Shown in pieces: positions 1 to 64,000 of a stretch of 64,000 nucleotides of DNA. Position 1 is the stretch's first letter. Each line of letters begins with the position of its first letter. The notes beneath the pieces are model-generated. The model did no database searches and was not told where the DNA came from. It saw only the letters and a program-made list of their open reading frames with translations. Source of the DNA: Flavobacterium lacustre (GTDB lineage: Bacteria; Bacteroidota; Bacteroidia; Flavobacteriales; Flavobacteriaceae); NCBI RefSeq assembly GCF_027474525.2, contig NZ_CP114882.2, forward strand, positions 620,001-684,000. Reading direction: 5' to 3'. A program made the translations under genes and the position numbers.

Positions 1-2
1 TT

Positions 3-2948
3 TCTGAGGAAAATAAAAGTAATGACATAGTAGTATTAGGCAGTTCTTTGGTTGGATCATTAGCCTATACTTTCTCAGATAGTTTTTGGTTTAATGCCGT
101 AGAAGCCGAAGTTTATGCAATGGCTTCTTTGTTTATTGCCTTACTTTTTTGGTTGGGATTGCGCTGGGAACAAGACATGAATACCCCAAGAGGAGATAAA
201 TGGCTATTGGTAATTTCATTAGTTATTGGCCTTTCATTTGGAGTTCATTTCATGGCACTATTAACTATTCCGGCGATTGGATTTTTATATTTTTTTAAAA
301 ATTACAAAGAGGTTACCATCAAAAATTTCATAATTGCAAATGTTGTTGTAGTTGCAATATTGCTATTTATTTTCAAATTGTTACTGCCATTAACCATGGC
401 TTTCTTTGGTAAAACCGAAGTTTTCATGGTCAATAATTTAGGATTACCTTTCGATTCGGGTTCTATTTTTGTTGCATTACTATTTGTAGCTTTCTTTTAT
501 TTTGGATTAAAATACACCAAACAAAAAGGACTAATATTCTACAATACAATAATTCTTTGCATTTTGTTTATTTTAATTGGATTCTCAACTTGGATGATGT
601 TACCCATTAGAGCCAATGCCAATACAGTAATTAATGAAAACAAACCTTCGGATGCTGCAGAAGTATTAGCCTACTATAATAGAGAACAATATGGCGTAAA
701 CCCATTATTTTACGGAGCTCAATACACAGAAACATTTGCAGGATTAGACAAGAACAACCCTTATCTTGACAAAGCACCCAACTACGAAAGAGATTATAAA
801 ACAGGTAAATATATAATTACAAATAATTTTAAAAACGCAGAACAAAATACAGATGACAATCAAAAAACTGTTTTGCCAAGAATGTGGAGTACCGAGCACA
901 TTGAGAATTATATAAATTTTACAAATCCGCCTGAATTCAAGATTAATCCTGATTATGCTTATGAAGATGATTTAGCAAAATACGGAATTGATGCCAGTCA
1001 ACTATCTGAGGAAGATTACAACAAGGCTATCGCACAGTTAAAAAATGAAATCGAAAAAATAGTTACAGAATTCAGACAAGCATATGCTCAAAAACAAATT
1101 GACAATGAAGGTTATGTTTCATTTCTGAAAAGTTACGGAGATTACCTGATCATTGAAAAACCATCAACAGTAGACAATTTCAGATTTATGTTTGAATACC
1201 AATTCGGCTACATGTATTGGAGGTATTTAATGTGGAATTTCGTTGGTCGTCAAAGTGATGTTCAAGGAAAATATGACAATCTGAATGGTAATTGGATAAG
1301 TGGTATTAAGTTTATGGATAATATTCATTTAGGCTCCCAAGACAATCTTCCTTCGGATGTATTGAACAACAAAGGTCGAAATGTTTATTTCTTTTTACCC
1401 TTTATACTTGGTTTAATCGGCTTGATGTACCACGCAAATAAAGATTTAAAAAGTTTTTATGTGCTATTAGCTTTATTCCTTTTTACAGGAATTGCACTAA
1501 AAATATACTTAAACGAAAGACCTTTTGAACCTCGTGAACGAGATTATGCTTTAGTGGGTTCTTTTTATGTATTCGCAATTTGGATAGGCTTTGGCGTTTA
1601 TGCCTTGTACGAAAGTGCCTGCAGCTATTTAACTCCAAAAATTGCGGGACCAATATTGATTGGAGCCAGCTTACTGGCCGCTCCGGTTTTAATGGCTTCA
1701 CAAAACTGGGATGACCATGATCGCTCCGGGAAATACACAGCAGTAGCTATGGCAAAATCTTATCTTAATTCATGCGATCCAAACGCCATTCTATTTACGA
1801 TAGGCGATAATGATACATTCCCGCTTTGGTACGCACAAGAAATTGAAAAAGTAAGAACCGATGTTAAAATCGTAAATACAAGTCTTTTCATGACCGATTG
1901 GTACATTGACCAAATGAAAACCAAAACCTACGAATCAAATCCATTACCTATTTCATTTACCCATGACCAATATGTTGGGGATAAATTAGATTATGTAGCA
2001 CACATTCCAAAAATCGAAAGTCGCTGGGATATTAAAGATTTCATCAATTTCATAAAAAATCCGAAATCTACTGTAGAAATGCAAAACGGACAAACCATCC
2101 ATTTTTATCCTACAAATAAAATCAGGATTTCTATTGACAAAAATACAATTATAGCTAATAAAGTAGTTGCGCCAAAATACAACGACTCTATTGTTCCTTA
2201 TATTGATATAGACATCAAAGGAAACGCATTGTATAAAAATAGATTAATGATGCTTGATATCATTGCCAATAACAATTGGAAAAGACCTGTCTATTTCAGT
2301 GGTGGTGCTTTTGACGATGAAGATTACATTTGGATGAAAAACTACCTGCAATTAGACGGAATGGTTTATAAATTAGTCCCTGTAAAAACAGCCATTCCAA
2401 AAAATGGAGGTTTACTTGAAATGGGACAAATCGACTCTGATAAAATGTATGCTAATGTAATGAAATGGGATTGGGGAAACAGCGAAAGCACTTCTATTTA
2501 TCACGATCCAGAAACCAGAAGAAACAGCATTACATATCGTACAAATCTAGCAAGATTGATGAATAAATTAATAAGCGAAGGCAAAAACGATAAAGCGAAA
2601 AATATTATTGATTTAGCTATGACTAAAATGCCTTTAGAAAAATTTGATTATTATTCTTTAATCGACCCTTTTGCAAAAGGATATTACGCTATTGGTGAAA
2701 AAGCAAAAGCACAAGAACTGCTTCAACAACTGATTACTAAGTACAAGGAAAATCTCGACTATTACAGCAAACTCGAACCATCAGAGCAAACGGATATAGC
2801 TATTGAGATCATTACTGATATTGAACGTTACAGAGGTTTATTACAAGTCATGAAAGAAAGTGGAGACATTGCATTTTACAATAAAAGCAAAATTCCATTC
2901 AATACTTATGTCAATATTTTTGAACGATTTGGACGTGAAAAAGAATAA
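3..2948 (+). CDS. DUF2723 family membrane protein (TMEM260-like), 5' end outside window
   Basis: The reading frame is open back to the window edge (in frame from base 3), so the true start lies outside; at least 981 residues are visible. The N-terminal half has about ten hydrophobic segments, and the stretch with FSDSFWFNAVEAEVYAM near the visible start is the signature of the DUF2723 family. The C-terminal ~400 residues are soluble and end in helical, TPR-like sequence. Relatives (TMEM260/PMT-like) are membrane glycosyltransferases thought to move sugars from a lipid carrier to exported proteins; that role is inferred by family only. A strong hairpin follows the stop at 2975-3009. The TTG at 48 should not be taken as the start. 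Family assignment is confident, function is not. Confidence 0.85.
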   Translation, partial: SEENKSNDIVVLGSSLVGSLAYTFSDSFWFNAVEAEVYAMASLFIALLFWLGLRWEQDMNTPRGDKWLLVISLVIGLSFGVHFMALLTIPAIGFLYFFKNYKEVTIKNFIIANVVVVAILLFIFKLLLPLTMAFFGKTEVFMVNNLGLPFDSGSIFVALLFVAFFYFGLKYTKQKGLIFYNTIILCILFILIGFSTWMMLPIRANANTVINENKPSDAAEVLAYYNREQYGVNPLFYGAQYTETFAGLDKNNPYLDKAPNYERDYKTGKYIITNNFKNAEQNTDDNQKTVLPRMWSTEHIENYINFTNPPEFKINPDYAYEDDLAKYGIDASQLSEEDYNKAIAQLKNEIEKIVTEFRQAYAQKQIDNEGYVSFLKSYGDYLIIEKPSTVDNFRFMFEYQFGYMYWRYLMWNFVGRQSDVQGKYDNLNGNWISGIKFMDNIHLGSQDNLPSDVLNNKGRNVYFFLPFILGLIGLMYHANKDLKSFYVLLALFLFTGIALKIYLNERPFEPRERDYALVGSFYVFAIWIGFGVYALYESACSYLTPKIAGPILIGASLLAAPVLMASQNWDDHDRSGKYTAVAMAKSYLNSCDPNAILFTIGDNDTFPLWYAQEIEKVRTDVKIVNTSLFMTDWYIDQMKTKTYESNPLPISFTHDQYVGDKLDYVAHIPKIESRWDIKDFINFIKNPKSTVEMQNGQTIHFYPTNKIRISIDKNTIIANKVVAPKYNDSIVPYIDIDIKGNALYKNRLMMLDIIANNNWKRPVYFSGGAFDDEDYIWMKNYLQLDGMVYKLVPVKTAIPKNGGLLEMGQIDSDKMYANVMKWDWGNSESTSIYHDPETRRNSITYRTNLARLMNKLISEGKNDKAKNIIDLAMTKMPLEKFDYYSLIDPFAKGYYAIGEKAKAQELLQQLITKYKENLDYYSKLEPSEQTDIAIEIITDIERYRGLLQVMKESGDIAFYNKSKIPFNTYVNIFERFGREKE

Positions 2949-2974
2949 ATAATTTTATAAAATAATCATAATTT

Positions 2975-3009
2975 AAAAAATGTAGTGCTAAAAAAGCACT
3001 GCATTTTTT
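2975..3009. terminator. Bidirectional intrinsic terminator after the DUF2723 gene
   Basis: A run of A, a stem (TGTAGTGC at 2981-2988 pairing with GCACTGCA at 2996-3003), a 7-nt loop and a run of T make a near-perfect hairpin whose A/T tails also pair. It can stop transcription in either direction. Confidence 0.85.
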
Positions 3010-3026
3010 GTTTAATTAAATCAAAA

Positions 3027-3671
3027 ATGAGCTTTTATTGGATTAAAACAAAATCATTCATAAAGAGATTATTCTCAAATTACGTTTGGGACTTACCCAA
3101 TACGCAAAACAAAATCTATCTTACTTTTGATGACGGACCAACACCGGAAATCACAGAATGGGTCTTGGAAGAATTAAAAAAACACAATGTAAAAGCAACC
3201 TTTTTTTGCATTGGAAATAACATTCAAAAACATCCGGAACTCTTTCAAAAAGTCATCAACGAAGGCCATGTCATCGGGAATCATACTTACAACCATATGA
3301 ACGGATGGAAAACTGAAACCAAAACGTATTTAGAGAATATCAGTTTGTGCGAAAAACAAATTCAAAAATCTTCAATTGAGAACCTTCAATCAAAAATTTT
3401 CCGTCCGCCTTACGGCAAAATAAAAACAGCACAAGCAAAAATCGTAAGACGATTGGGATACAAAATAATCATGTGGGATGTTCTCAGCGCGGATTTTGAC
3501 CAAACCATTACGCCCGAAAAATGTCTAGAAAATGTGATTTCAAATGTAAAATCAGGAAGTGTAATTGTATTTCATGACAGCATAAAAGCATCGCATAATC
3601 TAAAATATGCTTTACCTGAAACACTTAATATCTTAAAAGAAAAAGGATTTTTATTTGATGTTATAAAATAA
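3027..3671 (+). CDS. Polysaccharide deacetylase (NodB domain)
   Basis: A 214-residue carbohydrate esterase family 4 enzyme, expected to remove acetyl groups from N-acetylglucosamine-type sugars in the envelope. The catalytic motifs are intact: TFDDGP (catalytic and metal Asp), HTYNH (metal His pair), RPPYGK, WDVLSADFD and the final IVFHDS. The N-terminal ~20 residues are basic and hydrophobic and could be an anchor. I chose ATG 3027 because the upstream in-frame GTG at 2985 lies inside the terminator hairpin. It stands alone, tail-to-tail with the thioredoxin-like gene. Substrate unknown. Confidence 0.88.
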   Translation: MSFYWIKTKSFIKRLFSNYVWDLPNTQNKIYLTFDDGPTPEITEWVLEELKKHNVKATFFCIGNNIQKHPELFQKVINEGHVIGNHTYNHMNGWKTETKTYLENISLCEKQIQKSSIENLQSKIFRPPYGKIKTAQAKIVRRLGYKIIMWDVLSADFDQTITPEKCLENVISNVKSGSVIVFHDSIKASHNLKYALPETLNILKEKGFLFDVIK

Positions 3672-3695
3672 ATTTAACCAAGTACAAATACTAAT

Positions 3696-3992
3696 TTATA
3701 GTTGTTCTTGAACCAAACCAATTATAGTATTCGCATCTAGTTCACCTGATTGTCTCCAAATCATTTGTCCTTGTTTGTAAATCATCAATGTAGGAAGACC
3801 TTTGATTCTTAGCGCTTCGGCTAATTCTTGGTTTTTATCTACATCTATTTTTATCACTTTGGCTTTATCACCAAGAGCAGCAGCAACATCTCTTATAACA
3901 GGATGCATCGAAACAGAAGATTCGTTCCAATCCGTGTAAAAGTCAATTAACACAGGTACTTGCGTATTTATAAGTTCTCCAAATTTTGACAT
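3696..3992 (-). CDS. Thioredoxin-fold protein lacking the active-site cysteines
   Basis: 98 residues with a complete thioredoxin fold: beta strand PVLIDFYTDW, helix, VIKIDVDKNQELA, and the cis-proline loop IKGLPTLMIY (Pro67). At residues 22-26 the usual W-C-G-P-C is W-N-E-S-S, and there is no cysteine anywhere in the protein. It therefore cannot act as a dithiol reductase and is more likely a binding or chaperone-like member. A TACATTTG element lies about 50 bp upstream (4045-4052). Family is certain from the fold motifs, function unknown. Confidence 0.85.
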   Translation of the reverse strand: MSKFGELINTQVPVLIDFYTDWNESSVSMHPVIRDVAAALGDKAKVIKIDVDKNQELAEALRIKGLPTLMIYKQGQMIWRQSGELDANTIIGLVQEQL

Positions 3993-4044
3993 AAAACCAA
4001 AAATTTTAATTTTCTAAATCTACTGAAAAGAGATAATTATTTTA

Positions 4045-4052
4045 CAAATGTA
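4045..4052 (-). promoter_or_regulatory. -7 element (TACATTTG) for the thioredoxin-like gene
   Basis: Minus-strand TACATTTG matches the Bacteroidetes TAnnTTTG element, 52 bp before the ATG and just past the stop of the upstream gene. No convincing -33 TTTG at 19 bp. Confidence 0.45.
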
Positions 4053-4066
4053 GCATTTTTAACGAA

Positions 4067-5323
4067 TTAAGCCACACTCTTGCCTTTTTTTAGTTCAATG
4101 ACGGTGATTTCTGGCATAATTCCTACTCTTCCGGGATATGCATGATAGCCAAATCCCCTGTTTACATATACATAGCGCCCCAAATTTTCATATAAACCAG
4201 CCCATTGCTTGTAAACATATTGCGCTAAACTCCATTTAAAATATCCTGGAATTTCTATCCCAAATTGCATTCCATGTGTATGGCCTGACAACGTTAAATG
4301 AAAATTCTTTTCGTGATGTTGCACTTCATAATCCCAATGTGACGGATCATGAGACATTAAAATTTTAAAATCTTCTTTGTTCAAATGTTGCGCAGCTTTA
4401 TTCAAATCTCCCGCTTGCTTGAAATTATGACCCCAATTCTCCACTCCTACCAAAGCAATTTTTTGACCTCCTTTTTCAATAAAAGTATGTTCGTTTAGCA
4501 ATAATTTAAAATCAATTTGCCCATAAAGATTTTTTATGGCTTGAAAATTTGCTTCTTTAGCTTTTTCTGATGGCCAAGTCACATACTCTCCATAATCATG
4601 ATTTCCGAGAACCGAATATTTACCATATTCATGTTTCTTAATTCGATTAAAAGTATCCAACCAAGGATGCATTTCTTTTGCATCAGTGTTTACGATATCA
4701 CCTGTAAATAATATCAAATCCGAATTTTGTTCATTAACCAAATCAATAGCATATTCTATTTTCTCCGGATTATCAAAACTTCCGCTGTGAACATCTGAAA
4801 TCTGAGTGATTTTGAATCCATCAAAAGCATCTGGCAAATCTGGAAAAAAGATACTTTGCTTAATGACTTTATAATTATATCTGCCTTCAAAAATTCCATA
4901 AATCAAAGATAAAAAAGGCACCGCTGCCAATCCTAATCCAATCTGACTTACGAACTTTCGTCTGGAGGCAAAAAAAGTTACATTATCATTACTAGAAATA
5001 AAATGATTTACTGATCCCGCACCCAATCTAAAAACATCTTCACCAATTAAAACAAGAGTCAAAACCAATTTAGGAATATATACCAAAAGAACCAAACCCA
5101 TAGTAAACATAGTTTGCTTGGTTTGACCCACAGAACGATCAAATTGCATAAAAGAATAAACAATAAAAACCAAGACAAGTACACTTATAATCTGGTAGGA
5201 CAGCAAAGCCCACTTTATCTTTACTAAAGTTCGCAATGCCTGAAAAGCATAGAGTTCAATAACAAGAAGAAACAGACAAAGTAATAGAAATCTAAAACCC
5301 ATTTGAATAAAAATTTTAGGCAA
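4067..5323 (-). CDS. Membrane-anchored metallophosphoesterase
   Basis: 418 residues. Four hydrophobic segments fill roughly residues 1-155; a calcineurin-like phosphoesterase domain follows. The metal-binding motifs are all present: ISDVHSG (DxH), FTGDIVN (GD), LGNHDYGEY (GNHD), LMSHDPSHW and LSGHTHGMQFG (GHTH). The layout matches the YkuE/YaeI type of membrane phosphoesterases, some of which act on phospholipid or lipid A derivatives; the substrate here cannot be told. The divergent spacer to polA is 111 bp. Confidence 0.88.
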   Translation of the reverse strand: MPKIFIQMGFRFLLLCLFLLVIELYAFQALRTLVKIKWALLSYQIISVLVLVFIVYSFMQFDRSVGQTKQTMFTMGLVLLVYIPKLVLTLVLIGEDVFRLGAGSVNHFISSNDNVTFFASRRKFVSQIGLGLAAVPFLSLIYGIFEGRYNYKVIKQSIFFPDLPDAFDGFKITQISDVHSGSFDNPEKIEYAIDLVNEQNSDLILFTGDIVNTDAKEMHPWLDTFNRIKKHEYGKYSVLGNHDYGEYVTWPSEKAKEANFQAIKNLYGQIDFKLLLNEHTFIEKGGQKIALVGVENWGHNFKQAGDLNKAAQHLNKEDFKILMSHDPSHWDYEVQHHEKNFHLTLSGHTHGMQFGIEIPGYFKWSLAQYVYKQWAGLYENLGRYVYVNRGFGYHAYPGRVGIMPEITVIELKKGKSVA

Positions 5324-5434
5324 AATAACAAAATAATTGAGCCAAACAGATTTTAATTAATTAAAATTTAACTCAAAAAGTAAACTTTAATCCCGTTTGT
5401 TTATTTTTACGGATTAAAATTTACAATTAAATAT

Positions 5435-8296
5435 ATGTCTGCCCAAAAACGCCTTTTCCTTCTCGATGCTTATGCTTTAATCTTTCGCGGTTATTTTGCC
5501 TTTATAAAAAACCCAAGAATCAATTCGAAAGGAATGGACACTTCCGCCATTATGGGATTTATGAATGCCTTGATGGACGTTATCAAACGTGAAAAACCAG
5601 ACCATTTGGCTGTGGCATTTGACAACGGCGGAAGTCAATTGAGAAACGAAATCTATCCAGCATACAAAGCGCACCGCGATGCTACGCCCGAAGCCATCAA
5701 AATTGCCCTTCCTTATATTCAGGAATTATTAAAAGCGATGCATATTCCTATTATTGAAGTCAAAGGTTATGAAGCCGACGACTTGATTGGAACTTTGGCC
5801 AAACAAGCCGAAAAAGAAGATTTCAAAGTGTATATGGTTACACCGGATAAGGATTTTGCCCAATTAGTTTCCGAGAATATTTTTATGTACAAACCGGCTC
5901 GAATGGGGAATGACATCGAAATTTGGGGAATTCCCGAAGTTTTGGCTCGATTCGAAATCGATCGTCCCGATCAAGTAATCGATTTCCTTGGAATGATGGG
6001 TGACGCAGCCGATAATATTCCAGGATTACCAGGTGTTGGCGAAAAAACTGCCAAGAAATTCCTGAAAGAATATGGCACAATGGAAAACCTTTTGGCGAAT
6101 ACACATCAATTAAAAGGAGCCATAAAAGATAAAATCGAAGCCAATGCCGAATTAGGTTTATTATCCAAAAAATTAGCCGCAATTCTGCTGGATTGCCCTG
6201 TGACTTTCAATGCCGAAGATTACGAATTGTCAAAACCTGATGTTGAAAAAACAGACGAATTATTTCAAGAATTGGAATTTCGCCAAATGAAAGCGCAGTT
6301 TGACAAATATTTTGGAACCGGAAAAGAATACGACGAAATCGATACCAACGGAAACGGAACTCCTAGTGAGGAAACGCAACCTGCCAAAAAAACTCCTGTC
6401 AAAAAATCCAATGAAGATCAATTTGATTTATTTGGCTTTTCGGACGAAGAAAGTGGCGAAGTGAAATCGAGTTCGCATTATGCAACATTAGAAAATACCG
6501 AACATTTTTACCAAAGTATCCAAGGAGATTTTGCAGTAAAATTATTAATGCAAAACTTGATGAATCAAACTTCAGTTTGTTTTGATACCGAAACTACGGG
6601 AATTGACGCTTTGAATGCTGAACTAGTTGGAATCTCGTTTTCTTTCGAAAAAGGAAAAGCATTTTACGTTCCGTTTCCAGAGAATCAAGAAGAAGCACAA
6701 GTTTTGGTGGATAAATTCAAACTATTTTTCGAAAGTGAAAGCATTGAAAAAATTGGACAAAACATAAAATACGATTTGAAAATCCTTTCGCATTACGGAA
6801 TTCAAATCAAAGGAAAATTGTTCGACACGATGATTGCGCATTATTTGATTAATCCTGATATGCGTCATAATATGGATGTTTTATCAGAAACGTATTTGAA
6901 ATATTCACCAAAATCCATTGAAGATTTAATTGGGAAAAAAGGCAAAAATCAGAAATCGATGCGTGATGTGGCTTTGGAAGACATCAAGGAATACGCCGCT
7001 GAAGATGCCGATATCACCTTTCAATTAAAACAAAATTTCAGTCCAATTCTCGACAAAGCCGAAACCAAAAAATTATTTGACGAAATCGAAATTCCGTTGA
7101 TTCCCGTTTTGGCAGCTATGGAATTAGAAGGAATTAATCTGGACGTTCCATTTTTAAAATCGATGTCGGTTGAAATGGCAAAAGAAAGCGCAGCCTTGGA
7201 ACAAAAAATCTATGAAACGGCTGGCGAGAAATTTAATTTGGCTTCGCCGAAACAACTCGGCGACATTTTATTTGACAAATTAAAAATTGGCGGAGCGAAA
7301 CAAAAGAAAACCAAAACCGGCCAATATGCCACTGGCGAAGAAATATTAAGTTATTTAGAAAAAGACAATCCTATCGTAAAAGACATTCTCGAATGGAGAC
7401 AAATGGTAAAATTACAAAGCACTTATATTGATGCATTGCCAAACCAAGTGGATAAAAAAACAGGACGGGTTCACACCGATTATATGCAAACTGTTGCCGC
7501 AACGGGACGATTAAGCTCCAATAATCCGAACTTGCAAAACATTCCAATTCGTACCGAAAGAGGTCGATTGATTCGTAAAGCATTCATAGCCCGAGACGAA
7601 AATTACACCTTGGTTTCTGCGGATTATTCTCAAATAGAACTACGAATTATTGCTGCATTATCCGGCGAGGAAAATATGATTAAAGCGTTCCAAAATAACG
7701 AAGACATCCACAGAAGTACAGCCGCAAAAGTATTCAACGTTCCATTGGAAGAAGTGACAAAGGAACAAAGAAGCAATGCCAAAACCGTGAATTTCGGAAT
7801 TATCTATGGAGTTTCTGCTTTTGGACTTTCGAATCAAACTTCACTTTCACGAAAAGAAAGTGCCGAATTGATTGACGCTTATTATGCGACTTATCCAAAA
7901 CTAAAATCATATATGTCTAATCAAGTTGATTTTGCAAGAGAACACGGTTATGTGCAAACGGTTTTGGGAAGAAGACGTTATTTAAAGGATATCAACTCAG
8001 CCAATATGATGGTTAAAAGTGGTGCGGAACGAAATGCTGTAAATGCTCCAATTCAAGGTTCTGCCGCCGACATCATCAAAATCGCTATGATTAATATTCA
8101 CAAAAAATTAGTTTCAGAAAATTGGAAATCGAAGATGTTGTTACAAGTACACGATGAGCTTGTGTTTGACGTTCACAACTCCGAATTGGAGAAAATTCAA
8201 CCAATGATTAAACACGAAATGGAAAATGCCTTTATACTGGATGTTCCGTTGGATGTTGAAATTGGAGCAGGCAAAAATTGGTTGGAAGCACATTAA
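5435..8296 (+). CDS. polA: DNA polymerase I
   Basis: 953 residues with the three Pol I parts. Residues 1-290 are the 5'-3' exonuclease (LLDAYALIFRGYFAF start, DDLIGTLA, GDAADNIPGLPGVGEKTA). A charged, low-complexity linker runs from about 295 to 345. The 3'-5' proofreading domain keeps its DTE motif (CFDTETTGID, near residue 384), so proofreading should be active. The polymerase domain carries motif A (SADYSQIELR, ~731), motif B (KTVNFGIIYG) and motif C (VHDEL, ~907). It fills gaps in repair and removes Okazaki primers. Transcribed alone; a terminator at 8317-8351 is shared with the convergent regulator gene. Confidence 0.97.
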   Translation: MSAQKRLFLLDAYALIFRGYFAFIKNPRINSKGMDTSAIMGFMNALMDVIKREKPDHLAVAFDNGGSQLRNEIYPAYKAHRDATPEAIKIALPYIQELLKAMHIPIIEVKGYEADDLIGTLAKQAEKEDFKVYMVTPDKDFAQLVSENIFMYKPARMGNDIEIWGIPEVLARFEIDRPDQVIDFLGMMGDAADNIPGLPGVGEKTAKKFLKEYGTMENLLANTHQLKGAIKDKIEANAELGLLSKKLAAILLDCPVTFNAEDYELSKPDVEKTDELFQELEFRQMKAQFDKYFGTGKEYDEIDTNGNGTPSEETQPAKKTPVKKSNEDQFDLFGFSDEESGEVKSSSHYATLENTEHFYQSIQGDFAVKLLMQNLMNQTSVCFDTETTGIDALNAELVGISFSFEKGKAFYVPFPENQEEAQVLVDKFKLFFESESIEKIGQNIKYDLKILSHYGIQIKGKLFDTMIAHYLINPDMRHNMDVLSETYLKYSPKSIEDLIGKKGKNQKSMRDVALEDIKEYAAEDADITFQLKQNFSPILDKAETKKLFDEIEIPLIPVLAAMELEGINLDVPFLKSMSVEMAKESAALEQKIYETAGEKFNLASPKQLGDILFDKLKIGGAKQKKTKTGQYATGEEILSYLEKDNPIVKDILEWRQMVKLQSTYIDALPNQVDKKTGRVHTDYMQTVAATGRLSSNNPNLQNIPIRTERGRLIRKAFIARDENYTLVSADYSQIELRIIAALSGEENMIKAFQNNEDIHRSTAAKVFNVPLEEVTKEQRSNAKTVNFGIIYGVSAFGLSNQTSLSRKESAELIDAYYATYPKLKSYMSNQVDFAREHGYVQTVLGRRRYLKDINSANMMVKSGAERNAVNAPIQGSAADIIKIAMINIHKKLVSENWKSKMLLQVHDELVFDVHNSELEKIQPMIKHEMENAFILDVPLDVEIGAGKNWLEAH

Positions 8297-8316
8297 AATT
8301 CCTTCCCATTAAAAAA

Positions 8317-8351
8317 CAAAAAAATCTCTAGTATTTACTAGAGATTTTTTT
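8317..8351. terminator. Bidirectional terminator between polA and the LacI-type gene
   Basis: A perfect stem ATCTCTAGT / ACTAGAGAT with a 4-nt loop is flanked by A7 and T8 runs, so it works for both convergent genes. Confidence 0.9.
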
Positions 8352-8374
8352 TATTATTAACTAAATAAAGAAAA

Positions 8375-9400
8375 CTATAACTTTCTTGTAGATTCTCTTT
8401 CTTTCAATTTAGTTTTAATGACTTTGGTTACATAAACCATATTTTCTTCTTTAGATTCTAAACGCTCAATCAGTAATTTAGCAGCGACTTCACCAATTTC
8501 TATTCCGTGTTGACTAACGGTTGTTAAACTTGGAGACAATCGTCTCGATGCTAAAATTCCGTCAGCAAAACCTATTATAGAAAGGTTTTCAGGGATGTTA
8601 TATCCTTTTTTAACTCCCATTTTTAAAGCTGCAACAGAGTCATTTTCATCCAAAGCAAAAATTCCGTCTATGACGTTATTATCAAAAATGGCTTCTATAT
8701 TTTCGTTTAAACCTTCTTCAGAATCGGTACGAAGAATTATTTTGTTATTAACCGAAATATTATTGTTTTTCAAAGCTTGCAAATATCCTTCTGCTCTTAA
8801 TTTCCCAACACTTAAATTATCAACCGAAGACAATAATGCAATATTTTTACAACCTAAGTCTATTAAATGCTGAGTAGAATTAAGCGCTGAATCAAAATCA
8901 TCAACAATCACTTTATCACATTCTACTTCATCGGTCGTTCTGTCAAACATTACTATAGGAGTGCCATCGTTTATAATTTCTTTAAAATGATTGTATTCAT
9001 GAGCTTTTTGCGCCTCTTCAGAAATAGACAAAATGAAACCATCAATTGTACCATTACTCAACATTTCAAGAGTATGAGCTTCTTTTTCTAAAGATTCATT
9101 AGAAATACACATAATAACATTGTATCCTTTTTTATCGGCTACTTTTTCAATACCACTAAAAACTTTTGCGAAAAATGAATTAAGAATATTTGGGATAATA
9201 ACTCCAATGGTTTTAGTCTTTCTGTTTTTAAGGTTTAAACCAATAACATTAGGTTTGTAATTTTTAAGTTTAGCGTATTCTTTAATCTTAATTTTAGTTT
9301 GTTCGCTAATTTCAGGACTATCATTAAGCGCTTTTGAAACTGTAGAAACAGAGACATTTAGTTCTTTTGCAATTTGTTTTAGAGTTGCTTTGGCTTTCAT
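8375..9400 (-). CDS. LacI/GalR family transcriptional regulator
   Basis: 341 residues. The N-terminus is a classic LacI helix-turn-helix plus hinge (TLKQIAKELNVSVSTVSKAL, then KNYKPNVIGLNLK). The rest is a periplasmic-binding-protein-like sensor domain (KTIGVIIPNILNSFFAKVFSGIE; DGIFALDENDSVAALKMG). It should bind an operator and respond to a small sugar-like ligand. No transport or catabolic operon lies next to it, so its target is unknown; it may regulate genes elsewhere. A well-matched promoter lies upstream at 9534-9564. Confidence 0.92.
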   Translation of the reverse strand: MKAKATLKQIAKELNVSVSTVSKALNDSPEISEQTKIKIKEYAKLKNYKPNVIGLNLKNRKTKTIGVIIPNILNSFFAKVFSGIEKVADKKGYNVIMCISNESLEKEAHTLEMLSNGTIDGFILSISEEAQKAHEYNHFKEIINDGTPIVMFDRTTDEVECDKVIVDDFDSALNSTQHLIDLGCKNIALLSSVDNLSVGKLRAEGYLQALKNNNISVNNKIILRTDSEEGLNENIEAIFDNNVIDGIFALDENDSVAALKMGVKKGYNIPENLSIIGFADGILASRRLSPSLTTVSQHGIEIGEVAAKLLIERLESKEENMVYVTKVIKTKLKERESTRKL

Positions 9401-9533
9401 AAGTTGGGTATTTGTTGTCTTTTGATGGTCCGACGAAATAAGAAATTTAAAAAATAAATTCTCAATTCCATTTTATTGTGTCAAAAATAATTATTTTGAC
9501 TCTATAACCAAATTTGAAAAAGAGTGTAATATA

Positions 9534-9564
9534 CAAATTTATTTGTTTACAAAAGTAAAACAAA
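9534..9564 (-). promoter_or_regulatory. Bacteroidetes-type promoter for the LacI-family gene
   Basis: On the minus strand TTTG (9561-9564) is followed by exactly 19 bp and TAAATTTG (9534-9541), matching TTTG-N19-TAnnTTTG. It predicts a leader of about 125 nt before the ATG. Confidence 0.7.
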
Positions 9565-9675
9565 TATTCAAAAATAATAAATAAGTACAATTCAAAAAGA
9601 GAAGTTCAAAATATTATATGAAATATATATTTGATAATCAGCAGAGAAACATCTAAAAAATATTCTTTTAAGGTA

Positions 9676-9706
9676 TTTGTATTTAAAATAATTAATTGTA
9701 CTTTTG
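9676..9706 (+). promoter_or_regulatory. Promoter of the rplM-rpsI operon
   Basis: TTTG (9676-9679), exactly 19 bp, then TACTTTTG (9699-9706), a full match to the Bacteroidetes vegetative promoter. The start point should be near 9710, so a CCCC-6 nt-GGGG hairpin (9710-9723) would sit at or near the very 5' end of the mRNA. Confidence 0.8.
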
Positions 9707-9749
9707 CAACCCCTTTATTGGGGATGGAATGTTTAATTAAAAATATATT

Positions 9750-10205
9750 ATGGACGCATTAAGCTACAAGACACAATCAGCAAGCAAAGCCACAGTTACA
9801 AAAGAGTGGATTGTTGTAGATGCTGATGGTCACAACTTAGGTCGTCTTGCTTCAAAAGTCGCTATGATTTTGAGAGGTAAGTACAAGCCAAGTTACACAC
9901 CACACGTGGACTGCGGTGATAACGTAATCGTTATCAACTCAGAAAAAATCAACCTTACAGGTAACAAAATGGATGAAAAAACATACATCCGTCACACTGG
10001 TTACCCTGGAGGACAAAGAACTTTAACTGCTAAAGTATTGCAATCTAAAAACCCTGCATTATTAGTAGAGAAAGCGGTAAAAGGAATGTTACCTAAAAAT
10101 AAATTAGGAGCTGAACTTTTCAGAAATTTAAATGTTGTTGTAGGATCAGAGCACAAACAAGGCGCTCAAAAACCTAGAACTGTTAACCTAAACGATCTTA
10201 AGTAA
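9750..10205 (+). CDS. rplM: 50S ribosomal protein L13
   Basis: 151 residues. Family motifs are clear: WIVVDADGHNLGRLAS near the start, GKYKPSYTPHVDCGD, and the HTGYPGGQR and KGMLPKNKLG segments. An early-assembly protein of the large subunit that contacts 23S rRNA. The stop codon overlaps the start of rpsI by one base (TAATG), so the two are translationally coupled, as is typical of this conserved pair. Confidence 0.98.
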   Translation: MDALSYKTQSASKATVTKEWIVVDADGHNLGRLASKVAMILRGKYKPSYTPHVDCGDNVIVINSEKINLTGNKMDEKTYIRHTGYPGGQRTLTAKVLQSKNPALLVEKAVKGMLPKNKLGAELFRNLNVVVGSEHKQGAQKPRTVNLNDLK

Positions 10206-10591
10206 TGGGAGTTATTCACAAAATCGGTAGAAGAAAAACCGCTGTTGCACGTGTTTATGTTTCAGAAGGAACAGGAGTAATCACTGTAAACAAAAAAGAA
10301 TTCGCAACTTACTTTCCAACTGCAACTTTACAGTACAAAGTGTTACAACCAATGTCTATGACAGAAAATGTAAACAACTTTGACGTAAAAGTTAACGTTT
10401 ACGGAGGTGGTTCAACTGGTCAAGCAGAAGCTGTAAGAATGGCATTAGCACGCGTTATGTGTGAAGTAAATGCAGAAAACAGAGGAATATTGAAACCAGA
10501 AGGTTTATTAACAAGAGATCCAAGAATGGTTGAACGTAAGAAATTCGGTCAGAAGAAAGCTCGTAAGAGATTCCAATTCTCTAAACGTTAA
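10205..10591 (+). CDS. rpsI: 30S ribosomal protein S9
   Basis: 128 residues. IGRRKTAVARVYV near the start, the GGG-x-GQ-EAVRMALARV helix, and the conserved basic tail ending KKARKRFQFSKR, which in S9 reaches into the ribosomal P site. It starts on the last base of the rplM stop. A 10-bp hairpin follows the stop at 10600-10622. Confidence 0.98.
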   Translation: MGVIHKIGRRKTAVARVYVSEGTGVITVNKKEFATYFPTATLQYKVLQPMSMTENVNNFDVKVNVYGGGSTGQAEAVRMALARVMCEVNAENRGILKPEGLLTRDPRMVERKKFGQKKARKRFQFSKR

Positions 10592-10599
10592 TATTGCCT

Positions 10600-10622
10600 G
10601 TCTTGTGCAATTTGTACAAGAC
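10600..10622 (+). terminator. Hairpin after rpsI, likely terminator or processing site
   Basis: A 10-bp stem (GTCTTGTGCA with TGTACAAGAC, one G-U pair) and 3-nt loop. It is followed by TTATTAAT rather than a clean U run, so termination may be partial and let transcripts enter rpsB. Confidence 0.6.
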
Positions 10623-10659
10623 TTATTAATGATTAAATTTAAAAACAAAGTTGTTGTTG

Positions 10660-10755
10660 CTCTCCTACCGAGGTAGGAAATAGTTTAGCATCTAAATGTA
10701 CATAGCCGGGAAACCGCCATTTATACATTGCTAATCAACAGAACGTAAACTAGTA
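10660..10755 (+). ncRNA. Putative structured cis-regulatory leader of rpsB
   Basis: Upstream of rpsB the sequence is richer in GC than the spacers around it and folds locally. TCCTAC/GTAGGA (10663-10668, 10673-10678) forms a hairpin. TAAATG/CATTTA (10693-10698, 10718-10723) encloses a CGG-GAAA-CCG tetraloop stem (10707-10716). TTAGCA/TGCTAA (10685-10690, 10729-10734) closes it. AGTTTA (10682-10687) can instead pair with TAAACT (10746-10751), just before the start codon, giving two exclusive folds. S2 autoregulation of rpsB through its leader is known in other bacteria; the same role here is inference. Confidence 0.5.
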
Positions 10756-10760
10756 CAAAA

Positions 10761-11561
10761 ATGGCAAACAAAATAGAAGTTAAAGACTTACTAGAAGCAG
10801 GTGTTCACTTTGGACACATGACTAGAAAATGGGATCCAAACATGGCTCCTTATATTTATATGGAGCGTAATGGTATTCACATTATCAATCTATATAAAAC
10901 TGCAGCAAAAATCGAAGAGGCAAATGAAGCTTTGAAAAAAATTGCAGCATCAGGTAGAAAAATATTATTCGTAGCTACCAAAAAACAAGCAAAAGACATC
11001 GTTGCTGAAAAAGCAAAAGCAGCTAACATGCCATACATCACTGAAAGATGGCCTGGTGGAATGCTTACTAACTTCGTAACTATCCGTAAAGCTGTTAAAA
11101 AAATGGCAACTATTGATAAGATGAAGAAAGACGGAACTTTCATGACTTTGTCAAAAAAAGAACGTCTTCAAGTAGATCGTCTTCGTGCTAAATTAGAGAA
11201 AAACTTAGGTTCAATCGCTGACATGTCAAGACTACCAGCTGCATTGTTCGTAGTAGATATCAAAGCCGAACACATCGCAATAAAAGAAGCTCAAAAATTA
11301 AACATTCCAGTTTTTGCAATGGTTGATACAAATTCTGATCCTCGTGAAGTAGAATATGTAATTCCTGCAAATGATGATGCTTCTAAATCAATTGATAAAA
11401 TTTTAACTTTAGTTACTGCTGCCATCGTTGAAGGTCTTTCTGATAGAGGATCTGACAAAGAAGGTGAAGCAACTGCTGAAGTAGCTGCTCCTGCTGCTGC
11501 CGAAGCTGTTGAAGCAACTCCAGCTGTTGAAGCTGAAGCTCCTGCTGCAACTGAAGAATAA
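10761..11561 (+). CDS. rpsB: 30S ribosomal protein S2
   Basis: 266 residues. It opens with VKDLLEAGVHFGHMTRKWDP and contains MAPYIYMERNGIHIIN, TERWPGGMLTNF and the PVFAMVDTNSDP segment, all diagnostic of S2. The last ~35 residues are an Ala/Glu/Pro-rich acidic extension beyond the normal fold, as seen in other Bacteroidetes. It is followed 135 bp later by tsf, the usual rpsB-tsf pair, with a long inverted repeat in the gap. Confidence 0.98.
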   Translation: MANKIEVKDLLEAGVHFGHMTRKWDPNMAPYIYMERNGIHIINLYKTAAKIEEANEALKKIAASGRKILFVATKKQAKDIVAEKAKAANMPYITERWPGGMLTNFVTIRKAVKKMATIDKMKKDGTFMTLSKKERLQVDRLRAKLEKNLGSIADMSRLPAALFVVDIKAEHIAIKEAQKLNIPVFAMVDTNSDPREVEYVIPANDDASKSIDKILTLVTAAIVEGLSDRGSDKEGEATAEVAAPAAAEAVEATPAVEAEAPAATEE

Positions 11562-11571
11562 ATAAACATTT

Positions 11572-11667
11572 AAATTCCAAGTTTTAAATTCCTCTCCATA
11601 AAAAAATTAGAAACCTAAAGTTGATAATTTAATAAAATTGGAATTCGGAATTTGAAAGTTGGAATTT
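11572..11667. repeat. 21-bp imperfect inverted repeat between rpsB and tsf
   Basis: The arm at 11572-11592 and the reverse complement of 11647-11667 agree at 19 of 21 positions, with a 54-nt loop. Both arms contain AAATTCC twice in the same sense. The mRNA could form a long hairpin here, which might process or attenuate rpsB-tsf transcripts. It looks like a mobile-type intergenic repeat rather than a terminator because there is no U run right after it. Confidence 0.7.
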
Positions 11668-11696
11668 TTACTTTTAACACATAAAAAATATACAAT

Positions 11697-12521
11697 ATGG
11701 CAACAATTACTGCTGCAGACGTAAATAAATTAAGAACAATCACTGGTGCAGGAATGATGGACTGCAAGAAAGCCTTGGTTGAAGCAGAAGGAGATTTTGA
11801 TTTAGCTATCGAAAACTTACGTAAGAAAGGACAAAAAGTAGCTGCTAACCGTTCAGATAGAGAATCTACTGAAGGTGCTGCTATTGCTGTTGTAAACGCT
11901 GACAAAACTGCTGGTGTTGTAATCACTTTAAACTGTGAGACTGACTTTGTGGGAATGAATGAGAACTTTGTAAAAATGGCTACTGAAATGGCTAATTTAG
12001 CATTGAACTTCAATACTAAAGAAGAATTTTTAGCTGCTGATTACAACGGAATCACTGTTGCTGATAAATTAATAGAACAAACTGGAGTTATCGGTGAAAA
12101 ACTAGAAATCAGAACTTTCGAAAAATTAGAAGGTGCTTTTATCGGATCTTACATCCACTCTGGAAACAAAATCGCTACCTTGGTTGCATTATCTGCAAAA
12201 TTAGAAGGTACTGACGAAGTTGCTAGAAACATCGCTATGCAAGCTGCCGCTATGGCTCCAATCGCATTAGACGAAACAGGAGTTGATGCTGACACTATCG
12301 CTAAAGAAATCGAAATTGCTAAAGACATCCTACGTCAAGAAGGAAAACCAGAAGCAATGTTAGACAATATCGCTAAAGGTAAATTAGCTCGTTTCTTTAA
12401 AGATAACACATTAGTTAACCAAGATTATATCAAAGACAATAAATTAAGCGTTGCTGCTTATGCTAAATCTTTAGACAAAGATCTTATCGTTACAGGTTTC
12501 AAAAGAGCTGCTTTAGGATAA
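11697..12521 (+). CDS. tsf: Elongation factor Ts
   Basis: 274 residues. It has the N-terminal UBA-like domain (VNKLRTITGAGMMDCKKALVEA), the core with TDFVGMNENF (the TDF motif that contacts EF-Tu), and the C-terminal GKLARFFKDNTLVNQDYIKD region. It recycles EF-Tu by nucleotide exchange. Downstream of rpsB, with a strong terminator at 12583-12617. Confidence 0.98.
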   Translation: MATITAADVNKLRTITGAGMMDCKKALVEAEGDFDLAIENLRKKGQKVAANRSDRESTEGAAIAVVNADKTAGVVITLNCETDFVGMNENFVKMATEMANLALNFNTKEEFLAADYNGITVADKLIEQTGVIGEKLEIRTFEKLEGAFIGSYIHSGNKIATLVALSAKLEGTDEVARNIAMQAAAMAPIALDETGVDADTIAKEIEIAKDILRQEGKPEAMLDNIAKGKLARFFKDNTLVNQDYIKDNKLSVAAYAKSLDKDLIVTGFKRAALG

Positions 12522-12582
12522 TTTATTCTGAACTCGTTTCAGATTCTAAATTTATTTTAGAAATTTTCTAAACCAAAATATT

Positions 12583-12617
12583 AAATCCCATTCGAGATAC
12601 GAATGGGATTTTTCTTT
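12583..12617 (+). terminator. Terminator of the rpsB-tsf operon
   Basis: A perfect 12-bp stem AAATCCCATTCG / CGAATGGGATTT with a 5-nt loop, followed by a T-rich run. Confidence 0.9.
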
Positions 12618-12667
12618 TAAAAAACTCCTGCGAGTACAGTAAAAACATAAATTTCAAATTAAAATAC

Positions 12668-12675
12668 TAAATTTG
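12668..12675 (+). promoter_or_regulatory. -7 element (TAAATTTG) for the yhhQ-tag operon
   Basis: TAAATTTG lies 19 bp before the yhhQ start; the -33 element is not obvious. Confidence 0.4.
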
Positions 12676-12694
12676 AAAAACTAATATTTTTTCT

Positions 12695-13348
12695 ATGTTT
12701 AAAACCAAAAAAGAACTTGTATTCGTAATCCTGGCCGGGATTTTCATTACCAATTCGGTTGTTGCTGAATTAATTGGTGGTAAACTCATACAAATAGGTC
12801 CTTTTGTAATGAGTATTGGTATTTTGCCTTGGCCAATCGTTTTTTTGACAACCGATTTAATCAATGAATATTTTGGAGAAAAAGGAGTCAAAAAACTCTC
12901 TATAATCACTGCTTGTCTAATTGCTTATGCTTTTATCATTTTACTTTTGGCCATTACAATCCCGGCAGCAAAAGGAATCAGTCCGGTGAATGACGAACAG
13001 TTTCAAGCCGTTTTTGGACAAAGTATGTGGATTATTGTTGGAAGTATTATTGCCTTTTTAGTTTCGCAATTAATTGACGTAACCGTTTTTTGGTTTTTTA
13101 AAAAGAAAACGGGAAATCAAAAAATATGGCTGAGAGCTACTGGTTCTACCGTTATTTCACAATTATTTGACTCTTTTATTGTATTAGGAATTGCGTTTTG
13201 GCTGCCCGGAAAAATCAACTTTGATACATTTATAAGCTCTGCTTTGACAGGCTACACATTCAAATTATGTGTTGCAGTTGTATTAACGCCACTAATTTAT
13301 TTAGGACACTATTTAATAAAAAAATATTTAGCAGAAGATACCCAATAA
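12695..13348 (+). CDS. yhhQ: Queuosine precursor transporter (YhhQ/DUF165 family)
   Basis: 217 residues with about six transmembrane segments. The motifs VVAELIGGKL and WPIVFLTTDLINEYFGEKGVKK, and later QLIDVTVFWFFKK and RATGSTVISQLFDSFIVLGIAFW, are typical of this family, which imports preQ0/preQ1 for tRNA modification. Followed 3 bp later by tag, so they are probably co-transcribed. Confidence 0.9.
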   Translation: MFKTKKELVFVILAGIFITNSVVAELIGGKLIQIGPFVMSIGILPWPIVFLTTDLINEYFGEKGVKKLSIITACLIAYAFIILLLAITIPAAKGISPVNDEQFQAVFGQSMWIIVGSIIAFLVSQLIDVTVFWFFKKKTGNQKIWLRATGSTVISQLFDSFIVLGIAFWLPGKINFDTFISSALTGYTFKLCVAVVLTPLIYLGHYLIKKYLAEDTQ

Positions 13349-13351
13349 ATT

Positions 13352-13927
13352 ATGGATGATAAAAAAAGATGCAACTGGTGTAATTCAAGTGATTTATACA
13401 AAAAATATCATGACGAAGAATGGGGAGTTCCGGTTTATGACGACGAAACTTTATTTGAGTTTTTAATTTTAGAAACTTTTCAAGCTGGATTAAGCTGGAT
13501 AACCATTTTGAACAAAAGAGAAAATTTCAGACTCGCTTTTGATGCTTTTGACTATAAAAAAATAGCAACCTATTCCGAAGATAAAATCCAAGAATTACTT
13601 CTTGACACAGGTATTATTCGTAATCGATTAAAGGTTAGAGCAGCCGTTTCAAATGCAATAGCTTTCATGAAAGTTCAGGAAGAATTCGGCACTTTTTCAA
13701 ACTACATATGGAAATTTGTCGACGGAAAACCAATTGTAAACAACCTGAAAAATTTTTCAGATGCTAAAGCCACGACTCCACTTTCTGATACCATAAGTAA
13801 GGATTTGAAGAAACGCGGGTTCAAATTTGTAGGCTCAACAGTCGTTTATGCGCATATGCAGGCAACCGGAATGGTAAACGATCATTTTGCCGATTGCTGG
13901 AAGAGAACGGAAGATTCAACTCTTTAA
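13352..13927 (+). CDS. tag: DNA-3-methyladenine glycosylase I
   Basis: 191 residues. KKRCNWCNSSDLYKKYHDEEWGVP near the start supplies the Cys and His zinc ligands, LETFQAGLSWITILNKRENFR carries the base-binding pocket, and NDHFADCW at the end supplies the last His and Cys. It removes 3-methyladenine in base-excision repair. Its last 12 bases overlap the end of the convergent aat gene. Confidence 0.95.
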   Translation: MDDKKRCNWCNSSDLYKKYHDEEWGVPVYDDETLFEFLILETFQAGLSWITILNKRENFRLAFDAFDYKKIATYSEDKIQELLLDTGIIRNRLKVRAAVSNAIAFMKVQEEFGTFSNYIWKFVDGKPIVNNLKNFSDAKATTPLSDTISKDLKKRGFKFVGSTVVYAHMQATGMVNDHFADCWKRTEDSTL

Positions 13928-14551
13928 AATCGATATAAATGCTTCCCGTTCAATTTCCCTGCATCCCAAACTCTCGAGATGCGAATTATAAACCTGGCAG
14001 TCCAATAGTTTATAATTTACTTCTTTCAACTGATTGACCAAAGCGATAAACGCTACTTTTGAAGCATTTGAAACTTTAGAAAACATACTTTCTCCACAGA
14101 AGATATTTCCCAAATCTATTCCGTATAAACCACCAACCAAAAGCTCATCCTGCCAAACCTCAACTGATTTGGCTACACCTAATTCATGAAGTCTACAATA
14201 AGCTTCAATCATATCATTCGTTATCCAAGTACCATTTTGTCCCTCGCGTTTTATATTTTGGCAATTTGAAATAACATCCCTAAAATTTTGATTGAAAGTT
14301 ACTTTAAAGACGTTTCTATTCAGAATATTTCGCATACTCTTTGAAACAACTAGTTCGTTAAGAAACAAAACCATTCTGGGATTGGGTGACCACCAAAGTA
14401 TCGGTTCTCCATCTTCAAACCAAGGAAAAACACCGCTTTTATAAGCTAACATAAGCCGTTCTGGAGATAAGTCACCTCCAATAGCAAGTATTCCGTCAGC
14501 ATTAGCTTCGGAGACCGGAGGAAAAAACAATGTTTTAGATACGTAATACAT
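13916..14551 (-). CDS. aat: Leucyl/phenylalanyl-tRNA--protein transferase
   Basis: 211 residues. SGVFPWFEDGEPILWWSPNP, NGTWITNDMIEAY, HELGVAKSVEVW and GLYGIDLGNIFCGESMFS are the family hallmarks. It adds Leu or Phe to proteins starting with Arg or Lys, tagging them for ClpAP under the N-end rule. The gene ends inside the last 12 bases of tag on the other strand. A possible -7 box (TAGTTTTG, 14628-14635) is upstream. Confidence 0.96.
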   Translation of the reverse strand: MYYVSKTLFFPPVSEANADGILAIGGDLSPERLMLAYKSGVFPWFEDGEPILWWSPNPRMVLFLNELVVSKSMRNILNRNVFKVTFNQNFRDVISNCQNIKREGQNGTWITNDMIEAYCRLHELGVAKSVEVWQDELLVGGLYGIDLGNIFCGESMFSKVSNASKVAFIALVNQLKEVNYKLLDCQVYNSHLESLGCREIEREAFISILKS

Positions 14552-14765
14552 AAAAGCCTTACAGCTACATTTTTGGTTAAGCTTTATTTAGACAAAACAC
14601 TTTATAATTTTGAATTTGCTTCTCATACAAAACTATACTTTCATATAAAGATAAATATAATTCAGACCCGATACACTTAACTTTTAATAAATTGGAGTTC
14701 AGTACACTTTATTTGTAACGAAAATCTGGACACAAGCAAAACGAACTAATGAAATAAATAGCACT

Positions 14766-14795
14766 AAAAAAACAGCTACCAAAATGATAGCTGTT
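14766..14795 (-). terminator. Terminator after nrdA
   Basis: Stem AACAGCTA / TAGCTGTT (14771-14778, 14788-14795) with a T run on the minus strand (14766-14770). It ends the minus-strand nrdA transcript. Confidence 0.85.
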
Positions 14796-14820
14796 TCATA
14801 TAAATCGTTAATCTAAATCT

Positions 14821-17235
14821 TTATGAGCCACACATTTCGCATTCGTCTGGACCAGCGTTCTTAGCCAGTTCAATCATCGCTCTGTATTCGTCGGCAGTCA
14901 TTTCTACTTGCTCCGCTACTACCGGAATAGCAATTGACTGCTCTTTAATTTCCATTGGCTCTGCTTTTTTATCATTGTTTAATGTAAATTTAATTGCATC
15001 TACCGCTGATTTAGTTCTTAAATAATACATTCCCGTTTTTAATCCGGATTGCCAAGCATAGAAATGCATCGATGTCAATTTAGAATAATTGGCATTTTGC
15101 ATAAATAAATTCAATGATTGAGATTGATCTACAAAATAACCACGTTGACGTGACATATCGATAATGTCTTTCATAGACATTTCCCAAACAGTTTTGTACA
15201 ATTCTTTCAAATCTTGCGGAATATTAAGGTCTTGAACAGAACCGTTATTTCGCATTAATTCTTGTTTCAACGTTTCATTCCACAATCCGCGCTCCACTAA
15301 ATCATGCAACAAGTGTTTATTTACCACAATAAACTCACCTGAAAGTACTCTTCTAGTGTATATGTTAGAAGTATATGGTTCAAAAGCTTCGTTGTTACCT
15401 AAAATTTGAGAAGTAGAAGCCGTTGGCATTGGTGCTACTAACAAAGAGTTTCTCACACCGTGTTCCATAACTTCTTTTCGTAAGGAAGCCCAGTCCCAAC
15501 GACCAGATAATTCTTCATCTTTCATTCCCCACAAATTGAACTGGAATTCTCCTTGTGACATTGGCGAACCTTCAAAAGTAGAATATGGTCCTTCTTCTTT
15601 AGCCATTTCCATTGAAGCGGTAACAGCTGCAAAATATAAAGTTTCGAATATCTCCTGGTTCATTTTTTTAGCTTCATCGCTGGTAAATGGCAAACGCAAC
15701 ATGATAAAAGCATCGGCTAATCCTTGTACTCCAAGACCAACTGGTCTGTGACGCATATTAGAATTTTCAGCTTCTTTTACCGGATAATAATTTCTGTCAA
15801 TAACTTTATTCAAGTTTCTGGTTACGCGTTTAGTAACCGTAAATAACAAATCATGATTGAATTTTTTGTTTTCTACAAACATTGGCAACGAAAGTGACGC
15901 CAAGTTACAAACCGCAATTTCATCTTTTGAAGTGTATTCCATAATCTCTGTACACAAATTCGAAGAACGAATCGTACCTAGATTTTTTTGATTTGATTTT
16001 CTGTTGGCAGCATCTTTATACAACATATAAGGCGTTCCAGTTTCGATTTGGGATTCCAGAATTTTCTCCCACAATTCATGCGCTTTGATGGTTTTTCTAC
16101 CTTTTCCGGCTTTTTCGTAATCCGTGTACATTTTTTCAAAATCATCTCCATACACGTCATACAATCCAGGACATTCGTTAGGACACATTAACGTCCAATA
16201 ACTATCTTCCTGTACCCGTTTCATAAACAAATCAGAAGTCCACATGGCAAAGAACAAATCTCTCGCACGCATTTCTTCTTTTCCGGTATTCTTTTTCAAA
16301 TCTAGGAATTCAAAGATATCCGCATGCCAAGTTTCAATATATATAGCAAAACTACCTTTACGTTTTCCACCACCTTGATCTACATAACGTGCTGTATCAT
16401 TAAAAACACGCAACATTGGAACAATTCCGTTTGACGTTCCGTTAGTGCCGCGAATATAAGAACCCGTTGCACGAACATTGTGAATAGAAAGCCCAATTCC
16501 ACCTGCTGATTGTGAGATTTTTGCCGTCTGTTTCAACGTATCGTAAATTCCGTCAATGCTGTCATCCTGCATAGCCAAAAGGAAACAAGAAGACATTTGC
16601 GCTTTTGGTGTCCCCGCATTAAATAATGTTGGTGTTGCATGCGTAAAGAATTTTTTTGACATTAAGTCGTACGTTTCTATTACTGATGCCAAATCATCTA
16701 AGTGAATCCCAACCGCAACACGCATCAACATATGTTGTGGACGTTCTACGATTTTACCATTTATTTTTAGCAAATACGATCTTTCTAAGGTTTTAAAACC
16801 AAAATAATCGTAGTTAAAATCTCTGTTATATATTACATGCGAATCCAAAAATTCAGCATTTTTCATAATCACTTCATGCACTTCATCCGATAACAAAGGC
16901 GCATATTGTCCGTTTCTTGGATTCACATAATTAAACATATCATTCATCGTTTCCGAGAATGATTTTTTAGTATTAGAATGTAAATTTGAAATTGCTATAC
17001 GGGCCGCTAACTGAGCATAATCAGGGTGTGCAATAGTCATTGATGCCGCAGTTTCGGCTGCTAAATTATCTAATTCTGACGTAGAAACTCCATCATACAG
17101 TCCTTCAATTACTCGCATTGCTACTTTTACAGCATCAACCAAATCATTTAAACCATAACATAGTTTTTTAATTCTATCTGTGATTTTGTCGAACATTACA
17201 GGCTCTTTATGGCCATCTCTTTTTACTACGTACAT
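14821..17235 (-). CDS. nrdA: Ribonucleoside-diphosphate reductase, alpha subunit (class Ia)
   Basis: 804 residues. An ATP-cone (residues 1-90, [16 protein letters not shown]) gives allosteric control. The active site is intact: Cys217 (SSCFLL), Asn426/Cys428/Glu430 (NLCTE) and Cys443 ([10 protein letters not shown]), plus the radical-transfer tyrosine pair in GMYYLRT and the C-terminal CEMCGS cysteine pair that is re-reduced by thioredoxin. The sequence resembles eukaryotic R1 more than E. coli NrdA. It makes deoxynucleotides together with NrdB, encoded 244 bp upstream on the same strand. Confidence 0.98.
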
Positions 17236-17297
17236 ACTTTTGTTTGTTTTTAAAACAGAAAATCCCTTCGCTGTTTTTCGTTATTTGTAATTTATGC

Positions 17298-17305
17298 CAA
17301 ACTTA
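17298..17305 (-). promoter_or_regulatory. -7 element (TAAGTTTG) upstream of nrdA
   Basis: TAAGTTTG on the minus strand, about 63 bp from the nrdA start. The same 10-mer, AATAAGTTTG, occurs before nrdB. It suggests nrdA has its own promoter in addition to read-through from nrdB. Confidence 0.4.
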
Positions 17306-17321
17306 TTTCAGCATTTTTTTT

Positions 17322-17403
17322 GGAGCTATTTCCAGCTATCCATTGCAATCTTTTTATTTTTTAAAGAAAAAAAATAAAAAGGATTTCCATTACTATCTGG
17401 GCT
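17322..17403. repeat. Dispersed flavobacterial-type intergenic repeat between nrdB and nrdA
   Basis: The unit runs from GGAGCTATTTCCAGCTATCC through a perfect T/A-rich hairpin centre (17351-17380) to GGATTTCC and ATCTGGGCT. I recall close variants of this element between genes in many Flavobacterium chromosomes. It is non-coding; the short open frame across it is a by-product. Only one copy is seen in this window. Confidence 0.55.
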
Positions 17404-17479
17404 ATGACCGCAGCAACATTCAGAAATTCAGTATAATCAAGATCATTTAAAAAGAAAAATGGTCCAAGAAAATTAATTT

Positions 17480-18457
17480 TTAAAACTCAGCATCAAAGGA
17501 TATTTTCTGAGCATCAACATCAGTATTCATAACACCTGATTTTTGATATTCACCTACTTTTTTCTCAAAGAAATTAGTTTTCCCTTGAAGCGAAATCATA
17601 TCCATAAAATCAAAAGGATTTGAAGTATTGTAAACTCTTTCACAACCTAATTCCACTAACAATCTATCAGTTACAAACTCTAAATATTGCGTCATTAAAA
17701 CCGCATTCATACCAATCAAACTTACTGGTATAGATTCTGTGATAAATTCTCTTTCAATATCTAAAGCATTAACAATAATTTCTTTGATTCTGTCTTTTGG
17801 AACTTTATTAATCAAATGGTGATTGTGTAAATGCACCGCAAAATCACAGTGAACTCCTTCGTCACGAGAAATCAATTCGTTAGAAAAAGTTAATCCCGGC
17901 ATTAATCCACGTTTTTTCAACCAAAAAATAGAACAGAAACTTCCGGAGAAGAAAATCCCTTCAACCGCTGCAAAAGCAATCAATCGTTCAGCAAAAGAAT
18001 CCGATTCAATCCATTTTAATGCCCATTCTGCTTTTTTCTTAATAGCAGGAAAAACATCTATCGCAGTAAACAATTCATTTTTCTCTGCTTCATCTTTTAC
18101 ATAGGTATCAATCAAAAGAGAATACGTTTCGCTGTGAATGTTTTCCATCATGATTTGAAAACCATAAAAGAATTTTGCTTCAGCATATTGCACTTCATTC
18201 ACGAAATTTTCAGCAAGATTTTCATTTACAATTCCATCAGAAGCAGCAAAAAAAGCAAGAATATGTTTAATGAAATACTTTTCATCATCACTAAGTTTAT
18301 TATTCCAGTCGTTTAAATCCTGAGACAAATCAATTTCTTCTGCAGTCCAGATACTGGCTTCCATTTTTTTGTACCATTCCCAGATATCATGGTGCTTGAT
18401 AGGAAAAATTACGAAACGATTTTTATTTTCTTGTAAAATTGGTTCAACTTGCATCAT
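17480..18457 (-). CDS. nrdB: Ribonucleoside-diphosphate reductase, beta subunit (class Ia)
   Basis: 325 residues. The di-iron ligands are visible: Asp43 (WTAEEIDLS), Glu105 and His108 (MENIHSE), the second Glu in [11 protein letters not shown], and Glu/His in RDEGVHCDF. Tyr112 (HSETYSLL) is the radical tyrosine, so this is a normal tyrosyl-radical R2 close to the eukaryotic type. The C-terminal tail (KISFDAEF) should dock on NrdA. The start may be either of two adjacent ATGs. A TAAGTTTG box lies 89 bp upstream. Confidence 0.98.
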
Positions 18458-18811
18458 TATGATTGTTTATTTTTTTGAGATTGTAACGGAATTTTATCCG
18501 TTTTGAGAATTACAAAGATTGTGAAATAATGCGGTTAATAAAAGTCAAACTTATTCACAATAAGCTCTAGTTTTTAACAAATGGAAAAAATTAGAATATT
18601 TTTAATGATTTTTTCAAACTACTGAAAAACAGTATTTTAAAAAATTATAAATTAGAAAAAGCACCGTAAAATATAGGATTTTTGAAAGAGGAAACAAGAA
18701 AAATTTTGATTTTTTTTGAAAACATTTTTCATTCGACTTTTCCTCTTTTTTTTTAATTTAAAGGATATAAAGCCACTAAAAAATTTCTTGTTTTTAAATT
18801 TGTTTTTTTTG
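18458..18811. other. Gene-free spacer upstream of nrdB
   Basis: 354 bp, extremely AT-rich with long T/A runs. Apart from a possible nrdB -7 element (TAAGTTTG at 18546-18553 on minus) I see no gene, terminator or clear NrdR-box pair. Confidence 0.6.
18546..18553 (-). promoter_or_regulatory. -7 element (TAAGTTTG) upstream of nrdB
   Basis: It matches TAnnTTTG and shares AATAAGTTTG with the nrdA upstream region. A TTTG lies further upstream but at 24 bp instead of 19. Confidence 0.35.
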
Positions 18812-19381
18812 TTACTGACGCTTCATGTCTTGAGCCACTTTTTCAAGTTCAGCATACCAATCTTCCCCAAATTTTCGGATTAAAGCTTCTTTGACGAATT
18901 TGTAAACAGGCACTTCCAGTTCTTTTCCCAGCGAACAGGCATCATCACAAATGTCCCATTTATCATAATTAACAGCTGCAAACTCCGTAAAATCTTTTAC
19001 ACGAATTGGATATAAATGACAAGAAACAGGTTTTTTCCAGTCTATTACTCCCTGATTATAGGCTTGCTCAATACCGCAAAGCGCGGTTTTTCCATCAAAA
19101 ATTACGTAAGCACAATCTTTGTTATCAATAAGAGGCGTTTCTAAATCTCCATCTGTTCCTTTTACCCAAGTTCCTTGCGCTTCAATAGCAGCAATTCCTT
19201 GTTTGCGAAGAAACGGTTTTACTTTTGGATAAATAGCTTCAAGGATTTGAGTTTCCTCCAAACTTAGTGGTGCTCCGGCATCGCCGTCTACACAACAAGC
19301 CCCCTTACAAGCTGATAAATTACACACAAACTCTTTTCCGAGTATATCTTCTGAAACGATGGTTTTTCCTAGTTGAAACAT
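18812..19381 (-). CDS. DUF3109 family cysteine-rich protein
   Basis: 189 residues. A conserved Cys cluster ([11 protein letters not shown]) near the start, followed by [20 protein letters not shown] and [13 protein letters not shown], and CDDAC near the end, resembles the YkgJ/DUF3109 families that may bind zinc or an iron-sulfur cluster. Function unknown. I chose ATG 19381 because a TATATTTG element ends 4 nt before it; the longer frame to 19429 would have to start upstream of that promoter. Confidence 0.85.
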
Positions 19382-19385
19382 TTTG

Positions 19386-19393
19386 CAAATATA
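19386..19393 (-). promoter_or_regulatory. -7 element 4 nt from the DUF3109 start codon
   Basis: TATATTTG, then CAAA, then ATG on the minus strand. At the usual spacing transcription would start at or next to the ATG, giving a leaderless mRNA. Confidence 0.5.
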
Positions 19394-19465
19394 TCCAAAG
19401 AATTTTAAAAAATCATACCGCCAAATCATAAATTACAAAACAAAAACGAGGAAATTAAAACCTCT

Positions 19466-20284
19466 TTACATAAACTTGTAATCTGATTTTATAAATGAAT
19501 ACGGATGCTTTTCTAAGGAAACACACTTCATAGTTGTAATTGCTCCTTTATTTTTCAGATCCTTTATTGTGGTCATCATCATCAAGGGCTTTTCGCCGGA
19601 CTTAAAATAATATTGTAAAGCATCGGGCGTTTTTCTTTTCTGTTGCGATTGAAACAAATCCGAAAAACTCACTTTTGCATTATTTGTATAATAAAATACC
19701 ACAACATAATCGTCACTTACAGCCTCAATTCCTTTACAATTATAACCCATAATTATTTTATCAGGAAGACTTCTGTAAGAGAAATCAGCCTCCTTATTTT
19801 CCTTTTCAACAATGCCTTTGTAATCCGGAATTCTTAGCGCCATAGCTACTTTCTCCCCATTTTGATCAAAACAAGTCACCGTTAACTTATTACTAGTATC
19901 CATAATCATAAACATTTCATTAGAATCTCCCATATTGAGTCCAAAATAACCCGCATTAGGTTCTAAAAAATAGTCTGCTGTAACCGGTTTTTCCGTTTCG
20001 TTTTGGATCTCCAAAGAATATTTCCAACTAAATTGATACGAATTTGGAACTACAGATGCGTCTATTTTATTTTTTCCGTAGCCCATTGAAATCGCTTCGG
20101 CATTTGAAATTTCATTTATAGCTTTAAAATTTTCTTCTTCAACTTCATCTGAGACTTTATCTACCGCTTTTTGTTCAACTTTATCTTGTATTTTTCTTTG
20201 CAATTTTTTCAAAACCTGAGCTTGTGATGCATTCTCAAAAACCAACATCAACACTATACTAAAAACCCAAACTATCTTTTTCAT
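19466..20284 (-). CDS. Secreted DUF4412-like protein
   Basis: 272 residues with an N-terminal signal peptide (MKKIVWVFSIVLMLVF... ending ASQAQ). A charged helical stretch with coiled-coil character (residues 25-55) precedes a beta-rich domain. The PDKIIMGYNCKGIEA segment (a tightly placed Cys in a GYxCK motif) is typical of DUF4412 proteins of Bacteroidetes. Probably periplasmic or outer-membrane facing. Function unknown; no operon partners. Confidence 0.7.
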   Translation of the reverse strand: MKKIVWVFSIVLMLVFENASQAQVLKKLQRKIQDKVEQKAVDKVSDEVEEENFKAINEISNAEAISMGYGKNKIDASVVPNSYQFSWKYSLEIQNETEKPVTADYFLEPNAGYFGLNMGDSNEMFMIMDTSNKLTVTCFDQNGEKVAMALRIPDYKGIVEKENKEADFSYRSLPDKIIMGYNCKGIEAVSDDYVVVFYYTNNAKVSFSDLFQSQQKRKTPDALQYYFKSGEKPLMMMTTIKDLKNKGAITTMKCVSLEKHPYSFIKSDYKFM

Positions 20285-20487
20285 GGCTAAGTATTTTAAA
20301 TTAAAACAAAATTACAAATTGATTTTCAGATACTTAGATTTTAAAAAGCGAATTAAGAGTTAAATTTTTAATTTTAAAAAATAAGAAAACAAACTCACCA
20401 CATTAAAAAAAGGTATCCCTAAAAATTAAAATCAACTTAACTATTAACCAAAGTAAATTCTATACTTTTACACCAAATATAAAAGAC

Positions 20488-21066
20488 ATGTTAGAAATAG
20501 ACTTTAGAGAAATAATCACCGTAGGAATGGTACTCTTTGCTGTAATTGATATTGTAGGAACCATTCCTATTATTGTTGATTTAAGAGCTAAACACGGGCA
20601 TATCGAATCGGAGAAAGCTTCTATTGTGGCTGGAATTATTATGATTGTTTTCTTGTTTATCGGAGAGGAATTTTTAAGTTTAATTGGTATTGACGTGCAT
20701 TCATTTGCCGTTGCAGGTTCATTTGTATTATTCTTTTTAGCTCTCGAAATGATCTTGGGAATTCGCATTTACAGAGACGAAGAAGCAAATTCCGCATCGA
20801 TTGTTCCTCTTGCCTTTCCATTAATTGCAGGAGCGGGAACAATGACCACTTTGCTATCGTTACGATCTCAATTTCACACCATCAATATCGTGATTGCCAT
20901 AATCCTGAATATCGTTTTGGTTTATATTGTTTTAAAATCTTCATCAAAACTTGAAAAAATGTTAGGAAAAAATGGACTTGGCGTAATTCGCAAGGCATTT
21001 GGCGTGGTACTTCTTGCTATAGCTGTTAAATTATTCGCTGCGAATGTTAAAGGTTTGTTTGTCTAA
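20488..21066 (+). CDS. MarC family integral membrane protein
   Basis: 192 residues, six hydrophobic segments. VIDIVGTIPIIVDL near the start, ALEMILGIRIYR, and PLAFPLIAGAGTMTTL are the MarC/UPF0056 hallmarks. The family name comes from the mar locus, but a role in drug resistance was not upheld; its transport function is unknown. TACTTTTA, a near match to the -7 element, lies 20 bp upstream. Confidence 0.9.
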   Translation: MLEIDFREIITVGMVLFAVIDIVGTIPIIVDLRAKHGHIESEKASIVAGIIMIVFLFIGEEFLSLIGIDVHSFAVAGSFVLFFLALEMILGIRIYRDEEANSASIVPLAFPLIAGAGTMTTLLSLRSQFHTINIVIAIILNIVLVYIVLKSSSKLEKMLGKNGLGVIRKAFGVVLLAIAVKLFAANVKGLFV

Positions 21067-21190
21067 AATAAATTTTCATAAATTTACCCCGATGTTCTTT
21101 ATAAATTAGTCTTGATTACCATGAGATCTGTTTTGATTTCTTGATTTTCCTGATATTTCTATTTTATAATAAAAAACAAAAATTCACCTT

Positions 21191-21394
21191 ATGAAAATTT
21201 TCACTACCGTTTTGGTTTTTTTAGCATTGGCGTTAATTGTATTCAATATCACTTTGCTTGATTTTCAGCATCCGTTTCAGGGAGACAGTGCCGTTGCTTT
21301 TATTGGAATTGCCGCTTCGTTTTGTGCCGTTTTAATTCTTTTAATTTTTAGAATGTCTAAAAAAATAGAAGAAAAAATGAATGATAAACTTTAA
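21191..21394 (+). CDS. Small two-helix membrane protein, unknown
   Basis: 67 residues with two hydrophobic segments (about 3-23 and 34-54) and a short charged tail (KKIEEKMNDKL). The gene starts with ATG and ends 2 bp before the next gene, so they are likely co-transcribed. Its codon use looks like that of its neighbours. I do not recognise a family; conserved small proteins of this shape are common in flavobacteria. Confidence 0.65.
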   Translation: MKIFTTVLVFLALALIVFNITLLDFQHPFQGDSAVAFIGIAASFCAVLILLIFRMSKKIEEKMNDKL

Positions 21395-21396
21395 GA

Positions 21397-22002
21397 ATGT
21401 TTGATGTTCTAATAATTGGCGGAGGTGTTTCTGGAATATCTTGTGCTCTTGTTCTTGGATCTGCAAAAAACAAATCCTTTGCTTCTGATAAAAAAATCGG
21501 AATTTTCACTCACCAAAAAACGTCTGCGCTTCAAGAAGCACTTTTCAATAATGCTTACGGAATTCCTCCAGGAAAATTAGGCTCGGAACTATTGACGGAA
21601 AGCATTAAAAACCTATCCAATACCTATCCCCACATCACGCAAATTTCTGATGAAAAAGTAATCAGGATTGAAGGTAATTTTCCTGAATTTGAAGTTTTTA
21701 CCAATAAAAACAGCTACAAAACAAAAACTATTGTAATAGGAATTGGTTCTGCAAATACTTTTGCTATAGAAGGGTTAATGCAATTTGTAACTCCACATCA
21801 AAAAGCGCTTCCGGAAAAACAACGCATTCAGTTGCAAAATACAGATCATAAAGTTACCGAAGGTATTTATGTAATTGGAACTTTAGCCGGCTGGAGAAGC
21901 CAACTGGCCATTGCCGCAGGAAGTGGAGCCGCAGTTGCCACAGACATTCTAACGCTATGGAACGACGGTGTACAAACTCATTCGCATGACAGCATCCGAT
22001 AG
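21397..22002 (+). CDS. Short FAD-dependent oxidoreductase (thioredoxin reductase-like)
   Basis: 201 residues. It opens with a Rossmann FAD-binding motif (DVLIIGGGVSGISCALVLG) and ends with the second FAD motif (GIYVIGTLAGWRSQLAIAAGSGAAVATDIL). It is about 110 residues shorter than thioredoxin reductase: the NADPH domain and the CxxC pair are absent, with the two FAD halves joined directly. This suggests an FAD protein reduced by something other than NADPH, or a degraded enzyme. It converges on the S41 protease gene with 1 bp between stops. Confidence 0.75.
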   Translation: MFDVLIIGGGVSGISCALVLGSAKNKSFASDKKIGIFTHQKTSALQEALFNNAYGIPPGKLGSELLTESIKNLSNTYPHITQISDEKVIRIEGNFPEFEVFTNKNSYKTKTIVIGIGSANTFAIEGLMQFVTPHQKALPEKQRIQLQNTDHKVTEGIYVIGTLAGWRSQLAIAAGSGAAVATDILTLWNDGVQTHSHDSIR

Positions 22003-22003
22003 A

Positions 22004-23593
22004 TTACGGTTTAGCATTTGACTTTTTACCCAAAATTGCTTGTATCATCGCATCTTCTTTCAATGTAATTTCATAATAATATTTTTCTCCATACAATTGG
22101 CGGGCAAATTCTGCTGCTAGATAACGCTTCACTAAAGGCTTAGTTTTAGTGAATTTTATATCTAATCCGTTTTCGAAAAGATACTTTTGAAACAAATTAA
22201 AGTACGCATCTGTAGCATTAATTTTGGTTGCAAACTGATTAAAAGTCAATCCTTTGAAAGCGTTACGGTTTTTATCTAATTGTTCAAATACAAAATGTCC
22301 CACAACACCCGATTGTAATAAGTAAGCCGTATTTTCATTTCCGTGCTCTATTTCAAGAGGAACAAAAACATCTGGAACAATCCCGCCACCGCCATAGACA
22401 ATTTTACCTTTCTTGGTTTTAAATTTCAACGTATCAGTCACTTTTATACTGTCTTTTTCGTATAACTCCCCGTTTACAAAACGAGAATCCGATTCTTTAA
22501 AATAATTTTCATTCCCTTTCGAATACGGCTTTTGTATCGAACGTCCAACGGGGGTATAATATCTGGCAATCGTTAAGCGCACTGCAGAACCATCTTCAAA
22601 ATCCATTTCGCGTTGCACCAAACCTTTCCCAAAAGAACGTCTCCCTACAATAATCCCTCTGTCATTATCTTGTATCGCTCCTGCCAAAATTTCGCTTGCT
22701 GACGCGCTGTTTTCATTGATTAACAGAAATACATTTCCACTTTCGAAAATGCCTTTTGCTGTCGCATATTTTTTATCAATAGTTCCCTTTTTATTTTTAG
22801 TAAAAACAATAAGTTCTTTCTCTTTCAATAATTCATCTGCAATTGCAATCGCTTCTTCCATGTATCCGCCACCATTATCCCTAACATCGATTACAAGCGT
22901 TTTAGCACCTTGTTGTTTTAACTTCACTAAGCCGGCTTTAAATTCATCGAAAGTAGTTTCTGCAAAACGATTTATTTTTATATAACCCGTAGTTGCATTC
23001 AAAAGCAAAGCAACATCTACGCTTTTCAGCGGAATAATATCTCTTGTTATTTTTACTTTCAGTTTTCGTCGCTCTGATTTTCTGTAAACCATAACTTCAA
23101 TTTCTGAACCTACTGTTCCTTTTAATTTAGAAAACAAACTGTCATTGGGTAATTTTCGTCCAAATAATTTTGTTTTATTCGCATACAAAATTCGGTCTCC
23201 GGCTTTAATTCCTGCTTTTTCCGAAGGTCCATTTTCAACCGGTTTTATTACTGCCACCGAATCATTGTACATATAAAAATTAACACCGATTCCAACAAAA
23301 TTCCCTTTCATATTCTCTGCAACTGCAGCCTGCTCACTTGGCGGAACATAAACGGAATGCGGATCGAGTTGCGCCAGAATATTGTCTACGGTAAGATTAA
23401 CGATTGAATCCGTATTGACATCGTCTACATATTCTTTGTCGATAAAATCAATGAGTTTATTGAGCTTGCTTTTCGAATTGTTTTTGACTAAAAAATGGTT
23501 CTCGTCAGGGAAATTTAACATTCCACCAAGAAGAATTCCAACAGCAAGTGTTGTTCCAATTACGATGGGCCAATATTTTGGGTTAAATTTCAT
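22004..23593 (-). CDS. S41 family C-terminal processing peptidase
   Basis: 529 residues. An N-terminal signal anchor (WPIVIGTTLAVGILLGGML) places it in the periplasm. A PDZ domain (about 85-175, with GIGVNFYMYND and AGIKAGDRIL) precedes the S41 protease core: VIDVRDNGGGY, INENSASASEILAGAIQDN (catalytic Ser) and GRRSFGKGLVQ (catalytic Lys). A C-terminal tail follows. It belongs to the CtpA/Prc group that trims or degrades exported proteins. The dCMP deaminase gene ends 13 bp upstream, so these probably form one operon. Confidence 0.93.
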   Translation of the reverse strand: MKFNPKYWPIVIGTTLAVGILLGGMLNFPDENHFLVKNNSKSKLNKLIDFIDKEYVDDVNTDSIVNLTVDNILAQLDPHSVYVPPSEQAAVAENMKGNFVGIGVNFYMYNDSVAVIKPVENGPSEKAGIKAGDRILYANKTKLFGRKLPNDSLFSKLKGTVGSEIEVMVYRKSERRKLKVKITRDIIPLKSVDVALLLNATTGYIKINRFAETTFDEFKAGLVKLKQQGAKTLVIDVRDNGGGYMEEAIAIADELLKEKELIVFTKNKKGTIDKKYATAKGIFESGNVFLLINENSASASEILAGAIQDNDRGIIVGRRSFGKGLVQREMDFEDGSAVRLTIARYYTPVGRSIQKPYSKGNENYFKESDSRFVNGELYEKDSIKVTDTLKFKTKKGKIVYGGGGIVPDVFVPLEIEHGNENTAYLLQSGVVGHFVFEQLDKNRNAFKGLTFNQFATKINATDAYFNLFQKYLFENGLDIKFTKTKPLVKRYLAAEFARQLYGEKYYYEITLKEDAMIQAILGKKSNAKP

Positions 23594-23606
23594 ATGAAAA
23601 CACCTT

Positions 23607-24038
23607 TTATTCTTCTAAAACCGGAATGTGTTGTACCTCTACTCCTGCTTTAATCAAAAACTGAATTCCGGAATCATCGCGGTATCCGTTATGATACACA
23701 ACTCTTTTTATACCGGATTGATGAATTAATTTACTGCATTCTTTGCATGGCGAAAGCGTAATGTATAAAGTCGCTCCTTCACACGATTGTGTAGATCGGG
23801 CTACTTTTAGAATAGCATTTGCCTCAGCATGTAAAACATCCCAACGTGTTAATCCTTCTTCATCCTCGCAGCAATTCTCAAAACCTGATGGCGTTCCGTT
23901 ATATCCGTCAGAAATAATCATACGGTCTCTAACAATAATTGCACCTACTTGTTTGCGTTTACAATACGACAAAAGACTCCATTCTTTTGCAATTCTAAGA
24001 TAGGCTTTATCGTATTTATTTAATTTTTTTTCGCTCAT
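23607..24038 (-). CDS. dCMP/CMP deaminase (ComEB-like)
   Basis: 143 residues. Zinc-site motifs HAEANAIL and TLSPCKECSKLI, with an additional cysteine pair (FENCCEDEEG), match deoxycytidylate deaminase, which makes dUMP for thymidylate synthesis. I chose ATG 24038, six codons inside the longest frame, because it lies just after the stop of the upstream HupE-like gene; the ATG at 24056 would overlap that gene by 13 bp and is possible too. Confidence 0.9.
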   Translation of the reverse strand: MSEKKLNKYDKAYLRIAKEWSLLSYCKRKQVGAIIVRDRMIISDGYNGTPSGFENCCEDEEGLTRWDVLHAEANAILKVARSTQSCEGATLYITLSPCKECSKLIHQSGIKRVVYHNGYRDDSGIQFLIKAGVEVQHIPVLEE

Positions 24039-24043
24039 TTTTA

Positions 24044-24637
24044 TTATCTGTTCCAAATTTCACTTTCTACAATCATTGGCAAAACCACCCCTATAATAAA
24101 GGACGATAATACCAAAGTCCAATCCCGTTTTGAAAATCGAAAAACAGTTTGAACAATATATGACAATACCAAAACCACAAAAACTACCACAATTTGAGCA
24201 GCTTCAATCCCTAATGCAAATTCTCCCAAAGGTATTAATTTTGAATTCGCGCTTCCGCCAAGAATCGTTTTAAAATAATTCGAAAACCCCAATCCGTGAA
24301 TGATTCCGAAGAAAAGAGTAATGAAAAAAACCAGATTTATACTTTCCTTTTTATTGGATTTTCCTGCGGTAAAAAGATTAAATAATGCGGTTATCAATAT
24401 CGTTATGGGAATCAGCAACTCCACAACATTAACTTTTATGGCAATGATTCCATAAACAGAAAGCAATAATGCCATCGTGTGACCAATTGTAAAAAGGCTG
24501 ACCAAAAGAACTATTCTTTTCCAATCCTTAAACGAGAACGGAACCGCTAATGCTATTAAAAATAAAACGTGGTCGTAAGCATGAATATCTAAAACGTGTT
24601 TTAATCCAATTTGAAAGTAAATCCAAAATTCTGACAT
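24044..24637 (-). CDS. HupE/UreJ family membrane protein
   Basis: 197 residues with six or seven hydrophobic segments. The family motifs DIHAYDHVLFLIAL, IGHTMALLLSVYG and FGIIHGLGFSNYF supply the conserved histidines that in HupE/UreJ proteins are linked to nickel or other metal permeation. No hydrogenase or urease genes lie nearby, so the substrate is open. First gene of the run HupE-like - dCMP deaminase - S41 protease. Confidence 0.85.
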   Translation of the reverse strand: MSEFWIYFQIGLKHVLDIHAYDHVLFLIALAVPFSFKDWKRIVLLVSLFTIGHTMALLLSVYGIIAIKVNVVELLIPITILITALFNLFTAGKSNKKESINLVFFITLFFGIIHGLGFSNYFKTILGGSANSKLIPLGEFALGIEAAQIVVVFVVLVLSYIVQTVFRFSKRDWTLVLSSFIIGVVLPMIVESEIWNR

Positions 24638-24812
24638 CGGTAAATTATTAAGTTGATAATGGGGTTGTAAACTTACGATTAATTTTGAAAATCTTGATTT
24701 CGATTCTGCAAATCATTTGAGGAAAAAACGATTTAATTCAGCAAAAATTAGAAAAGAAATTGAAATGAATAATCAAAAAATACTTATCTTTATGATATAA
24801 AAACCAACTATT

Positions 24813-25244
24813 ATGTCATTTTCAGAACTATTTGATAGCGAATTCAAACAAAGAAATAAAGGTCATTTCTCAGCCATAGTTCGCGTGGCGCTTGCCGACG
24901 GAAAATCTACTCCTGAAGAAAAAGCATTTTTAGACAAACTGGCCATAAATCTTGAAATCAGTCCTTCGGAATACGAAGAGATTTTAGAAAACCCATTAAA
25001 ATACCCCATTAATCCTCCTTACTTGTATGTAGAGCGATTAGAGCGTTTGTATGATTTGGCGAGAATCGTACATATCGACCATCATTTAGGTGACAAACAA
25101 GAACGATTATTGGTTAAATTTGCATTAGCTTTAGGATTTACTCCTGGCAATGTTAATTATATTGTCAATAAAGCGCTGGCTTTAATTGATAAAAAAGTAG
25201 ACTCAGACACTTTTGTTTATGAGATGAAAAACATGAATAAGTAA
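24813..25244 (+). CDS. TerB-like helical protein
   Basis: 143 residues, all alpha-helical. The segment FSAIVRVALADGKSTPEEKAF (ADGK-x-x-x-EE) and the later LARIVHIDHHLGDKQERLL repeat the TerB/DjlA-type acidic metal-binding motif. Such domains bind metal and are found in tellurite-resistance and stress proteins; the family name does not prove tellurite resistance. Monocistronic; a long hairpin lies after the stop (25254-25310). Confidence 0.75.
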   Translation: MSFSELFDSEFKQRNKGHFSAIVRVALADGKSTPEEKAFLDKLAINLEISPSEYEEILENPLKYPINPPYLYVERLERLYDLARIVHIDHHLGDKQERLLVKFALALGFTPGNVNYIVNKALALIDKKVDSDTFVYEMKNMNK

Positions 25245-25253
25245 CCTAAAAAT

Positions 25254-25310
25254 CCATTAAGAAAGTTCCTTTATTACGATTTACTTCTAATTCAGTTACT
25301 TTCTTAATGG
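25254..25310. repeat. 13-bp perfect inverted repeat in a convergent gap
   Basis: CCATTAAGAAAGT (25254-25266) and ACTTTCTTAATGG (25298-25310) are perfect complements around a 31-nt loop, between the stops of the TerB-like gene and fbp. It may end both transcripts, but the loop is long and no U run follows. Confidence 0.65.
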
Positions 25311-25335
25311 TTTAAATATATAAAAACAAAGCTTT

Positions 25336-26355
25336 TTAATACTTACTCAATTTAGCTTTGTGCATAAAATCTTCTGCTTTTTCGACCATATTATAGCTTC
25401 CGCAAAAGAACGGAACGCGTTCATGTAACTCCGTTGGTTCAATTTCCATTATCCTGTTAAAACCATCCGAAGCTTTTCCGCCGGCTTGTTCTGCAATAAA
25501 TGCCATTGGATTACATTCGTACAACAATCTCAACTTTCCTTTAGGCGCTTTTGAACTTGTTGGATACAAATAAATTCCACCTTTAATCATATTGCGATGA
25601 AAATCAGAAACCAAACTTCCTATATATCGCGAAGTGTATGGCCTGTCCCCTTCTTCGAACTGGCAATATTTGATATAATCTTTTACACCTTGAGGAAAAT
25701 GAACATAATTCCCTTCATTTATCGAGTAAATAATTCCGTCTTGAGGAAATTGCATTTTTGGATGAGACAAATAAAAAGTTCCAATTGCCGGGTTCAACGT
25801 AAATCCATTTACACCATGTCCTGTAGTGTAGACTAACATTGTAGAGGTTCCATAAATCACATAACCGGCTGCCACTTGATTAATTCCGGGTTGTAAAAAA
25901 TCCTCGAGAGTTACCGGTGTTCCAATTGGCGTAATTCTTCGGTAAACCGAAAAAATAGTTCCTACCGAAACATTCACATCAATATTCGAAGAACCGTCGA
26001 GCGGATCCATCAAAACCACATATTTATTATTGTGACAATTATCCGAACCTTGAACGGTGATAAAATCATCATTTTCTTCGGAAGCGATTCCGCAGACAAT
26101 TTCCCGATTAATTAACGTTTGAATAAAAATCTCATTAGCATAAACATCTAATTTTTGTTGGTCTTCACCTTGGATATTTTGCTCTCCGGCTGCGCCAATA
26201 ATGTCTACTAATCCGGCTTTATTCACTTTGTAGTTAACCACTTTAGCAGCTAATCGAATTGAGTTGATAATCCGTGATAATTCGCCTGACGAGTATTGAA
26301 AGGCATTTTGATTTTCGATGATAAATTCACCTAGTGTTTTGTTGCGTTGTTCCAT
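25336..26355 (-). CDS. fbp: Fructose-1,6-bisphosphatase, class 1
   Basis: 339 residues. The metal site is intact: ASEENDDF (Glu) and [25 protein letters not shown]. Later [22 protein letters not shown] and [23 protein letters not shown] are diagnostic. It removes the 1-phosphate in gluconeogenesis. Monocistronic on the minus strand. Confidence 0.97.
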
Positions 26356-26523
26356 TACGAAATCGTTGTAGTTGTTTTGAAGTCACAAATGTCGTGTTTT
26401 TTGTGAAAACAAATTGAATACTATTTATTTAGTTTATCAGTATTGTATATTTGCTGTTTTAAGTGGTATTTTAGTGCTATAAATAGTAATTTAGTCCGCT
26501 AAAAAATCATTAAAAATAAGATC

Positions 26524-27006
26524 ATGAATATTAGAAAAGGAACTCCTCAAGACATGAAAGCCGTTTTAGGACTTATTCAAGAATTAGCCGAGTTTGAAAA
26601 AGAACCGGATGCTGTCTTGATTACAGTTGACGATTTGATTAGAGATGGTTTTGAGTCTAATCCTTTATTTCATGTTTTTGTTGCCGAAGTCGAGGAAGAA
26701 ATTGTTGGAATCGCTTTGTATTACTACCGATATTCAACTTGGAAAGGAAAAACAATCCATCTGGAAGATTTAGTAGTCAAAGATAAAATGCGCGGAACCG
26801 GTTTGGGTTATGCACTGTATTCCGAAATCATCAAACAAGGCAAAAAAGATAACGTGAGACGCATCGAATGGAATGTGCTCGATTGGAATACACCGGCAAT
26901 TGCATTTTATGAAAAATCAGGTGCTAAAATTCTTGATGAATGGAGAGTGGCTCAAATGGACGAAGCTGCAATTAACTATTTCGTCGAAAATAAATTGAAA
27001 AACTAA
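26524..27006 (+). CDS. GNAT N-acetyltransferase (diamine/thialysine type)
   Basis: 160 residues. The GNAT acetyl-CoA loop is DKMRGTGLGYALYSEII, and the family-specific parts are LAEFEKEPD, ALYYYRYSTWKGKTIHLEDL and EWNVLDWNTPAIAFYEKSGA, which match the spermidine/spermine and thialysine acetyltransferase group. Probable substrates are polyamines or lysine analogues, but this is by similarity only. Sits 67 bp upstream of the aspartate kinase gene with a 7-bp tandem repeat in between. Confidence 0.85.
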   Translation: MNIRKGTPQDMKAVLGLIQELAEFEKEPDAVLITVDDLIRDGFESNPLFHVFVAEVEEEIVGIALYYYRYSTWKGKTIHLEDLVVKDKMRGTGLGYALYSEIIKQGKKDNVRRIEWNVLDWNTPAIAFYEKSGAKILDEWRVAQMDEAAINYFVENKLKN

Positions 27007-27040
27007 AGGAATTAAAATATGATTTTGTTTCAGACAAAAA

Positions 27041-27068
27041 ATCTGAAATCTGAAATCTGAAATCTAAA
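27041..27068. repeat. Four tandem ATCTGAA-type heptamers
   Basis: Three exact ATCTGAA units and a fourth ATCTAAA (27041-27068) sit just before the aspartate kinase start. TTTCAGA at 27028-27034 can pair with the first unit to form a hairpin. A related heptamer run is at 55077-55097. Confidence 0.8.
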
Positions 27069-27073
27069 TTAAA

Positions 27074-28327
27074 ATGAGAGTATTCAAATTTGGTGGTGCT
27101 TCTGTAAAAGATGCCGATGGAATTAAAAACGTATATGACGTTTTACAAAAAGCAGGTTACGAAGATGTATTGTTAGTGGTTTCTGCCATGGGCAAAACTA
27201 CAAATGCCCTTGAAGTGGTGATAAAGAACTATTTTGATAAATCGGCAGAATTAAATTCATCCGTACAAGAAGTAAAAAAATACCACAATCAGATTTTGTT
27301 GGATTTGTTTGAAGACGAGAAAAACGAAGTTTTCGCAGCTGTAAATGGTCAGTTTTCAGATTTAGAATATTTTTTAGCACACAATAAATCACCAAATTAC
27401 AATTTTGTTTACGATCAAATCGTAAGTTATGGCGAGTTGATTTCGACTACTATTTTAAGTCATTTTATGAACTTTATGGGAATCAAAACACAATGGTTAG
27501 ATGTTCGTAACTTTATAAAAACGAACGCTAATTACAGAGATGCTGAAGTAGACTGGGAATTGACACAGAAAAATATTGCCAAAAACGTAAAACGCAAAAT
27601 TTTAAATATTACTCAAGGATTCTTAGGTTCTGATGAAAATAATTTCACTACCACTTTAGGCCGTGAAGGTTCAGATTACACCGCTGCCATTTTTGCCTAT
27701 TGCTTAAATGCTGAAAGTGTAACCATCTGGAAAGATGTGCCGGGTGTAATGAATGCGGATCCGCGCTATTTTGAAAATGCTAGTTTATTGAACCAAATTT
27801 CGTATCGTGAAGCAATTGAATTGGCTTTTTACGGCGCAACGGTAATTCACCCAAAAACCTTACAACCTTTACAAAAAAAGGAAATCCCTTTGTATGTAAA
27901 ATCATTTATCAATCCGTTATTAAAAGGAACAAGTGTTTCAAAAGGGGTTGATTTAGAACCATATTTACCTTGTTTTATTGTCAAAAGAAACCAACTTTTG
28001 ATTTCACTTTCTTCAATAGATTTTTCATTCATAATGGAAGAAAATATCAGTGAAATTTTTGCTTTGTTTCACCAATTCAAAATCAAAGTTAATTTAATCC
28101 AAAATTCAGCGATTAGTTTTTCGGTTTGTGTAGAGGACAAGTTTGATAATTTCAATGAATTGAATGCGATTTTGTCTAAAAAATTCAAAGTAGAATTTGA
28201 TGAAAATGTGACATTATACACCATCAGACATTTCAACGACCAAGCAGCACAGACTGTAGAAAATAATAAAGTGGTTTTATTAAAACAAGTAAGCCGCGAA
28301 ACGATGCAAGTCGTAACTAAAGAATAA
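27074..28327 (+). CDS. Aspartate kinase (monofunctional)
   Basis: 417 residues. It starts with KFGGASVKDADGIKNV (kinase nucleotide site) and has LGREGSDYTAAIFAYCLNA and WKDVPGVMNADPRYF, the aspartokinase signatures. A C-terminal regulatory region (~310-400) is ACT-like but weakly conserved. It phosphorylates aspartate at the head of the Lys/Thr/Met pathway. No fused homoserine dehydrogenase. A terminator is at 28354-28389. ATG 27074 lies directly after the heptamer repeat. Confidence 0.93.
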   Translation: MRVFKFGGASVKDADGIKNVYDVLQKAGYEDVLLVVSAMGKTTNALEVVIKNYFDKSAELNSSVQEVKKYHNQILLDLFEDEKNEVFAAVNGQFSDLEYFLAHNKSPNYNFVYDQIVSYGELISTTILSHFMNFMGIKTQWLDVRNFIKTNANYRDAEVDWELTQKNIAKNVKRKILNITQGFLGSDENNFTTTLGREGSDYTAAIFAYCLNAESVTIWKDVPGVMNADPRYFENASLLNQISYREAIELAFYGATVIHPKTLQPLQKKEIPLYVKSFINPLLKGTSVSKGVDLEPYLPCFIVKRNQLLISLSSIDFSFIMEENISEIFALFHQFKIKVNLIQNSAISFSVCVEDKFDNFNELNAILSKKFKVEFDENVTLYTIRHFNDQAAQTVENNKVVLLKQVSRETMQVVTKE

Positions 28328-28353
28328 AAATAGGGTAGAAAAATTGTTAATTT

Positions 28354-28389
28354 AAAAAAGGAAGTTGATTTATTCGGCTTCCTTTTTTT
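28354..28389 (+). terminator. Terminator after aspartate kinase
   Basis: Stem AAAAAAGGAAG / CTTCCTTTTTT (28354-28364, 28378-28388) followed by T. Confidence 0.85.
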
Positions 28390-28500
28390 ACGCTTTTAAA
28401 GTACAAAAATGGAATTATTCGGGTCCGGAATCAAATAATCTCCTTCTGATAATTTCCCAATTATAAATACTACTTTTGACACTTTCGAGTTATAGTATTT

Positions 28501-31500
28501 ATGTTAAAAAAATTCCTTTTTTGGATTATAATCTCTACTTTTTCCGCGCTTCAGGCGCAGGAAACGAATACACTGTATCAAACGAAAAAAATTCCTGTTT
28601 CCCGAGACACTATTTCACTTGAAAACAACAGCATTAATTCCAGTTTTTTTGAATTGCTTGACGCCAAAGGAAATCTTTTAGACCCTTCGCAATACAGCAT
28701 CAATTTTCAAAAAGGAACATTAGTCCTCCATAAAAACACACTCATTGAGTCTGATTCTGTTACGGTACAGTATTTAAAACTTCCAGAAAGTTTAACCAAA
28801 GAATACCGTATTTATGATCCAAGTCAAGTGGTCAGTAATAAAGCCGCAACTGAAAATTTATACCAAATTCAAAAAGATTCTCCTAAAAAAAACATTCCTT
28901 TTGACGGATTAAATACTTCGGGAAGTATCACTCGCGGCGTTACAATAGGCAACAATCAAAACACGACTTTAAACTCCAATCTGGATTTACAAATCACTGG
29001 GAAAATTTCAGAGAAAGTTAGTTTACGCGGCTCTTTACAAGACAGTAATATTCCGTTACAAGACGGCGGTTATTCTCAGAAACTGGATCAGTTTGACAAT
29101 GTATTTCTGGAACTTTTCAGTGACAAATGGAACATCCGAGCGGGTGATGTTTTTCTTGAAAACAGGAAAACCCAATTCCTGAATTTCAATAAAAAAGTAC
29201 AAGGTCTATCGACGAATTTTGACTTTGGAACCGAAAATAATCATACCAATATTTTTACATCCGTAGCATTAGTCAAAGGACAATATGCCAAAAGCAATTT
29301 TGTGGGACAAGAAGGCAATCAAGGTCCTTATAAATTAAAAGGACAAAACGGCGAATTATATGTACTTGTCATTTCAGGCTCTGAACGGGTTTACGTCAAT
29401 GGGAGTTTGTTAAAAAGAGGCGAAAACAATGATTATACGATTGATTATAATGCCGGTGAAATTATTTTCACTCCGCTTTTTACGATTACATCCGAAATGC
29501 GAATTACAATAGAATACCAATATTCGGATAGAAATTACACCCGGTTTGTCACTTACGCAGGAGCAACCCATGAAAACGAAAAATGGAGTTTTGGCGGATA
29601 TGTATATTCTGAAAGCGATTTGAAAAACCAACCTCTACAACAAAATCTTTCTGAAGATCAAGCTCAAATTTTGGTTAATGCAGGTGATAATTCAGATTTA
29701 ATGGTAGCACCATCAGCTTATGAAGATTCGTACTCTGACAACAAAATACTGTATAAAAAAACTAGAGTGAACGGAGTTGAAATTTTTGAATATTCAAATT
29801 CACCGGAAGACGTTTTATACAATGTTAGGTACAATTTAGTGGGAACAAACAAAGGGAATTATATTTTAGCAAATACAGCAGCAATTGGTCGAATATATCA
29901 ATACACAGCGCCAATAAATAGTATTCCGCAAGGAAAATACGAACCTGTTGTACAACTTGTAGCACCAACAAAAGTTCAAGTCGCTACCTTTTTAGGAAAA
30001 TACAAACCCACCGAAAAAACAGCAGTAGATTTTGAAATAGGCGTCAGTTCTAATGACAAAAATTTATTTTCGTCAATTGACGACAGCAATAACAAAGGAT
30101 TAGCCGGAAAAATAAATGCAAAACAGCGTTTGTTTTCAAAAAAGTGGAATGTTGATGCTTTCGCCAATTATCAATTTATACAAGATAATTTTTCCTCTGT
30201 GGAACGACTTTACAGCATTGAATTTGACAGAGACTGGAATTTAGGCACGACTGCTACCGGCAATCAAAGTTTTTTAGTTTCCGGATTAAATTTCAATTTA
30301 AACCCAAAAACCAACACTCAAAATAAAGGAATAGTAACGTATCAGTTTGAAAAATTAGATTTCACAAACCACTTTTCCGGAAGCAGGCACAACATTGACG
30401 GAATTATAAAATTGAAAAACTGGAGTTTTCAAAATAAAGGCAGTTTTTTAAAGAGTGACGGTACGGTTTCAACTTCAAAATTCTTGCGAAATCAATCTCA
30501 AATGCGATTTCATTTCAATAAAAACTGGATTGGAAGCAGTTTGAGAATTGAAGATAATCAAGAAAAAGAGAAAGCTACGAATCAATTTTCGGCTTTAAGC
30601 CAACGATTTTCTGAATATGGTTTTTTCACGGGAAGAGGTGACAGCACGAAAGTTTTTGTGGAATTGGGTTATCTAAAAAGAACCAATGACAGTTTACAAA
30701 ACGGAATAATTCAGCGGGTGAATGCATCACAAACTTTTATTTTGAAATCGAAGTTGATTCAAACTAAAAAAAGTGATTTATCGGTTTATGTAAATTACAG
30801 AACGTTAAATTTTATTAATGGCACGAAACAAAAAGAATCTTCATTGAATTCCAGAATCCTCTACAATGATCGTTTTTTTAATCAATTAATCCAAAACACA
30901 ACCGTCTACGAAACCAATTCCGGCAGCATTCCGCAACAGGAATTTACATATCTGGAAGTTGCAGCCGGGCAGGGTGTATACACTTGGAACGACTACAACG
31001 GTAACGGAATTCAGGAATTAGAGGAATTTGAAGTTGCTCCTTTTATTGATCAGGCGAAATACATCAGAGTCTTTTTGCCCAATAGAATTTACATCAAAAC
31101 ACACCAAAATAAATTTTCCCAATCGATTACCCTGAACCCAAATCAATGGCAAAATGAAAATGGAATCAAAAAAACCCTTTCTTATTTTTACAACCAAACG
31201 TCATTTAGTATTGACCGAAAAACAAAAAGTGACGGCAACAATTTCGAGTTGAATCCTTTCCTTCCTTCTGATGAAAATGTGTTGGGGCTGAATTCGAGTT
31301 TCAGAAACAGTTTGTTCTATAATCGAGGCAAACAAAACCATTCTGTCACTTACACTTATTTAAAAAACAGCACAAAAAACTTGTTGTCAATTGGCTCACA
31401 AGAAGCGACAAATGGTTCCCACCAATTGCAATACAATCATTTATACCAAAAAAGTTGGTTGTTTGGCTTTTTTGCAAAAACAATACAAACAACACTAAAT

Positions 31501-31932
31501 TCTGAAAATTATCCAGAAAAAAATTATGCCATCAACGGCTACCAATTAGCACCGAAAATCAGTTATCTTTTTTCGAAAAATACCAGTTGGGATATATTTT
31601 ATGAAATACAAAACAAGGAAAATCAAATTGGAAATTCAGAAACGCTTCTTCAAAACCGATTAGGAACCTCGTTTTCATATGCCGGTGACAAGAAAATCAC
31701 ACTCAACGGAGAGTTTTCTTTTTATCAGAATAAATTCAGCGGGAATGAATTTTCTTCGGTAGGATTTCAGATGCTCGAAGGATTGCAAACCGGACAAAAT
31801 TTAACCTGGCGATTGCTTTTGCAAAAAAATCTGACCCAGTTTTTGGACATCAACTTAAATTATCAAGGACGAAAAAGCGAATTAAGCCAAACCATTCATA
31901 CAGGAAATGTACAATTAAGAGCTTATTTTTAG
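28501..31932 (+). CDS. Very large predicted outer-membrane beta-barrel protein, unknown function
   Basis: 1143 residues. Signal peptide MLKKFLFWIIISTFSALQAQ. The rest is rich in alternating aromatic beta strands with short polar turns and ends RAYF, an aromatic C-terminus typical of outer-membrane barrels. Around residue 295-340 the VYVNGSLLKRGENNDYTIDY-type motif (followed by EIIFTPLFTI) recalls a repeat in SprA, the type IX secretion translocon. A calcium-loop-like motif (DYNGNGIQELEEFEV) appears near residue 840. It is much shorter than SprA and not its orthologue. Monocistronic. Function unknown. Confidence 0.8.
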   Translation: MLKKFLFWIIISTFSALQAQETNTLYQTKKIPVSRDTISLENNSINSSFFELLDAKGNLLDPSQYSINFQKGTLVLHKNTLIESDSVTVQYLKLPESLTKEYRIYDPSQVVSNKAATENLYQIQKDSPKKNIPFDGLNTSGSITRGVTIGNNQNTTLNSNLDLQITGKISEKVSLRGSLQDSNIPLQDGGYSQKLDQFDNVFLELFSDKWNIRAGDVFLENRKTQFLNFNKKVQGLSTNFDFGTENNHTNIFTSVALVKGQYAKSNFVGQEGNQGPYKLKGQNGELYVLVISGSERVYVNGSLLKRGENNDYTIDYNAGEIIFTPLFTITSEMRITIEYQYSDRNYTRFVTYAGATHENEKWSFGGYVYSESDLKNQPLQQNLSEDQAQILVNAGDNSDLMVAPSAYEDSYSDNKILYKKTRVNGVEIFEYSNSPEDVLYNVRYNLVGTNKGNYILANTAAIGRIYQYTAPINSIPQGKYEPVVQLVAPTKVQVATFLGKYKPTEKTAVDFEIGVSSNDKNLFSSIDDSNNKGLAGKINAKQRLFSKKWNVDAFANYQFIQDNFSSVERLYSIEFDRDWNLGTTATGNQSFLVSGLNFNLNPKTNTQNKGIVTYQFEKLDFTNHFSGSRHNIDGIIKLKNWSFQNKGSFLKSDGTVSTSKFLRNQSQMRFHFNKNWIGSSLRIEDNQEKEKATNQFSALSQRFSEYGFFTGRGDSTKVFVELGYLKRTNDSLQNGIIQRVNASQTFILKSKLIQTKKSDLSVYVNYRTLNFINGTKQKESSLNSRILYNDRFFNQLIQNTTVYETNSGSIPQQEFTYLEVAAGQGVYTWNDYNGNGIQELEEFEVAPFIDQAKYIRVFLPNRIYIKTHQNKFSQSITLNPNQWQNENGIKKTLSYFYNQTSFSIDRKTKSDGNNFELNPFLPSDENVLGLNSSFRNSLFYNRGKQNHSVTYTYLKNSTKNLLSIGSQEATNGSHQLQYNHLYQKSWLFGFFAKTIQTTLNSENYPEKNYAINGYQLAPKISYLFSKNTSWDIFYEIQNKENQIGNSETLLQNRLGTSFSYAGDKKITLNGEFSFYQNKFSGNEFSSVGFQMLEGLQTGQNLTWRLLLQKNLTQFLDINLNYQGRKSELSQTIHTGNVQLRAYF

Positions 31933-32148
31933 CATTGATAATTAACAAATTATATCTGCAATAACGAAAATAAAAGTTATAATTTAAAATAGAGAGACTA
32001 CTCAAAAACGAACAGCAACTTTTTATTTAAGGTTTTCTAAAGTACATTTACAGTAAAAATAAATTAATAGTTTGGTAATATCTTGACAATACGAAAAACC
32101 ACTGCATTGACTAACTTTCAAATTCAAATAACAAATGAATATCGCTAA

Positions 32149-33219
32149 ATGAATTTGAATTCAAACAACAAGACTATTTTAATCGCGCCCTTAAATTGGG
32201 GATTAGGACATGCTACACGTTGCATTCCTATCATCAAAGCATTACAAGAAAATAATTTCATCCCAATAATTGCTTCCGATGGAATTGCATTAGCGCTTTT
32301 ACGAAAAGAGTTTCCATATATCCAAACATTAGAACTGCCTTCATACCAAATAGAATATGCCAAGAATGGTAAAAATTTCAAATGGAAATTACTGAAGAAT
32401 CTCCCAAAAATGATGGAAGCCATTTGGGAAGAAAAAAGATTAGTCAAAAAATGGGTCAAAAAATATGCTATTGAAGGTATTATTTCCGACAATAGATTAG
32501 GAGTTTTTAGTCCAAAAGTTCCCTCAGTGTTTATTACACATCAATTGAATGTCATGACCGGGAATACTACATGGATAACCAGTATTTTACATCAAAAAAT
32601 CATCAAAAAATATACAGAATGTTGGGTTCCTGATGTTGAAAATGCTATAAATTTGACGGGTAAATTAGGACATTTAAAGACGAATACACTAAACCTGAAA
32701 TACATTGGACCATTGAGTCGTTTACACAAAAAAGAAGTGCCACAAAAATATGATTTAATGGTAATTCTGTCCGGTCCTGAGCCGCAACGGGGAATTCTGG
32801 AAGAGATGTTAAAAAGAGAAGTTTTACGATTTAATGGCAAAGTCGTTTTTATCAAAGGAATTGTCGAGAAAGAACAGAAGAAAGAAGAAATAGAAAATAT
32901 TACGTATTATAATTTCATGAATACGCGCCAACTCGAACAAACTTTTAACGAAAGTGAAATTGTACTTAGCCGTTCGGGATATACCACTATCATGGACTTG
33001 GCTGTCCTGCAAAAAAAGGCTTTTTTTATTCCTACTCCAGGGCAATATGAACAAGAATATTTAGCAAAAAAACTAAAAAACAGCAATTTAGTTCCTTTTG
33101 CTGAGCAGGACAATTTTAGAATTGAAGCACTTGCAGAGATAAAAAATTATCAAGGATTACCAATCGTAAACACCGATTTTGACTGGACTGACTTATTAAA
33201 AGTTTTTGATGATAAATAA
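32149..33219 (+). CDS. MurG-like glycosyltransferase (GT28-type)
   Basis: 356 residues. The N-terminus has the nucleotide-sugar transferase loop NWGLGHATRCIPIIKAL, and the C-terminal half shows a GT-B acceptor/donor pattern: VILSGPEPQRG, ETFNESEIVLSRSGYTTIMDLAVLQKKAFFIP-like signature (split here: SRSGYTTIMDLA, then FIPTPGQYEQEYLA). These correspond to the UDP-sugar site of MurG and relatives. Acceptor unknown. It shares a terminator with phoU. Confidence 0.85.
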   Translation: MNLNSNNKTILIAPLNWGLGHATRCIPIIKALQENNFIPIIASDGIALALLRKEFPYIQTLELPSYQIEYAKNGKNFKWKLLKNLPKMMEAIWEEKRLVKKWVKKYAIEGIISDNRLGVFSPKVPSVFITHQLNVMTGNTTWITSILHQKIIKKYTECWVPDVENAINLTGKLGHLKTNTLNLKYIGPLSRLHKKEVPQKYDLMVILSGPEPQRGILEEMLKREVLRFNGKVVFIKGIVEKEQKKEEIENITYYNFMNTRQLEQTFNESEIVLSRSGYTTIMDLAVLQKKAFFIPTPGQYEQEYLAKKLKNSNLVPFAEQDNFRIEALAEIKNYQGLPIVNTDFDWTDLLKVFDDK

Positions 33220-33257
33220 AAAAACACTAATCAGAACCTGCCCGATTAGTGTTTTTT
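33218..33257. terminator. Bidirectional terminator between the glycosyltransferase gene and phoU
   Basis: A perfect stem AAAAAACACTAATC / GATTAGTGTTTTTT around an 11-nt loop, with A and T runs on both sides. Confidence 0.9.
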
Positions 33258-33279
33258 ATAATTTTAAAACGCTTATAAT

Positions 33280-33954
33280 TTAACTGTCTAATTTCTTATC
33301 GTCAAATTTTTCGTGTTTGATTATTTTAGCATGAATCATAAAATGAACATATTCAGCAACATTAGTACAATGCTCAGAAATACGCTCAAGATGTTTCAAC
33401 ACAATTACAAGATTAGTCCCGGAAACAACTGCTTTCGAATTTGTTTTCATCTCCGTAATGATATCGTGAATGGCTTCATCACATCTATTTTTGATGGTTT
33501 TATTCAAAACAAAAATCTCTCCTATAGTACTTTCATCACGTGTTATGAAACATTCATTGGTTTTAGTAGTCACCAACTCCACTTGACGCGCTAATTCTGC
33601 TATGTTGAATTTAGCAATCAAGTCGTGTTTATCTTTAATACTTTTTGTTTTTTTGATGATGCTAATAGACAAATCTCCTATACGCTCAATCTCATTGCTA
33701 ATTTGCATAGCCGACATGATAAAACGCAAATCCGAAGCTACAGGTTGCTGTAACGCAAAAATACTTTGACAAATCTCATCAATTTTTACATCTAATTTAT
33801 CAATTTTATGCTCGGTTTTCTTTACTTCTTTTCCTTCAGCGACAGCTTCTGAAAGTAATGCATTTACAGATTCACTCACCTGAATTTCAGCAAGTTTCCC
33901 TATTTTTATAATTATATTTTTAAGTTTTTCTAATTCTATTTCAAAGTGTGTCAT
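33280..33954 (-). CDS. phoU: Phosphate-uptake regulator PhoU
   Basis: 224 residues, all helical, with the PhoU double three-helix pattern. Each half carries a metal-binding signature (ISNEIERIGDLSISI and VLKHLERISEHCTNVAEY). It links the Pst transporter to the PhoR/PhoB-type pair, damping the Pho response when phosphate is plentiful. Last gene of the minus-strand porin-pstSCAB-phoU operon. Confidence 0.96.
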   Translation of the reverse strand: MTHFEIELEKLKNIIIKIGKLAEIQVSESVNALLSEAVAEGKEVKKTEHKIDKLDVKIDEICQSIFALQQPVASDLRFIMSAMQISNEIERIGDLSISIIKKTKSIKDKHDLIAKFNIAELARQVELVTTKTNECFITRDESTIGEIFVLNKTIKNRCDEAIHDIITEMKTNSKAVVSGTNLVIVLKHLERISEHCTNVAEYVHFMIHAKIIKHEKFDDKKLDS

Positions 33955-34032
33955 CCTATTATTTTTTTAGTATTAAGAGTAAAAATCACAACAACAAAAC
34001 AAGCATTAAAGCCTGCAAGTTCGTTTTAATTT

Positions 34033-34791
34033 TTATCCAAATCTACCGGTGATGTAATCCTCGGTTTGTTTTTTCTCTGGTTTGGTAAAAATAGCATTTG
34101 TTTTTCCCATTTCAATCAATTCACCCATATAAAAAAAAGCAGTATGATCACTTGTTCTTGCTGCTTGTTGCATGTTATGCGTAACAATTATTATGGTATA
34201 TTGCTCTTTTAGCTCATGAACTAATTCTTCGATTTTAGAAGTCGATATTGGATCTAATGCACTCGCAGGTTCATCCATAAGAATAATATCCGGGCTTACT
34301 GCCAAAGTTCTCGCAATACACAAACGTTGTTGTTGACCACCTGAAAGACCCAATGCAGAATCGCCCAATCTGTCTTTTACTTCATCCCAAATAGCCGCTT
34401 GTCGCAAAGAAACCTCAACAATTTCGTCTAATTCAGTTTTATTTTTTATTCCGTTAATTTTCGGACCGTAAGCAATATTCTCATAAATAGATTTCGGAAA
34501 AGGATTTGATTTTTGAAAAACCATCCCAATTTTCTTTCTAATATTAACAACATCTACGTCTTTATTGTAAATATCAACGCCTTCAACCAGCATTTGTCCG
34601 GTGATTGTAACGTCAGGAATAAGATCATTCATTCTGTTGATACATCTCAAAAAAGTAGATTTTCCACAACCGGAAGGGCCTATTAAAGCAGTCACTTTAT
34701 TGGCTGGAATTTGCATCGAAATCTCTTTCAAAGCCTTTTTTTCGCCATAGTATAAGGATAAATCTTTAACTTCTATTTTTATATCTCTCAT
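34033..34791 (-). CDS. pstB: Phosphate ABC transporter ATP-binding protein PstB
   Basis: 252 residues. Walker [12 protein letters not shown], the PstB-specific [10 protein letters not shown]-loop [16 protein letters not shown], signature [16 protein letters not shown], Walker [14 protein letters not shown] and H-loop [12 protein letters not shown] are all present. It powers phosphate import. Follows pstA by 50 bp. Confidence 0.98.
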
Positions 34792-34841
34792 GTTCTTTAA
34801 TGTTATGTCTAAAATAATAAATTAGTAAATCGAATTGGAAA

Positions 34842-35786
34842 TTATTTAGCTCTTCTTCTAATTCTGGATCTAATAACTACCGCTACCAAGTTTAAGGATA
34901 AAGTAAGGATTAACAATACCAGAGTCGTAGCAAACTGTATAGGCATTGTTTTTTCTACATCAGATGATTGTGTAGACATAATGTAAATATGATATCCCAA
35001 ATTCATGAATTGATCACTCATTGACGCTGGTAAAGTGGCTAAATAATATGCCGCTCCCGTAAATAAAATAGGTGCAACTTCTCCAGCTCCACGGCTTACC
35101 GCAAGAATTGTCCCAGTCATAATTCCGGAAACAGAACCCGGAAGAACCACTTGTTTTATCGTTTGCCATTTTGTTGCTCCCAATGCTAAACTGGCTTCGC
35201 GTAACTCTCTTGGAATTGTTTTCAGCGCTTCCTCAACAGAAACAATAATAACCGGAAGCGTTAATAATGCCATTGTAAGACTCGCCCAAAGAATATTGGG
35301 TTGCCCCCAATGCAACTCGCCTGCATTAAAAACCTTATCAACTCCTCCTCCTACAAATTGAATAAAAAATCCAAGACCAAAAAGTCCAAATATAATAGAA
35401 GGCACAACTGCTAATGTACGAACCGAAAATCGGACAGCTGCGGCGAATTTAGAATTCTCCTTTGCATATTCTGTAAGATAGATAGCTGTAATTGTCCCGA
35501 AAGGAACTGCCGCAATCGACATAACAATTACCAATATAAAAGTTCCAATCAAAGCGGGAAAAATTCCTCCTTCGGTCATTCCATTTGTTGGGAAAGTAGA
35601 AATAAATTCCCATGAAAATCTCTCACGCCCTTGATAAATAATAATACCAAGAATTACAAAAAGAACGGCAATAATCAAGAAAACCGCCACTTGCGTAATT
35701 CCTATAACTATATTTCCTTTTAAATCCGCACCCTTCTTTTTACTTGGAAAAAAAGCAGTGTTTATTTCGTTATTAACTGTATCCAT
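34842..35786 (-). CDS. pstA: Phosphate ABC transporter permease PstA
   Basis: 314 residues, about six transmembrane segments. The EAA loop (EALKTIPRELREASLALGATKW) is the contact with PstB. GGIFPALIGTF and RFSVRTLAVVPSIIFGLFG are typical PstA. Starts 3 bp after the pstC stop. Confidence 0.97.
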   Translation of the reverse strand: MDTVNNEINTAFFPSKKKGADLKGNIVIGITQVAVFLIIAVLFVILGIIIYQGRERFSWEFISTFPTNGMTEGGIFPALIGTFILVIVMSIAAVPFGTITAIYLTEYAKENSKFAAAVRFSVRTLAVVPSIIFGLFGLGFFIQFVGGGVDKVFNAGELHWGQPNILWASLTMALLTLPVIIVSVEEALKTIPRELREASLALGATKWQTIKQVVLPGSVSGIMTGTILAVSRGAGEVAPILFTGAAYYLATLPASMSDQFMNLGYHIYIMSTQSSDVEKTMPIQFATTLVLLILTLSLNLVAVVIRSRIRRRAK

Positions 35787-35789
35787 AAT

Positions 35790-36986
35790 TTATTTGCCTT
35801 GAAATTTTTTGATTAATTTGCCTTTCACATAGAATTCTGCGATAGCATTTAAACCAAAAGAAAAAATAAAAAGTAATGACCCAATGAAGAATAAAACACT
35901 GTAATGAGTTTCTCCAAAAACAGTTTCGGCCATCTCAGAACCAATGGTGGCAGCAAAAGTTCGCACACTCTCAAAAGGATTTGCCGATAGTAAAGCAGCA
36001 TTTCCTGTTGCCATAAGAGCAATCATGGTTTCTCCAAAAACCCTTCCCACTCCTAAAAGTAGCGCAGCAAAAATCCCAGGGGTTGCGGCCGGTAATATTA
36101 CTAAAAAAGCAGTTTGTGCCTTACTGGCGCCAAGTGCTAAACTGGCTTCGGTGAATGTTTTTGGTACTGCCGAAAGAGCATCTTCTGAAATGGTATAAAT
36201 AATAGGTATTGCAGCCAATGCCATGGCAACTCCGCCAATAAACGCATTCAATCTTGAACCATATCCAAAGATATCCTGAAAGAAGGTAGCCAAAACCATC
36301 AAGGCAAAAAAACCAATTACTACTGACGGGAAAGCCGCCAACATTTCGATAATAGGTTTTATAATTTCCTTGACTCTTTTTGAGGCAAAACAAGAAGTAT
36401 AAATTGCAGCAAGAATCGCAATTGGTCCCGCAATCAACATGGATATAATAGTAACTTTTAGTGTCCCTATCAGTAATGCTATTAATCCAAAACGAGGATT
36501 ATCAGAAACAGGAACCCATTCTGTAGAAACAAAAGTACTCCAAGTCCTATCAGCTCCTTCCTTGTTTTCGGAAGCTACTATTGGGGTTTCTTCGGCACTT
36601 CCTACAGATAAATCTTCGGTAGCATCTCCATAAGTTTCCGGCGTTAAATCTTCGGTTGGAGCACCGTAAGATTCTGGTTGTAAATCTTCATTAGAAACTG
36701 CTTCGGCACCATAAGTCTCCGGTGCTAAATCTTCCACTGGAGCGCCATAGGATTCAGGCTTATCGGTTTCTGGAGCTTGAATTTCGGTGGTTTCTTTTGC
36801 TTTATCTCCAAAACTGAACAATGGTAAAGATTCTTTGAAAACAAAAATAAATATCAAGAAAATAATTGCAATGGATAAAAAAGCAACACTGGAAATAATT
36901 TTTTCGGCTAGAAATTCTGATAAGCGAAATTGCTTTTTCAGCGTTTCTTTGGTGAAACTTGGATTCTTAGGAAATTGGGGATTCAT
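35790..36986 (-). CDS. pstC: Phosphate ABC transporter permease PstC with repeat insertion
   Basis: 398 residues, longer than the usual ~300. Residues 30-50 are the first transmembrane helix. Then comes a soluble stretch with four 12-residue acidic repeats (PE-S/T-YG...EDL, residues ~77-127) before the main permease domain (~165-398). The EAA loop is EDALSAVPKTFTEASLALGAS. The insertion lies between the first and second helices, on the predicted periplasmic side. Together with PstA it forms the membrane channel. Confidence 0.96.
   Translation of the reverse strand: MNPQFPKNPSFTKETLKKQFRLSEFLAEKIISSVAFLSIAIIFLIFIFVFKESLPLFSFGDKAKETTEIQAPETDKPESYGAPVEDLAPETYGAEAVSNEDLQPESYGAPTEDLTPETYGDATEDLSVGSAEETPIVASENKEGADRTWSTFVSTEWVPVSDNPRFGLIALLIGTLKVTIISMLIAGPIAILAAIYTSCFASKRVKEIIKPIIEMLAAFPSVVIGFFALMVLATFFQDIFGYGSRLNAFIGGVAMALAAIPIIYTISEDALSAVPKTFTEASLALGASKAQTAFLVILPAATPGIFAALLLGVGRVFGETMIALMATGNAALLSANPFESVRTFAATIGSEMAETVFGETHYSVLFFIGSLLFIFSFGLNAIAEFYVKGKLIKKFQGK
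36606..36758 (-). repeat. In-frame tandem repeat inside pstC
   Basis: Four degenerate repeats encoding PE-S/T-YG-A/D-x-x-EDL-x (one copy 3 residues longer). The DNA copies are clearly related (for example GTAAGATTCTGG and ATAGGATTCAGG on the plus strand), pointing to expansion by slippage or unequal exchange. Confidence 0.85.
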
Positions 36987-37063
36987 CTGAATTATTTAAG
37001 AATTCATATAAGATAAAACAAAACACCCCTCAGTTTTTTTTGAGGGATGCTACTGTTTTTTGA

Positions 37064-37897
37064 TTATTTTACTGGATAATATCCTACTTCTACAATTACT
37101 TTTTGACCTTCAGGACTTAAAATCCAGTCGATAAAAGCTTTAGTATCACCGGTTGGTCTAGATTTTAAATACATAAATAAATATCTAGTGATAGGATATG
37201 TTTTATTTTTTATTGTAGCTGCTGTTGGTAAAATTCCAGGACTTTTATCATCTTTTTTTACTTTACAATCTTTAACTCCTTCTGCATATGCTGCACCACC
37301 GTAACCAATACCGTATTTATCTTTTTTTACTGCATTAACAATTGCTGCAGTACCAGGTAGAGTTTGACAAGTTGGTGAAAAATCAGTTTTTACAACATTA
37401 TCTTTGAAGAAACCAAAAGTTCCCGAACTACTCTCACGTCCGTACAATTTAATACTAGCATCAACTCCACCAACTTCTTTCCAGTTTGTAATTTTTCCTG
37501 CGAAAATTTCCCCAATTTGTTTCAACGTCAATTCATTAACACCATTTCCTTTATTCAAATAAACGGATAAACCATCTTTAGCACATGGAATCTCAACACC
37601 TAAAGTACTGTATCTTGCTTTTAATTTTTCCATTTCTGAAGGCTTAATCGGACGACTTGAGTTAGCAATATCAGTAGACCCATTAATTAATGCAGCAATA
37701 CCTACACCTGATCCCCCTCCGGTAACCTGAATTACTGTACCAGGATTTTTTTTCATATATATTTCAGCCCATTTTTGAGATAAAATAACCATCGTATCAG
37801 AACCTTTTACTGTGATTTTTGTTAAAGAAGTAAAAGAAAATCCTATTGCCATAATAGCCAATAAAATAACAGCTAATCTAAATTTTGTTGTTTTCAT
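37064..37897 (-). CDS. pstS: Phosphate ABC transporter substrate-binding protein PstS
   Basis: 277 residues, signal peptide at the N-terminus (hydrophobic FRLAVILLAIMAIGFSF). The phosphate-binding signatures are TVKGSDTMV, TGGGSGVGIAALINGSTDIANSSRPI and YGRESSSGTFGFF, the last two carrying the Ser/Thr/Arg/Asp that hold phosphate. It captures phosphate in the periplasm for PstCAB. Located 40 bp after the porin gene. Confidence 0.97.
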   Translation of the reverse strand: MKTTKFRLAVILLAIMAIGFSFTSLTKITVKGSDTMVILSQKWAEIYMKKNPGTVIQVTGGGSGVGIAALINGSTDIANSSRPIKPSEMEKLKARYSTLGVEIPCAKDGLSVYLNKGNGVNELTLKQIGEIFAGKITNWKEVGGVDASIKLYGRESSSGTFGFFKDNVVKTDFSPTCQTLPGTAAIVNAVKKDKYGIGYGGAAYAEGVKDCKVKKDDKSPGILPTAATIKNKTYPITRYLFMYLKSRPTGDTKAFIDWILSPEGQKVIVEVGYYPVK

Positions 37898-37937
37898 TTT
37901 ATGTTTTATTTATTTTATTTAATCTTGTAAATTATAA

Positions 37938-39269
37938 TTAAAATCCTGCTTGAATTCTTATTGTAAAAGTGTTATCTAATTTATCTTTTATATAATCTCC
38001 ACCAACAACTGTGCTAGATTCATTTATTGGCAAACTATAACCTGCAACAATTTTAACATTATCATCATAAAAATATTGCCATGAAAAAGACCAATTTTTA
38101 TATTTTAAATCATCTTTAATTGTAACAGCATTTCCTGACAAATGTCTATTAGGATCCCAACTATCATATCGAACGGCTATTTGATTACTTTTACCAATAT
38201 TTTTAACCCAAGTAGCATAAAACCCATTAAAATCACGAATACCGTTGAAATTAAAACTAGGATTACTATTAGCTACAGGAGATGCTGTCGTACCTTTTTC
38301 ACCTGAAATCGTTCCTGAAATATATTCTCCTTTTAAAGACATTCCGCCAAGAAAATCGTAATAAATTCTCATCTCACCACCAAACCATCTTTTTTGAAAA
38401 CTATCTCCTAATTTAGCTTCAAAGTTATTATTATTAGCATCACTAAAAGTTCCTGCTTGCAGAACGGTAGTATTACCTAAATAAGTATGTGCTCCAAGAT
38501 CAATACCTAATCCTTTTGATGGAAATTTAAAAGAATAAACTCCTCTTATCATAACATCTTTTTTATTATCAACATCCCTAAGATTGTTGGTCAAAGAGCC
38601 TTCTCCATAATTCCCATTAAAAACCGCTAATTGAAATTTAAATGGAATTGAATATTTCACTTCTAAATCTGCTTCAATTTTAGCTCCTAAATCCCTTTCC
38701 TGTGGGTATAAAATCCCTGACATTCTGCTTCGCTCCAATAACTCTCTTGAACGTGACGAAAACTCCACTTCATAACTTGTTCTATTAAATTGCCCTAAAA
38801 ACAATTTAAAAGTTTGCAACCAACGGTCATTCAAAGACACGTAAGCATCTCTTAAAGTAACTTTATCAAAAGCATAATCAGGCTGAATCACAAAAACAGC
38901 TCCGTCTACAGGCTCATAGGTCAATTTTACTCTAGCTCTTCTGATAAAAAAAGTATTTTTTACCGGAATAGCAGTTGTTGACGGACCTGGACCTATATTA
39001 TCTTGATAGTTATACATTTCATATTGAGTTTGTATATAACCTGAAAATTTAATCTTGGTTAATTTATCTAAACTACTTTCCATCGTAGATAACTTTTCAT
39101 CTAAAGACGAAAATTTCATACTATGTTCATCCAAAGACTCTTTTAACGACTCAATGCTTAACGTTTTAACAGAATCTATTGATATCGAATTTACCGAATC
39201 ATTAACAACATCTTGCGCTACCAGACTGTAAGAACTAATTATCAAAGTTGCAAATAAAATTTTTTTCAT
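37938..39269 (-). CDS. Phosphate-selective porin (OprP/OprO family)
   Basis: 443 residues. Signal peptide MKKILFATLIISSYSLVAQ, a predicted coiled-coil (SLKESLDEHSMKFSSLDEKL, about 40-75), then a 16-18-strand barrel with RRARVKLTYEPVDGAVFVIQ and KLFLGQFNRTSYEVEFSSRSRELLER, characteristic of OprO/OprP-like porins, ending FTIRIQAGF (terminal Phe). It should let phosphate through the outer membrane. First gene of the pst operon and preceded by a Pho-box-like promoter (39294-39327). Confidence 0.93.
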   Translation of the reverse strand: MKKILFATLIISSYSLVAQDVVNDSVNSISIDSVKTLSIESLKESLDEHSMKFSSLDEKLSTMESSLDKLTKIKFSGYIQTQYEMYNYQDNIGPGPSTTAIPVKNTFFIRRARVKLTYEPVDGAVFVIQPDYAFDKVTLRDAYVSLNDRWLQTFKLFLGQFNRTSYEVEFSSRSRELLERSRMSGILYPQERDLGAKIEADLEVKYSIPFKFQLAVFNGNYGEGSLTNNLRDVDNKKDVMIRGVYSFKFPSKGLGIDLGAHTYLGNTTVLQAGTFSDANNNNFEAKLGDSFQKRWFGGEMRIYYDFLGGMSLKGEYISGTISGEKGTTASPVANSNPSFNFNGIRDFNGFYATWVKNIGKSNQIAVRYDSWDPNRHLSGNAVTIKDDLKYKNWSFSWQYFYDDNVKIVAGYSLPINESSTVVGGDYIKDKLDNTFTIRIQAGF

Positions 39270-39293
39270 TCTTTTTTATGATTTAATTTTTTG

Positions 39294-39327
39294 CAAATGT
39301 GGCATTGTTATGTTAAGCGAATGTTAA
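39294..39327 (-). promoter_or_regulatory. Pho-box-like promoter of the porin-pst operon
   Basis: On the minus strand TTAACA (39322-39327), 5 bp, TTAACA (39311-39316), 9 bp, then CACATTTG (39294-39301), a one-mismatch -7 element. The 11-bp repeat spacing and the place of the -33 box are as in PhoB/PhoP-activated promoters. There is no normal -33 TTTG. Same spacing as at 41533-41566. Confidence 0.65.
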
Positions 39328-39522
39328 CACAATATTATGTTGATGATAAATTAACATTAGAAACATACTAACGTACTGTTTTAGTGACATTTGAATTAAT
39401 TTCTTAATGTTTTTTTAAAGCCTAAAAATAAATTTGTTAATTTATATCCTACATTTATACTTTAAAGGACTACTATTTTGTTTTTAAAACACGAATGAAA
39501 AACGGCTAAACACACGAAGGTT

Positions 39523-40608
39523 TTATTTCGTAATATTTAACTCTTGCTTTTTTATTTTCGTTTTCTCAATGGTAAAAGAGAATTCAGAACCAATCCCAAA
39601 TTCACTTTCTACATATATTTTTTCTTTATGCGCTTCAATAATATGTTTGACAATAGCTAATCCTAAACCGGAACCGCCTTCTGAACGGGAACCGCTTTTA
39701 TCAACTCTGTAAAAACGTTCGAACAACCTTGGTATATTTTGTTGTTCAATCCCTTCACCATTATCTGTTACGCGAACCAAGGCTTTTTTATTGGTCAGAT
39801 TAATGATTGCCACCTCTGTCTCTCCGCCTTCTTTACCATATTTTATAGAATTGACAATAAGATTCTCAACCACTTGTTGTATTTTATCTTTATCACCATG
39901 AACTAAAATTGGTTTTATACTTTCATTTTCAAAAGCGAGTCTAATTTTCTTTTTATCTGCTTTCATTTCTAATAAATCGAAAACATTCTGAACCAACTCC
40001 ACGATATCAAAATCAGAAATTTCTAAGTGTAAATCCCCAGATTCTAATTTGGTAATCATATCCAAATCTTCGACAATATAAATTAATCGCTCTACTCCTT
40101 TTTCGGCACGTTTTAAATATTTTTTTCGAACCGATTTATCGTCCATAGCACCATCAACCAAAGTAGATAAATAACCTTGAACTGTAAATAATGGCGTTTT
40201 TAATTCATGAGAAACATTACCAAGAAATTCTCTTCTGTATTCTTCACGAACTTGAAGCATTTCGATTTCTAACTTTTTATCGGTAGCAAACTTCTTAACT
40301 TCTCGCGTTAAGGTTTCCATATCTGTAGTAATAGGCTGATTTATAAACGAGCTGGACTCTAATAAGGAAACATCATCATATATTTTTTTGACACGTCTGT
40401 AAATAAAACGCTCCACCCGATATTGTAAAACCAAAAAAGAAAACAAATAAATAACAACAAGACAGACAAATCCAAACGAAAACAAATCAACACCCTTAGA
40501 TCCAAAAAATAACAACACCATCAGCAATACAAATCCAGTAGCAAAAAGACTAATGAATAAGGCCGACTTTATCGCGAATTTATAGGTTTTCTTAAAATTG
40601 ATTTTCAT
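39523..40608 (-). CDS. phoR: Phosphate-regulon sensor histidine kinase (PhoR-type)
   Basis: 361 residues. Two transmembrane helices (about 13-35 and 38-60) with almost no periplasmic loop, then HisKA with the phospho-acceptor in NVSHELKTPLFTVQGYL and a HATPase domain (NLIVNSIKYG, VRVTDNGEGI, GSGLGLAIVKHI). The lack of a large sensor domain is typical of PhoR, which is thought to read phosphate status from the Pst-PhoU complex. It lies 63 bp after the response regulator. Confidence 0.88.
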   Translation of the reverse strand: MKINFKKTYKFAIKSALFISLFATGFVLLMVLLFFGSKGVDLFSFGFVCLVVIYLFSFLVLQYRVERFIYRRVKKIYDDVSLLESSSFINQPITTDMETLTREVKKFATDKKLEIEMLQVREEYRREFLGNVSHELKTPLFTVQGYLSTLVDGAMDDKSVRKKYLKRAEKGVERLIYIVEDLDMITKLESGDLHLEISDFDIVELVQNVFDLLEMKADKKKIRLAFENESIKPILVHGDKDKIQQVVENLIVNSIKYGKEGGETEVAIINLTNKKALVRVTDNGEGIEQQNIPRLFERFYRVDKSGSRSEGGSGLGLAIVKHIIEAHKEKIYVESEFGIGSEFSFTIEKTKIKKQELNITK

Positions 40609-40671
40609 TGATTTAACTCCTGCTTATGCTTAATTTGAATGCTTAATCTTGTTCTTTAAATAAAAGTACTT

Positions 40672-41358
40672 TTATACCACTTCAAATTTATATCCTACTC
40701 CTTTTATTGTTTTAAAAAAGTCTTCGCCAATTTTTTCTCTCAGTTTTCTGATATGAACATCAATAGTTCTTCCTCCAACAACGACTTCATTTCCCCAAAC
40801 TTTATCCAGAATTTCATCTCGTTTGAATACTTTTCCTGGTTTTGAAGCTAATAAATAAAACAATTCAAATTCTTTTCGAGGCAAAGCGATTTCGATATTG
40901 TCTTTTACAATTTTATATTCTTCACGATTAATTTCGATCCCGCCTACATTAAGTGTTTCGCTGTTTTTTTCCTGTTCTTTTAAGCGGCGCAACAATGCTT
41001 TTACTTTACTGACTAATAATTTAGGTTTTATAGGCTTGGTGATGTAATCATCAGCTCCGGCATCAAAACCGGCAACTTGAGAATAATCTTCACTTCTTGC
41101 AGTAAGGAATGTGATGATGACATTATTAAGTTCAGGGATTTTTCTAATATTCTCGCAGGCTTCCATTCCGTCCATTTCCGGCATCATGACATCCATTATA
41201 ATAAGGTCCGGGATTTCTTTTTTGGCAGCAGCAACTGCTTCTTTTCCGTTTGTTGCTGTATAAATTCTATAACCTTCTTGAGTAAGATTGTATCCTACAA
41301 TTTCTAAAATATCCGGTTCATCATCTACTAACAGGATTTTAATGTCTTTCTTCTTCAT
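40672..41358 (-). CDS. phoB: OmpR/PhoB-family response regulator (PhoB/PhoP-type)
   Basis: 228 residues. Receiver domain: LLVDDEPDILEIVGYNL, phospho-acceptor Asp in LIIMDVMMPEMDG, and the conserved TARSE and KPIKP. Winged-helix domain: ALPRKEFELFYLLASKPGKVFKRDEILDKVWG, then VDVHIRKLREKIG (split: KEFELFYLLASKPG). I chose ATG 41358: the frame extends to 41457 but the extra sequence is unlike a receiver N-terminus. The neighbours (PhoR-type kinase, pst genes) make it the Pho regulator. The gene symbol is by context. Confidence 0.87.
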   Translation of the reverse strand: MKKKDIKILLVDDEPDILEIVGYNLTQEGYRIYTATNGKEAVAAAKKEIPDLIIMDVMMPEMDGMEACENIRKIPELNNVIITFLTARSEDYSQVAGFDAGADDYITKPIKPKLLVSKVKALLRRLKEQEKNSETLNVGGIEINREEYKIVKDNIEIALPRKEFELFYLLASKPGKVFKRDEILDKVWGNEVVVGGRTIDVHIRKLREKIGEDFFKTIKGVGYKFEVV

Positions 41359-41532
41359 ATTATAAAGTAGCAAAATTATGTTTATCAAATTGGTTTTTTG
41401 TGTAAAAAAACCAAACGATTCTTGATTGCGATTGTAAATATAATGATAAAACAGCACTCAAAAAACGTGTTAACCTTAATTTAATGTACCAACGATTTGG
41501 TAATATTGAACCAACAAAAACATAACTACTAC

Positions 41533-41566
41533 GTAACCTGAATTTAACAAACCTGCCTTTAATTTG
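41533..41566 (+). promoter_or_regulatory. Pho-box-like promoter of the TonB-receptor gene
   Basis: GTAACC (41533-41538), 5 bp, TTAACA (41544-41549), 9 bp, TTAATTTG (41559-41566). The spacings equal those of the porin promoter (39294-39327). A further TTAACC-N5-TTAATG pair lies at 41471-41487. The start codon is 23 bp after the -7 element. Confidence 0.55.
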
Positions 41567-41589
41567 CAAAAAAATAAACATCAAACAAA

Positions 41590-44343
41590 ATGAAATTAAA
41601 ATTTCTAATTATTACATTATTCATTTGTGTCCTTGGATTTTCACAAAACAAAGGGACTATTTCAGGGATTTTGACTGATAAAGATTCAAATAATCAGGCA
41701 TTGCCCTTTGCAAATGTTTTAATAAAAGGAACAAAAACAGGCGTAAATACGGATTTAGACGGTAAATATTCTATTGCTGTTACTCCAGGCAATTATATTC
41801 TACAATTTAGTTTTGTAGGTTACGAATCTTTAGAAGTACCCGTTACCGTAAAAGCAGACGAAAAAGTTACTATAAATAGAGCATTAGGTTCCGGCAGTTA
41901 CAAACTGGAAGATGTTGTTATTAAAGCTGCCGCTCCAAACAGACAAAAAGAAACTGCATTATTGTTAGAACAAAAAAATGCAGTAGAAATTAAACAAACT
42001 ATCGGCGCCCAAGAATTATCAAGAAAAGGGGTCAGCGATGTTGCTACCGCAGTAACAAAAACTACCGGAATAACGAAACAAGAAGGTTCAGGAAATATAT
42101 TTGTAAGAGGTTTAGGAGATCGTTACAATTCAACAACTATGAACGGCTTGCCAATTCCTTCTAATGATCCTGAAAAGAAAAATATTAATCTTGATATTTT
42201 CTCAACCGATATTCTTGAATATGTCTCTATTGACAAAGTCTACAACAGCAAATTATATGGTGATTTTGCCGGAGGAAATGTTGATATTGTTTCTAAAGAT
42301 TACAAAGGTAATGGATATCTTAAATTTGAAATTGGTTCAAAAATCAACACAAATGCAATTAGCAAAGATGCTTTTTCATTACAAAAAGGAATTAGTAATT
42401 TTGGTTTCAACAGCTCATCTATTCCGAGTAATCCACTAACACAATATAATTACAGCAGTTTACAGCTTGAAACTAAGAGCCCTATTGGAAGTAATTTTGG
42501 AATTTCGGGAGGAAAATCGTTTAATGTAGGCTCAGAAGGAAAACTAAATCTTTTTGCAACTGCATCATTCGGAAATGATTACGCATCAAGAAATGAAGGT
42601 TCTGCTAAAGGTAGTGTAAACGGAAGCGGTGTTGTGAACAAAAATTTTGAAGATTATTCATTAGTAAGTTATAACACCAATTTTACAGGAATGTTGAATT
42701 TAGGCTACAAAATAAATAATAGAAATAAAATTAACTTCAATAGTGTTTTTATAAACACTTCATCTCTTAGCAAAGAGGAATATACCGGATATATCGTAGA
42801 TATTGCAAATGACGGAAATGGGTTAATTCGTAGAAATAAATTTGAAAAAAACAGTTTATGGATCAATCAATTATTGGGAGAACATACTTTTAATGAGCGT
42901 TCAAAATTTAACTGGGGAGCTTCTTATAATACCATCCAAGGAGACATGCCGGATAGAAATCAAAATATTTTCAGAAAAGAACCAACCGGATATGTTTTAT
43001 CAAGTATTTCTGCACCAGACAATCACCGTTACTATCAAAAATTAATGGAAAATGAAGTCGCTGCAAACCTATCATTTGACTATAAATTCAGCAAAACAGG
43101 AGAAGGTGAATACAAAGGAAAATTAACCGCGGGGTACAACGGAAGATTTAAAACAAGAGATTTTGAAGCTACACAATTTAACTTCAAAGCAAATCAAGGA
43201 TTTAACAATACAATTGTTGACCCAAACAGCTTAGATTCATTTTACAACCAACAAAATTTAAGCAATGGATACTTTGAAATCACTACTTTCAGAGGAAATT
43301 ATCAAGTTCCAAATGCATTAAAACCACAGACTTATAATGGGGAACAATATATAAACGGTGGGTTTTTAAATACAGAATACAAATTCAATAAATTGACAAC
43401 GGTTGTTGGTTTAAGAGGAGAATATGTATTTCAAAAAGTGAAATGGAATACACAACTTGATCCAACTGGTGGAAATGACGAATTAGATAAATTAGCCTTT
43501 TTACCAAGTTTGACAATGAAATACGAATTGACTGAAAAACAAAATTTGCGTTTTGGATTTAGCAAAACGTATACATTGCCACAATTCAAAGAGAGAGCTT
43601 TATTTGTATATGAAGATGTTACAGAAGTAAAAGTTGGTAATCCAAACTTATACGCATCGGATAATTACAACTTTGATTTAAAATGGGAAATGTTTCCAAA
43701 AAGCGAAGAATTAATATCACTTACAGCATTTGGAAAATACATTCAAAATCCAATAAATGAAGTAACTATTGCCTCTTCAACAAATGATATATCATTTATT
43801 AATACAGGAGATTATGGTTATGTTGCCGGTGCAGAAGTAGAGTACAGAAAATTACTTTTTAATTTTGATGATTCTAATTCTAAAAAGCTTTCTGCCGGAA
43901 TAAATGCTTCTTACTTGTACAGCAATCAAGACTTAAATACTGAAAAAGTAATAAAAGAAACTGATTATAATGTTGTTTTCACCAATACAAAAAGTAGTTT
44001 TACCGGTGCATCCGATTTACTATTAAATGCTGACATTTCTTTTTTCAATGAATGGAATGATAAAGGAAGCAATTTAAACACCACATTGGCATACACTTAT
44101 TTTTCAGACCGACTTTATGCAATCGGAACTAATGACAGAGGTGATTTAGTTGATAAAGCTTTTGGATCATTAGATTTTATTGCTAAATCCAAATTGAATA
44201 AAAAAATAGGAATTGACTTTGTATTGAAAAATTTACTTGACCCACGAATAGACAGAGTTCAAGCAAACAGTAGTGGAGACGTTAACGTTTTGTCATACAA
44301 AAAGGGGTTAAGCTTCAGCCTGAATCTCAATTATCAATTTTAA
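41590..44343 (+). CDS. TonB-dependent receptor with carboxypeptidase-regulatory domain
   Basis: 917 residues. Signal peptide MKLKFLIITLFICVLGFSQ. A CarboxypepD_reg-like beta-sandwich (about 24-110, GTISGILTDKDSN, GKYSIAVTPG) is followed by the plug domain (about 120-230, GISNIFVRGLGDRYNSTTMNGLPIPS-type region) and a barrel of 22 strands that ends in LNLNYQF. No SusD partner is next to it; instead a beta-helix lipoprotein gene follows. It diverges from the phoB-phoR-pst genes and has a similar promoter, so the cargo may be a phosphorus compound, by inference. Confidence 0.93.
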   Translation: MKLKFLIITLFICVLGFSQNKGTISGILTDKDSNNQALPFANVLIKGTKTGVNTDLDGKYSIAVTPGNYILQFSFVGYESLEVPVTVKADEKVTINRALGSGSYKLEDVVIKAAAPNRQKETALLLEQKNAVEIKQTIGAQELSRKGVSDVATAVTKTTGITKQEGSGNIFVRGLGDRYNSTTMNGLPIPSNDPEKKNINLDIFSTDILEYVSIDKVYNSKLYGDFAGGNVDIVSKDYKGNGYLKFEIGSKINTNAISKDAFSLQKGISNFGFNSSSIPSNPLTQYNYSSLQLETKSPIGSNFGISGGKSFNVGSEGKLNLFATASFGNDYASRNEGSAKGSVNGSGVVNKNFEDYSLVSYNTNFTGMLNLGYKINNRNKINFNSVFINTSSLSKEEYTGYIVDIANDGNGLIRRNKFEKNSLWINQLLGEHTFNERSKFNWGASYNTIQGDMPDRNQNIFRKEPTGYVLSSISAPDNHRYYQKLMENEVAANLSFDYKFSKTGEGEYKGKLTAGYNGRFKTRDFEATQFNFKANQGFNNTIVDPNSLDSFYNQQNLSNGYFEITTFRGNYQVPNALKPQTYNGEQYINGGFLNTEYKFNKLTTVVGLRGEYVFQKVKWNTQLDPTGGNDELDKLAFLPSLTMKYELTEKQNLRFGFSKTYTLPQFKERALFVYEDVTEVKVGNPNLYASDNYNFDLKWEMFPKSEELISLTAFGKYIQNPINEVTIASSTNDISFINTGDYGYVAGAEVEYRKLLFNFDDSNSKKLSAGINASYLYSNQDLNTEKVIKETDYNVVFTNTKSSFTGASDLLLNADISFFNEWNDKGSNLNTTLAYTYFSDRLYAIGTNDRGDLVDKAFGSLDFIAKSKLNKKIGIDFVLKNLLDPRIDRVQANSSGDVNVLSYKKGLSFSLNLNYQF

Positions 44344-44376
44344 AAAAAAGAGCAGTTTTCACTGCTCTTTTTTTTT
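44342..44376 (+). terminator. Terminator after the TonB-receptor gene
   Basis: Stem AAAAAAGAGCAG / CTGCTCTTTTTT around a 6-nt loop, followed by more T. Confidence 0.9.
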
Positions 44377-44394
44377 GGCCAATTTCTTAACATT

Positions 44395-44422
44395 AAAACA
44401 TTAAAGTAACACTTAGGTAAAC
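44395..44422 (+). promoter_or_regulatory. Possible Pho-type repeats upstream of the beta-helix lipoprotein gene
   Basis: AAAACA (44395), GTAACA (44406) and GTAAAC (44417) recur every 11 bp. No -7 element lies at the 9-bp spacing seen in the other two sites, so this is a weaker candidate. Confidence 0.3.
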
Positions 44423-44516
44423 TTTATTTAAATCAACCATGACAATCGCTTAACTTAAAAAAAGAATATACATACCATCTTTGCAACAACAAAAAAACAT
44501 AAACTAAATTTCAATC

Positions 44517-45698
44517 ATGAAAAAATCAATTTTACAATTATTCGGAATTTTTGCTTTATCAGCATCTTTGATTACAAGCTGTTCAAGCGATAGCGGAAAT
44601 GACACTCCTTCATCAACATTTGTAGTTGATGCAAACAACTTTACTGGTATCATAAAAGACGGAGAAGTTATTCTTTCTGCAGGAACTACTTATAAATTGA
44701 CAGGAAAATTACAAATAAACGACGGTGCAACATTAACTATTCCTGCTGGAACAAAAATTGAAGGAACTGGCGGAACTGCATCATACATAGCAGTTGCTCA
44801 AGGAGCAAAATTAAATGTAAACGGAACGGCTTCTAATCCAGTAATTATGACAAGTGGATTACCAACTAAAAAAGCTGGAGACTGGGGAGGTTTAGTAATC
44901 TGTGGAAAAGCTCCTATAAATCGTGTAACTGGTGGAGCAAGTACTGCACAATCTGAAGTTGCTGACTTAACTTACGGAGGAACAATAGCTAATGACAATT
45001 CCGGTTCTATCCGATATTTAAGAATCGAATATGCTGGAGCAGCATACAATAGTGAAAAAGAATTTAACGGAGTTTCGTTATTTGCTGTTGGTTCAGGAAC
45101 TACATTCGAATATGTAGAAGCTTACCAAGGTGCTGATGATGGTTTCGAATTTTTTGGAGGAACTGTAAATACTTCTAACCTTATTTCTTACGGTAATGAA
45201 GATGATCAATTTGACTGGACTGAAGGTTGGGCTGGAACAAACACTAACTGGTATGGTAAATTAGCTTTTGGAAAAGGAAATAGAGGAATTGAAGCAGACA
45301 ACTTTGAATTTGGTTTTGCAAATACTCCAATATCAAATCCTTCTATAACAAACATTACTTTAGTTGGACCTGGAAGTGCAGCTGATGCATTAATTTATAC
45401 CGAAAATCAAGGTTTGAAAATGAGAAGAGGTACAAAAGCAATTTTCTCTAATGTTGTTTTAAGCGACTGGAAAACGGGTATCGATATCGAACACGATGAA
45501 ACTATTGCTGGTGTTGGTACAGCATTAAAAGTTACTAATGTAAATTACATTGCTGTTGCTACAAAAACTAAAGGAAAAACAACTTTAGCTGCTTCTGCTG
45601 ACGTATCTGCAGTAGCAACGGAATTAGTTTCTGCAACTGGTGCAGGAAATGGAGTTGGAGCACCTGCTTGGTCTACAGGTTGGTCAGTAGGTTTCTAA
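44517..45698 (+). CDS. Surface-type lipoprotein with parallel beta-helix, unknown function
   Basis: 393 residues. Lipoprotein signal (FALSASLITSC, Cys22), and the acidic/Ser-rich residues after the Cys (CSSDSGND) resemble the export signal that sends Bacteroidetes lipoproteins to the cell surface. The mature part is Gly/Asn-rich with regular hydrophobic spacing (TYKLTGKLQINDGATLTIPAGTK-type rungs, GWAGTNTNWYGKLAFGKGNRG), typical of a right-handed beta-helix. It sits between the TonB receptor and a type IX signal protein, so it may present or process the receptor's substrate. Terminator at 45723-45753. Confidence 0.82.
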   Translation: MKKSILQLFGIFALSASLITSCSSDSGNDTPSSTFVVDANNFTGIIKDGEVILSAGTTYKLTGKLQINDGATLTIPAGTKIEGTGGTASYIAVAQGAKLNVNGTASNPVIMTSGLPTKKAGDWGGLVICGKAPINRVTGGASTAQSEVADLTYGGTIANDNSGSIRYLRIEYAGAAYNSEKEFNGVSLFAVGSGTTFEYVEAYQGADDGFEFFGGTVNTSNLISYGNEDDQFDWTEGWAGTNTNWYGKLAFGKGNRGIEADNFEFGFANTPISNPSITNITLVGPGSAADALIYTENQGLKMRRGTKAIFSNVVLSDWKTGIDIEHDETIAGVGTALKVTNVNYIAVATKTKGKTTLAASADVSAVATELVSATGAGNGVGAPAWSTGWSVGF

Positions 45699-45722
45699 AA
45701 TACAAGTAATAAAAGTAATAAA

Positions 45723-45753
45723 AGAGGCTGTTTGTATAACAGCCTCTTTTTTT
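45723..45753 (+). terminator. Terminator after the beta-helix lipoprotein gene
   Basis: Stem AGAGGCTGTT / AACAGCCTCT (10 bp) with a 5-nt loop and T7 run. Confidence 0.9.
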
Positions 45754-45806
45754 GGTACAGTATTTGAAATATTTTTTTTATCTTTACTATTATAAATGAT
45801 TAGCTA

Positions 45807-46145
45807 ATGACAAAAAATTACTTTTATACTTCAATCTTATTGGTTTTTTTGTTTTCTCTTAGTCTTTCGGCTCAAGAAGCTAAGCAACAACCAAGACCAC
45901 AAGAAAACACTTCGATAGAAGGGCTTAACTTGTATCCGAACCCTGTGAGTAATGGCAAAGTCTACATTACTTCAAAAAATGATTCCGATAAAGAAGTACA
46001 AATATTTGATGTTTTAGGCAAAAAAGTATTTCAAACCATGCTGAGTTCAAAAGAACTGAATGTTTCCAATCTTTCGCCGGGAGTTTACATCATCAAGATC
46101 AAAGAAAACGAAGCTTCAAGCACCAGAAAACTCATCATAAGATAA
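45807..46145 (+). CDS. Minimal type IX secretion substrate: signal peptide plus C-terminal sorting domain only
   Basis: 112 residues. Signal peptide to about residue 22 (SLSLSAQ), ~20 residues of linker (KQQPRPQENTS), then a complete type-A sorting domain: LNLYPNPVSNGKVYI, VQIFDVLGKKVF, LSPGVYIIKIKEN and the terminal KLIIR. Type A domains normally sit at the end of large secreted proteins; here nearly no passenger is left. Terminator at 46165-46192. Confidence 0.85.
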   Translation: MTKNYFYTSILLVFLFSLSLSAQEAKQQPRPQENTSIEGLNLYPNPVSNGKVYITSKNDSDKEVQIFDVLGKKVFQTMLSSKELNVSNLSPGVYIIKIKENEASSTRKLIIR

Positions 46146-46164
46146 TATTTAATAAAAATAACTT

Positions 46165-46194
46165 AAAGCTCTAAATTCATTTGGAGCTTTTTTT
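46165..46194 (+). terminator. Terminator after the minimal type IX substrate gene
   Basis: AAAGCTCTAAAT pairs with ATTTGGAGCTTT (one G-U pair) and T7 follows. Confidence 0.8.
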
Positions 46195-46285
46195 ATGCCT
46201 TTATATTGCAAAAAACTTCCATTTCCAAAATCCTTCTTTCCATTTTTTCCATTTAATTTTTAATTACTTTTGTAAAAAAAATTCC

Positions 46286-47266
46286 TTGATTACAACAACC
46301 GATATTTTTACCATTACGAACCAAAAGCAATTTGAAAAAATAGCTTTAAAAGTGTTTCGTTTCCAACATGAAAATAACGCCGTGTATCGGGAATTTTGTG
46401 ATTTTTTAAAAACCGAAGTCCAAAAGGTAAAATCAATTCATCAAATTCCGTTTTTGCCCATACAATTTTTCAAAAGCCATTCCGTAGTTTCGAATTCAAA
46501 TGCAATTCAAGCCACCTTTACAAGCAGCGGAACAACAGGAATGAGCACCAGCAAACATTTAGTAACCGATGTTTCTGTTTATGAAGAAAGTTACCGCAAG
46601 GGATTTTCCCAGTTTTATGGAAACATAGAAGATTATGTCGTTCTGGCTTTGCTGCCTTCCTATCTCGAAAGAGACGGTTCTTCTTTGATTTATATGGTCG
46701 AAGATTTGATTCAATTATCCAACCATCCCGAAAGTGGGTTTTACCTTCACAATCACGAAGAACTGATTAAAAAACTAATCGAATTAGACCAATCTGGGCA
46801 AAATGTAATTCTAATTGGCGTTACTTATGCCTTATTAGATTTGATCGAAAAGCAACAATTTCAGTTACAAAACACCATTATTATGGAAACTGGAGGAATG
46901 AAAGGTAGACGTAAAGAAATGATTCGAGAAGAATTACACGAACAACTCTGCGCTGGTTTTGGGGTTTCGTCCATTCATTCAGAATACGGAATGACCGAGT
47001 TACTTTCCCAAGCCTATTCCCTTGGCGAAGGCGTCTTTGAATGCCCTTCCTGGATACAAATACTCGTTCGAGATACCGAAGATGCTTTAAGCTATGTAAA
47101 AGAGGGTAAAACAGGCGGAATCAACGTAATTGATTTGGCTAATATTAATTCTTGTTCATTTATCGCCACACAGGATTTAGGCAAAAAAAATCCCAATACT
47201 ACTTTTGAAGTACTGGGACGTTTTGATAATTCGGATATTCGAGGTTGTAATTTAATGGTTCTGTAA
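46286..47266 (+). CDS. LuxE-like acyl-protein synthetase / acyltransferase
   Basis: 326 residues from the chosen TTG 46286; a longer frame reaches 46181 but starts in the preceding terminator. The adenylate-forming loop FTSSGTTGMSTSKH (nucleotide site) and the ETGGMKGRRKEM and SEYGMTELLSQAY segments match LuxE and its relatives, which activate a fatty acid as acyl-AMP and pass it on. There are no lux genes here. Flavobacteria use similar enzymes in lipid and pigment pathways; the substrate is unknown. Confidence 0.8.
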   Translation: MITTTDIFTITNQKQFEKIALKVFRFQHENNAVYREFCDFLKTEVQKVKSIHQIPFLPIQFFKSHSVVSNSNAIQATFTSSGTTGMSTSKHLVTDVSVYEESYRKGFSQFYGNIEDYVVLALLPSYLERDGSSLIYMVEDLIQLSNHPESGFYLHNHEELIKKLIELDQSGQNVILIGVTYALLDLIEKQQFQLQNTIIMETGGMKGRRKEMIREELHEQLCAGFGVSSIHSEYGMTELLSQAYSLGEGVFECPSWIQILVRDTEDALSYVKEGKTGGINVIDLANINSCSFIATQDLGKKNPNTTFEVLGRFDNSDIRGCNLMVL

Positions 47267-47282
47267 ATTATACGAAATGTGT

Positions 47283-48236
47283 TTATTGAAAAGCATACAC
47301 AATTCCTACTCCCAAAACTTGTTTTAATTGCGCTTTTGGACCTAAAGTAACTTGTTCTCCTGCTATTTCCTGCTTCGATTTTATATCATCATCATAAACG
47401 ATACGAGTACCAATATTTGCTTTTACATATTGATTCACCACTAAGTCTAATAACAAATCGCAATCCACATCGATGTTCCCAAACCTGTTGATATAATCTG
47501 AATAAAAGGTTACGCGATTTACAAAATTTATGTTTTTGAACACTTCTTTTCTGTAATAACCCGTTACTAATAAGCCCAACTCCATTTTTGATTTTTCTCC
47601 GTCCAAAATTAAATTCCCGTCCAAATCATATTCTGCTTTTTTTACCCCAAAAGCACCTTGATTGGCTAACCTTTGATCTAAAACTAATGTAGTTTTGAAA
47701 GTAAATGGAGAAAAATAGAATACTCTTTTCTTTTCTTTGTCTGCATTCTCAGCTCCTACACCCATAAAAACATAAGCTGGAGCAAAAGGTTTCGAAATAG
47801 CAATTTCTTTATTTGGATACGCATACCCATTTGTAAACTGAGTATTAAAATTTAATTTTGCAGAATGATACCAATTAGTTATCGTATCTTTTCTATATCC
47901 AAAAGTCGAGTTAAAATGAATTGCATCATCTGTTTTTCGTATTTCAATTCCGTCTTGTTTATTTAAACCATATCGAACAATAAGTTCATTCACCCATTTT
48001 CTATTTTTTTTGGCATACACTCTGGTAAAATCACCTTTAAACAATCCCGAAACTGAACTTGTTCCCCCAGCACTCCAATTGATAAAAGCGATTTCTGAAA
48101 TATCAAAACCGAGTTGGTTTTTTTTGGTCCAAGAAGAAACGGTATCAGGTGTTTTTGGAGTCACAACTTCTTGTGAAAAACCACTTGTAGAAATGGTCAA
48201 TAAAAGTAAAAGAGATAAAAAAGAAAGTGATTTCAT
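47283..48236 (-). CDS. Secreted DUF3078 family protein, probable outer-membrane barrel
   Basis: 317 residues from ATG 48236; the longer frame overlaps the end of dxs by ~170 bp and has no signal peptide. Signal peptide SLSFLSLLLLLTISTSGFSQ. The body shows SWTKKNQLGFDISEIAFINWSAGGTSS-type DUF3078 opening (residues ~35-60), alternating polar/hydrophobic strands and a terminal Phe-Gln (VYAFQ). Likely an outer-membrane beta-barrel; function unknown. It follows dxs by 40 bp on the same strand. Confidence 0.85.
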   Translation of the reverse strand: MKSLSFLSLLLLLTISTSGFSQEVVTPKTPDTVSSWTKKNQLGFDISEIAFINWSAGGTSSVSGLFKGDFTRVYAKKNRKWVNELIVRYGLNKQDGIEIRKTDDAIHFNSTFGYRKDTITNWYHSAKLNFNTQFTNGYAYPNKEIAISKPFAPAYVFMGVGAENADKEKKRVFYFSPFTFKTTLVLDQRLANQGAFGVKKAEYDLDGNLILDGEKSKMELGLLVTGYYRKEVFKNINFVNRVTFYSDYINRFGNIDVDCDLLLDLVVNQYVKANIGTRIVYDDDIKSKQEIAGEQVTLGPKAQLKQVLGVGIVYAFQ

Positions 48237-48276
48237 TATAAACTTTTTAGATTTAGGAGATATAAAATTATTATTT

Positions 48277-50043
48277 TCAATACGTTGAAAAAAGTATTTC
48301 AAGACTTTTAACGTCAATTTTGCAATATTGTTGTAATTCAGTAACAGTTCCTTGTTCAATAAATTCATCAGGAATACCCAAAATTTGTATTTTTGAAGAA
48401 TATTGATGCAAAGCAGCAAACTCAAGAATTGCACTTCCAAAACCTCCATTAATCACTCCGTCTTCAATAGTAATAATCGTTTTGAACGCAGCAAAAATAG
48501 CATGCAAACTCTTTTCGTCTAATGGTTTTACAAAAGCAAAATCATAATGGGCAACAGCGGGATTTTTTTTATTTGCTAAAGCCTTTATAACATTGTTGCC
48601 TATCGTTCCATTAGATAAAACAGCAACTTCAGTTCCTTTTTTAAGGCATTTTGCCCGACCAATTTCAATCTTTTCATAGTTCGTTTTCCAATCAACATGA
48701 ATGCCACGACCACGAGGATAACGAATGGCGATCGGATGATTTAATCCCAATTGAGCCGTATATAAAATATGTTGTAATTCAAGTTCATTGATTGGCGCAT
48801 AAATAATCATGTTAGGAATACAACGCAAATAAGCCAAATCAAAAATACCGTGATGCGTCGCACCGTCTTCTCCCACTAAACCCGCTCGGTCTAAACAGAA
48901 AATTACCGGTAAGTTTTGCAGTGCCACATCATGAATCACTTGGTCATAGGCTCTTTGTAAAAAAGTCGAATAAATATTGCAAAAAACTACCATTCCTTGT
49001 GTAGCCATTCCTGCGGCTAAAGTTACTGCATGTTGTTCTGCAATTCCCACATCAAAAGCGCGTTTGGGAAGTGCATCCATCATAAATTTCAGCGAGCTAC
49101 CAGAAGGCATTGCCGGCGTTATTCCGATGATTTTTTCATTCTTTTTTGCTAAATCTAAAATCGTTAGTCCAAAAACATCTTGGTATTTTGGCGGTAAATT
49201 TTCTTCCGATTTTGGAAGCAGTTCACCTGTACTGGCGTCAAATTTTCCGGGCGCGTGGTATTGCACCTGATTTTCTTCGGCTTGTTGTAAACCTTTTCCT
49301 TTTGTAGTGATAACGTGCAAAAATTTAGGCCCTTTTACTTTTTTCAAACGCTTCAGTTCTTTAATAACTGAAACAATATCATGTCCGTCTATCGGTCCAG
49401 AATAATTGAAATTTAAAGACTTAATCATATTATTCTGCCTCGGATTTTTCCCTTCTTTTACGGCAGTGAGATACTTTTTTAAAGCGCCCACACTTGGATC
49501 AATCCCGATAGCGTTATCATTGAGAATAACCAACAAATTAGCATCGGTAACTCCGGCGTGATTTAGTCCCTCAAAAGCCATTCCTGATGCGATAGAAGCA
49601 TCGCCAATAACAGCAATATGTTGTTTATTGTAATCCCCTTTCAAGTTAGAGGCAATCGCCATTCCTAAAGCTGCCGAAATTGAAGTGGAAGAATGGCCTA
49701 CGCCAAAAGCATCGTATTCACTTTCACTCCTTTTGGGAAAACCCGAAATACCGTGAAGTTGCCTGTTCGTATGAAAAACATTTTTTCTTCCGGTCAAAAT
49801 TTTATGCCCATAAGCTTGATGACCTACATCCCAAACCAATAAATCATTTGGCGTATCAAATACATAATGCAACGCAATGGTCAGTTCTACAACGCCAAGG
49901 CTGGCACCGAGATGTCCTTCTTTTACCGAAACAATATCGATAATAAAATCACGCAATTCTTGTGCTACTTGAGGAAGTTGGGCTTCATCGAGCTGGCGCA
50001 AATCAGTTGGATTGTTGATTTTTGAAAGTAAATTAATAGACAT
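48277..50043 (-). CDS. dxs: 1-deoxy-D-xylulose-5-phosphate synthase
   Basis: 588 residues, slightly short of the usual ~620. Thiamine-diphosphate motifs: GHQAYGHKILTGR, VIGDASIASGMAFEGLNHAG (Mg site GDAS...) and the C-terminal DRAGLVGEDGATHHGIFDLAY and PIAIRYPRGRG. It makes DXP, the first step of the MEP isoprenoid pathway, which feeds undecaprenyl phosphate. A TACATTTG element lies 4 nt before the ATG. Confidence 0.97.
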   Translation of the reverse strand: MSINLLSKINNPTDLRQLDEAQLPQVAQELRDFIIDIVSVKEGHLGASLGVVELTIALHYVFDTPNDLLVWDVGHQAYGHKILTGRKNVFHTNRQLHGISGFPKRSESEYDAFGVGHSSTSISAALGMAIASNLKGDYNKQHIAVIGDASIASGMAFEGLNHAGVTDANLLVILNDNAIGIDPSVGALKKYLTAVKEGKNPRQNNMIKSLNFNYSGPIDGHDIVSVIKELKRLKKVKGPKFLHVITTKGKGLQQAEENQVQYHAPGKFDASTGELLPKSEENLPPKYQDVFGLTILDLAKKNEKIIGITPAMPSGSSLKFMMDALPKRAFDVGIAEQHAVTLAAGMATQGMVVFCNIYSTFLQRAYDQVIHDVALQNLPVIFCLDRAGLVGEDGATHHGIFDLAYLRCIPNMIIYAPINELELQHILYTAQLGLNHPIAIRYPRGRGIHVDWKTNYEKIEIGRAKCLKKGTEVAVLSNGTIGNNVIKALANKKNPAVAHYDFAFVKPLDEKSLHAIFAAFKTIITIEDGVINGGFGSAILEFAALHQYSSKIQILGIPDEFIEQGTVTELQQYCKIDVKSLEILFSTY

Positions 50044-50047
50044 AAAG

Positions 50048-50055
50048 CAAATGTA
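50048..50055 (-). promoter_or_regulatory. -7 element 4 nt from the dxs start
   Basis: TACATTTG, CTTT, ATG on the minus strand. It predicts a leaderless or nearly leaderless mRNA. No good -33 at 19 bp. Confidence 0.5.
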
Positions 50056-50068
50056 CGAATTGAATTCT

Positions 50069-50076
50069 TATTTTTG
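50069..50076 (+). promoter_or_regulatory. -7 element 5 nt from the tadA start
   Basis: TATTTTTG, TAATT, ATG. The whole dxs-tadA spacer is 38 bp and holds both divergent elements. Confidence 0.45.
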
Positions 50077-50081
50077 TAATT

Positions 50082-50525
50082 ATGGAAAATCCTTTCACCG
50101 ACGAATACTTTATGAAAAAAGCTTTGCAGGAAGCTGAAATGGCTTTTGAAAAAAGCGAAATTCCTGTTGGAGCCATTATCGTTATTGACAATAAAGTCAT
50201 TGCCCGAGGTCATAATCTTACCGAAATGCTGGTTGATGTTACGGCTCATGCCGAAATGCAGGCTATAACTGCTGCTGCTAATTTCCTTGGCGGAAAATAT
50301 TTGACCGGTTGTACTTTGTATGTCACTTTAGAACCTTGCCAGATGTGTGCCGGGGCTTTGTATTGGAGTCAGATTTCGAAAATTGTTTTTGGTGCGAGTG
50401 ACGAAAATAGAGGTTTTGAGAAAATGGGTACACAATTGCATCCTAAAACTATAGTTGTTCGTGGAGTTTTGGCCAATGAAGCTTCGGAATTGATGAAACG
50501 ATTTTTTGCTGAAAGAAGAAAGTAA
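50082..50525 (+). CDS. tadA: tRNA adenosine(34) deaminase
   Basis: 147 residues. Zinc motifs TAHAEMQAI and VTLEPCQMCAGALYWSQI are those of TadA, which makes inosine at the wobble position of tRNA-Arg(ACG). ENRGFEKMGTQLHPK region and the C-terminal helix (ANEASELMKRFFAERRK) fit. Divergent from dxs. Confidence 0.92.
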   Translation: MENPFTDEYFMKKALQEAEMAFEKSEIPVGAIIVIDNKVIARGHNLTEMLVDVTAHAEMQAITAAANFLGGKYLTGCTLYVTLEPCQMCAGALYWSQISKIVFGASDENRGFEKMGTQLHPKTIVVRGVLANEASELMKRFFAERRK

Positions 50526-50551
50526 TTCTCTATATCGCCTTGTTTTAAATT

Positions 50552-52084
50552 TTATTCGCCTTTATACCCTTCAAGCAGATAAACAAGCATATTTCTCACT
50601 GGCTTTTTATTCCGGAACTGTTTTATAATTACGGGAGGATTAATTTTCTCAAAAAACATATTATACTGCTCCTTAGGATCCATATAATTAGTAGAAACGG
50701 TAATAAAATAAGCATCATCACCAATTTTAATTTTTTTTCTATACTTATTAAGCCATTCGTAAGTATGAATATCCTCCAGTTTACCAATTGCGATAAAATC
50801 TAAATGTAGCGGTTGTGCAATATAATTATCAATGTGGGCACCAGGAAACCATTTGTTATTAATAATAAAAGTAGTCTTGGTTTTTCTGTATTGTACGTCT
50901 TTATCATGTATTTTTTCAAACTCATTCTTAAAAAAATCCCAATCATACATATCTAATGTAACATCTCCTTTACCCAACAATTCTTCTTTATCATTTCCTA
51001 TCGTTCCAGGATAATAATTGATTAATCCAATTCCCGTGAATGAAATTATAATTATAAAAACACAAGAAATAACTACTAATTTGGGTAATTTGAAATTAAC
51101 ATTTAAATCTTGAACAGTCTCTGCAAGATAACAAGCCGTAAGTAAAATTAATGCTACGAATGCAGGCCCTGACCAATGGGGTAAAGTGTCACGAAATAAT
51201 GAAATAAAAAGCAGCAAGACAATTAATGGCAGACTTAATAAAAGTAATAGCCGCTTTACAGGCAAAGAAATATTGATTTTGTTTTTCCAAACAGCAATTA
51301 ATGCTGTAATAATCAAAAAATAATTAATAGGATTATTATAAAAAATACCGCCTAGAAATTCTCTAAAAAAACTATTCGGATTCATACCTCTATTTAAAGT
51401 AACTCTATTACTATGAAAAGTATATGTAATAAAATGATTCTCAATATTCCAAATCAATATGGGAGAAATAATTACTAATGAAATCAATACAGATAAATAC
51501 AGATATACATTTGAAAGCAAACTTCTTTTATAAAACAATATATACAAACCAAAACCTATCCATAAAAAAACACCGTGTACTTTACTCATAATACACAAAC
51601 CGGCAACAACACCAAACAGCAAAATGTTATAATTGAAATTTTTATCTGACTCAATCGCTGAGACAATTTTGATTAATAAAGAAATACTAAAAACCCAAAA
51701 AAATAATTGTGGAGCATCTGGCAAAATAAACACACCAGCAATTATGCTAGAATAAAACGAACACGAAAATAACAAAGCGGCCAAAAAACCAGCATTTTCA
51801 TTCTTTATTTTACTACAAATATCGTAAATCAAATACGTGTTAATTGCCGCTAAAAGAATAGGCCCCAACCGAATGAAAAACGCATTTGTAAAAAGTAAAT
51901 TAAATGTAGACAACCGAATAAGCAAAGCAACCATTGGAGGATGATCAAAATAATTCCATTGCAAATGTTGGGCATAAGTAACATAATAAACCTCATCGTT
52001 GCCAAGTCCTATTGTCGCTGCAATAACACATCTAATTAAAGTTGCAATACTTATTAATATAAGTATTTTATATTTTTCTATCAT
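50552..52084 (-). CDS. GT39-type membrane glycosyltransferase (ArnT/PMT-like)
   Basis: 510 residues, ~12 transmembrane segments. The first periplasmic loop has the acidic LGNDEVYYVTYAQHLQWNYFDHPPM motif, the Asp-Glu pair that binds the lipid-phosphate sugar in this fold. The C-terminal ~130 residues are soluble. Expected to move a sugar from undecaprenyl phosphate to lipid A or another envelope target. It overlaps the gtrA-like gene by 4 bp (ATGA), so it is translated together with it. Confidence 0.86.
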   Translation of the reverse strand: MIEKYKILILISIATLIRCVIAATIGLGNDEVYYVTYAQHLQWNYFDHPPMVALLIRLSTFNLLFTNAFFIRLGPILLAAINTYLIYDICSKIKNENAGFLAALLFSCSFYSSIIAGVFILPDAPQLFFWVFSISLLIKIVSAIESDKNFNYNILLFGVVAGLCIMSKVHGVFLWIGFGLYILFYKRSLLSNVYLYLSVLISLVIISPILIWNIENHFITYTFHSNRVTLNRGMNPNSFFREFLGGIFYNNPINYFLIITALIAVWKNKINISLPVKRLLLLLSLPLIVLLLFISLFRDTLPHWSGPAFVALILLTACYLAETVQDLNVNFKLPKLVVISCVFIIIISFTGIGLINYYPGTIGNDKEELLGKGDVTLDMYDWDFFKNEFEKIHDKDVQYRKTKTTFIINNKWFPGAHIDNYIAQPLHLDFIAIGKLEDIHTYEWLNKYRKKIKIGDDAYFITVSTNYMDPKEQYNMFFEKINPPVIIKQFRNKKPVRNMLVYLLEGYKGE

Positions 52085-52461
52085 TGTGTTTTAAAAGTAT
52101 ACAATGTGTTAGCACTAAAATTCCAAAAGAAAACCAAAACAGTTACAATTACTTTACAGACATAAAAATTAATTTTAGTGTTTTTTTGAAGTAGATATAA
52201 GAAGATTGTATTCAGTGAAAAACCTATGATAGAAATTATTAAAAAACTAAAAAATTGTGAAGCAAGATGGCTGTCATTATTTTGAAAAGTAAAATATTTA
52301 TTGAGAAAATAATTATTCACAACACCAAATAAAAAACCCAATCCATTTGAAAGATATTTATTTAAGCCAATTTTTTCTTTAAAAAGCCAAGTGATAAAGA
52401 AATCAATCACAAGTCCCGAAAAACCAACCATACCAAATTTTATAAATCGAATAAAATCCAT
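52081..52461 (-). CDS. GtrA family membrane protein
   Basis: 126 residues with four transmembrane segments and the family pattern FIRFIKFGMVGFSGLVIDFFITWL and LGFLFGVVNNYFLNKYFTF (Asn/Lys/Phe signature). GtrA proteins are thought to flip polyprenyl-phosphate sugars across the inner membrane. Overlaps the GT39 gene downstream and abuts the PAP2 gene upstream (0 bp). Confidence 0.9.
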   Translation of the reverse strand: MDFIRFIKFGMVGFSGLVIDFFITWLFKEKIGLNKYLSNGLGFLFGVVNNYFLNKYFTFQNNDSHLASQFFSFLIISIIGFSLNTIFLYLLQKNTKINFYVCKVIVTVLVFFWNFSANTLYTFKTQ

Positions 52462-53172
52462 CTATCTATTGCTTAAAGAAGAATTAGGAAAAGTATTTCC
52501 CCAAGAGTTGGGTTCAAAAGAGTTCTTTTTAACTATTTTAATAATTTTTATTCGAACTGCATCATACCAAATTACCGATAGAGATCCAGACACAATACCT
52601 ATAAAAACTCCTCCAAAAACATCAATTAAAAAATGATGCGCTAAATAAATTCTGGAATATCCCACCAAAATTCCAAAGACCAATGAAAAAATGCACACAT
52701 ATTTTCTATTGACATAAATTGAAAAAATCGTCGCCATTCCAAAAGCAGAAGCCGAATGTCCCGAAGGAAAACTTCTAAACCCAACTCTACTATTTATAAA
52801 AGTATCTAAATAGTATTTGTAATGATGCATCTCAAAATAAACACTTGGACGTGGTGAACTAATCAATGATTTGAAAATCTGAGCAAAAACGCCTGAAACT
52901 AAATATGCTAATACCAAAAGAAACGCTAATTTTCTATGTTTTTTAAAAAAAACAAGAATGATTACGCCAACAAAAAGAGTGAAAACACCATCTCCTAAAA
53001 AAGTAATATTTTGAAAAAAAACAGTTAAAGTTTTAGTGTGAAAACTATTCAAAAAGACAAACCCTTCTGATTTTGAAAAACAACATAAAAAAAACCCAAT
53101 AATCCCCATTAACAACAAACCGTTCTTATAAAAGAGACTATTTTTATATATAATATTGAAAACTGTATTCAT
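52462..53172 (-). CDS. PAP2 family phosphatase
   Basis: 236 residues from ATG 53172 (an in-frame TTG at 53196 falls in a promoter element). Six hydrophobic segments. The phosphatase triad is intact: KSLISSPRPS (KxxxxxxRP), FPSGHSAS (PSGH) and SRIYLAHHFLIDVFGG (SRxxxxxHxxxD). Likely removes phosphate from a lipid pyrophosphate or lipid A. First gene of the PAP2-GtrA-GT39 operon. Confidence 0.9.
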   Translation of the reverse strand: MNTVFNIIYKNSLFYKNGLLLMGIIGFFLCCFSKSEGFVFLNSFHTKTLTVFFQNITFLGDGVFTLFVGVIILVFFKKHRKLAFLLVLAYLVSGVFAQIFKSLISSPRPSVYFEMHHYKYYLDTFINSRVGFRSFPSGHSASAFGMATIFSIYVNRKYVCIFSLVFGILVGYSRIYLAHHFLIDVFGGVFIGIVSGSLSVIWYDAVRIKIIKIVKKNSFEPNSWGNTFPNSSLSNR

Positions 53173-53193
53173 TTTACAAAATTTTGTTTTTCG

Positions 53194-53201
53194 CAAAATT
53201 A
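53194..53201 (-). promoter_or_regulatory. -7 element (TAATTTTG) for the PAP2-GtrA-GT39 operon
   Basis: TAATTTTG on the minus strand 21 nt before ATG 53172. It overlaps the in-frame TTG at 53196, which argues for the ATG as start. Confidence 0.4.
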
Positions 53202-53303
53202 CCAGCTAATTATGTTTATAATAAAAATGAAGGATTATAAAAACAAAATCAAATTGTAAACCAAATATTAAGGGGAACTGTCTTTCTCAGTCAAAAATTT
53301 GCA

Positions 53304-53340
53304 TAAAAAAAACCGCCAATCTCACGAAAGGCAGTTTTTA
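53304..53340 (-). terminator. Terminator after the RNase G gene
   Basis: On the minus strand AAAACTGCC / GGCGGTTTT with a 12-nt loop and T8. Confidence 0.8.
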
Positions 53341-53341
53341 T

Positions 53342-54907
53342 TTATTCTTTAATAGCATTTCCTTTTTTGTCAAAGAAATGATATTCTAAATACGTGTAAG
53401 CATCACGAGGTATGATTTTCACCCACTTTTTATGTTCAAAGAACCACTTTGAACGTATTGATGGAAAACCTTTTGTAAGGTATGCTGCCACAAATGGATG
53501 TACGTTAAGCACAACATCAGAGTGGGCTTTTAGAATTCTTTCTAAATCGGAGGCGATTCTGTCAATGATTAAAATTGGAGCTTCAATCTCTGCATTTTCA
53601 TTGTTAGGATCTTCTTCTCTAGTTTTGATATTCACTTCCGGTCTTACTCTTTGTCTTGTAATTTGGACTAATCCAAATTTACTCGGAGGTAAGATTTTGT
53701 GTTTCGCTTTATCATCGCTCATTTCTTCTCTCAAGAAGTCGAACAAAACTTTACGATTTTCGGGATTTGACATGTCGATAAAATCAACTACGATTATTCC
53801 TCCCATATCTCGAAGACGTAATTGTCTTGCGATTTCGGCAGCAGCAATCATATTCACTTCCATAGCGGTATCTTCTTGGTTGGTAGCTTTATTAGAACGG
53901 TTTCCGCTGTTCACGTCTATAACGTGTAAGGCTTCTGTATGTTCAATAATAAGATAAGCTCCTTTACTCATAGACACTGTTTTCCCAAAGGAAGTCTTGA
54001 TTTGTCTCTCTATATTGTATTTCTCAAAAATTGGCGTGTCGTTTGATTGATAAAACTTAACAATAGATTGTTTTGAAGGTGCAATTTCTTGCAAATAATC
54101 CTTCGTTTGGTTGTACAACTCTTCATCATCAATCTGAATACCACTGAAGGTATCATTAAAAACGTCTCTTAATATCGAAGAGGCTCTGTTGAGTTCTCCT
54201 AATACTTTTGACGGATGATGAGCAGTTGGTAATTTTTTACACATTGCAGTCCATCGCTCTAGCAGGTTCTGCAAATCTTTTTCTAATTCGGCTGTATTTT
54301 TGCCTTCGGCTACTGTACGAACAATAACACCAAATCCTTTTGGTTTGACAGACTGTACCAATCGCTTCAAACGATCCTTTTCTTTTTTGTCCTCTATTTT
54401 TTGAGAAATAGAAACACGATCAGAGAAAGGAACTAAAACAATAAACCGTCCGGCAAGAGAAAGCTCAGCGCTGATTCTTGGTCCTTTGGTAGATATTGGT
54501 TCTTTAACGACTTGTACTAAAACAGATTGATTGGCACTTATTACATCCGTAATTGTTCCGTCTTTATCAATCTCTTTTTCAAACTGAAAGTTTTTTAGGG
54601 AGAAATCTTTTATTTTACCTGTGCTTACAAGTTTTATGAATTTCAGTTGGGAAGCAAGGTTTGGACCTAAATCATGGTAATGTAAAAAAGCATCTTTTTC
54701 GAAGCCAACATTTACAAAAGCAGCATTAAGACCCGCAACTGGTTTTCGTATTTTGGCGATAAAAATATCACCTACTTGAAAATTGCTTGTTTCTTGTTCT
54801 TTGTGTAATTCAATTAGTTTTCCATCTTTTAATAAGGCAAAATCTACGGCTTCAGAACTCGATCGGATGATTAATTCTTTATTCACACTGTAAATTTTTA
54901 TCCGCAC
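53342..54907 (-). CDS. rng: Ribonuclease G (RNase E/G family)
   Basis: 521 residues. An S1 RNA-binding domain (about 38-130, VGDIFIAKIRKPVAGLNAAFV) precedes the RNase E/G catalytic core, with the metal Asp residues near 331 (HVIDVNSG) and 375 (VVDFIDM), and the AEIARQLRLRDMGGI helix. No long C-terminal degradosome scaffold, so RNase G-like. It processes 16S rRNA and turns over mRNA. Ends in a terminator. Confidence 0.95.
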   Translation of the reverse strand: MRIKIYSVNKELIIRSSSEAVDFALLKDGKLIELHKEQETSNFQVGDIFIAKIRKPVAGLNAAFVNVGFEKDAFLHYHDLGPNLASQLKFIKLVSTGKIKDFSLKNFQFEKEIDKDGTITDVISANQSVLVQVVKEPISTKGPRISAELSLAGRFIVLVPFSDRVSISQKIEDKKEKDRLKRLVQSVKPKGFGVIVRTVAEGKNTAELEKDLQNLLERWTAMCKKLPTAHHPSKVLGELNRASSILRDVFNDTFSGIQIDDEELYNQTKDYLQEIAPSKQSIVKFYQSNDTPIFEKYNIERQIKTSFGKTVSMSKGAYLIIEHTEALHVIDVNSGNRSNKATNQEDTAMEVNMIAAAEIARQLRLRDMGGIIVVDFIDMSNPENRKVLFDFLREEMSDDKAKHKILPPSKFGLVQITRQRVRPEVNIKTREEDPNNENAEIEAPILIIDRIASDLERILKAHSDVVLNVHPFVAAYLTKGFPSIRSKWFFEHKKWVKIIPRDAYTYLEYHFFDKKGNAIKE

Positions 54908-55076
54908 TTTTCAGATTCAAATTTTAGGTTTTTGCTTTTGTAAGTACAAAAACGAAACCATAAACTTATTCCTTTGGCACAGATGGATTAAACAATATTT
55001 TAACAGGTATTAAACCCGGGAGGAGAATCAGCAAGCGGATTTCAGATGGCAGTTATGGTAAAAACCGTACTCTGCG

Positions 55077-55097
55077 GTCTGAAGTCTAAAGTCTAAT
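55077..55097. repeat. Three tandem GTCTGAA/GTCTAAA heptamers
   Basis: GTCTGAA, GTCTAAA, GTCTAAT in tandem, with a TTTCAGA ~40 nt upstream that can pair with the first unit. Same 7-bp design as at 27041-27068. The rest of the 54908-55143 spacer holds no gene. Confidence 0.7.
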
Positions 55098-55128
55098 TTT
55101 CCAAATTTCAATGAACGTTTAAAAAGAA

Positions 55129-55151
55129 AAAAGTAGTTTAAAACTACTTTT
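55129..55151 (-). terminator. Terminator overlapping the end of the basic-peptide gene
   Basis: AAAGTAGTTT / AAACTACTTT hairpin with T run on the minus strand. It includes the stop codon of the 30-residue gene (55144-55236). Confidence 0.7.
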
Positions 55152-55236
55152 TCTTTTTGTGACGGTTAGCTCTCGCTCTTTTTTTACGTTTGTGAGTCGC
55201 TACCTTATGTCTCTTTCTTTTTTTACCACTTGGCAT
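55144..55236 (-). CDS. 30-residue extremely basic peptide, probable small ribosomal protein
   Basis: An ORF too short for most gene finders: ATG 55236, 30 codons, stop TAG. It begins MPSGKKRKRHKVATHK and ends ARANRHKKKK; 19 of 30 residues are Lys, Arg or His. It lies 31 bp after the HU gene on the same strand. The composition fits an rRNA-binding tail-type protein. Bacteroidetes are reported to have an additional small ribosomal protein (bL38); I cannot confirm that this is it. Frame and start are clear. Confidence 0.75.
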   Translation of the reverse strand: MPSGKKRKRHKVATHKRKKRARANRHKKKK

Positions 55237-55267
55237 ATCTTGTAGATTTTATGATTAATTAATATTT

Positions 55268-55558
55268 TTATTTTGCTTCGTTATTTACTTTTACTCCTTC
55301 TACAAAAACTTTTGCAGGTTTGAAAGCAGGAATGTTGTGTGCAGGAATTTTAATAGTAGTATTTTTGGAAATATTTCTTCCTGTTTTTTCTGCTCTAGTT
55401 TTTACAATAAAACTTCCAAAACCTCTTAAATATACATTGTCTCCAGTTTCTAATGAATTTTTTACTTCATTCATAAAAGTCTCTACAGTTGCCTGTACAT
55501 CTCCTTTTTCAAGACCTAATTTTTCTGAAATTTTTGCTACGATATCTGCTTTCGTCAT
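55268..55558 (-). CDS. HU family DNA-binding protein
   Basis: 96 residues, the size of HU/IHF. TKADIVAKISEKLGLEKGDVQATVETFM helices, then LRGFGSFIVKTRAEKTGRN and IPAHNIPAFKPAK, the beta-arm and C-terminus of HU. It bends DNA and shapes the nucleoid. A TATATTTG element is 43 bp upstream (55601-55608). Confidence 0.95.
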   Translation of the reverse strand: MTKADIVAKISEKLGLEKGDVQATVETFMNEVKNSLETGDNVYLRGFGSFIVKTRAEKTGRNISKNTTIKIPAHNIPAFKPAKVFVEGVKVNNEAK

Positions 55559-55600
55559 TTTCTTTCCTATTTATAATGTTGTACTATTTTTTTGAGTTTG

Positions 55601-55608
55601 CAAATATA
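55601..55608 (-). promoter_or_regulatory. -7 element (TATATTTG) for the HU gene
   Basis: TATATTTG with a TTG 21 bp upstream on the minus strand; close to the TTTG-N19-TAnnTTTG pattern. Confidence 0.5.
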
Positions 55609-55665
55609 TGAATTAAAAAAACAATAAATCAACCTAATTCATTAAATTTTAATTAGATAAACTTT

Positions 55666-55673
55666 TACTTTTG
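55666..55673 (+). promoter_or_regulatory. -7 element (TACTTTTG) for mutY
   Basis: TACTTTTG, 14 bp before the mutY ATG; identical to the rplM -7 element. Confidence 0.5.
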
Positions 55674-55687
55674 TCGTCTAATATTTA

Positions 55688-56755
55688 ATGATGATTTTCT
55701 CTAACCTATTGATAAAATGGTATTTACAAAACAAGCGTGATTTACCATGGCGAAATACCACAAATCCTTACCCTATTTGGCTCTCAGAAATCATGCTTCA
55801 ACAGACGCGTGTAGCACAAGGAATGCCCTATTTTCTATCTTTCACAACCGCTTTTCCTACCGTTTTTGATTTGGCTAATGCCGATGAAGAAAAAGTACTG
55901 AAACTTTGGCAAGGTTTGGGTTATTATTCCCGTGCTCGAAATTTACACAAAACCGCACAACTTGTCGCATACGAAATGTCAGGAATCTTTCCTGATAATT
56001 ATACCGATTTATTAAAACTGAAAGGAATCGGAGAATATACCGCTGCCGCAATCGCCTCTTTTTCTTACAATGAAGCCGTTCCTGTTGTTGACGGAAATGT
56101 GTTTCGGGTTTTATCGCGTTATTTTGATATTGAAACTGATATTGCTCAGGCTTCCGCCAAAAAAGAATTCGCTGCCTTGGCTTTCGAATTGATGCCAAAA
56201 GACACCCGAGGCGGAGCCGAACTGAGTGAAGCTAATCCTGCAATTTTCAACCAAGCGATCATGGAATTTGGCGCATTACAGTGCGTTCCAAAAAGTCCCA
56301 ATTGCGGCATTTGTATTTTTAACGAAAGTTGCGCCGCTTTGCAAAAAAAGAAAGTCGCCGAATTACCCGTGAAATCGAAAAAACTAAAAGTAAGAAATCG
56401 GTTTTTTAATTATTTGGTAATTGCTGATGAAATTAATAATACACTAATCCAAAAAAGAACTGCCAAGGGAATTTGGCATAATTTATATGAATTCCCGTTG
56501 ATTGAAACCGATCAAACCGAAGATTTCAACTACATTTCAGAACGAATCCAAAAGGAATTTCTCCAAGAGCATACTATTATAAGTATACAAGAACACAATG
56601 AAAATACTATTATTCATAAACTGTCACACCAGCATTTACATATTAAATTCTGGAAAGTAACTGTAAATGGAATTCTGGAAAACGGAATTGACAGCGCTAC
56701 TTTGACAACATTTCCTTTCCCAATTGTGATTCATAATTTTATTGAAGCGAATTAA
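55688..56755 (+). CDS. mutY: A/G-specific adenine glycosylase
   Basis: 355 residues. Helix-hairpin-helix GD-type glycosylase: LQQTRVAQGMPYF, LKLKGIGEYTAAAIASF (HhH) with Asp in VPVVDGNVFRVLSR (the catalytic Asp), then the four-cysteine iron-sulfur cluster (CVPKSPNCGICIFNESC). A C-terminal NUDIX-like domain (~235-355) recognises 8-oxoG. It removes A from A:8-oxoG pairs. First gene of mutY-ssb-gldE-gldD. Confidence 0.95.
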   Translation: MMIFSNLLIKWYLQNKRDLPWRNTTNPYPIWLSEIMLQQTRVAQGMPYFLSFTTAFPTVFDLANADEEKVLKLWQGLGYYSRARNLHKTAQLVAYEMSGIFPDNYTDLLKLKGIGEYTAAAIASFSYNEAVPVVDGNVFRVLSRYFDIETDIAQASAKKEFAALAFELMPKDTRGGAELSEANPAIFNQAIMEFGALQCVPKSPNCGICIFNESCAALQKKKVAELPVKSKKLKVRNRFFNYLVIADEINNTLIQKRTAKGIWHNLYEFPLIETDQTEDFNYISERIQKEFLQEHTIISIQEHNENTIIHKLSHQHLHIKFWKVTVNGILENGIDSATLTTFPFPIVIHNFIEAN

Positions 56756-56776
56756 ATTATAGTTTCCGAAAAAATG

Positions 56777-56784
56777 TATCTTTG
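56777..56784 (+). promoter_or_regulatory. -7 element (TATCTTTG) for ssb
   Basis: TATCTTTG, 21 bp before the ssb ATG; no clear -33. Confidence 0.45.
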
Positions 56785-56805
56785 ATTTAAATACCACAAA
56801 AAACA

Positions 56806-57246
56806 ATGAACGGAACGTTAAATAAAGTGATGCTTATAGGCTATCTTGGCGATGATATCAAAATGCATTATTTTGACGGTGGCAATTGCATCGGCAGATT
56901 TCAGTTGGCCACACATGAAATATACATCAACAAAACGACCAACGAAAAAATCACCTCAACAGAATGGCATAACTTAGTCGTACGCAACAAAGCGGCCGAA
57001 ATTTGCGAAAAACACCTTTCAAAAGGCGATAAAATATACATCGAAGGACGCATAAAATCCCGTCAATGGCAAGGAGAAGACGGCACCACAAAGCACACCA
57101 GCGAAATTCAGGTAACCGAGTTTACTTTTCTTTCGACAAAGAAAGATTCTGAGAACAACAAACAGATTCCAACATCAGAATCCTTAAAAAACACTACCTT
57201 TGACGCACAAAATAACGGCTTGCCTATCAATGATTTGCCTTTTTAA
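56806..57246 (+). CDS. ssb: Single-stranded DNA-binding protein
   Basis: 146 residues. OB-fold (NKVMLIGYLGDD, TEWHNLVVRNKAAEI, GDKIYIEGRIKSRQW) and a short linker ending in the conserved acidic tip (NDLPF) that recruits repair partners. Sits between mutY and gldE. The longer middle gap (LSTKKDSENNKQ...) is ordinary. Confidence 0.94.
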   Translation: MNGTLNKVMLIGYLGDDIKMHYFDGGNCIGRFQLATHEIYINKTTNEKITSTEWHNLVVRNKAAEICEKHLSKGDKIYIEGRIKSRQWQGEDGTTKHTSEIQVTEFTFLSTKKDSENNKQIPTSESLKNTTFDAQNNGLPINDLPF

Positions 57247-57269
57247 TTGTTTAACTAATCTCTTTTAAT

Positions 57270-58565
57270 TTGGACCCGGAGCCCAGTATAATTTCAGCAT
57301 ACACTTTAGACACCACCCTGACATTTGGCTTTGTCGGAATATTTGCCCTGCTGTTTTGTTCCGCCATAGTTTCAGGCGCAGAAATAGCTTTTTTTTCGTT
57401 GTCACAAAAAGACATTGACGAAACCATCCAGGAAAACACCTCAAAAGGAAAGATTATCGCCAGCCTTTTAGAAAAACCAAAAAAACTATTAGCCACACTT
57501 CTTGTCGCTAATAATTTTATAAACATCGGAGTTGTAATTTTATTCTCATTTGTAGGCAAAGGACTTTTTTCAGAAATCAGTTCGCCGGTATTAAAATTTA
57601 TGTTCGAAGTAATTGTGGTTACTTTTTTGATTTTGCTTTTTGGAGAAGTTTTACCCAAAGTATATGCCAGCAGAAACAACCTGAAATTTGCCAGACAAAT
57701 TGCTTATCCTATTGCCGTTTTAGATAAAATTCTTTCACCCGTAAGCCTGCCAATGCGAGGAGCCACCATTTATTTTCATAATAAACTGGGAAAACAAAAA
57801 ACAAATTTTTCTGTTGATCAATTATCGCAAGCTTTAGAACTTACCGGCTCTAATGAAACTTCATTTGAAGAACAAAAAATATTAGAAGGAATTGTTTCTT
57901 TTGGCAACACCGATACAAAACAAGTAATGAGTCCTAGAATTGATATTTTTGCTCTTGAAATAGAAGAAACTTTCGCAGACATTTGTCCAAAAATTATAGA
58001 AAAAGGGTTTTCGAGAATTCCTGTATACCGAGACAATATTGATCAGATAGAAGGCGTTTTGTTTGTCAAAGATTTACTTCCGCATATCAACACGAGTGAT
58101 TTTGATTGGAAATCCTTACTGAGAGAACCGTTTTTTGTACCAGAAAATAAGAAATTAGACAACTTACTAAAAGATTTTCAGAGTATGAAAAGCCATTTGG
58201 CCATTGTGGTAGATGAATATGGTGGAACTTCGGGATTGGTTTCTCTTGAAGATGTAATCGAGGAAATTGTTGGAGATATCAGTGATGAATTCGATGATGA
58301 ACAGCTTAATTTTTCACAAATTGATGATAAAAATTATATTTTTGAAGGCAAAATAAACCTCAAAGATTTCTATAGAATTATTGCAGTCGACGAAGATTTA
58401 TTCGAAATCAAAAAAGGAGAAGCCGAAACATTAGCCGGATTTATTCTGGAAATACTAGGTAATTTTCCCAAAAAAGACCAAAAAATAAGTTTTGAAAACT
58501 GTTCTTTCAGCATTGAAACTGTTGACAAAAAACGCATCAAACAAATAAAAGTAACGATTGAATAA
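57270..58565 (+). CDS. gldE: Gliding motility protein GldE (CNNM/CorC-type)
   Basis: 431 residues. N-terminal DUF21/CNNM membrane domain (about 20-190; GAEIAFFSLSQKDID, LLFGEVLPKVYASRN), two CBS domains (about 205-330, RIPVYRDNIDQIEGVLFVKDL and HLAIVVDEYGGTSGLVSLEDV), and a CorC_HlyC transporter-associated domain (about 340-430). The order mutY-ssb-gldE-gldD is that known from Flavobacterium johnsoniae. GldE supports gliding and, with GldD, type IX secretion. Start is TTG (57270); no upstream ATG fits. Confidence 0.9.
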   Translation: MDPEPSIISAYTLDTTLTFGFVGIFALLFCSAIVSGAEIAFFSLSQKDIDETIQENTSKGKIIASLLEKPKKLLATLLVANNFINIGVVILFSFVGKGLFSEISSPVLKFMFEVIVVTFLILLFGEVLPKVYASRNNLKFARQIAYPIAVLDKILSPVSLPMRGATIYFHNKLGKQKTNFSVDQLSQALELTGSNETSFEEQKILEGIVSFGNTDTKQVMSPRIDIFALEIEETFADICPKIIEKGFSRIPVYRDNIDQIEGVLFVKDLLPHINTSDFDWKSLLREPFFVPENKKLDNLLKDFQSMKSHLAIVVDEYGGTSGLVSLEDVIEEIVGDISDEFDDEQLNFSQIDDKNYIFEGKINLKDFYRIIAVDEDLFEIKKGEAETLAGFILEILGNFPKKDQKISFENCSFSIETVDKKRIKQIKVTIE

Positions 58566-58572
58566 TTCCAAA

Positions 58573-59136
58573 ATGTTAAAAAAAACAATAGCTGCTTCAA
58601 TACTTTTTATAACACTATCTTCTGTTTTTAGCTGTAAAGATGATGTTTTACCCAAACCTTCAAGTCACTTGAGGCTGGATTATCCGGTAGCTAATTATGT
58701 GAATTTTGAAAATGAATGTCCGTTTACTTTCGAAATAAATTCGGAAGCCATCATCAAAGGCGAGAAAGAATGCGGATTTGCAATTTCGTATCCAAAAATG
58801 AAAGCCACTATTTATCTGACATACAAACCCGTTCATAACAACATCAATTCGTTGTTACGAGATGCTCAAAAACTGACCTACGAACATGTTATAAAAGCAG
58901 ACGATATACTGGAACAACCTTATTTAAATCCAGAAAAGAAAGCCTACGGAATGTTTTACCAAGTGGATGGAAATGCGGCAACGAATTCACAGTTTTATGT
59001 TACAGACAGCACAAAACATTTTGTCATAGGTTCCGTATATTTCTACGCAAAACCTAATTTTGATTCTATTATGCCTGCGGCGAGTTACATTAAAAACGAC
59101 ATGCAACGTTTAATGGAAACCTTGAAATGGAAATAA
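58573..59136 (+). CDS. gldD: Gliding motility lipoprotein GldD
   Basis: 187 residues. Signal peptide ending in a lipobox (SSVFSC, Cys20), then LRLDYPVANYVNFENECPFTFEIN, which identifies GldD. Essential for gliding and type IX secretion in F. johnsoniae. It starts 7 bp after the gldE stop; I chose ATG 58573 rather than the TTG 58558 that overlaps gldE, because it gives a normal signal peptide. A terminator follows at 59142-59176. Confidence 0.92.
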   Translation: MLKKTIAASILFITLSSVFSCKDDVLPKPSSHLRLDYPVANYVNFENECPFTFEINSEAIIKGEKECGFAISYPKMKATIYLTYKPVHNNINSLLRDAQKLTYEHVIKADDILEQPYLNPEKKAYGMFYQVDGNAATNSQFYVTDSTKHFVIGSVYFYAKPNFDSIMPAASYIKNDMQRLMETLKWK

Positions 59137-59141
59137 TTCAT

Positions 59142-59176
59142 AAAAAAAGCATCTGTCGTAAACAGATGCTTTTTTT
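59142..59176. terminator. Bidirectional terminator after gldD
   Basis: Stem AAAAAAAGCATCTGT / ACAGATGCTTTTTTT around a 5-nt loop, with A and T runs on both sides. Confidence 0.92.
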
Positions 59177-59195
59177 ATGAAAATTTAAAAGTCAA

Positions 59196-59573
59196 TTACG
59201 ACTTCATATTCGAAACTTTGTATGTTTTTCCGTCTCCGGTGGCTTGAACAACTTCTGTTAATTTTTCAGGAGTTTGAACCGTTTTGTCAAAAGTTACGGT
59301 AGCTAATTTTTTATCAAAATCAACAGTCGCTTTTTGCACACCGTCAAGCCCAGACAATTCCTCTTCAATTGTTTTAGCACAACCTATAGCACATGTCATT
59401 CCTTCTACGGTAAAACTGGCGGTTTGAACATTTGCAGCGGCGATTTCTTTTTTAACTTTTGGCGCAGCCGTTTCTGTTTCAGCAACAGCAACAGGTTCTG
59501 CAGTTTTTTCTTTACAACCCACAAACAATAGACTTGCTAATGCTAAAGTTGTTATTGATTTTGTGAAATTCAT
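59196..59573 (-). CDS. Heavy-metal-associated domain lipoprotein
   Basis: 125 residues. Lipobox LLFVGC (Cys20), an Ala/Glu/Lys-rich linker (to ~residue 50), then an HMA ferredoxin-like domain (TASFTVEGMTCAIGCAKTIEEEL). The metal motif is C-x-x-x-C (GMTCAIGC), not the usual C-x-x-C. A periplasmic or membrane-tethered copper/zinc binder is likely. Monocistronic. Confidence 0.88.
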   Translation of the reverse strand: MNFTKSITTLALASLLFVGCKEKTAEPVAVAETETAAPKVKKEIAAANVQTASFTVEGMTCAIGCAKTIEEELSGLDGVQKATVDFDKKLATVTFDKTVQTPEKLTEVVQATGDGKTYKVSNMKS

Positions 59574-59680
59574 TATGATTTGATTTTAATTAATTCTTTT
59601 TTTAAAGCAAGACAAAATTAATTAAAAAAAGACGCACTAATTCATAAAATAATTACAATTTTGACGCAAATTTAGGATTT

Positions 59681-60547
59681 ATGATTTCAAAGCAATTGAA
59701 ATGGGTTTATTTAGTGGTTCTTTCTCTGGTTTGGGGAAGTTCCTTTATTTTAATTAAAAAAGGATTAATTGGGTTAACCGCTTTTCAACTTGGTTCGCTT
59801 AGAATTATTTTTGCCGCCATTTTTTTATTGCTAATTGGTTTTAAAAGTTTAGCAAAAATTCCGCGCCATCAGTGGAAATATATTGTCTTAACTTCCATGT
59901 TTGGAACCTTTGTACCCGCTTATCTGTTTGCTATAGCCCAAACCCAAATTGATAGTTCCGTAAGTTCTATTCTAAATTCCCTGACGCCCTTGAACACCTT
60001 AATTTTAGGAACTTTGGCTTTTGGATTACAGTTTAGGAGAAACCAGATTTTTGGCGTTCTCATCGGATTAATAGGAAGTGCATTACTGATTTTGAATGGC
60101 GCTATACACCATCCGGAACAAAATTATTATTACGCTATTTTAGTGTTGATTGCATCTATTTGTTATGCTACCAATGTGAACCTAATTAAGAAATATTTAT
60201 CAGATTTGACTCCGGTGAGTATTACTACCGGTAATTTTCTGGTGTTGCTTTTCCCTGCTACAATCATTTTATTTTTCTCCGACTTTTTTGAGGTAGTTCA
60301 ACTTGCAACAGTACAACAATCCGTTCTTTTTATTATGATTTTGGGAGTTGTAGGAACAGGAATTGCTAATATTTTATTCTTTAAACTGATTCAAATGTCG
60401 TTACCAGTTTTTGCTACTTCGGTAACCTATTTAATTCCTGTTGTGGCTTTCTTTTGGGGATTATTAGACCACGAAATGCTAACTCCAGTTCAATTTATTG
60501 GCGCATTTATCATTCTGATTGGCGTGTATTTATCGGCGAAGAAATAA
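59681..60547 (+). CDS. EamA family (DMT) transporter
   Basis: 288 residues with ten transmembrane helices in two EamA repeats (YLVVLSLVWGSSFILIKKGL; YAILVLIASICYATNVNLIKKYL). Typical of small-molecule or amino-acid efflux proteins; substrate unknown. Terminator at 60569-60599. Confidence 0.9.
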   Translation: MISKQLKWVYLVVLSLVWGSSFILIKKGLIGLTAFQLGSLRIIFAAIFLLLIGFKSLAKIPRHQWKYIVLTSMFGTFVPAYLFAIAQTQIDSSVSSILNSLTPLNTLILGTLAFGLQFRRNQIFGVLIGLIGSALLILNGAIHHPEQNYYYAILVLIASICYATNVNLIKKYLSDLTPVSITTGNFLVLLFPATIILFFSDFFEVVQLATVQQSVLFIMILGVVGTGIANILFFKLIQMSLPVFATSVTYLIPVVAFFWGLLDHEMLTPVQFIGAFIILIGVYLSAKK

Positions 60548-60568
60548 TACGACCACTTTATAAAATAA

Positions 60569-60599
60569 CAAAGGCTGCCCAAAAAGACAGCCTTTGTTT
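60569..60599. terminator. Terminator hairpin between the EamA and M16 genes
   Basis: A 10-bp stem ACAAAGGCTG / CAGCCTTTGT with 9-nt loop. The U runs are short (TTG, TTATT), so it may be weak. Confidence 0.7.
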
Positions 60600-60616
60600 G
60601 TAAATTCTACATTCGA

Positions 60617-62665
60617 CTATTTAAAATCAGCATCCGATACGCCTTCGTTTATCTTAACATCCGACATTTTTATATTCAATTCAAAACCTACATTTTGGAT
60701 GATATTAAAAGGGACTTTCACTCCTTTTACTACTCTGTAATCTCCAAAATTAGTGATTTGAGTCATCGTTTGACCACCTTGTTCCAATGTTTTTGCTTCT
60801 GCAACTTTAAGTCCCGAAACGACATCATAGTAATAAGTAGTTTTGCCATTTTTTACAGCAAAAGCATCGCTTCCATTCAAAGGTTCGATACCGTCAAGAA
60901 GCAATCCTGCTTTCTTGGCAAGTTGCAATTCTTCAAAAGGAGTTGCGCTCGCTTTCATTTCTGCCAATTCAGCTCCTTCCAAATCTTTACGTTGGCCTTG
61001 TTGAATTATATACGCTCCTTTTTCAGAAACTACTTGTTTCATCAAGCTCATTCCACCCATACTTATTTCAACATTTAATTTTCCTTTAGCATCAATTTTT
61101 GAAGTAAAACTCAATGGCGTTGGTGCTTGCGGAATTGTAGTTGATCCAGTCATGGCAATCGTTTTGACAGCAGCAACTGCTTTATCGCCACCAATCGCTT
61201 TGATATAATTATCTAAAACCGTTTTAACGGTTACACCAGCAGGAACGTCTTTCTTGAAAACAGGTTTTTCTAATGGACTTCCGTATTTATCGAAAAAGAG
61301 CATTGGAATTTTTAATCGTTCCAAAGCAGGAATTACTTCTGAACCTTTCCCTGCAATTACAATTCGGGTGTTCTCCAAAAGGAAATATTTATTGGCTACA
61401 CGAAGCACATCATCTGCAGTTACCGCGTTGATGGTTTGAATGTATTTTTCGTAAAAATCTGCCGGTAAGTTTTCAGTTTCAATATTCAAAGCATAACGAG
61501 CTACCGCTTGTGGTTTTTCTACTTGCATTACAAAACGCCCGATATAACCCGCTTTCACATTACCCAAAACATCGTCTGAAACTTTCTCGGTTCTGATTTT
61601 CTTGATTTCTTTGATAAATTCTACAACCGCACTATCCGTAACCACGTTTCTTACTGCTGATGTTGCTTTGAATTTAGTTACATATTTGCCACTTCCAATT
61701 ATCGAATTAGCGCCATATGTCCAAGCGTGTTTTTCACGCAAATTCATATTCAAATAACTGTTAAAATCCCCTCCAAGCACTTGGTTTGCAATTACAGCAG
61801 GAAAGAAATCAGGGTCGCCCATTTTTAAATTCAAGGTATTGACCAATGAAATTTCTGACTGAACAGCATTAGGCACATCTACAAAATTAATTTGAGTAAA
61901 AGCTACATTTTCTGGTGCGGAATAGGTCAATTTTGGCGCACTTCTTTTTTGCCAAGAACTGAATAATTTTTCAACAAGTGGCTTAATTTTTTTATACTTT
62001 ACATCTCCAATGATTACTAAATAAGCATTTTCGGGAACAAAATAATTGGTGTAATTTGTTTCAATATCGGCCAAAGTAACTTTCTTGATTGTTTCTTCGG
62101 TCATGAACTCCCCTGATGGATGACTTTTACCAAAAGCTAACACGTCTACTACTCTATTAGCAATTGCAGGAACACTTTTCTCATCCGCTTTAAGGCTTTC
62201 TATCAATTTAGCTTTTTCTTTATCAAACTCTTCTGGAGTGAAATTGGGATGCAAAGCACCTTCGGCCATTAACTCTAAAATTCTTTGCGCATATTTTGAA
62301 AGCGAACTCGCATAAGCGCCTTGAGAACTAAAATTGATATTTGCCCCTAAAAAATCTACTTCTTCATTGAAGGCATCTTTTAGTGTTTTTTTACTTCCGT
62401 TACCAATTAAACTGCTGGTCAACTCGTCAACTCCTTTTTTATTTCCTTCGGCAAAAGGAGCGTTGTCTAAAGTCAAACTATAAGAAACTCTCGGCAATTT
62501 ATTATTTTCGACAATCATCACTTTCAACCCGTTTGCCAAAACAAAGGTTTGCGGTTTTTTGATATTTACGACTGGGGAAGTTCCAGGTTTCGGTTGTGTA
62601 CGATCTTGTGCCTGCATAATTCCTGTTACGAACAAAATGAATATTATTATACTTGTTTTTTTCAT
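60617..62665 (-). CDS. M16 family protein lacking the zinc site, with C-terminal extra domain
   Basis: 682 residues, signal peptide MKKTSIIIFILFVTGIMQAQ. Residues ~35-465 are an M16 peptidase pair of domains, but at the place of HxxEH the sequence reads GVDELTSSLIGNGS, so it cannot bind zinc. The glycine-rich substrate-binding and arginine/tyrosine regions (REKHAWTYGANS) are kept. Residues ~470-682 are a LolA/LppX-like beta domain (YIKAIGGDKAV, YYYDVVSGLKV). It starts 12 bp after the active partner and probably forms an alpha-beta heterodimer with it. Confidence 0.85.
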   Translation of the reverse strand: MKKTSIIIFILFVTGIMQAQDRTQPKPGTSPVVNIKKPQTFVLANGLKVMIVENNKLPRVSYSLTLDNAPFAEGNKKGVDELTSSLIGNGSKKTLKDAFNEEVDFLGANINFSSQGAYASSLSKYAQRILELMAEGALHPNFTPEEFDKEKAKLIESLKADEKSVPAIANRVVDVLAFGKSHPSGEFMTEETIKKVTLADIETNYTNYFVPENAYLVIIGDVKYKKIKPLVEKLFSSWQKRSAPKLTYSAPENVAFTQINFVDVPNAVQSEISLVNTLNLKMGDPDFFPAVIANQVLGGDFNSYLNMNLREKHAWTYGANSIIGSGKYVTKFKATSAVRNVVTDSAVVEFIKEIKKIRTEKVSDDVLGNVKAGYIGRFVMQVEKPQAVARYALNIETENLPADFYEKYIQTINAVTADDVLRVANKYFLLENTRIVIAGKGSEVIPALERLKIPMLFFDKYGSPLEKPVFKKDVPAGVTVKTVLDNYIKAIGGDKAVAAVKTIAMTGSTTIPQAPTPLSFTSKIDAKGKLNVEISMGGMSLMKQVVSEKGAYIIQQGQRKDLEGAELAEMKASATPFEELQLAKKAGLLLDGIEPLNGSDAFAVKNGKTTYYYDVVSGLKVAEAKTLEQGGQTMTQITNFGDYRVVKGVKVPFNIIQNVGFELNIKMSDVKINEGVSDADFK

Positions 62666-62677
62666 GATTGAGAGGTC

Positions 62678-64000
62678 TTAGTTTTGAGCTTTTTCTTTGG
62701 ATGGAACGTAATCTAAAACCAATCTCTGATTTGGGTTTAAATATTTTTTCGCCACTTCTCTAATTTCTTCACGAGTAATCGAATGCAATAATTCGATTTC
62801 GGTATTGATTAGATTTACATCTTTATACAGTAAATAATAGGTTGCTAAATTCTCTGCAATTCCTTCAACGCTTGCATTGGCATTGACAAAATTATTATCA
62901 AACTTATTTTGTAATTTTTGGAAATCTTTCTCCGAAATCAATTCGGTTTGAATTTTCACAATTTCTTCGTCAATTTCTTTCAACAAATCTGCCGAAGTAT
63001 TAGTTCCCATTGGCAAACCATATAAAATGTACATCCCGTAATCTTCTTGACTAAAACCAACTGCTCCAATTTGCAATGCCATTTTTTTGTCGTCAACAAT
63101 CTTTTTGTATAATTTAGAACTTTTTCCATCGCTCAAATAAGAAGAAATCAAATCTAGAACTCGGGCATCTCTGGTTTTCATCGAAGGCGTTCTGTAAGAA
63201 GCCACCAACATTGGAATTTGTATATTTGGATCCTCATAAGTTGCTTTGATAGTTTCTGTTATTGGCTCTTCTACAAAGGTCTGTTTGGTCACCGTTACTC
63301 CTTTTTGGATAGGCCCAAAGTATTTTTGAATCCATTCTTTCGCTTGTCCTTTCTCAAAATCTCCCGCCACTACCAAAACAGAATTATTTGGTGTGTAGAA
63401 TTTTTTGTTGAAAGCCTGAAATTCTTCTAAAGTAGCAGCGTCTAAATCTTTCATGGAACCAATAGTAGTCCATCGGTACGGATGATTTTTAAACATGTTT
63501 TCTTTAACCACCGTAAGGATATTTCCGTAAGGACGATTATCAAAACTGGTTCTTTTTTCTTCTTTTACCACTTCATTTTGAGTATCTACCCCTATTTTAT
63601 TAATCACAGGATGCATCAATCGTTCGGATTCCATCCAAAGCGCTAATTCTAAATTATTTGAAGGAAAGACTTCATAATAATAGGTTCTGTCATCCGAAGT
63701 ATTGGCATTATTCGTTCCGCCATTGGCAGTAACAATTTTCATCCACTCACCACGTTTGATGTTTTGTGTTCCTTCGAACAATAAATGTTCAAAAAAGTGG
63801 GCAAAACCAGTTCGGTCCGGATTTTCATCTTTTGAACCTACGTGATACATTACCGAAGTAACCACCACCGGCGCAGAAGAATCGTTATGCAGGATTACAT
63901 GCATTCCGTTGTCTAAATCATATTCTTCAAAAGCTACTTTTTGAGCTGAAGCAACTCCTCCGAGCATAAGCGCAGCACTTAACATCATTATTGATTTTTT
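62678..64000 (-). CDS. M16 family zinc metallopeptidase, active subunit, 5' end outside window
   Basis: At least 440 residues are visible. The catalytic motif HFFEH (in GFAHFFEHLLFEG) and the downstream Glu (EVVKEEKR) make an active inverted-zinc-motif peptidase. The visible N-terminus reads KKSIMMLSAALMLGGVASAQ, a signal peptide whose ATG lies just past the window end, so 63988 should not be used as start. Encoded upstream of the inactive subunit gene. Confidence 0.88.
   Translation of the reverse strand, partial: KKSIMMLSAALMLGGVASAQKVAFEEYDLDNGMHVILHNDSSAPVVVTSVMYHVGSKDENPDRTGFAHFFEHLLFEGTQNIKRGEWMKIVTANGGTNNANTSDDRTYYYEVFPSNNLELALWMESERLMHPVINKIGVDTQNEVVKEEKRTSFDNRPYGNILTVVKENMFKNHPYRWTTIGSMKDLDAATLEEFQAFNKKFYTPNNSVLVVAGDFEKGQAKEWIQKYFGPIQKGVTVTKQTFVEEPITETIKATYEDPNIQIPMLVASYRTPSMKTRDARVLDLISSYLSDGKSSKLYKKIVDDKKMALQIGAVGFSQEDYGMYILYGLPMGTNTSADLLKEIDEEIVKIQTELISEKDFQKLQNKFDNNFVNANASVEGIAENLATYYLLYKDVNLINTEIELLHSITREEIREVAKKYLNPNQRLVLDYVPSKEKAQN

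Follow-up and report, generated by a model that had tools for sequence, protein, structure and literature searches.

The PhoP box of Bacillus subtilis is composed of TTAACA-like direct repeats with an 11-bp period, several units of which stand in tandem before phosphate genes, and in Escherichia coli the PhoB box replaces the -35 contact. The promoters of Bacteroidota are recognized by a -33 TTTG followed by a -7 element, TAnnTTTG. In E. coli the Pho box bound by PhoB consists of 11-nt direct repeats of CTGTCAT placed head-to-tail (PMC4415409). As for Bacteroidota, the expression of pstC depends on PhoB in Bacteroides fragilis, where the regulator directly binds a 512-bp fragment of the pst promoter (PMC3547664), and PhoP of Riemerella anatipestifer, which reportedly rises under phosphate starvation, was shown by DAP-seq to bind TTTAACA (PMC9603813). 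In the one open library that we searched, the material in print for the phosphate response of Bacteroidota amounts to gene lists and one in-vitro motif, and no Bacteroidota Pho box with a promoter layout was found. The core letters are already published for one species, and the element described here is very probably an operator of known type on an unusual promoter type.

The window, i.e., the whole stretch of DNA analyzed, spans 64,000 nucleotides of Flavobacterium lacustre and harbors a phosphate island: the minus strand encodes porin-pstS-pstC-pstA-pstB-phoU, phoR and phoB, the plus strand a TonB receptor and an FII-type lipoprotein. The porin-pstSCAB-phoU operon is led by an OprP-like porin (37938..39269, minus strand) that had no match in Pfam or NCBIfam; 5 of 60 other genomes of the genus have porins 52-87% identical to it. 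The porin gene is followed on the same strand by pstS (37064..37897; PF12849, with the subfamily cut-off of the PstS family TIGR02136 passed) and by pstC, pstA, pstB and phoU (33280..36986), which passed the equivalog cut-offs of TIGR02138, TIGR00974, TIGR00972 and TIGR02135, respectively. The PhoR-like histidine kinase (39523..40608, minus strand) had the PnpS and PhoR models as its top two matches, both under cut-off. The OmpR-family response regulator next to it (40672..41358, minus strand; PF00072, PF00486), the presumed binder of the arrays, is PhoB-like: PhoB (TIGR02154) was the best of 103 families at 217.7 bits, but the cut-off of 296.2 bits was not reached, and the name PhoB therefore relies on gene neighborhood. 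On the plus strand, the TonB-dependent receptor (41590..44343; plug and barrel domains) is the orthologue of the phosphate-induced Fjoh_0545 and 69% identical to the receptor of locus L156, and the FII-type lipoprotein (44517..45698) is the orthologue of the phosphate-induced Fjoh_0546, with 74% identity to the copy in genome G135. We took G135 as F. johnsoniae from the gene order of Fjoh_0541-0546 and from several Table 1 genes (PMC8115612) lying near their expected places.

Upstream of the porin-pstSCAB-phoU operon stands TTAACA-N5-TTAACA-N9-CACATTTG, read on the minus strand (39327..39294) as TTAACA-TTCGC-TTAACA-N9-CACATTTG with the porin ATG 24 bp on; upstream of the TonB receptor, divergent from phoB, stands GTAACC-N5-TTAACA-N9-TTAATTTG, read on the plus strand (41533-41566) as GTAACC-TGAAT-TTAACA-N9-TTAATTTG with the receptor ATG 23 bp on. 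Re-reading the letters confirmed both strings exactly as an earlier note on this DNA had described them, as well as its remark that the -33 TTTG is missing, which is the case at both sites and is expected for an activator-dependent promoter. The two hexamers that it counted per site are present, but the count was incomplete, since each promoter holds five units in 11-bp register, the last of which ends 13 bp before the TTTG. The two promoters do point apart, as stated in that note, although phoR-phoB sits between them and the gene divergent from the receptor is phoB itself. In the porin-pst array (39294..39360, minus strand), whose layout recurs before porin and pst genes in other genomes, the units are CTAATG (39355-39360), TTATCA (39344-39349), ATAATA (39333-39338), TTAACA (39322-39327) and TTAACA (39311-39316), followed by N9 and CACATTTG (39294-39301). 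In the receptor array (41500..41566, plus strand), aligned with 27 loci, they are GTAATA (41500-41505), CCAACA (41511-41516), ATAACT (41522-41527), GTAACC (41533-41538) and TTAACA (41544-41549), followed by N9 and TTAATTTG (41559-41566). The -7 element of both promoters retains TTTG, with TA replaced by CA or TT. Additional units occupy the phoB-receptor gap (41470..41499, plus strand), namely TTAACC (41470-41475), N5, TTAATG (41481-41486) and, after an 8-bp step, CCAACG (41489-41494); at the positions of the extra units, 81 and 92 bp before the TTTG, TAAC or TAAT occurs 23 and 22 times in the 27 loci, and these units may also serve phoB.

The arrays resemble the B. subtilis PhoP box in the nearly equal hexamer, in the 11-bp direct repeats and in the multiple tandem units at phosphate genes, but they stand at a fixed distance from the Bacteroidota -7 element (TTTG) and not from a -10 hexamer. 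With the E. coli Pho box they share the 11-nt head-to-tail repeats, whereas the core sequence, the sigma factor and the promoter geometry are different and the basic E. coli box has two units. The likeness to the Riemerella motif, judged from the motif and its description, lies in a related bacterium, a regulator raised by starvation and the same core letters; however, no 11-bp array, link to a promoter element or pst gene appears in the parts of that account available to us (PMC9603813). Likewise, unlike the window arrays, the binding of B. fragilis PhoB comes with no binding sequence in the accessible portion of its description (PMC3547664). We consider it very probable that the arrays are Bacteroidota Pho boxes, bound by the neighboring PhoB and activating phosphate genes in low phosphate. 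Three features of a Pho box were found: tandem direct repeats of 11-bp period, an occurrence before phosphate-acquisition genes above chance, and a set spacing from the core promoter that places the repeats over the -35/-33 position. PhoB as the binder, activation and the replacement of the -33 contact are what we infer from them, and a PhoB array in place of the -33 element is the simplest account in light of the known 11-nt Pho boxes (PMC4415409) and of the Riemerella TTTAACA (PMC9603813).

Within the genus, the pattern NTAACA-N5-TTNACA-N9-TTNNTTTG gave 80 matches in 77 of 199 genomes, as compared to 8 for the reversed pattern. Loci were fetched for 30 of the matches, of which 26 lie upstream of a receptor-type protein (three checked with Pfam), one before a PlcP-type phosphoesterase, and three before an unrelated gene or no gene that could be found. 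The neighborhood of phoB was then considered in 80 loci, nearly all from Flavobacteriaceae, where the layout is often seen again some 20-30 bp upstream of the divergent receptor. Counting the layout within 400 bp of phoB and allowing at most 2 mismatches of the 16 fixed bases (77 of the 80 loci, three being too short), we found it in 26 of 36 loci that have a phoB-linked receptor, the remaining 10 falling below this threshold, vs. 1 of 41 loci without (Fisher 2.4e-11); in the sole exception, L121, a weaker receptor match lies further away. When the 27 receptor promoters were aligned on the TTTG, additional upstream units shared the 11-bp register: once the two units that had served for selection were set aside, 75 of 149 TAAC/TAAT words were in register, and 45 of those out of it shared one other register, mainly that of the 8-bp shifted pair closer to phoB. 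The corresponding counts were 22 of 29 words in 13 hand-picked porin, pst and Pit promoters of the genus and 11 of 20 in 18 hand-picked promoters mostly from other genera, all of them counts that are not independent as promoters share descent. The distance of 13 bp to the TTTG holds in both window sites and in the 27 receptor loci, the latter having been chosen by that spacing.

On the phoB side of the same gap, many of the loci L046-L125 show, by eye, a conserved -7-like stretch (TATCTTTACATTTG or TATATTTAC) before phoB, and a pair of units containing GTTAAC or GTTAAG some 20-30 bp before that stretch. The two together suggest a feedback on phoB, and the orientation of the pair is ambiguous because GTTAAC is palindromic.

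The layout also reaches other phosphate genes. In 9 of 10 related loci (L046, L047, L048, L052, L157-L161) it stands, with at most 3 mismatches, before the porin or pstS, being absent before both genes in L060, and in L059 it precedes the region of a PiT-like transporter. When 397 genomes of the family were searched strictly, 40 matches were obtained vs. 21 for the reversed pattern; among the 29 fetched, all outside the genome of the window, 12 in other genera lie 21-29 bp upstream of a similar porin of roughly 400 aa (two of these loci being near-identical, and all five proteins submitted to Pfam being Porin_O_P), and one lies 124 bp upstream of a glycerophosphodiester phosphodiesterase. Just 1 of 25 PlcP orthologues (L338) carries the layout within 2 mismatches; in-register units are visible by eye in the PlcP promoters of L356, L357, L358 and L360 (the window's own genome), and those of the F. 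johnsoniae group have an altered form of the layout. PhoX promoters were gathered via PF05787, found in 19 of 121 genomes, with no match in G135, where PhoX was recovered by similarity; none of the PhoX-like genes (about 500 aa) shows a full array, the best having one good unit or a site with 2-3 mismatches.

The association extends through the phylum. A PstS search of 148 Bacteroidota genomes had a match in 102, from which 85 pst upstream regions were chosen by hand, leaving 84 regions from 21 families after the removal of one that was too short. TTAACA pairs with at most 1 mismatch occurred at period 11 in 16 of the 84 regions and 10 of the 21 families, against at most one region for every other period from 7 to 21, and a mean of 0.17 (maximum 2) in 200 dinucleotide shuffles. 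The earlier note had called the element the Bacteroidetes Pho box, and had named a lack of enrichment before phosphate genes as the outcome that would speak against it; the enrichment in pst regions, and the tie of the pattern to phosphate genes in genus, family and phylum, support it. With 2 mismatches allowed, period 11 was found in 25 regions and the runner-up, period 10, in 9; adjacent hexamers (period 6, outside the 7-21 range compared) occurred in 3 of 85. Among 60 orderings of the letters of TTAACA, only TAACAT and AACATT, which are 1- and 2-base shifts of the repeat, also exceeded 3 regions. The pair was absent from the pst regions of two families (f15, 0 of 28; f22, 0 of 8). A TTTG followed the last unit within 40 bp in 8 of the 16 pair-bearing regions and in the other 8 did not; the distance was 13 bp in four, 24 bp (one unit further) in two and 25 bp in two, with one extra TTTG at 4 bp, so that 6 of the 8, in regions not selected by spacing, lie at 13 or 24 bp.

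Arrays of three TAACA units were likewise searched in the 148 genomes, with 41 at a spacing of 11+11 bp (in 29 genomes, including a few overlapping arrays and one simple-repeat site). The reversed pattern gave 8, and the 24 other spacings averaged 4.2 with a maximum of 13. Summed over all 25 spacings the reversed pattern is the commoner (about 200 vs. 142), and the comparison was therefore made between spacings of the forward pattern. Eight of the 30 loci fetched are phosphate-linked (pstS in three, a pst-linked permease in one, a PHO4 transporter in one and a porin in three); the other 22 comprise six with a TonB receptor and 16 with another gene, an unassigned one or none. The absence of a plainly phosphate-linked gene from these 22, among which are TonB receptors and a phosphofructokinase, would suit operators of another OmpR-family regulator with a TTAACA-like site, e.g., an ArcA-like one, with phosphate genes only some of its targets, and the Riemerella motif was indeed matched to ArcA by its authors (PMC9603813). 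Nonetheless, the arrays adjoin phoB and track the phoB-receptor pair, they stand at pst upstream regions in 10 of 21 families, and the Riemerella binder is itself reported to rise in phosphate starvation (PMC9603813), which makes such a regulator improbable as compared to PhoB. The six TonB receptors preceded by three-unit arrays (L388, L396, L401, L405, L412, L415) belong to six other Bacteroidota genomes, and could possibly be unrecognized phosphate-scavenging receptors.

Expression data are at hand for F. johnsoniae, in which phosphate depletion raised Fjoh_0545 by 8.0, Fjoh_0546 by 9.9, phoB by 3.1 and FIII by 11.6 (PMC8115612, Table 1; the column FC is taken as log2 from the paper's text). 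The array scores of the Fjoh_0545 and FIII promoters, 22.7 and 18.2, exceed those of all 195 controls (maximum 12.9). The earlier note expected both window genes to respond to phosphate limitation: the induction of Fjoh_0545 (PMC8115612) favors this for the receptor, and the porin half gained no support. Fjoh_0542 (OprP, locus L156), beside phoR, has a three-unit array with N13 to the TTTG (score 19.4), but is listed as not induced by phosphate depletion (-1.3, FDR 0.25; PMC8115612); it is a different OprP-type porin, missed by the search with that of the window. Across the regulon, just 7 of 20 induced upstream regions scored above the 95th percentile of the controls, and in a rank-sum test other gaps and some other periods did equally well or better, so that gap 13 and period 11 were not singled out; the test took induced genes with a locatable upstream region and left out Fjoh_2225, 3249-3252, 3414 and genes inside operons. 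Genes of the PUS I and FI clusters, which have their own sigma factors, showed no array and scores like those of controls, as fits an indirect control.

The hexamers alone were somewhat enriched in the induced F. johnsoniae promoters regardless of spacing, and the local intergenic DNA is A+T rich, as would be the case if the repeats were merely the A+T-rich upstream element of a constitutive promoter working without an activator. This is very unlikely, given that the period of 11 and the letter order of TTAACA are specific, that the three-unit spacing peaks at 11+11 and that phosphate depletion induces the F. johnsoniae receptor by log2 8.0 (PMC8115612).

At the level of the single genome, exact TTAACA-N5-TTAACA-N13-TTTG occurs once in 3.45 Mb, and loosened forms showed no enrichment: with 2 mismatches, the hexamer pair was found 20 times in the window vs. 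27 expected, the full layout with 3 mismatches 3 times in the window vs. 2.1 expected, and the full layout with 2 mismatches 15 times genome-wide vs. 22 for the reversed pattern. The case must therefore be carried by conservation. Scanning the window for five-unit arrays, using a matrix built from relatives and not from the window itself, ranked the two promoters first and second (25.6 and 20.3; mean 16.5 and maximum 20.0 in 40 Markov shuffles), and a three-unit scan gave 21.4 and 18.0 (shuffles: mean 14.4, maximum 19.4). A chance meeting of two similar strings in an A+T-rich genome, to which the loosened layout being no commoner than its reverse within single genomes would lend itself, has a negligible probability in view of the in-register conservation across genera and families.

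Under the Pho box reading, the neighboring kinase would phosphorylate PhoB when phosphate is low, and PhoB would bind the tandem 11-bp units head to tail, each of the five units in a promoter (approximate consensus nTAACA) taking one subunit, all on one face of the helix. As the proximal unit ends 13 bp before the TTTG, the nearest PhoB pair would cover the site of the missing -33 element and, in its stead, recruit RNA polymerase carrying the Bacteroidota sigma factor. This would turn on the porin-pstSCAB-phoU operon together with the TonB receptor-FII pair, and the array shared in the phoB-receptor intergenic region would probably feed back on phoB too. We tentatively extend this to a wider view that may well prove too broad, in which phosphate promoters of much of the Bacteroidota are long PhoB filament sites of five to eight in-register 11-bp units replacing the -33 element, with a two-way array shared by phoB and the divergent receptor, and in which the TTAACA/11-bp operator, its code being nearly that of Bacillus PhoP, is ancestral to Bacteroidota and the phylum of Bacillus, the proteobacterial CTGTCAT box being derived. 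Bacteroidota are major recyclers of organic matter, and a phased operator in many of their families would make likely direct PhoB targets readable from the genome and help to separate them from phosphate loci driven by sigma factors, such as PUS I and FI; the arrays also offer a testable example of activator placement on the unusual promoter of this phylum.

Other features of the island concern its remaining genes. The glycosyltransferase adjoining phoU (32149-33219, plus strand; PF13528/PF04101) is likely the orthologue of the phosphate-induced Fjoh_0541, and no phased array was seen in its upstream 120 bp. In PstC (35790-36986, minus strand), imperfect repeats (PESYGAP / PETYG ... EDL) make up an acidic N-terminal insert located between the first membrane segment and the permease domain. 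The gene after the FII lipoprotein (45807-46145, plus strand) encodes a small protein whose C-terminal sorting domain is that of type IX secretion (PF18962), and elsewhere in the same genome (G000:C1:1282643-1284961) a 1652-aa open frame carries two more FII-like stretches (36-37% identity).
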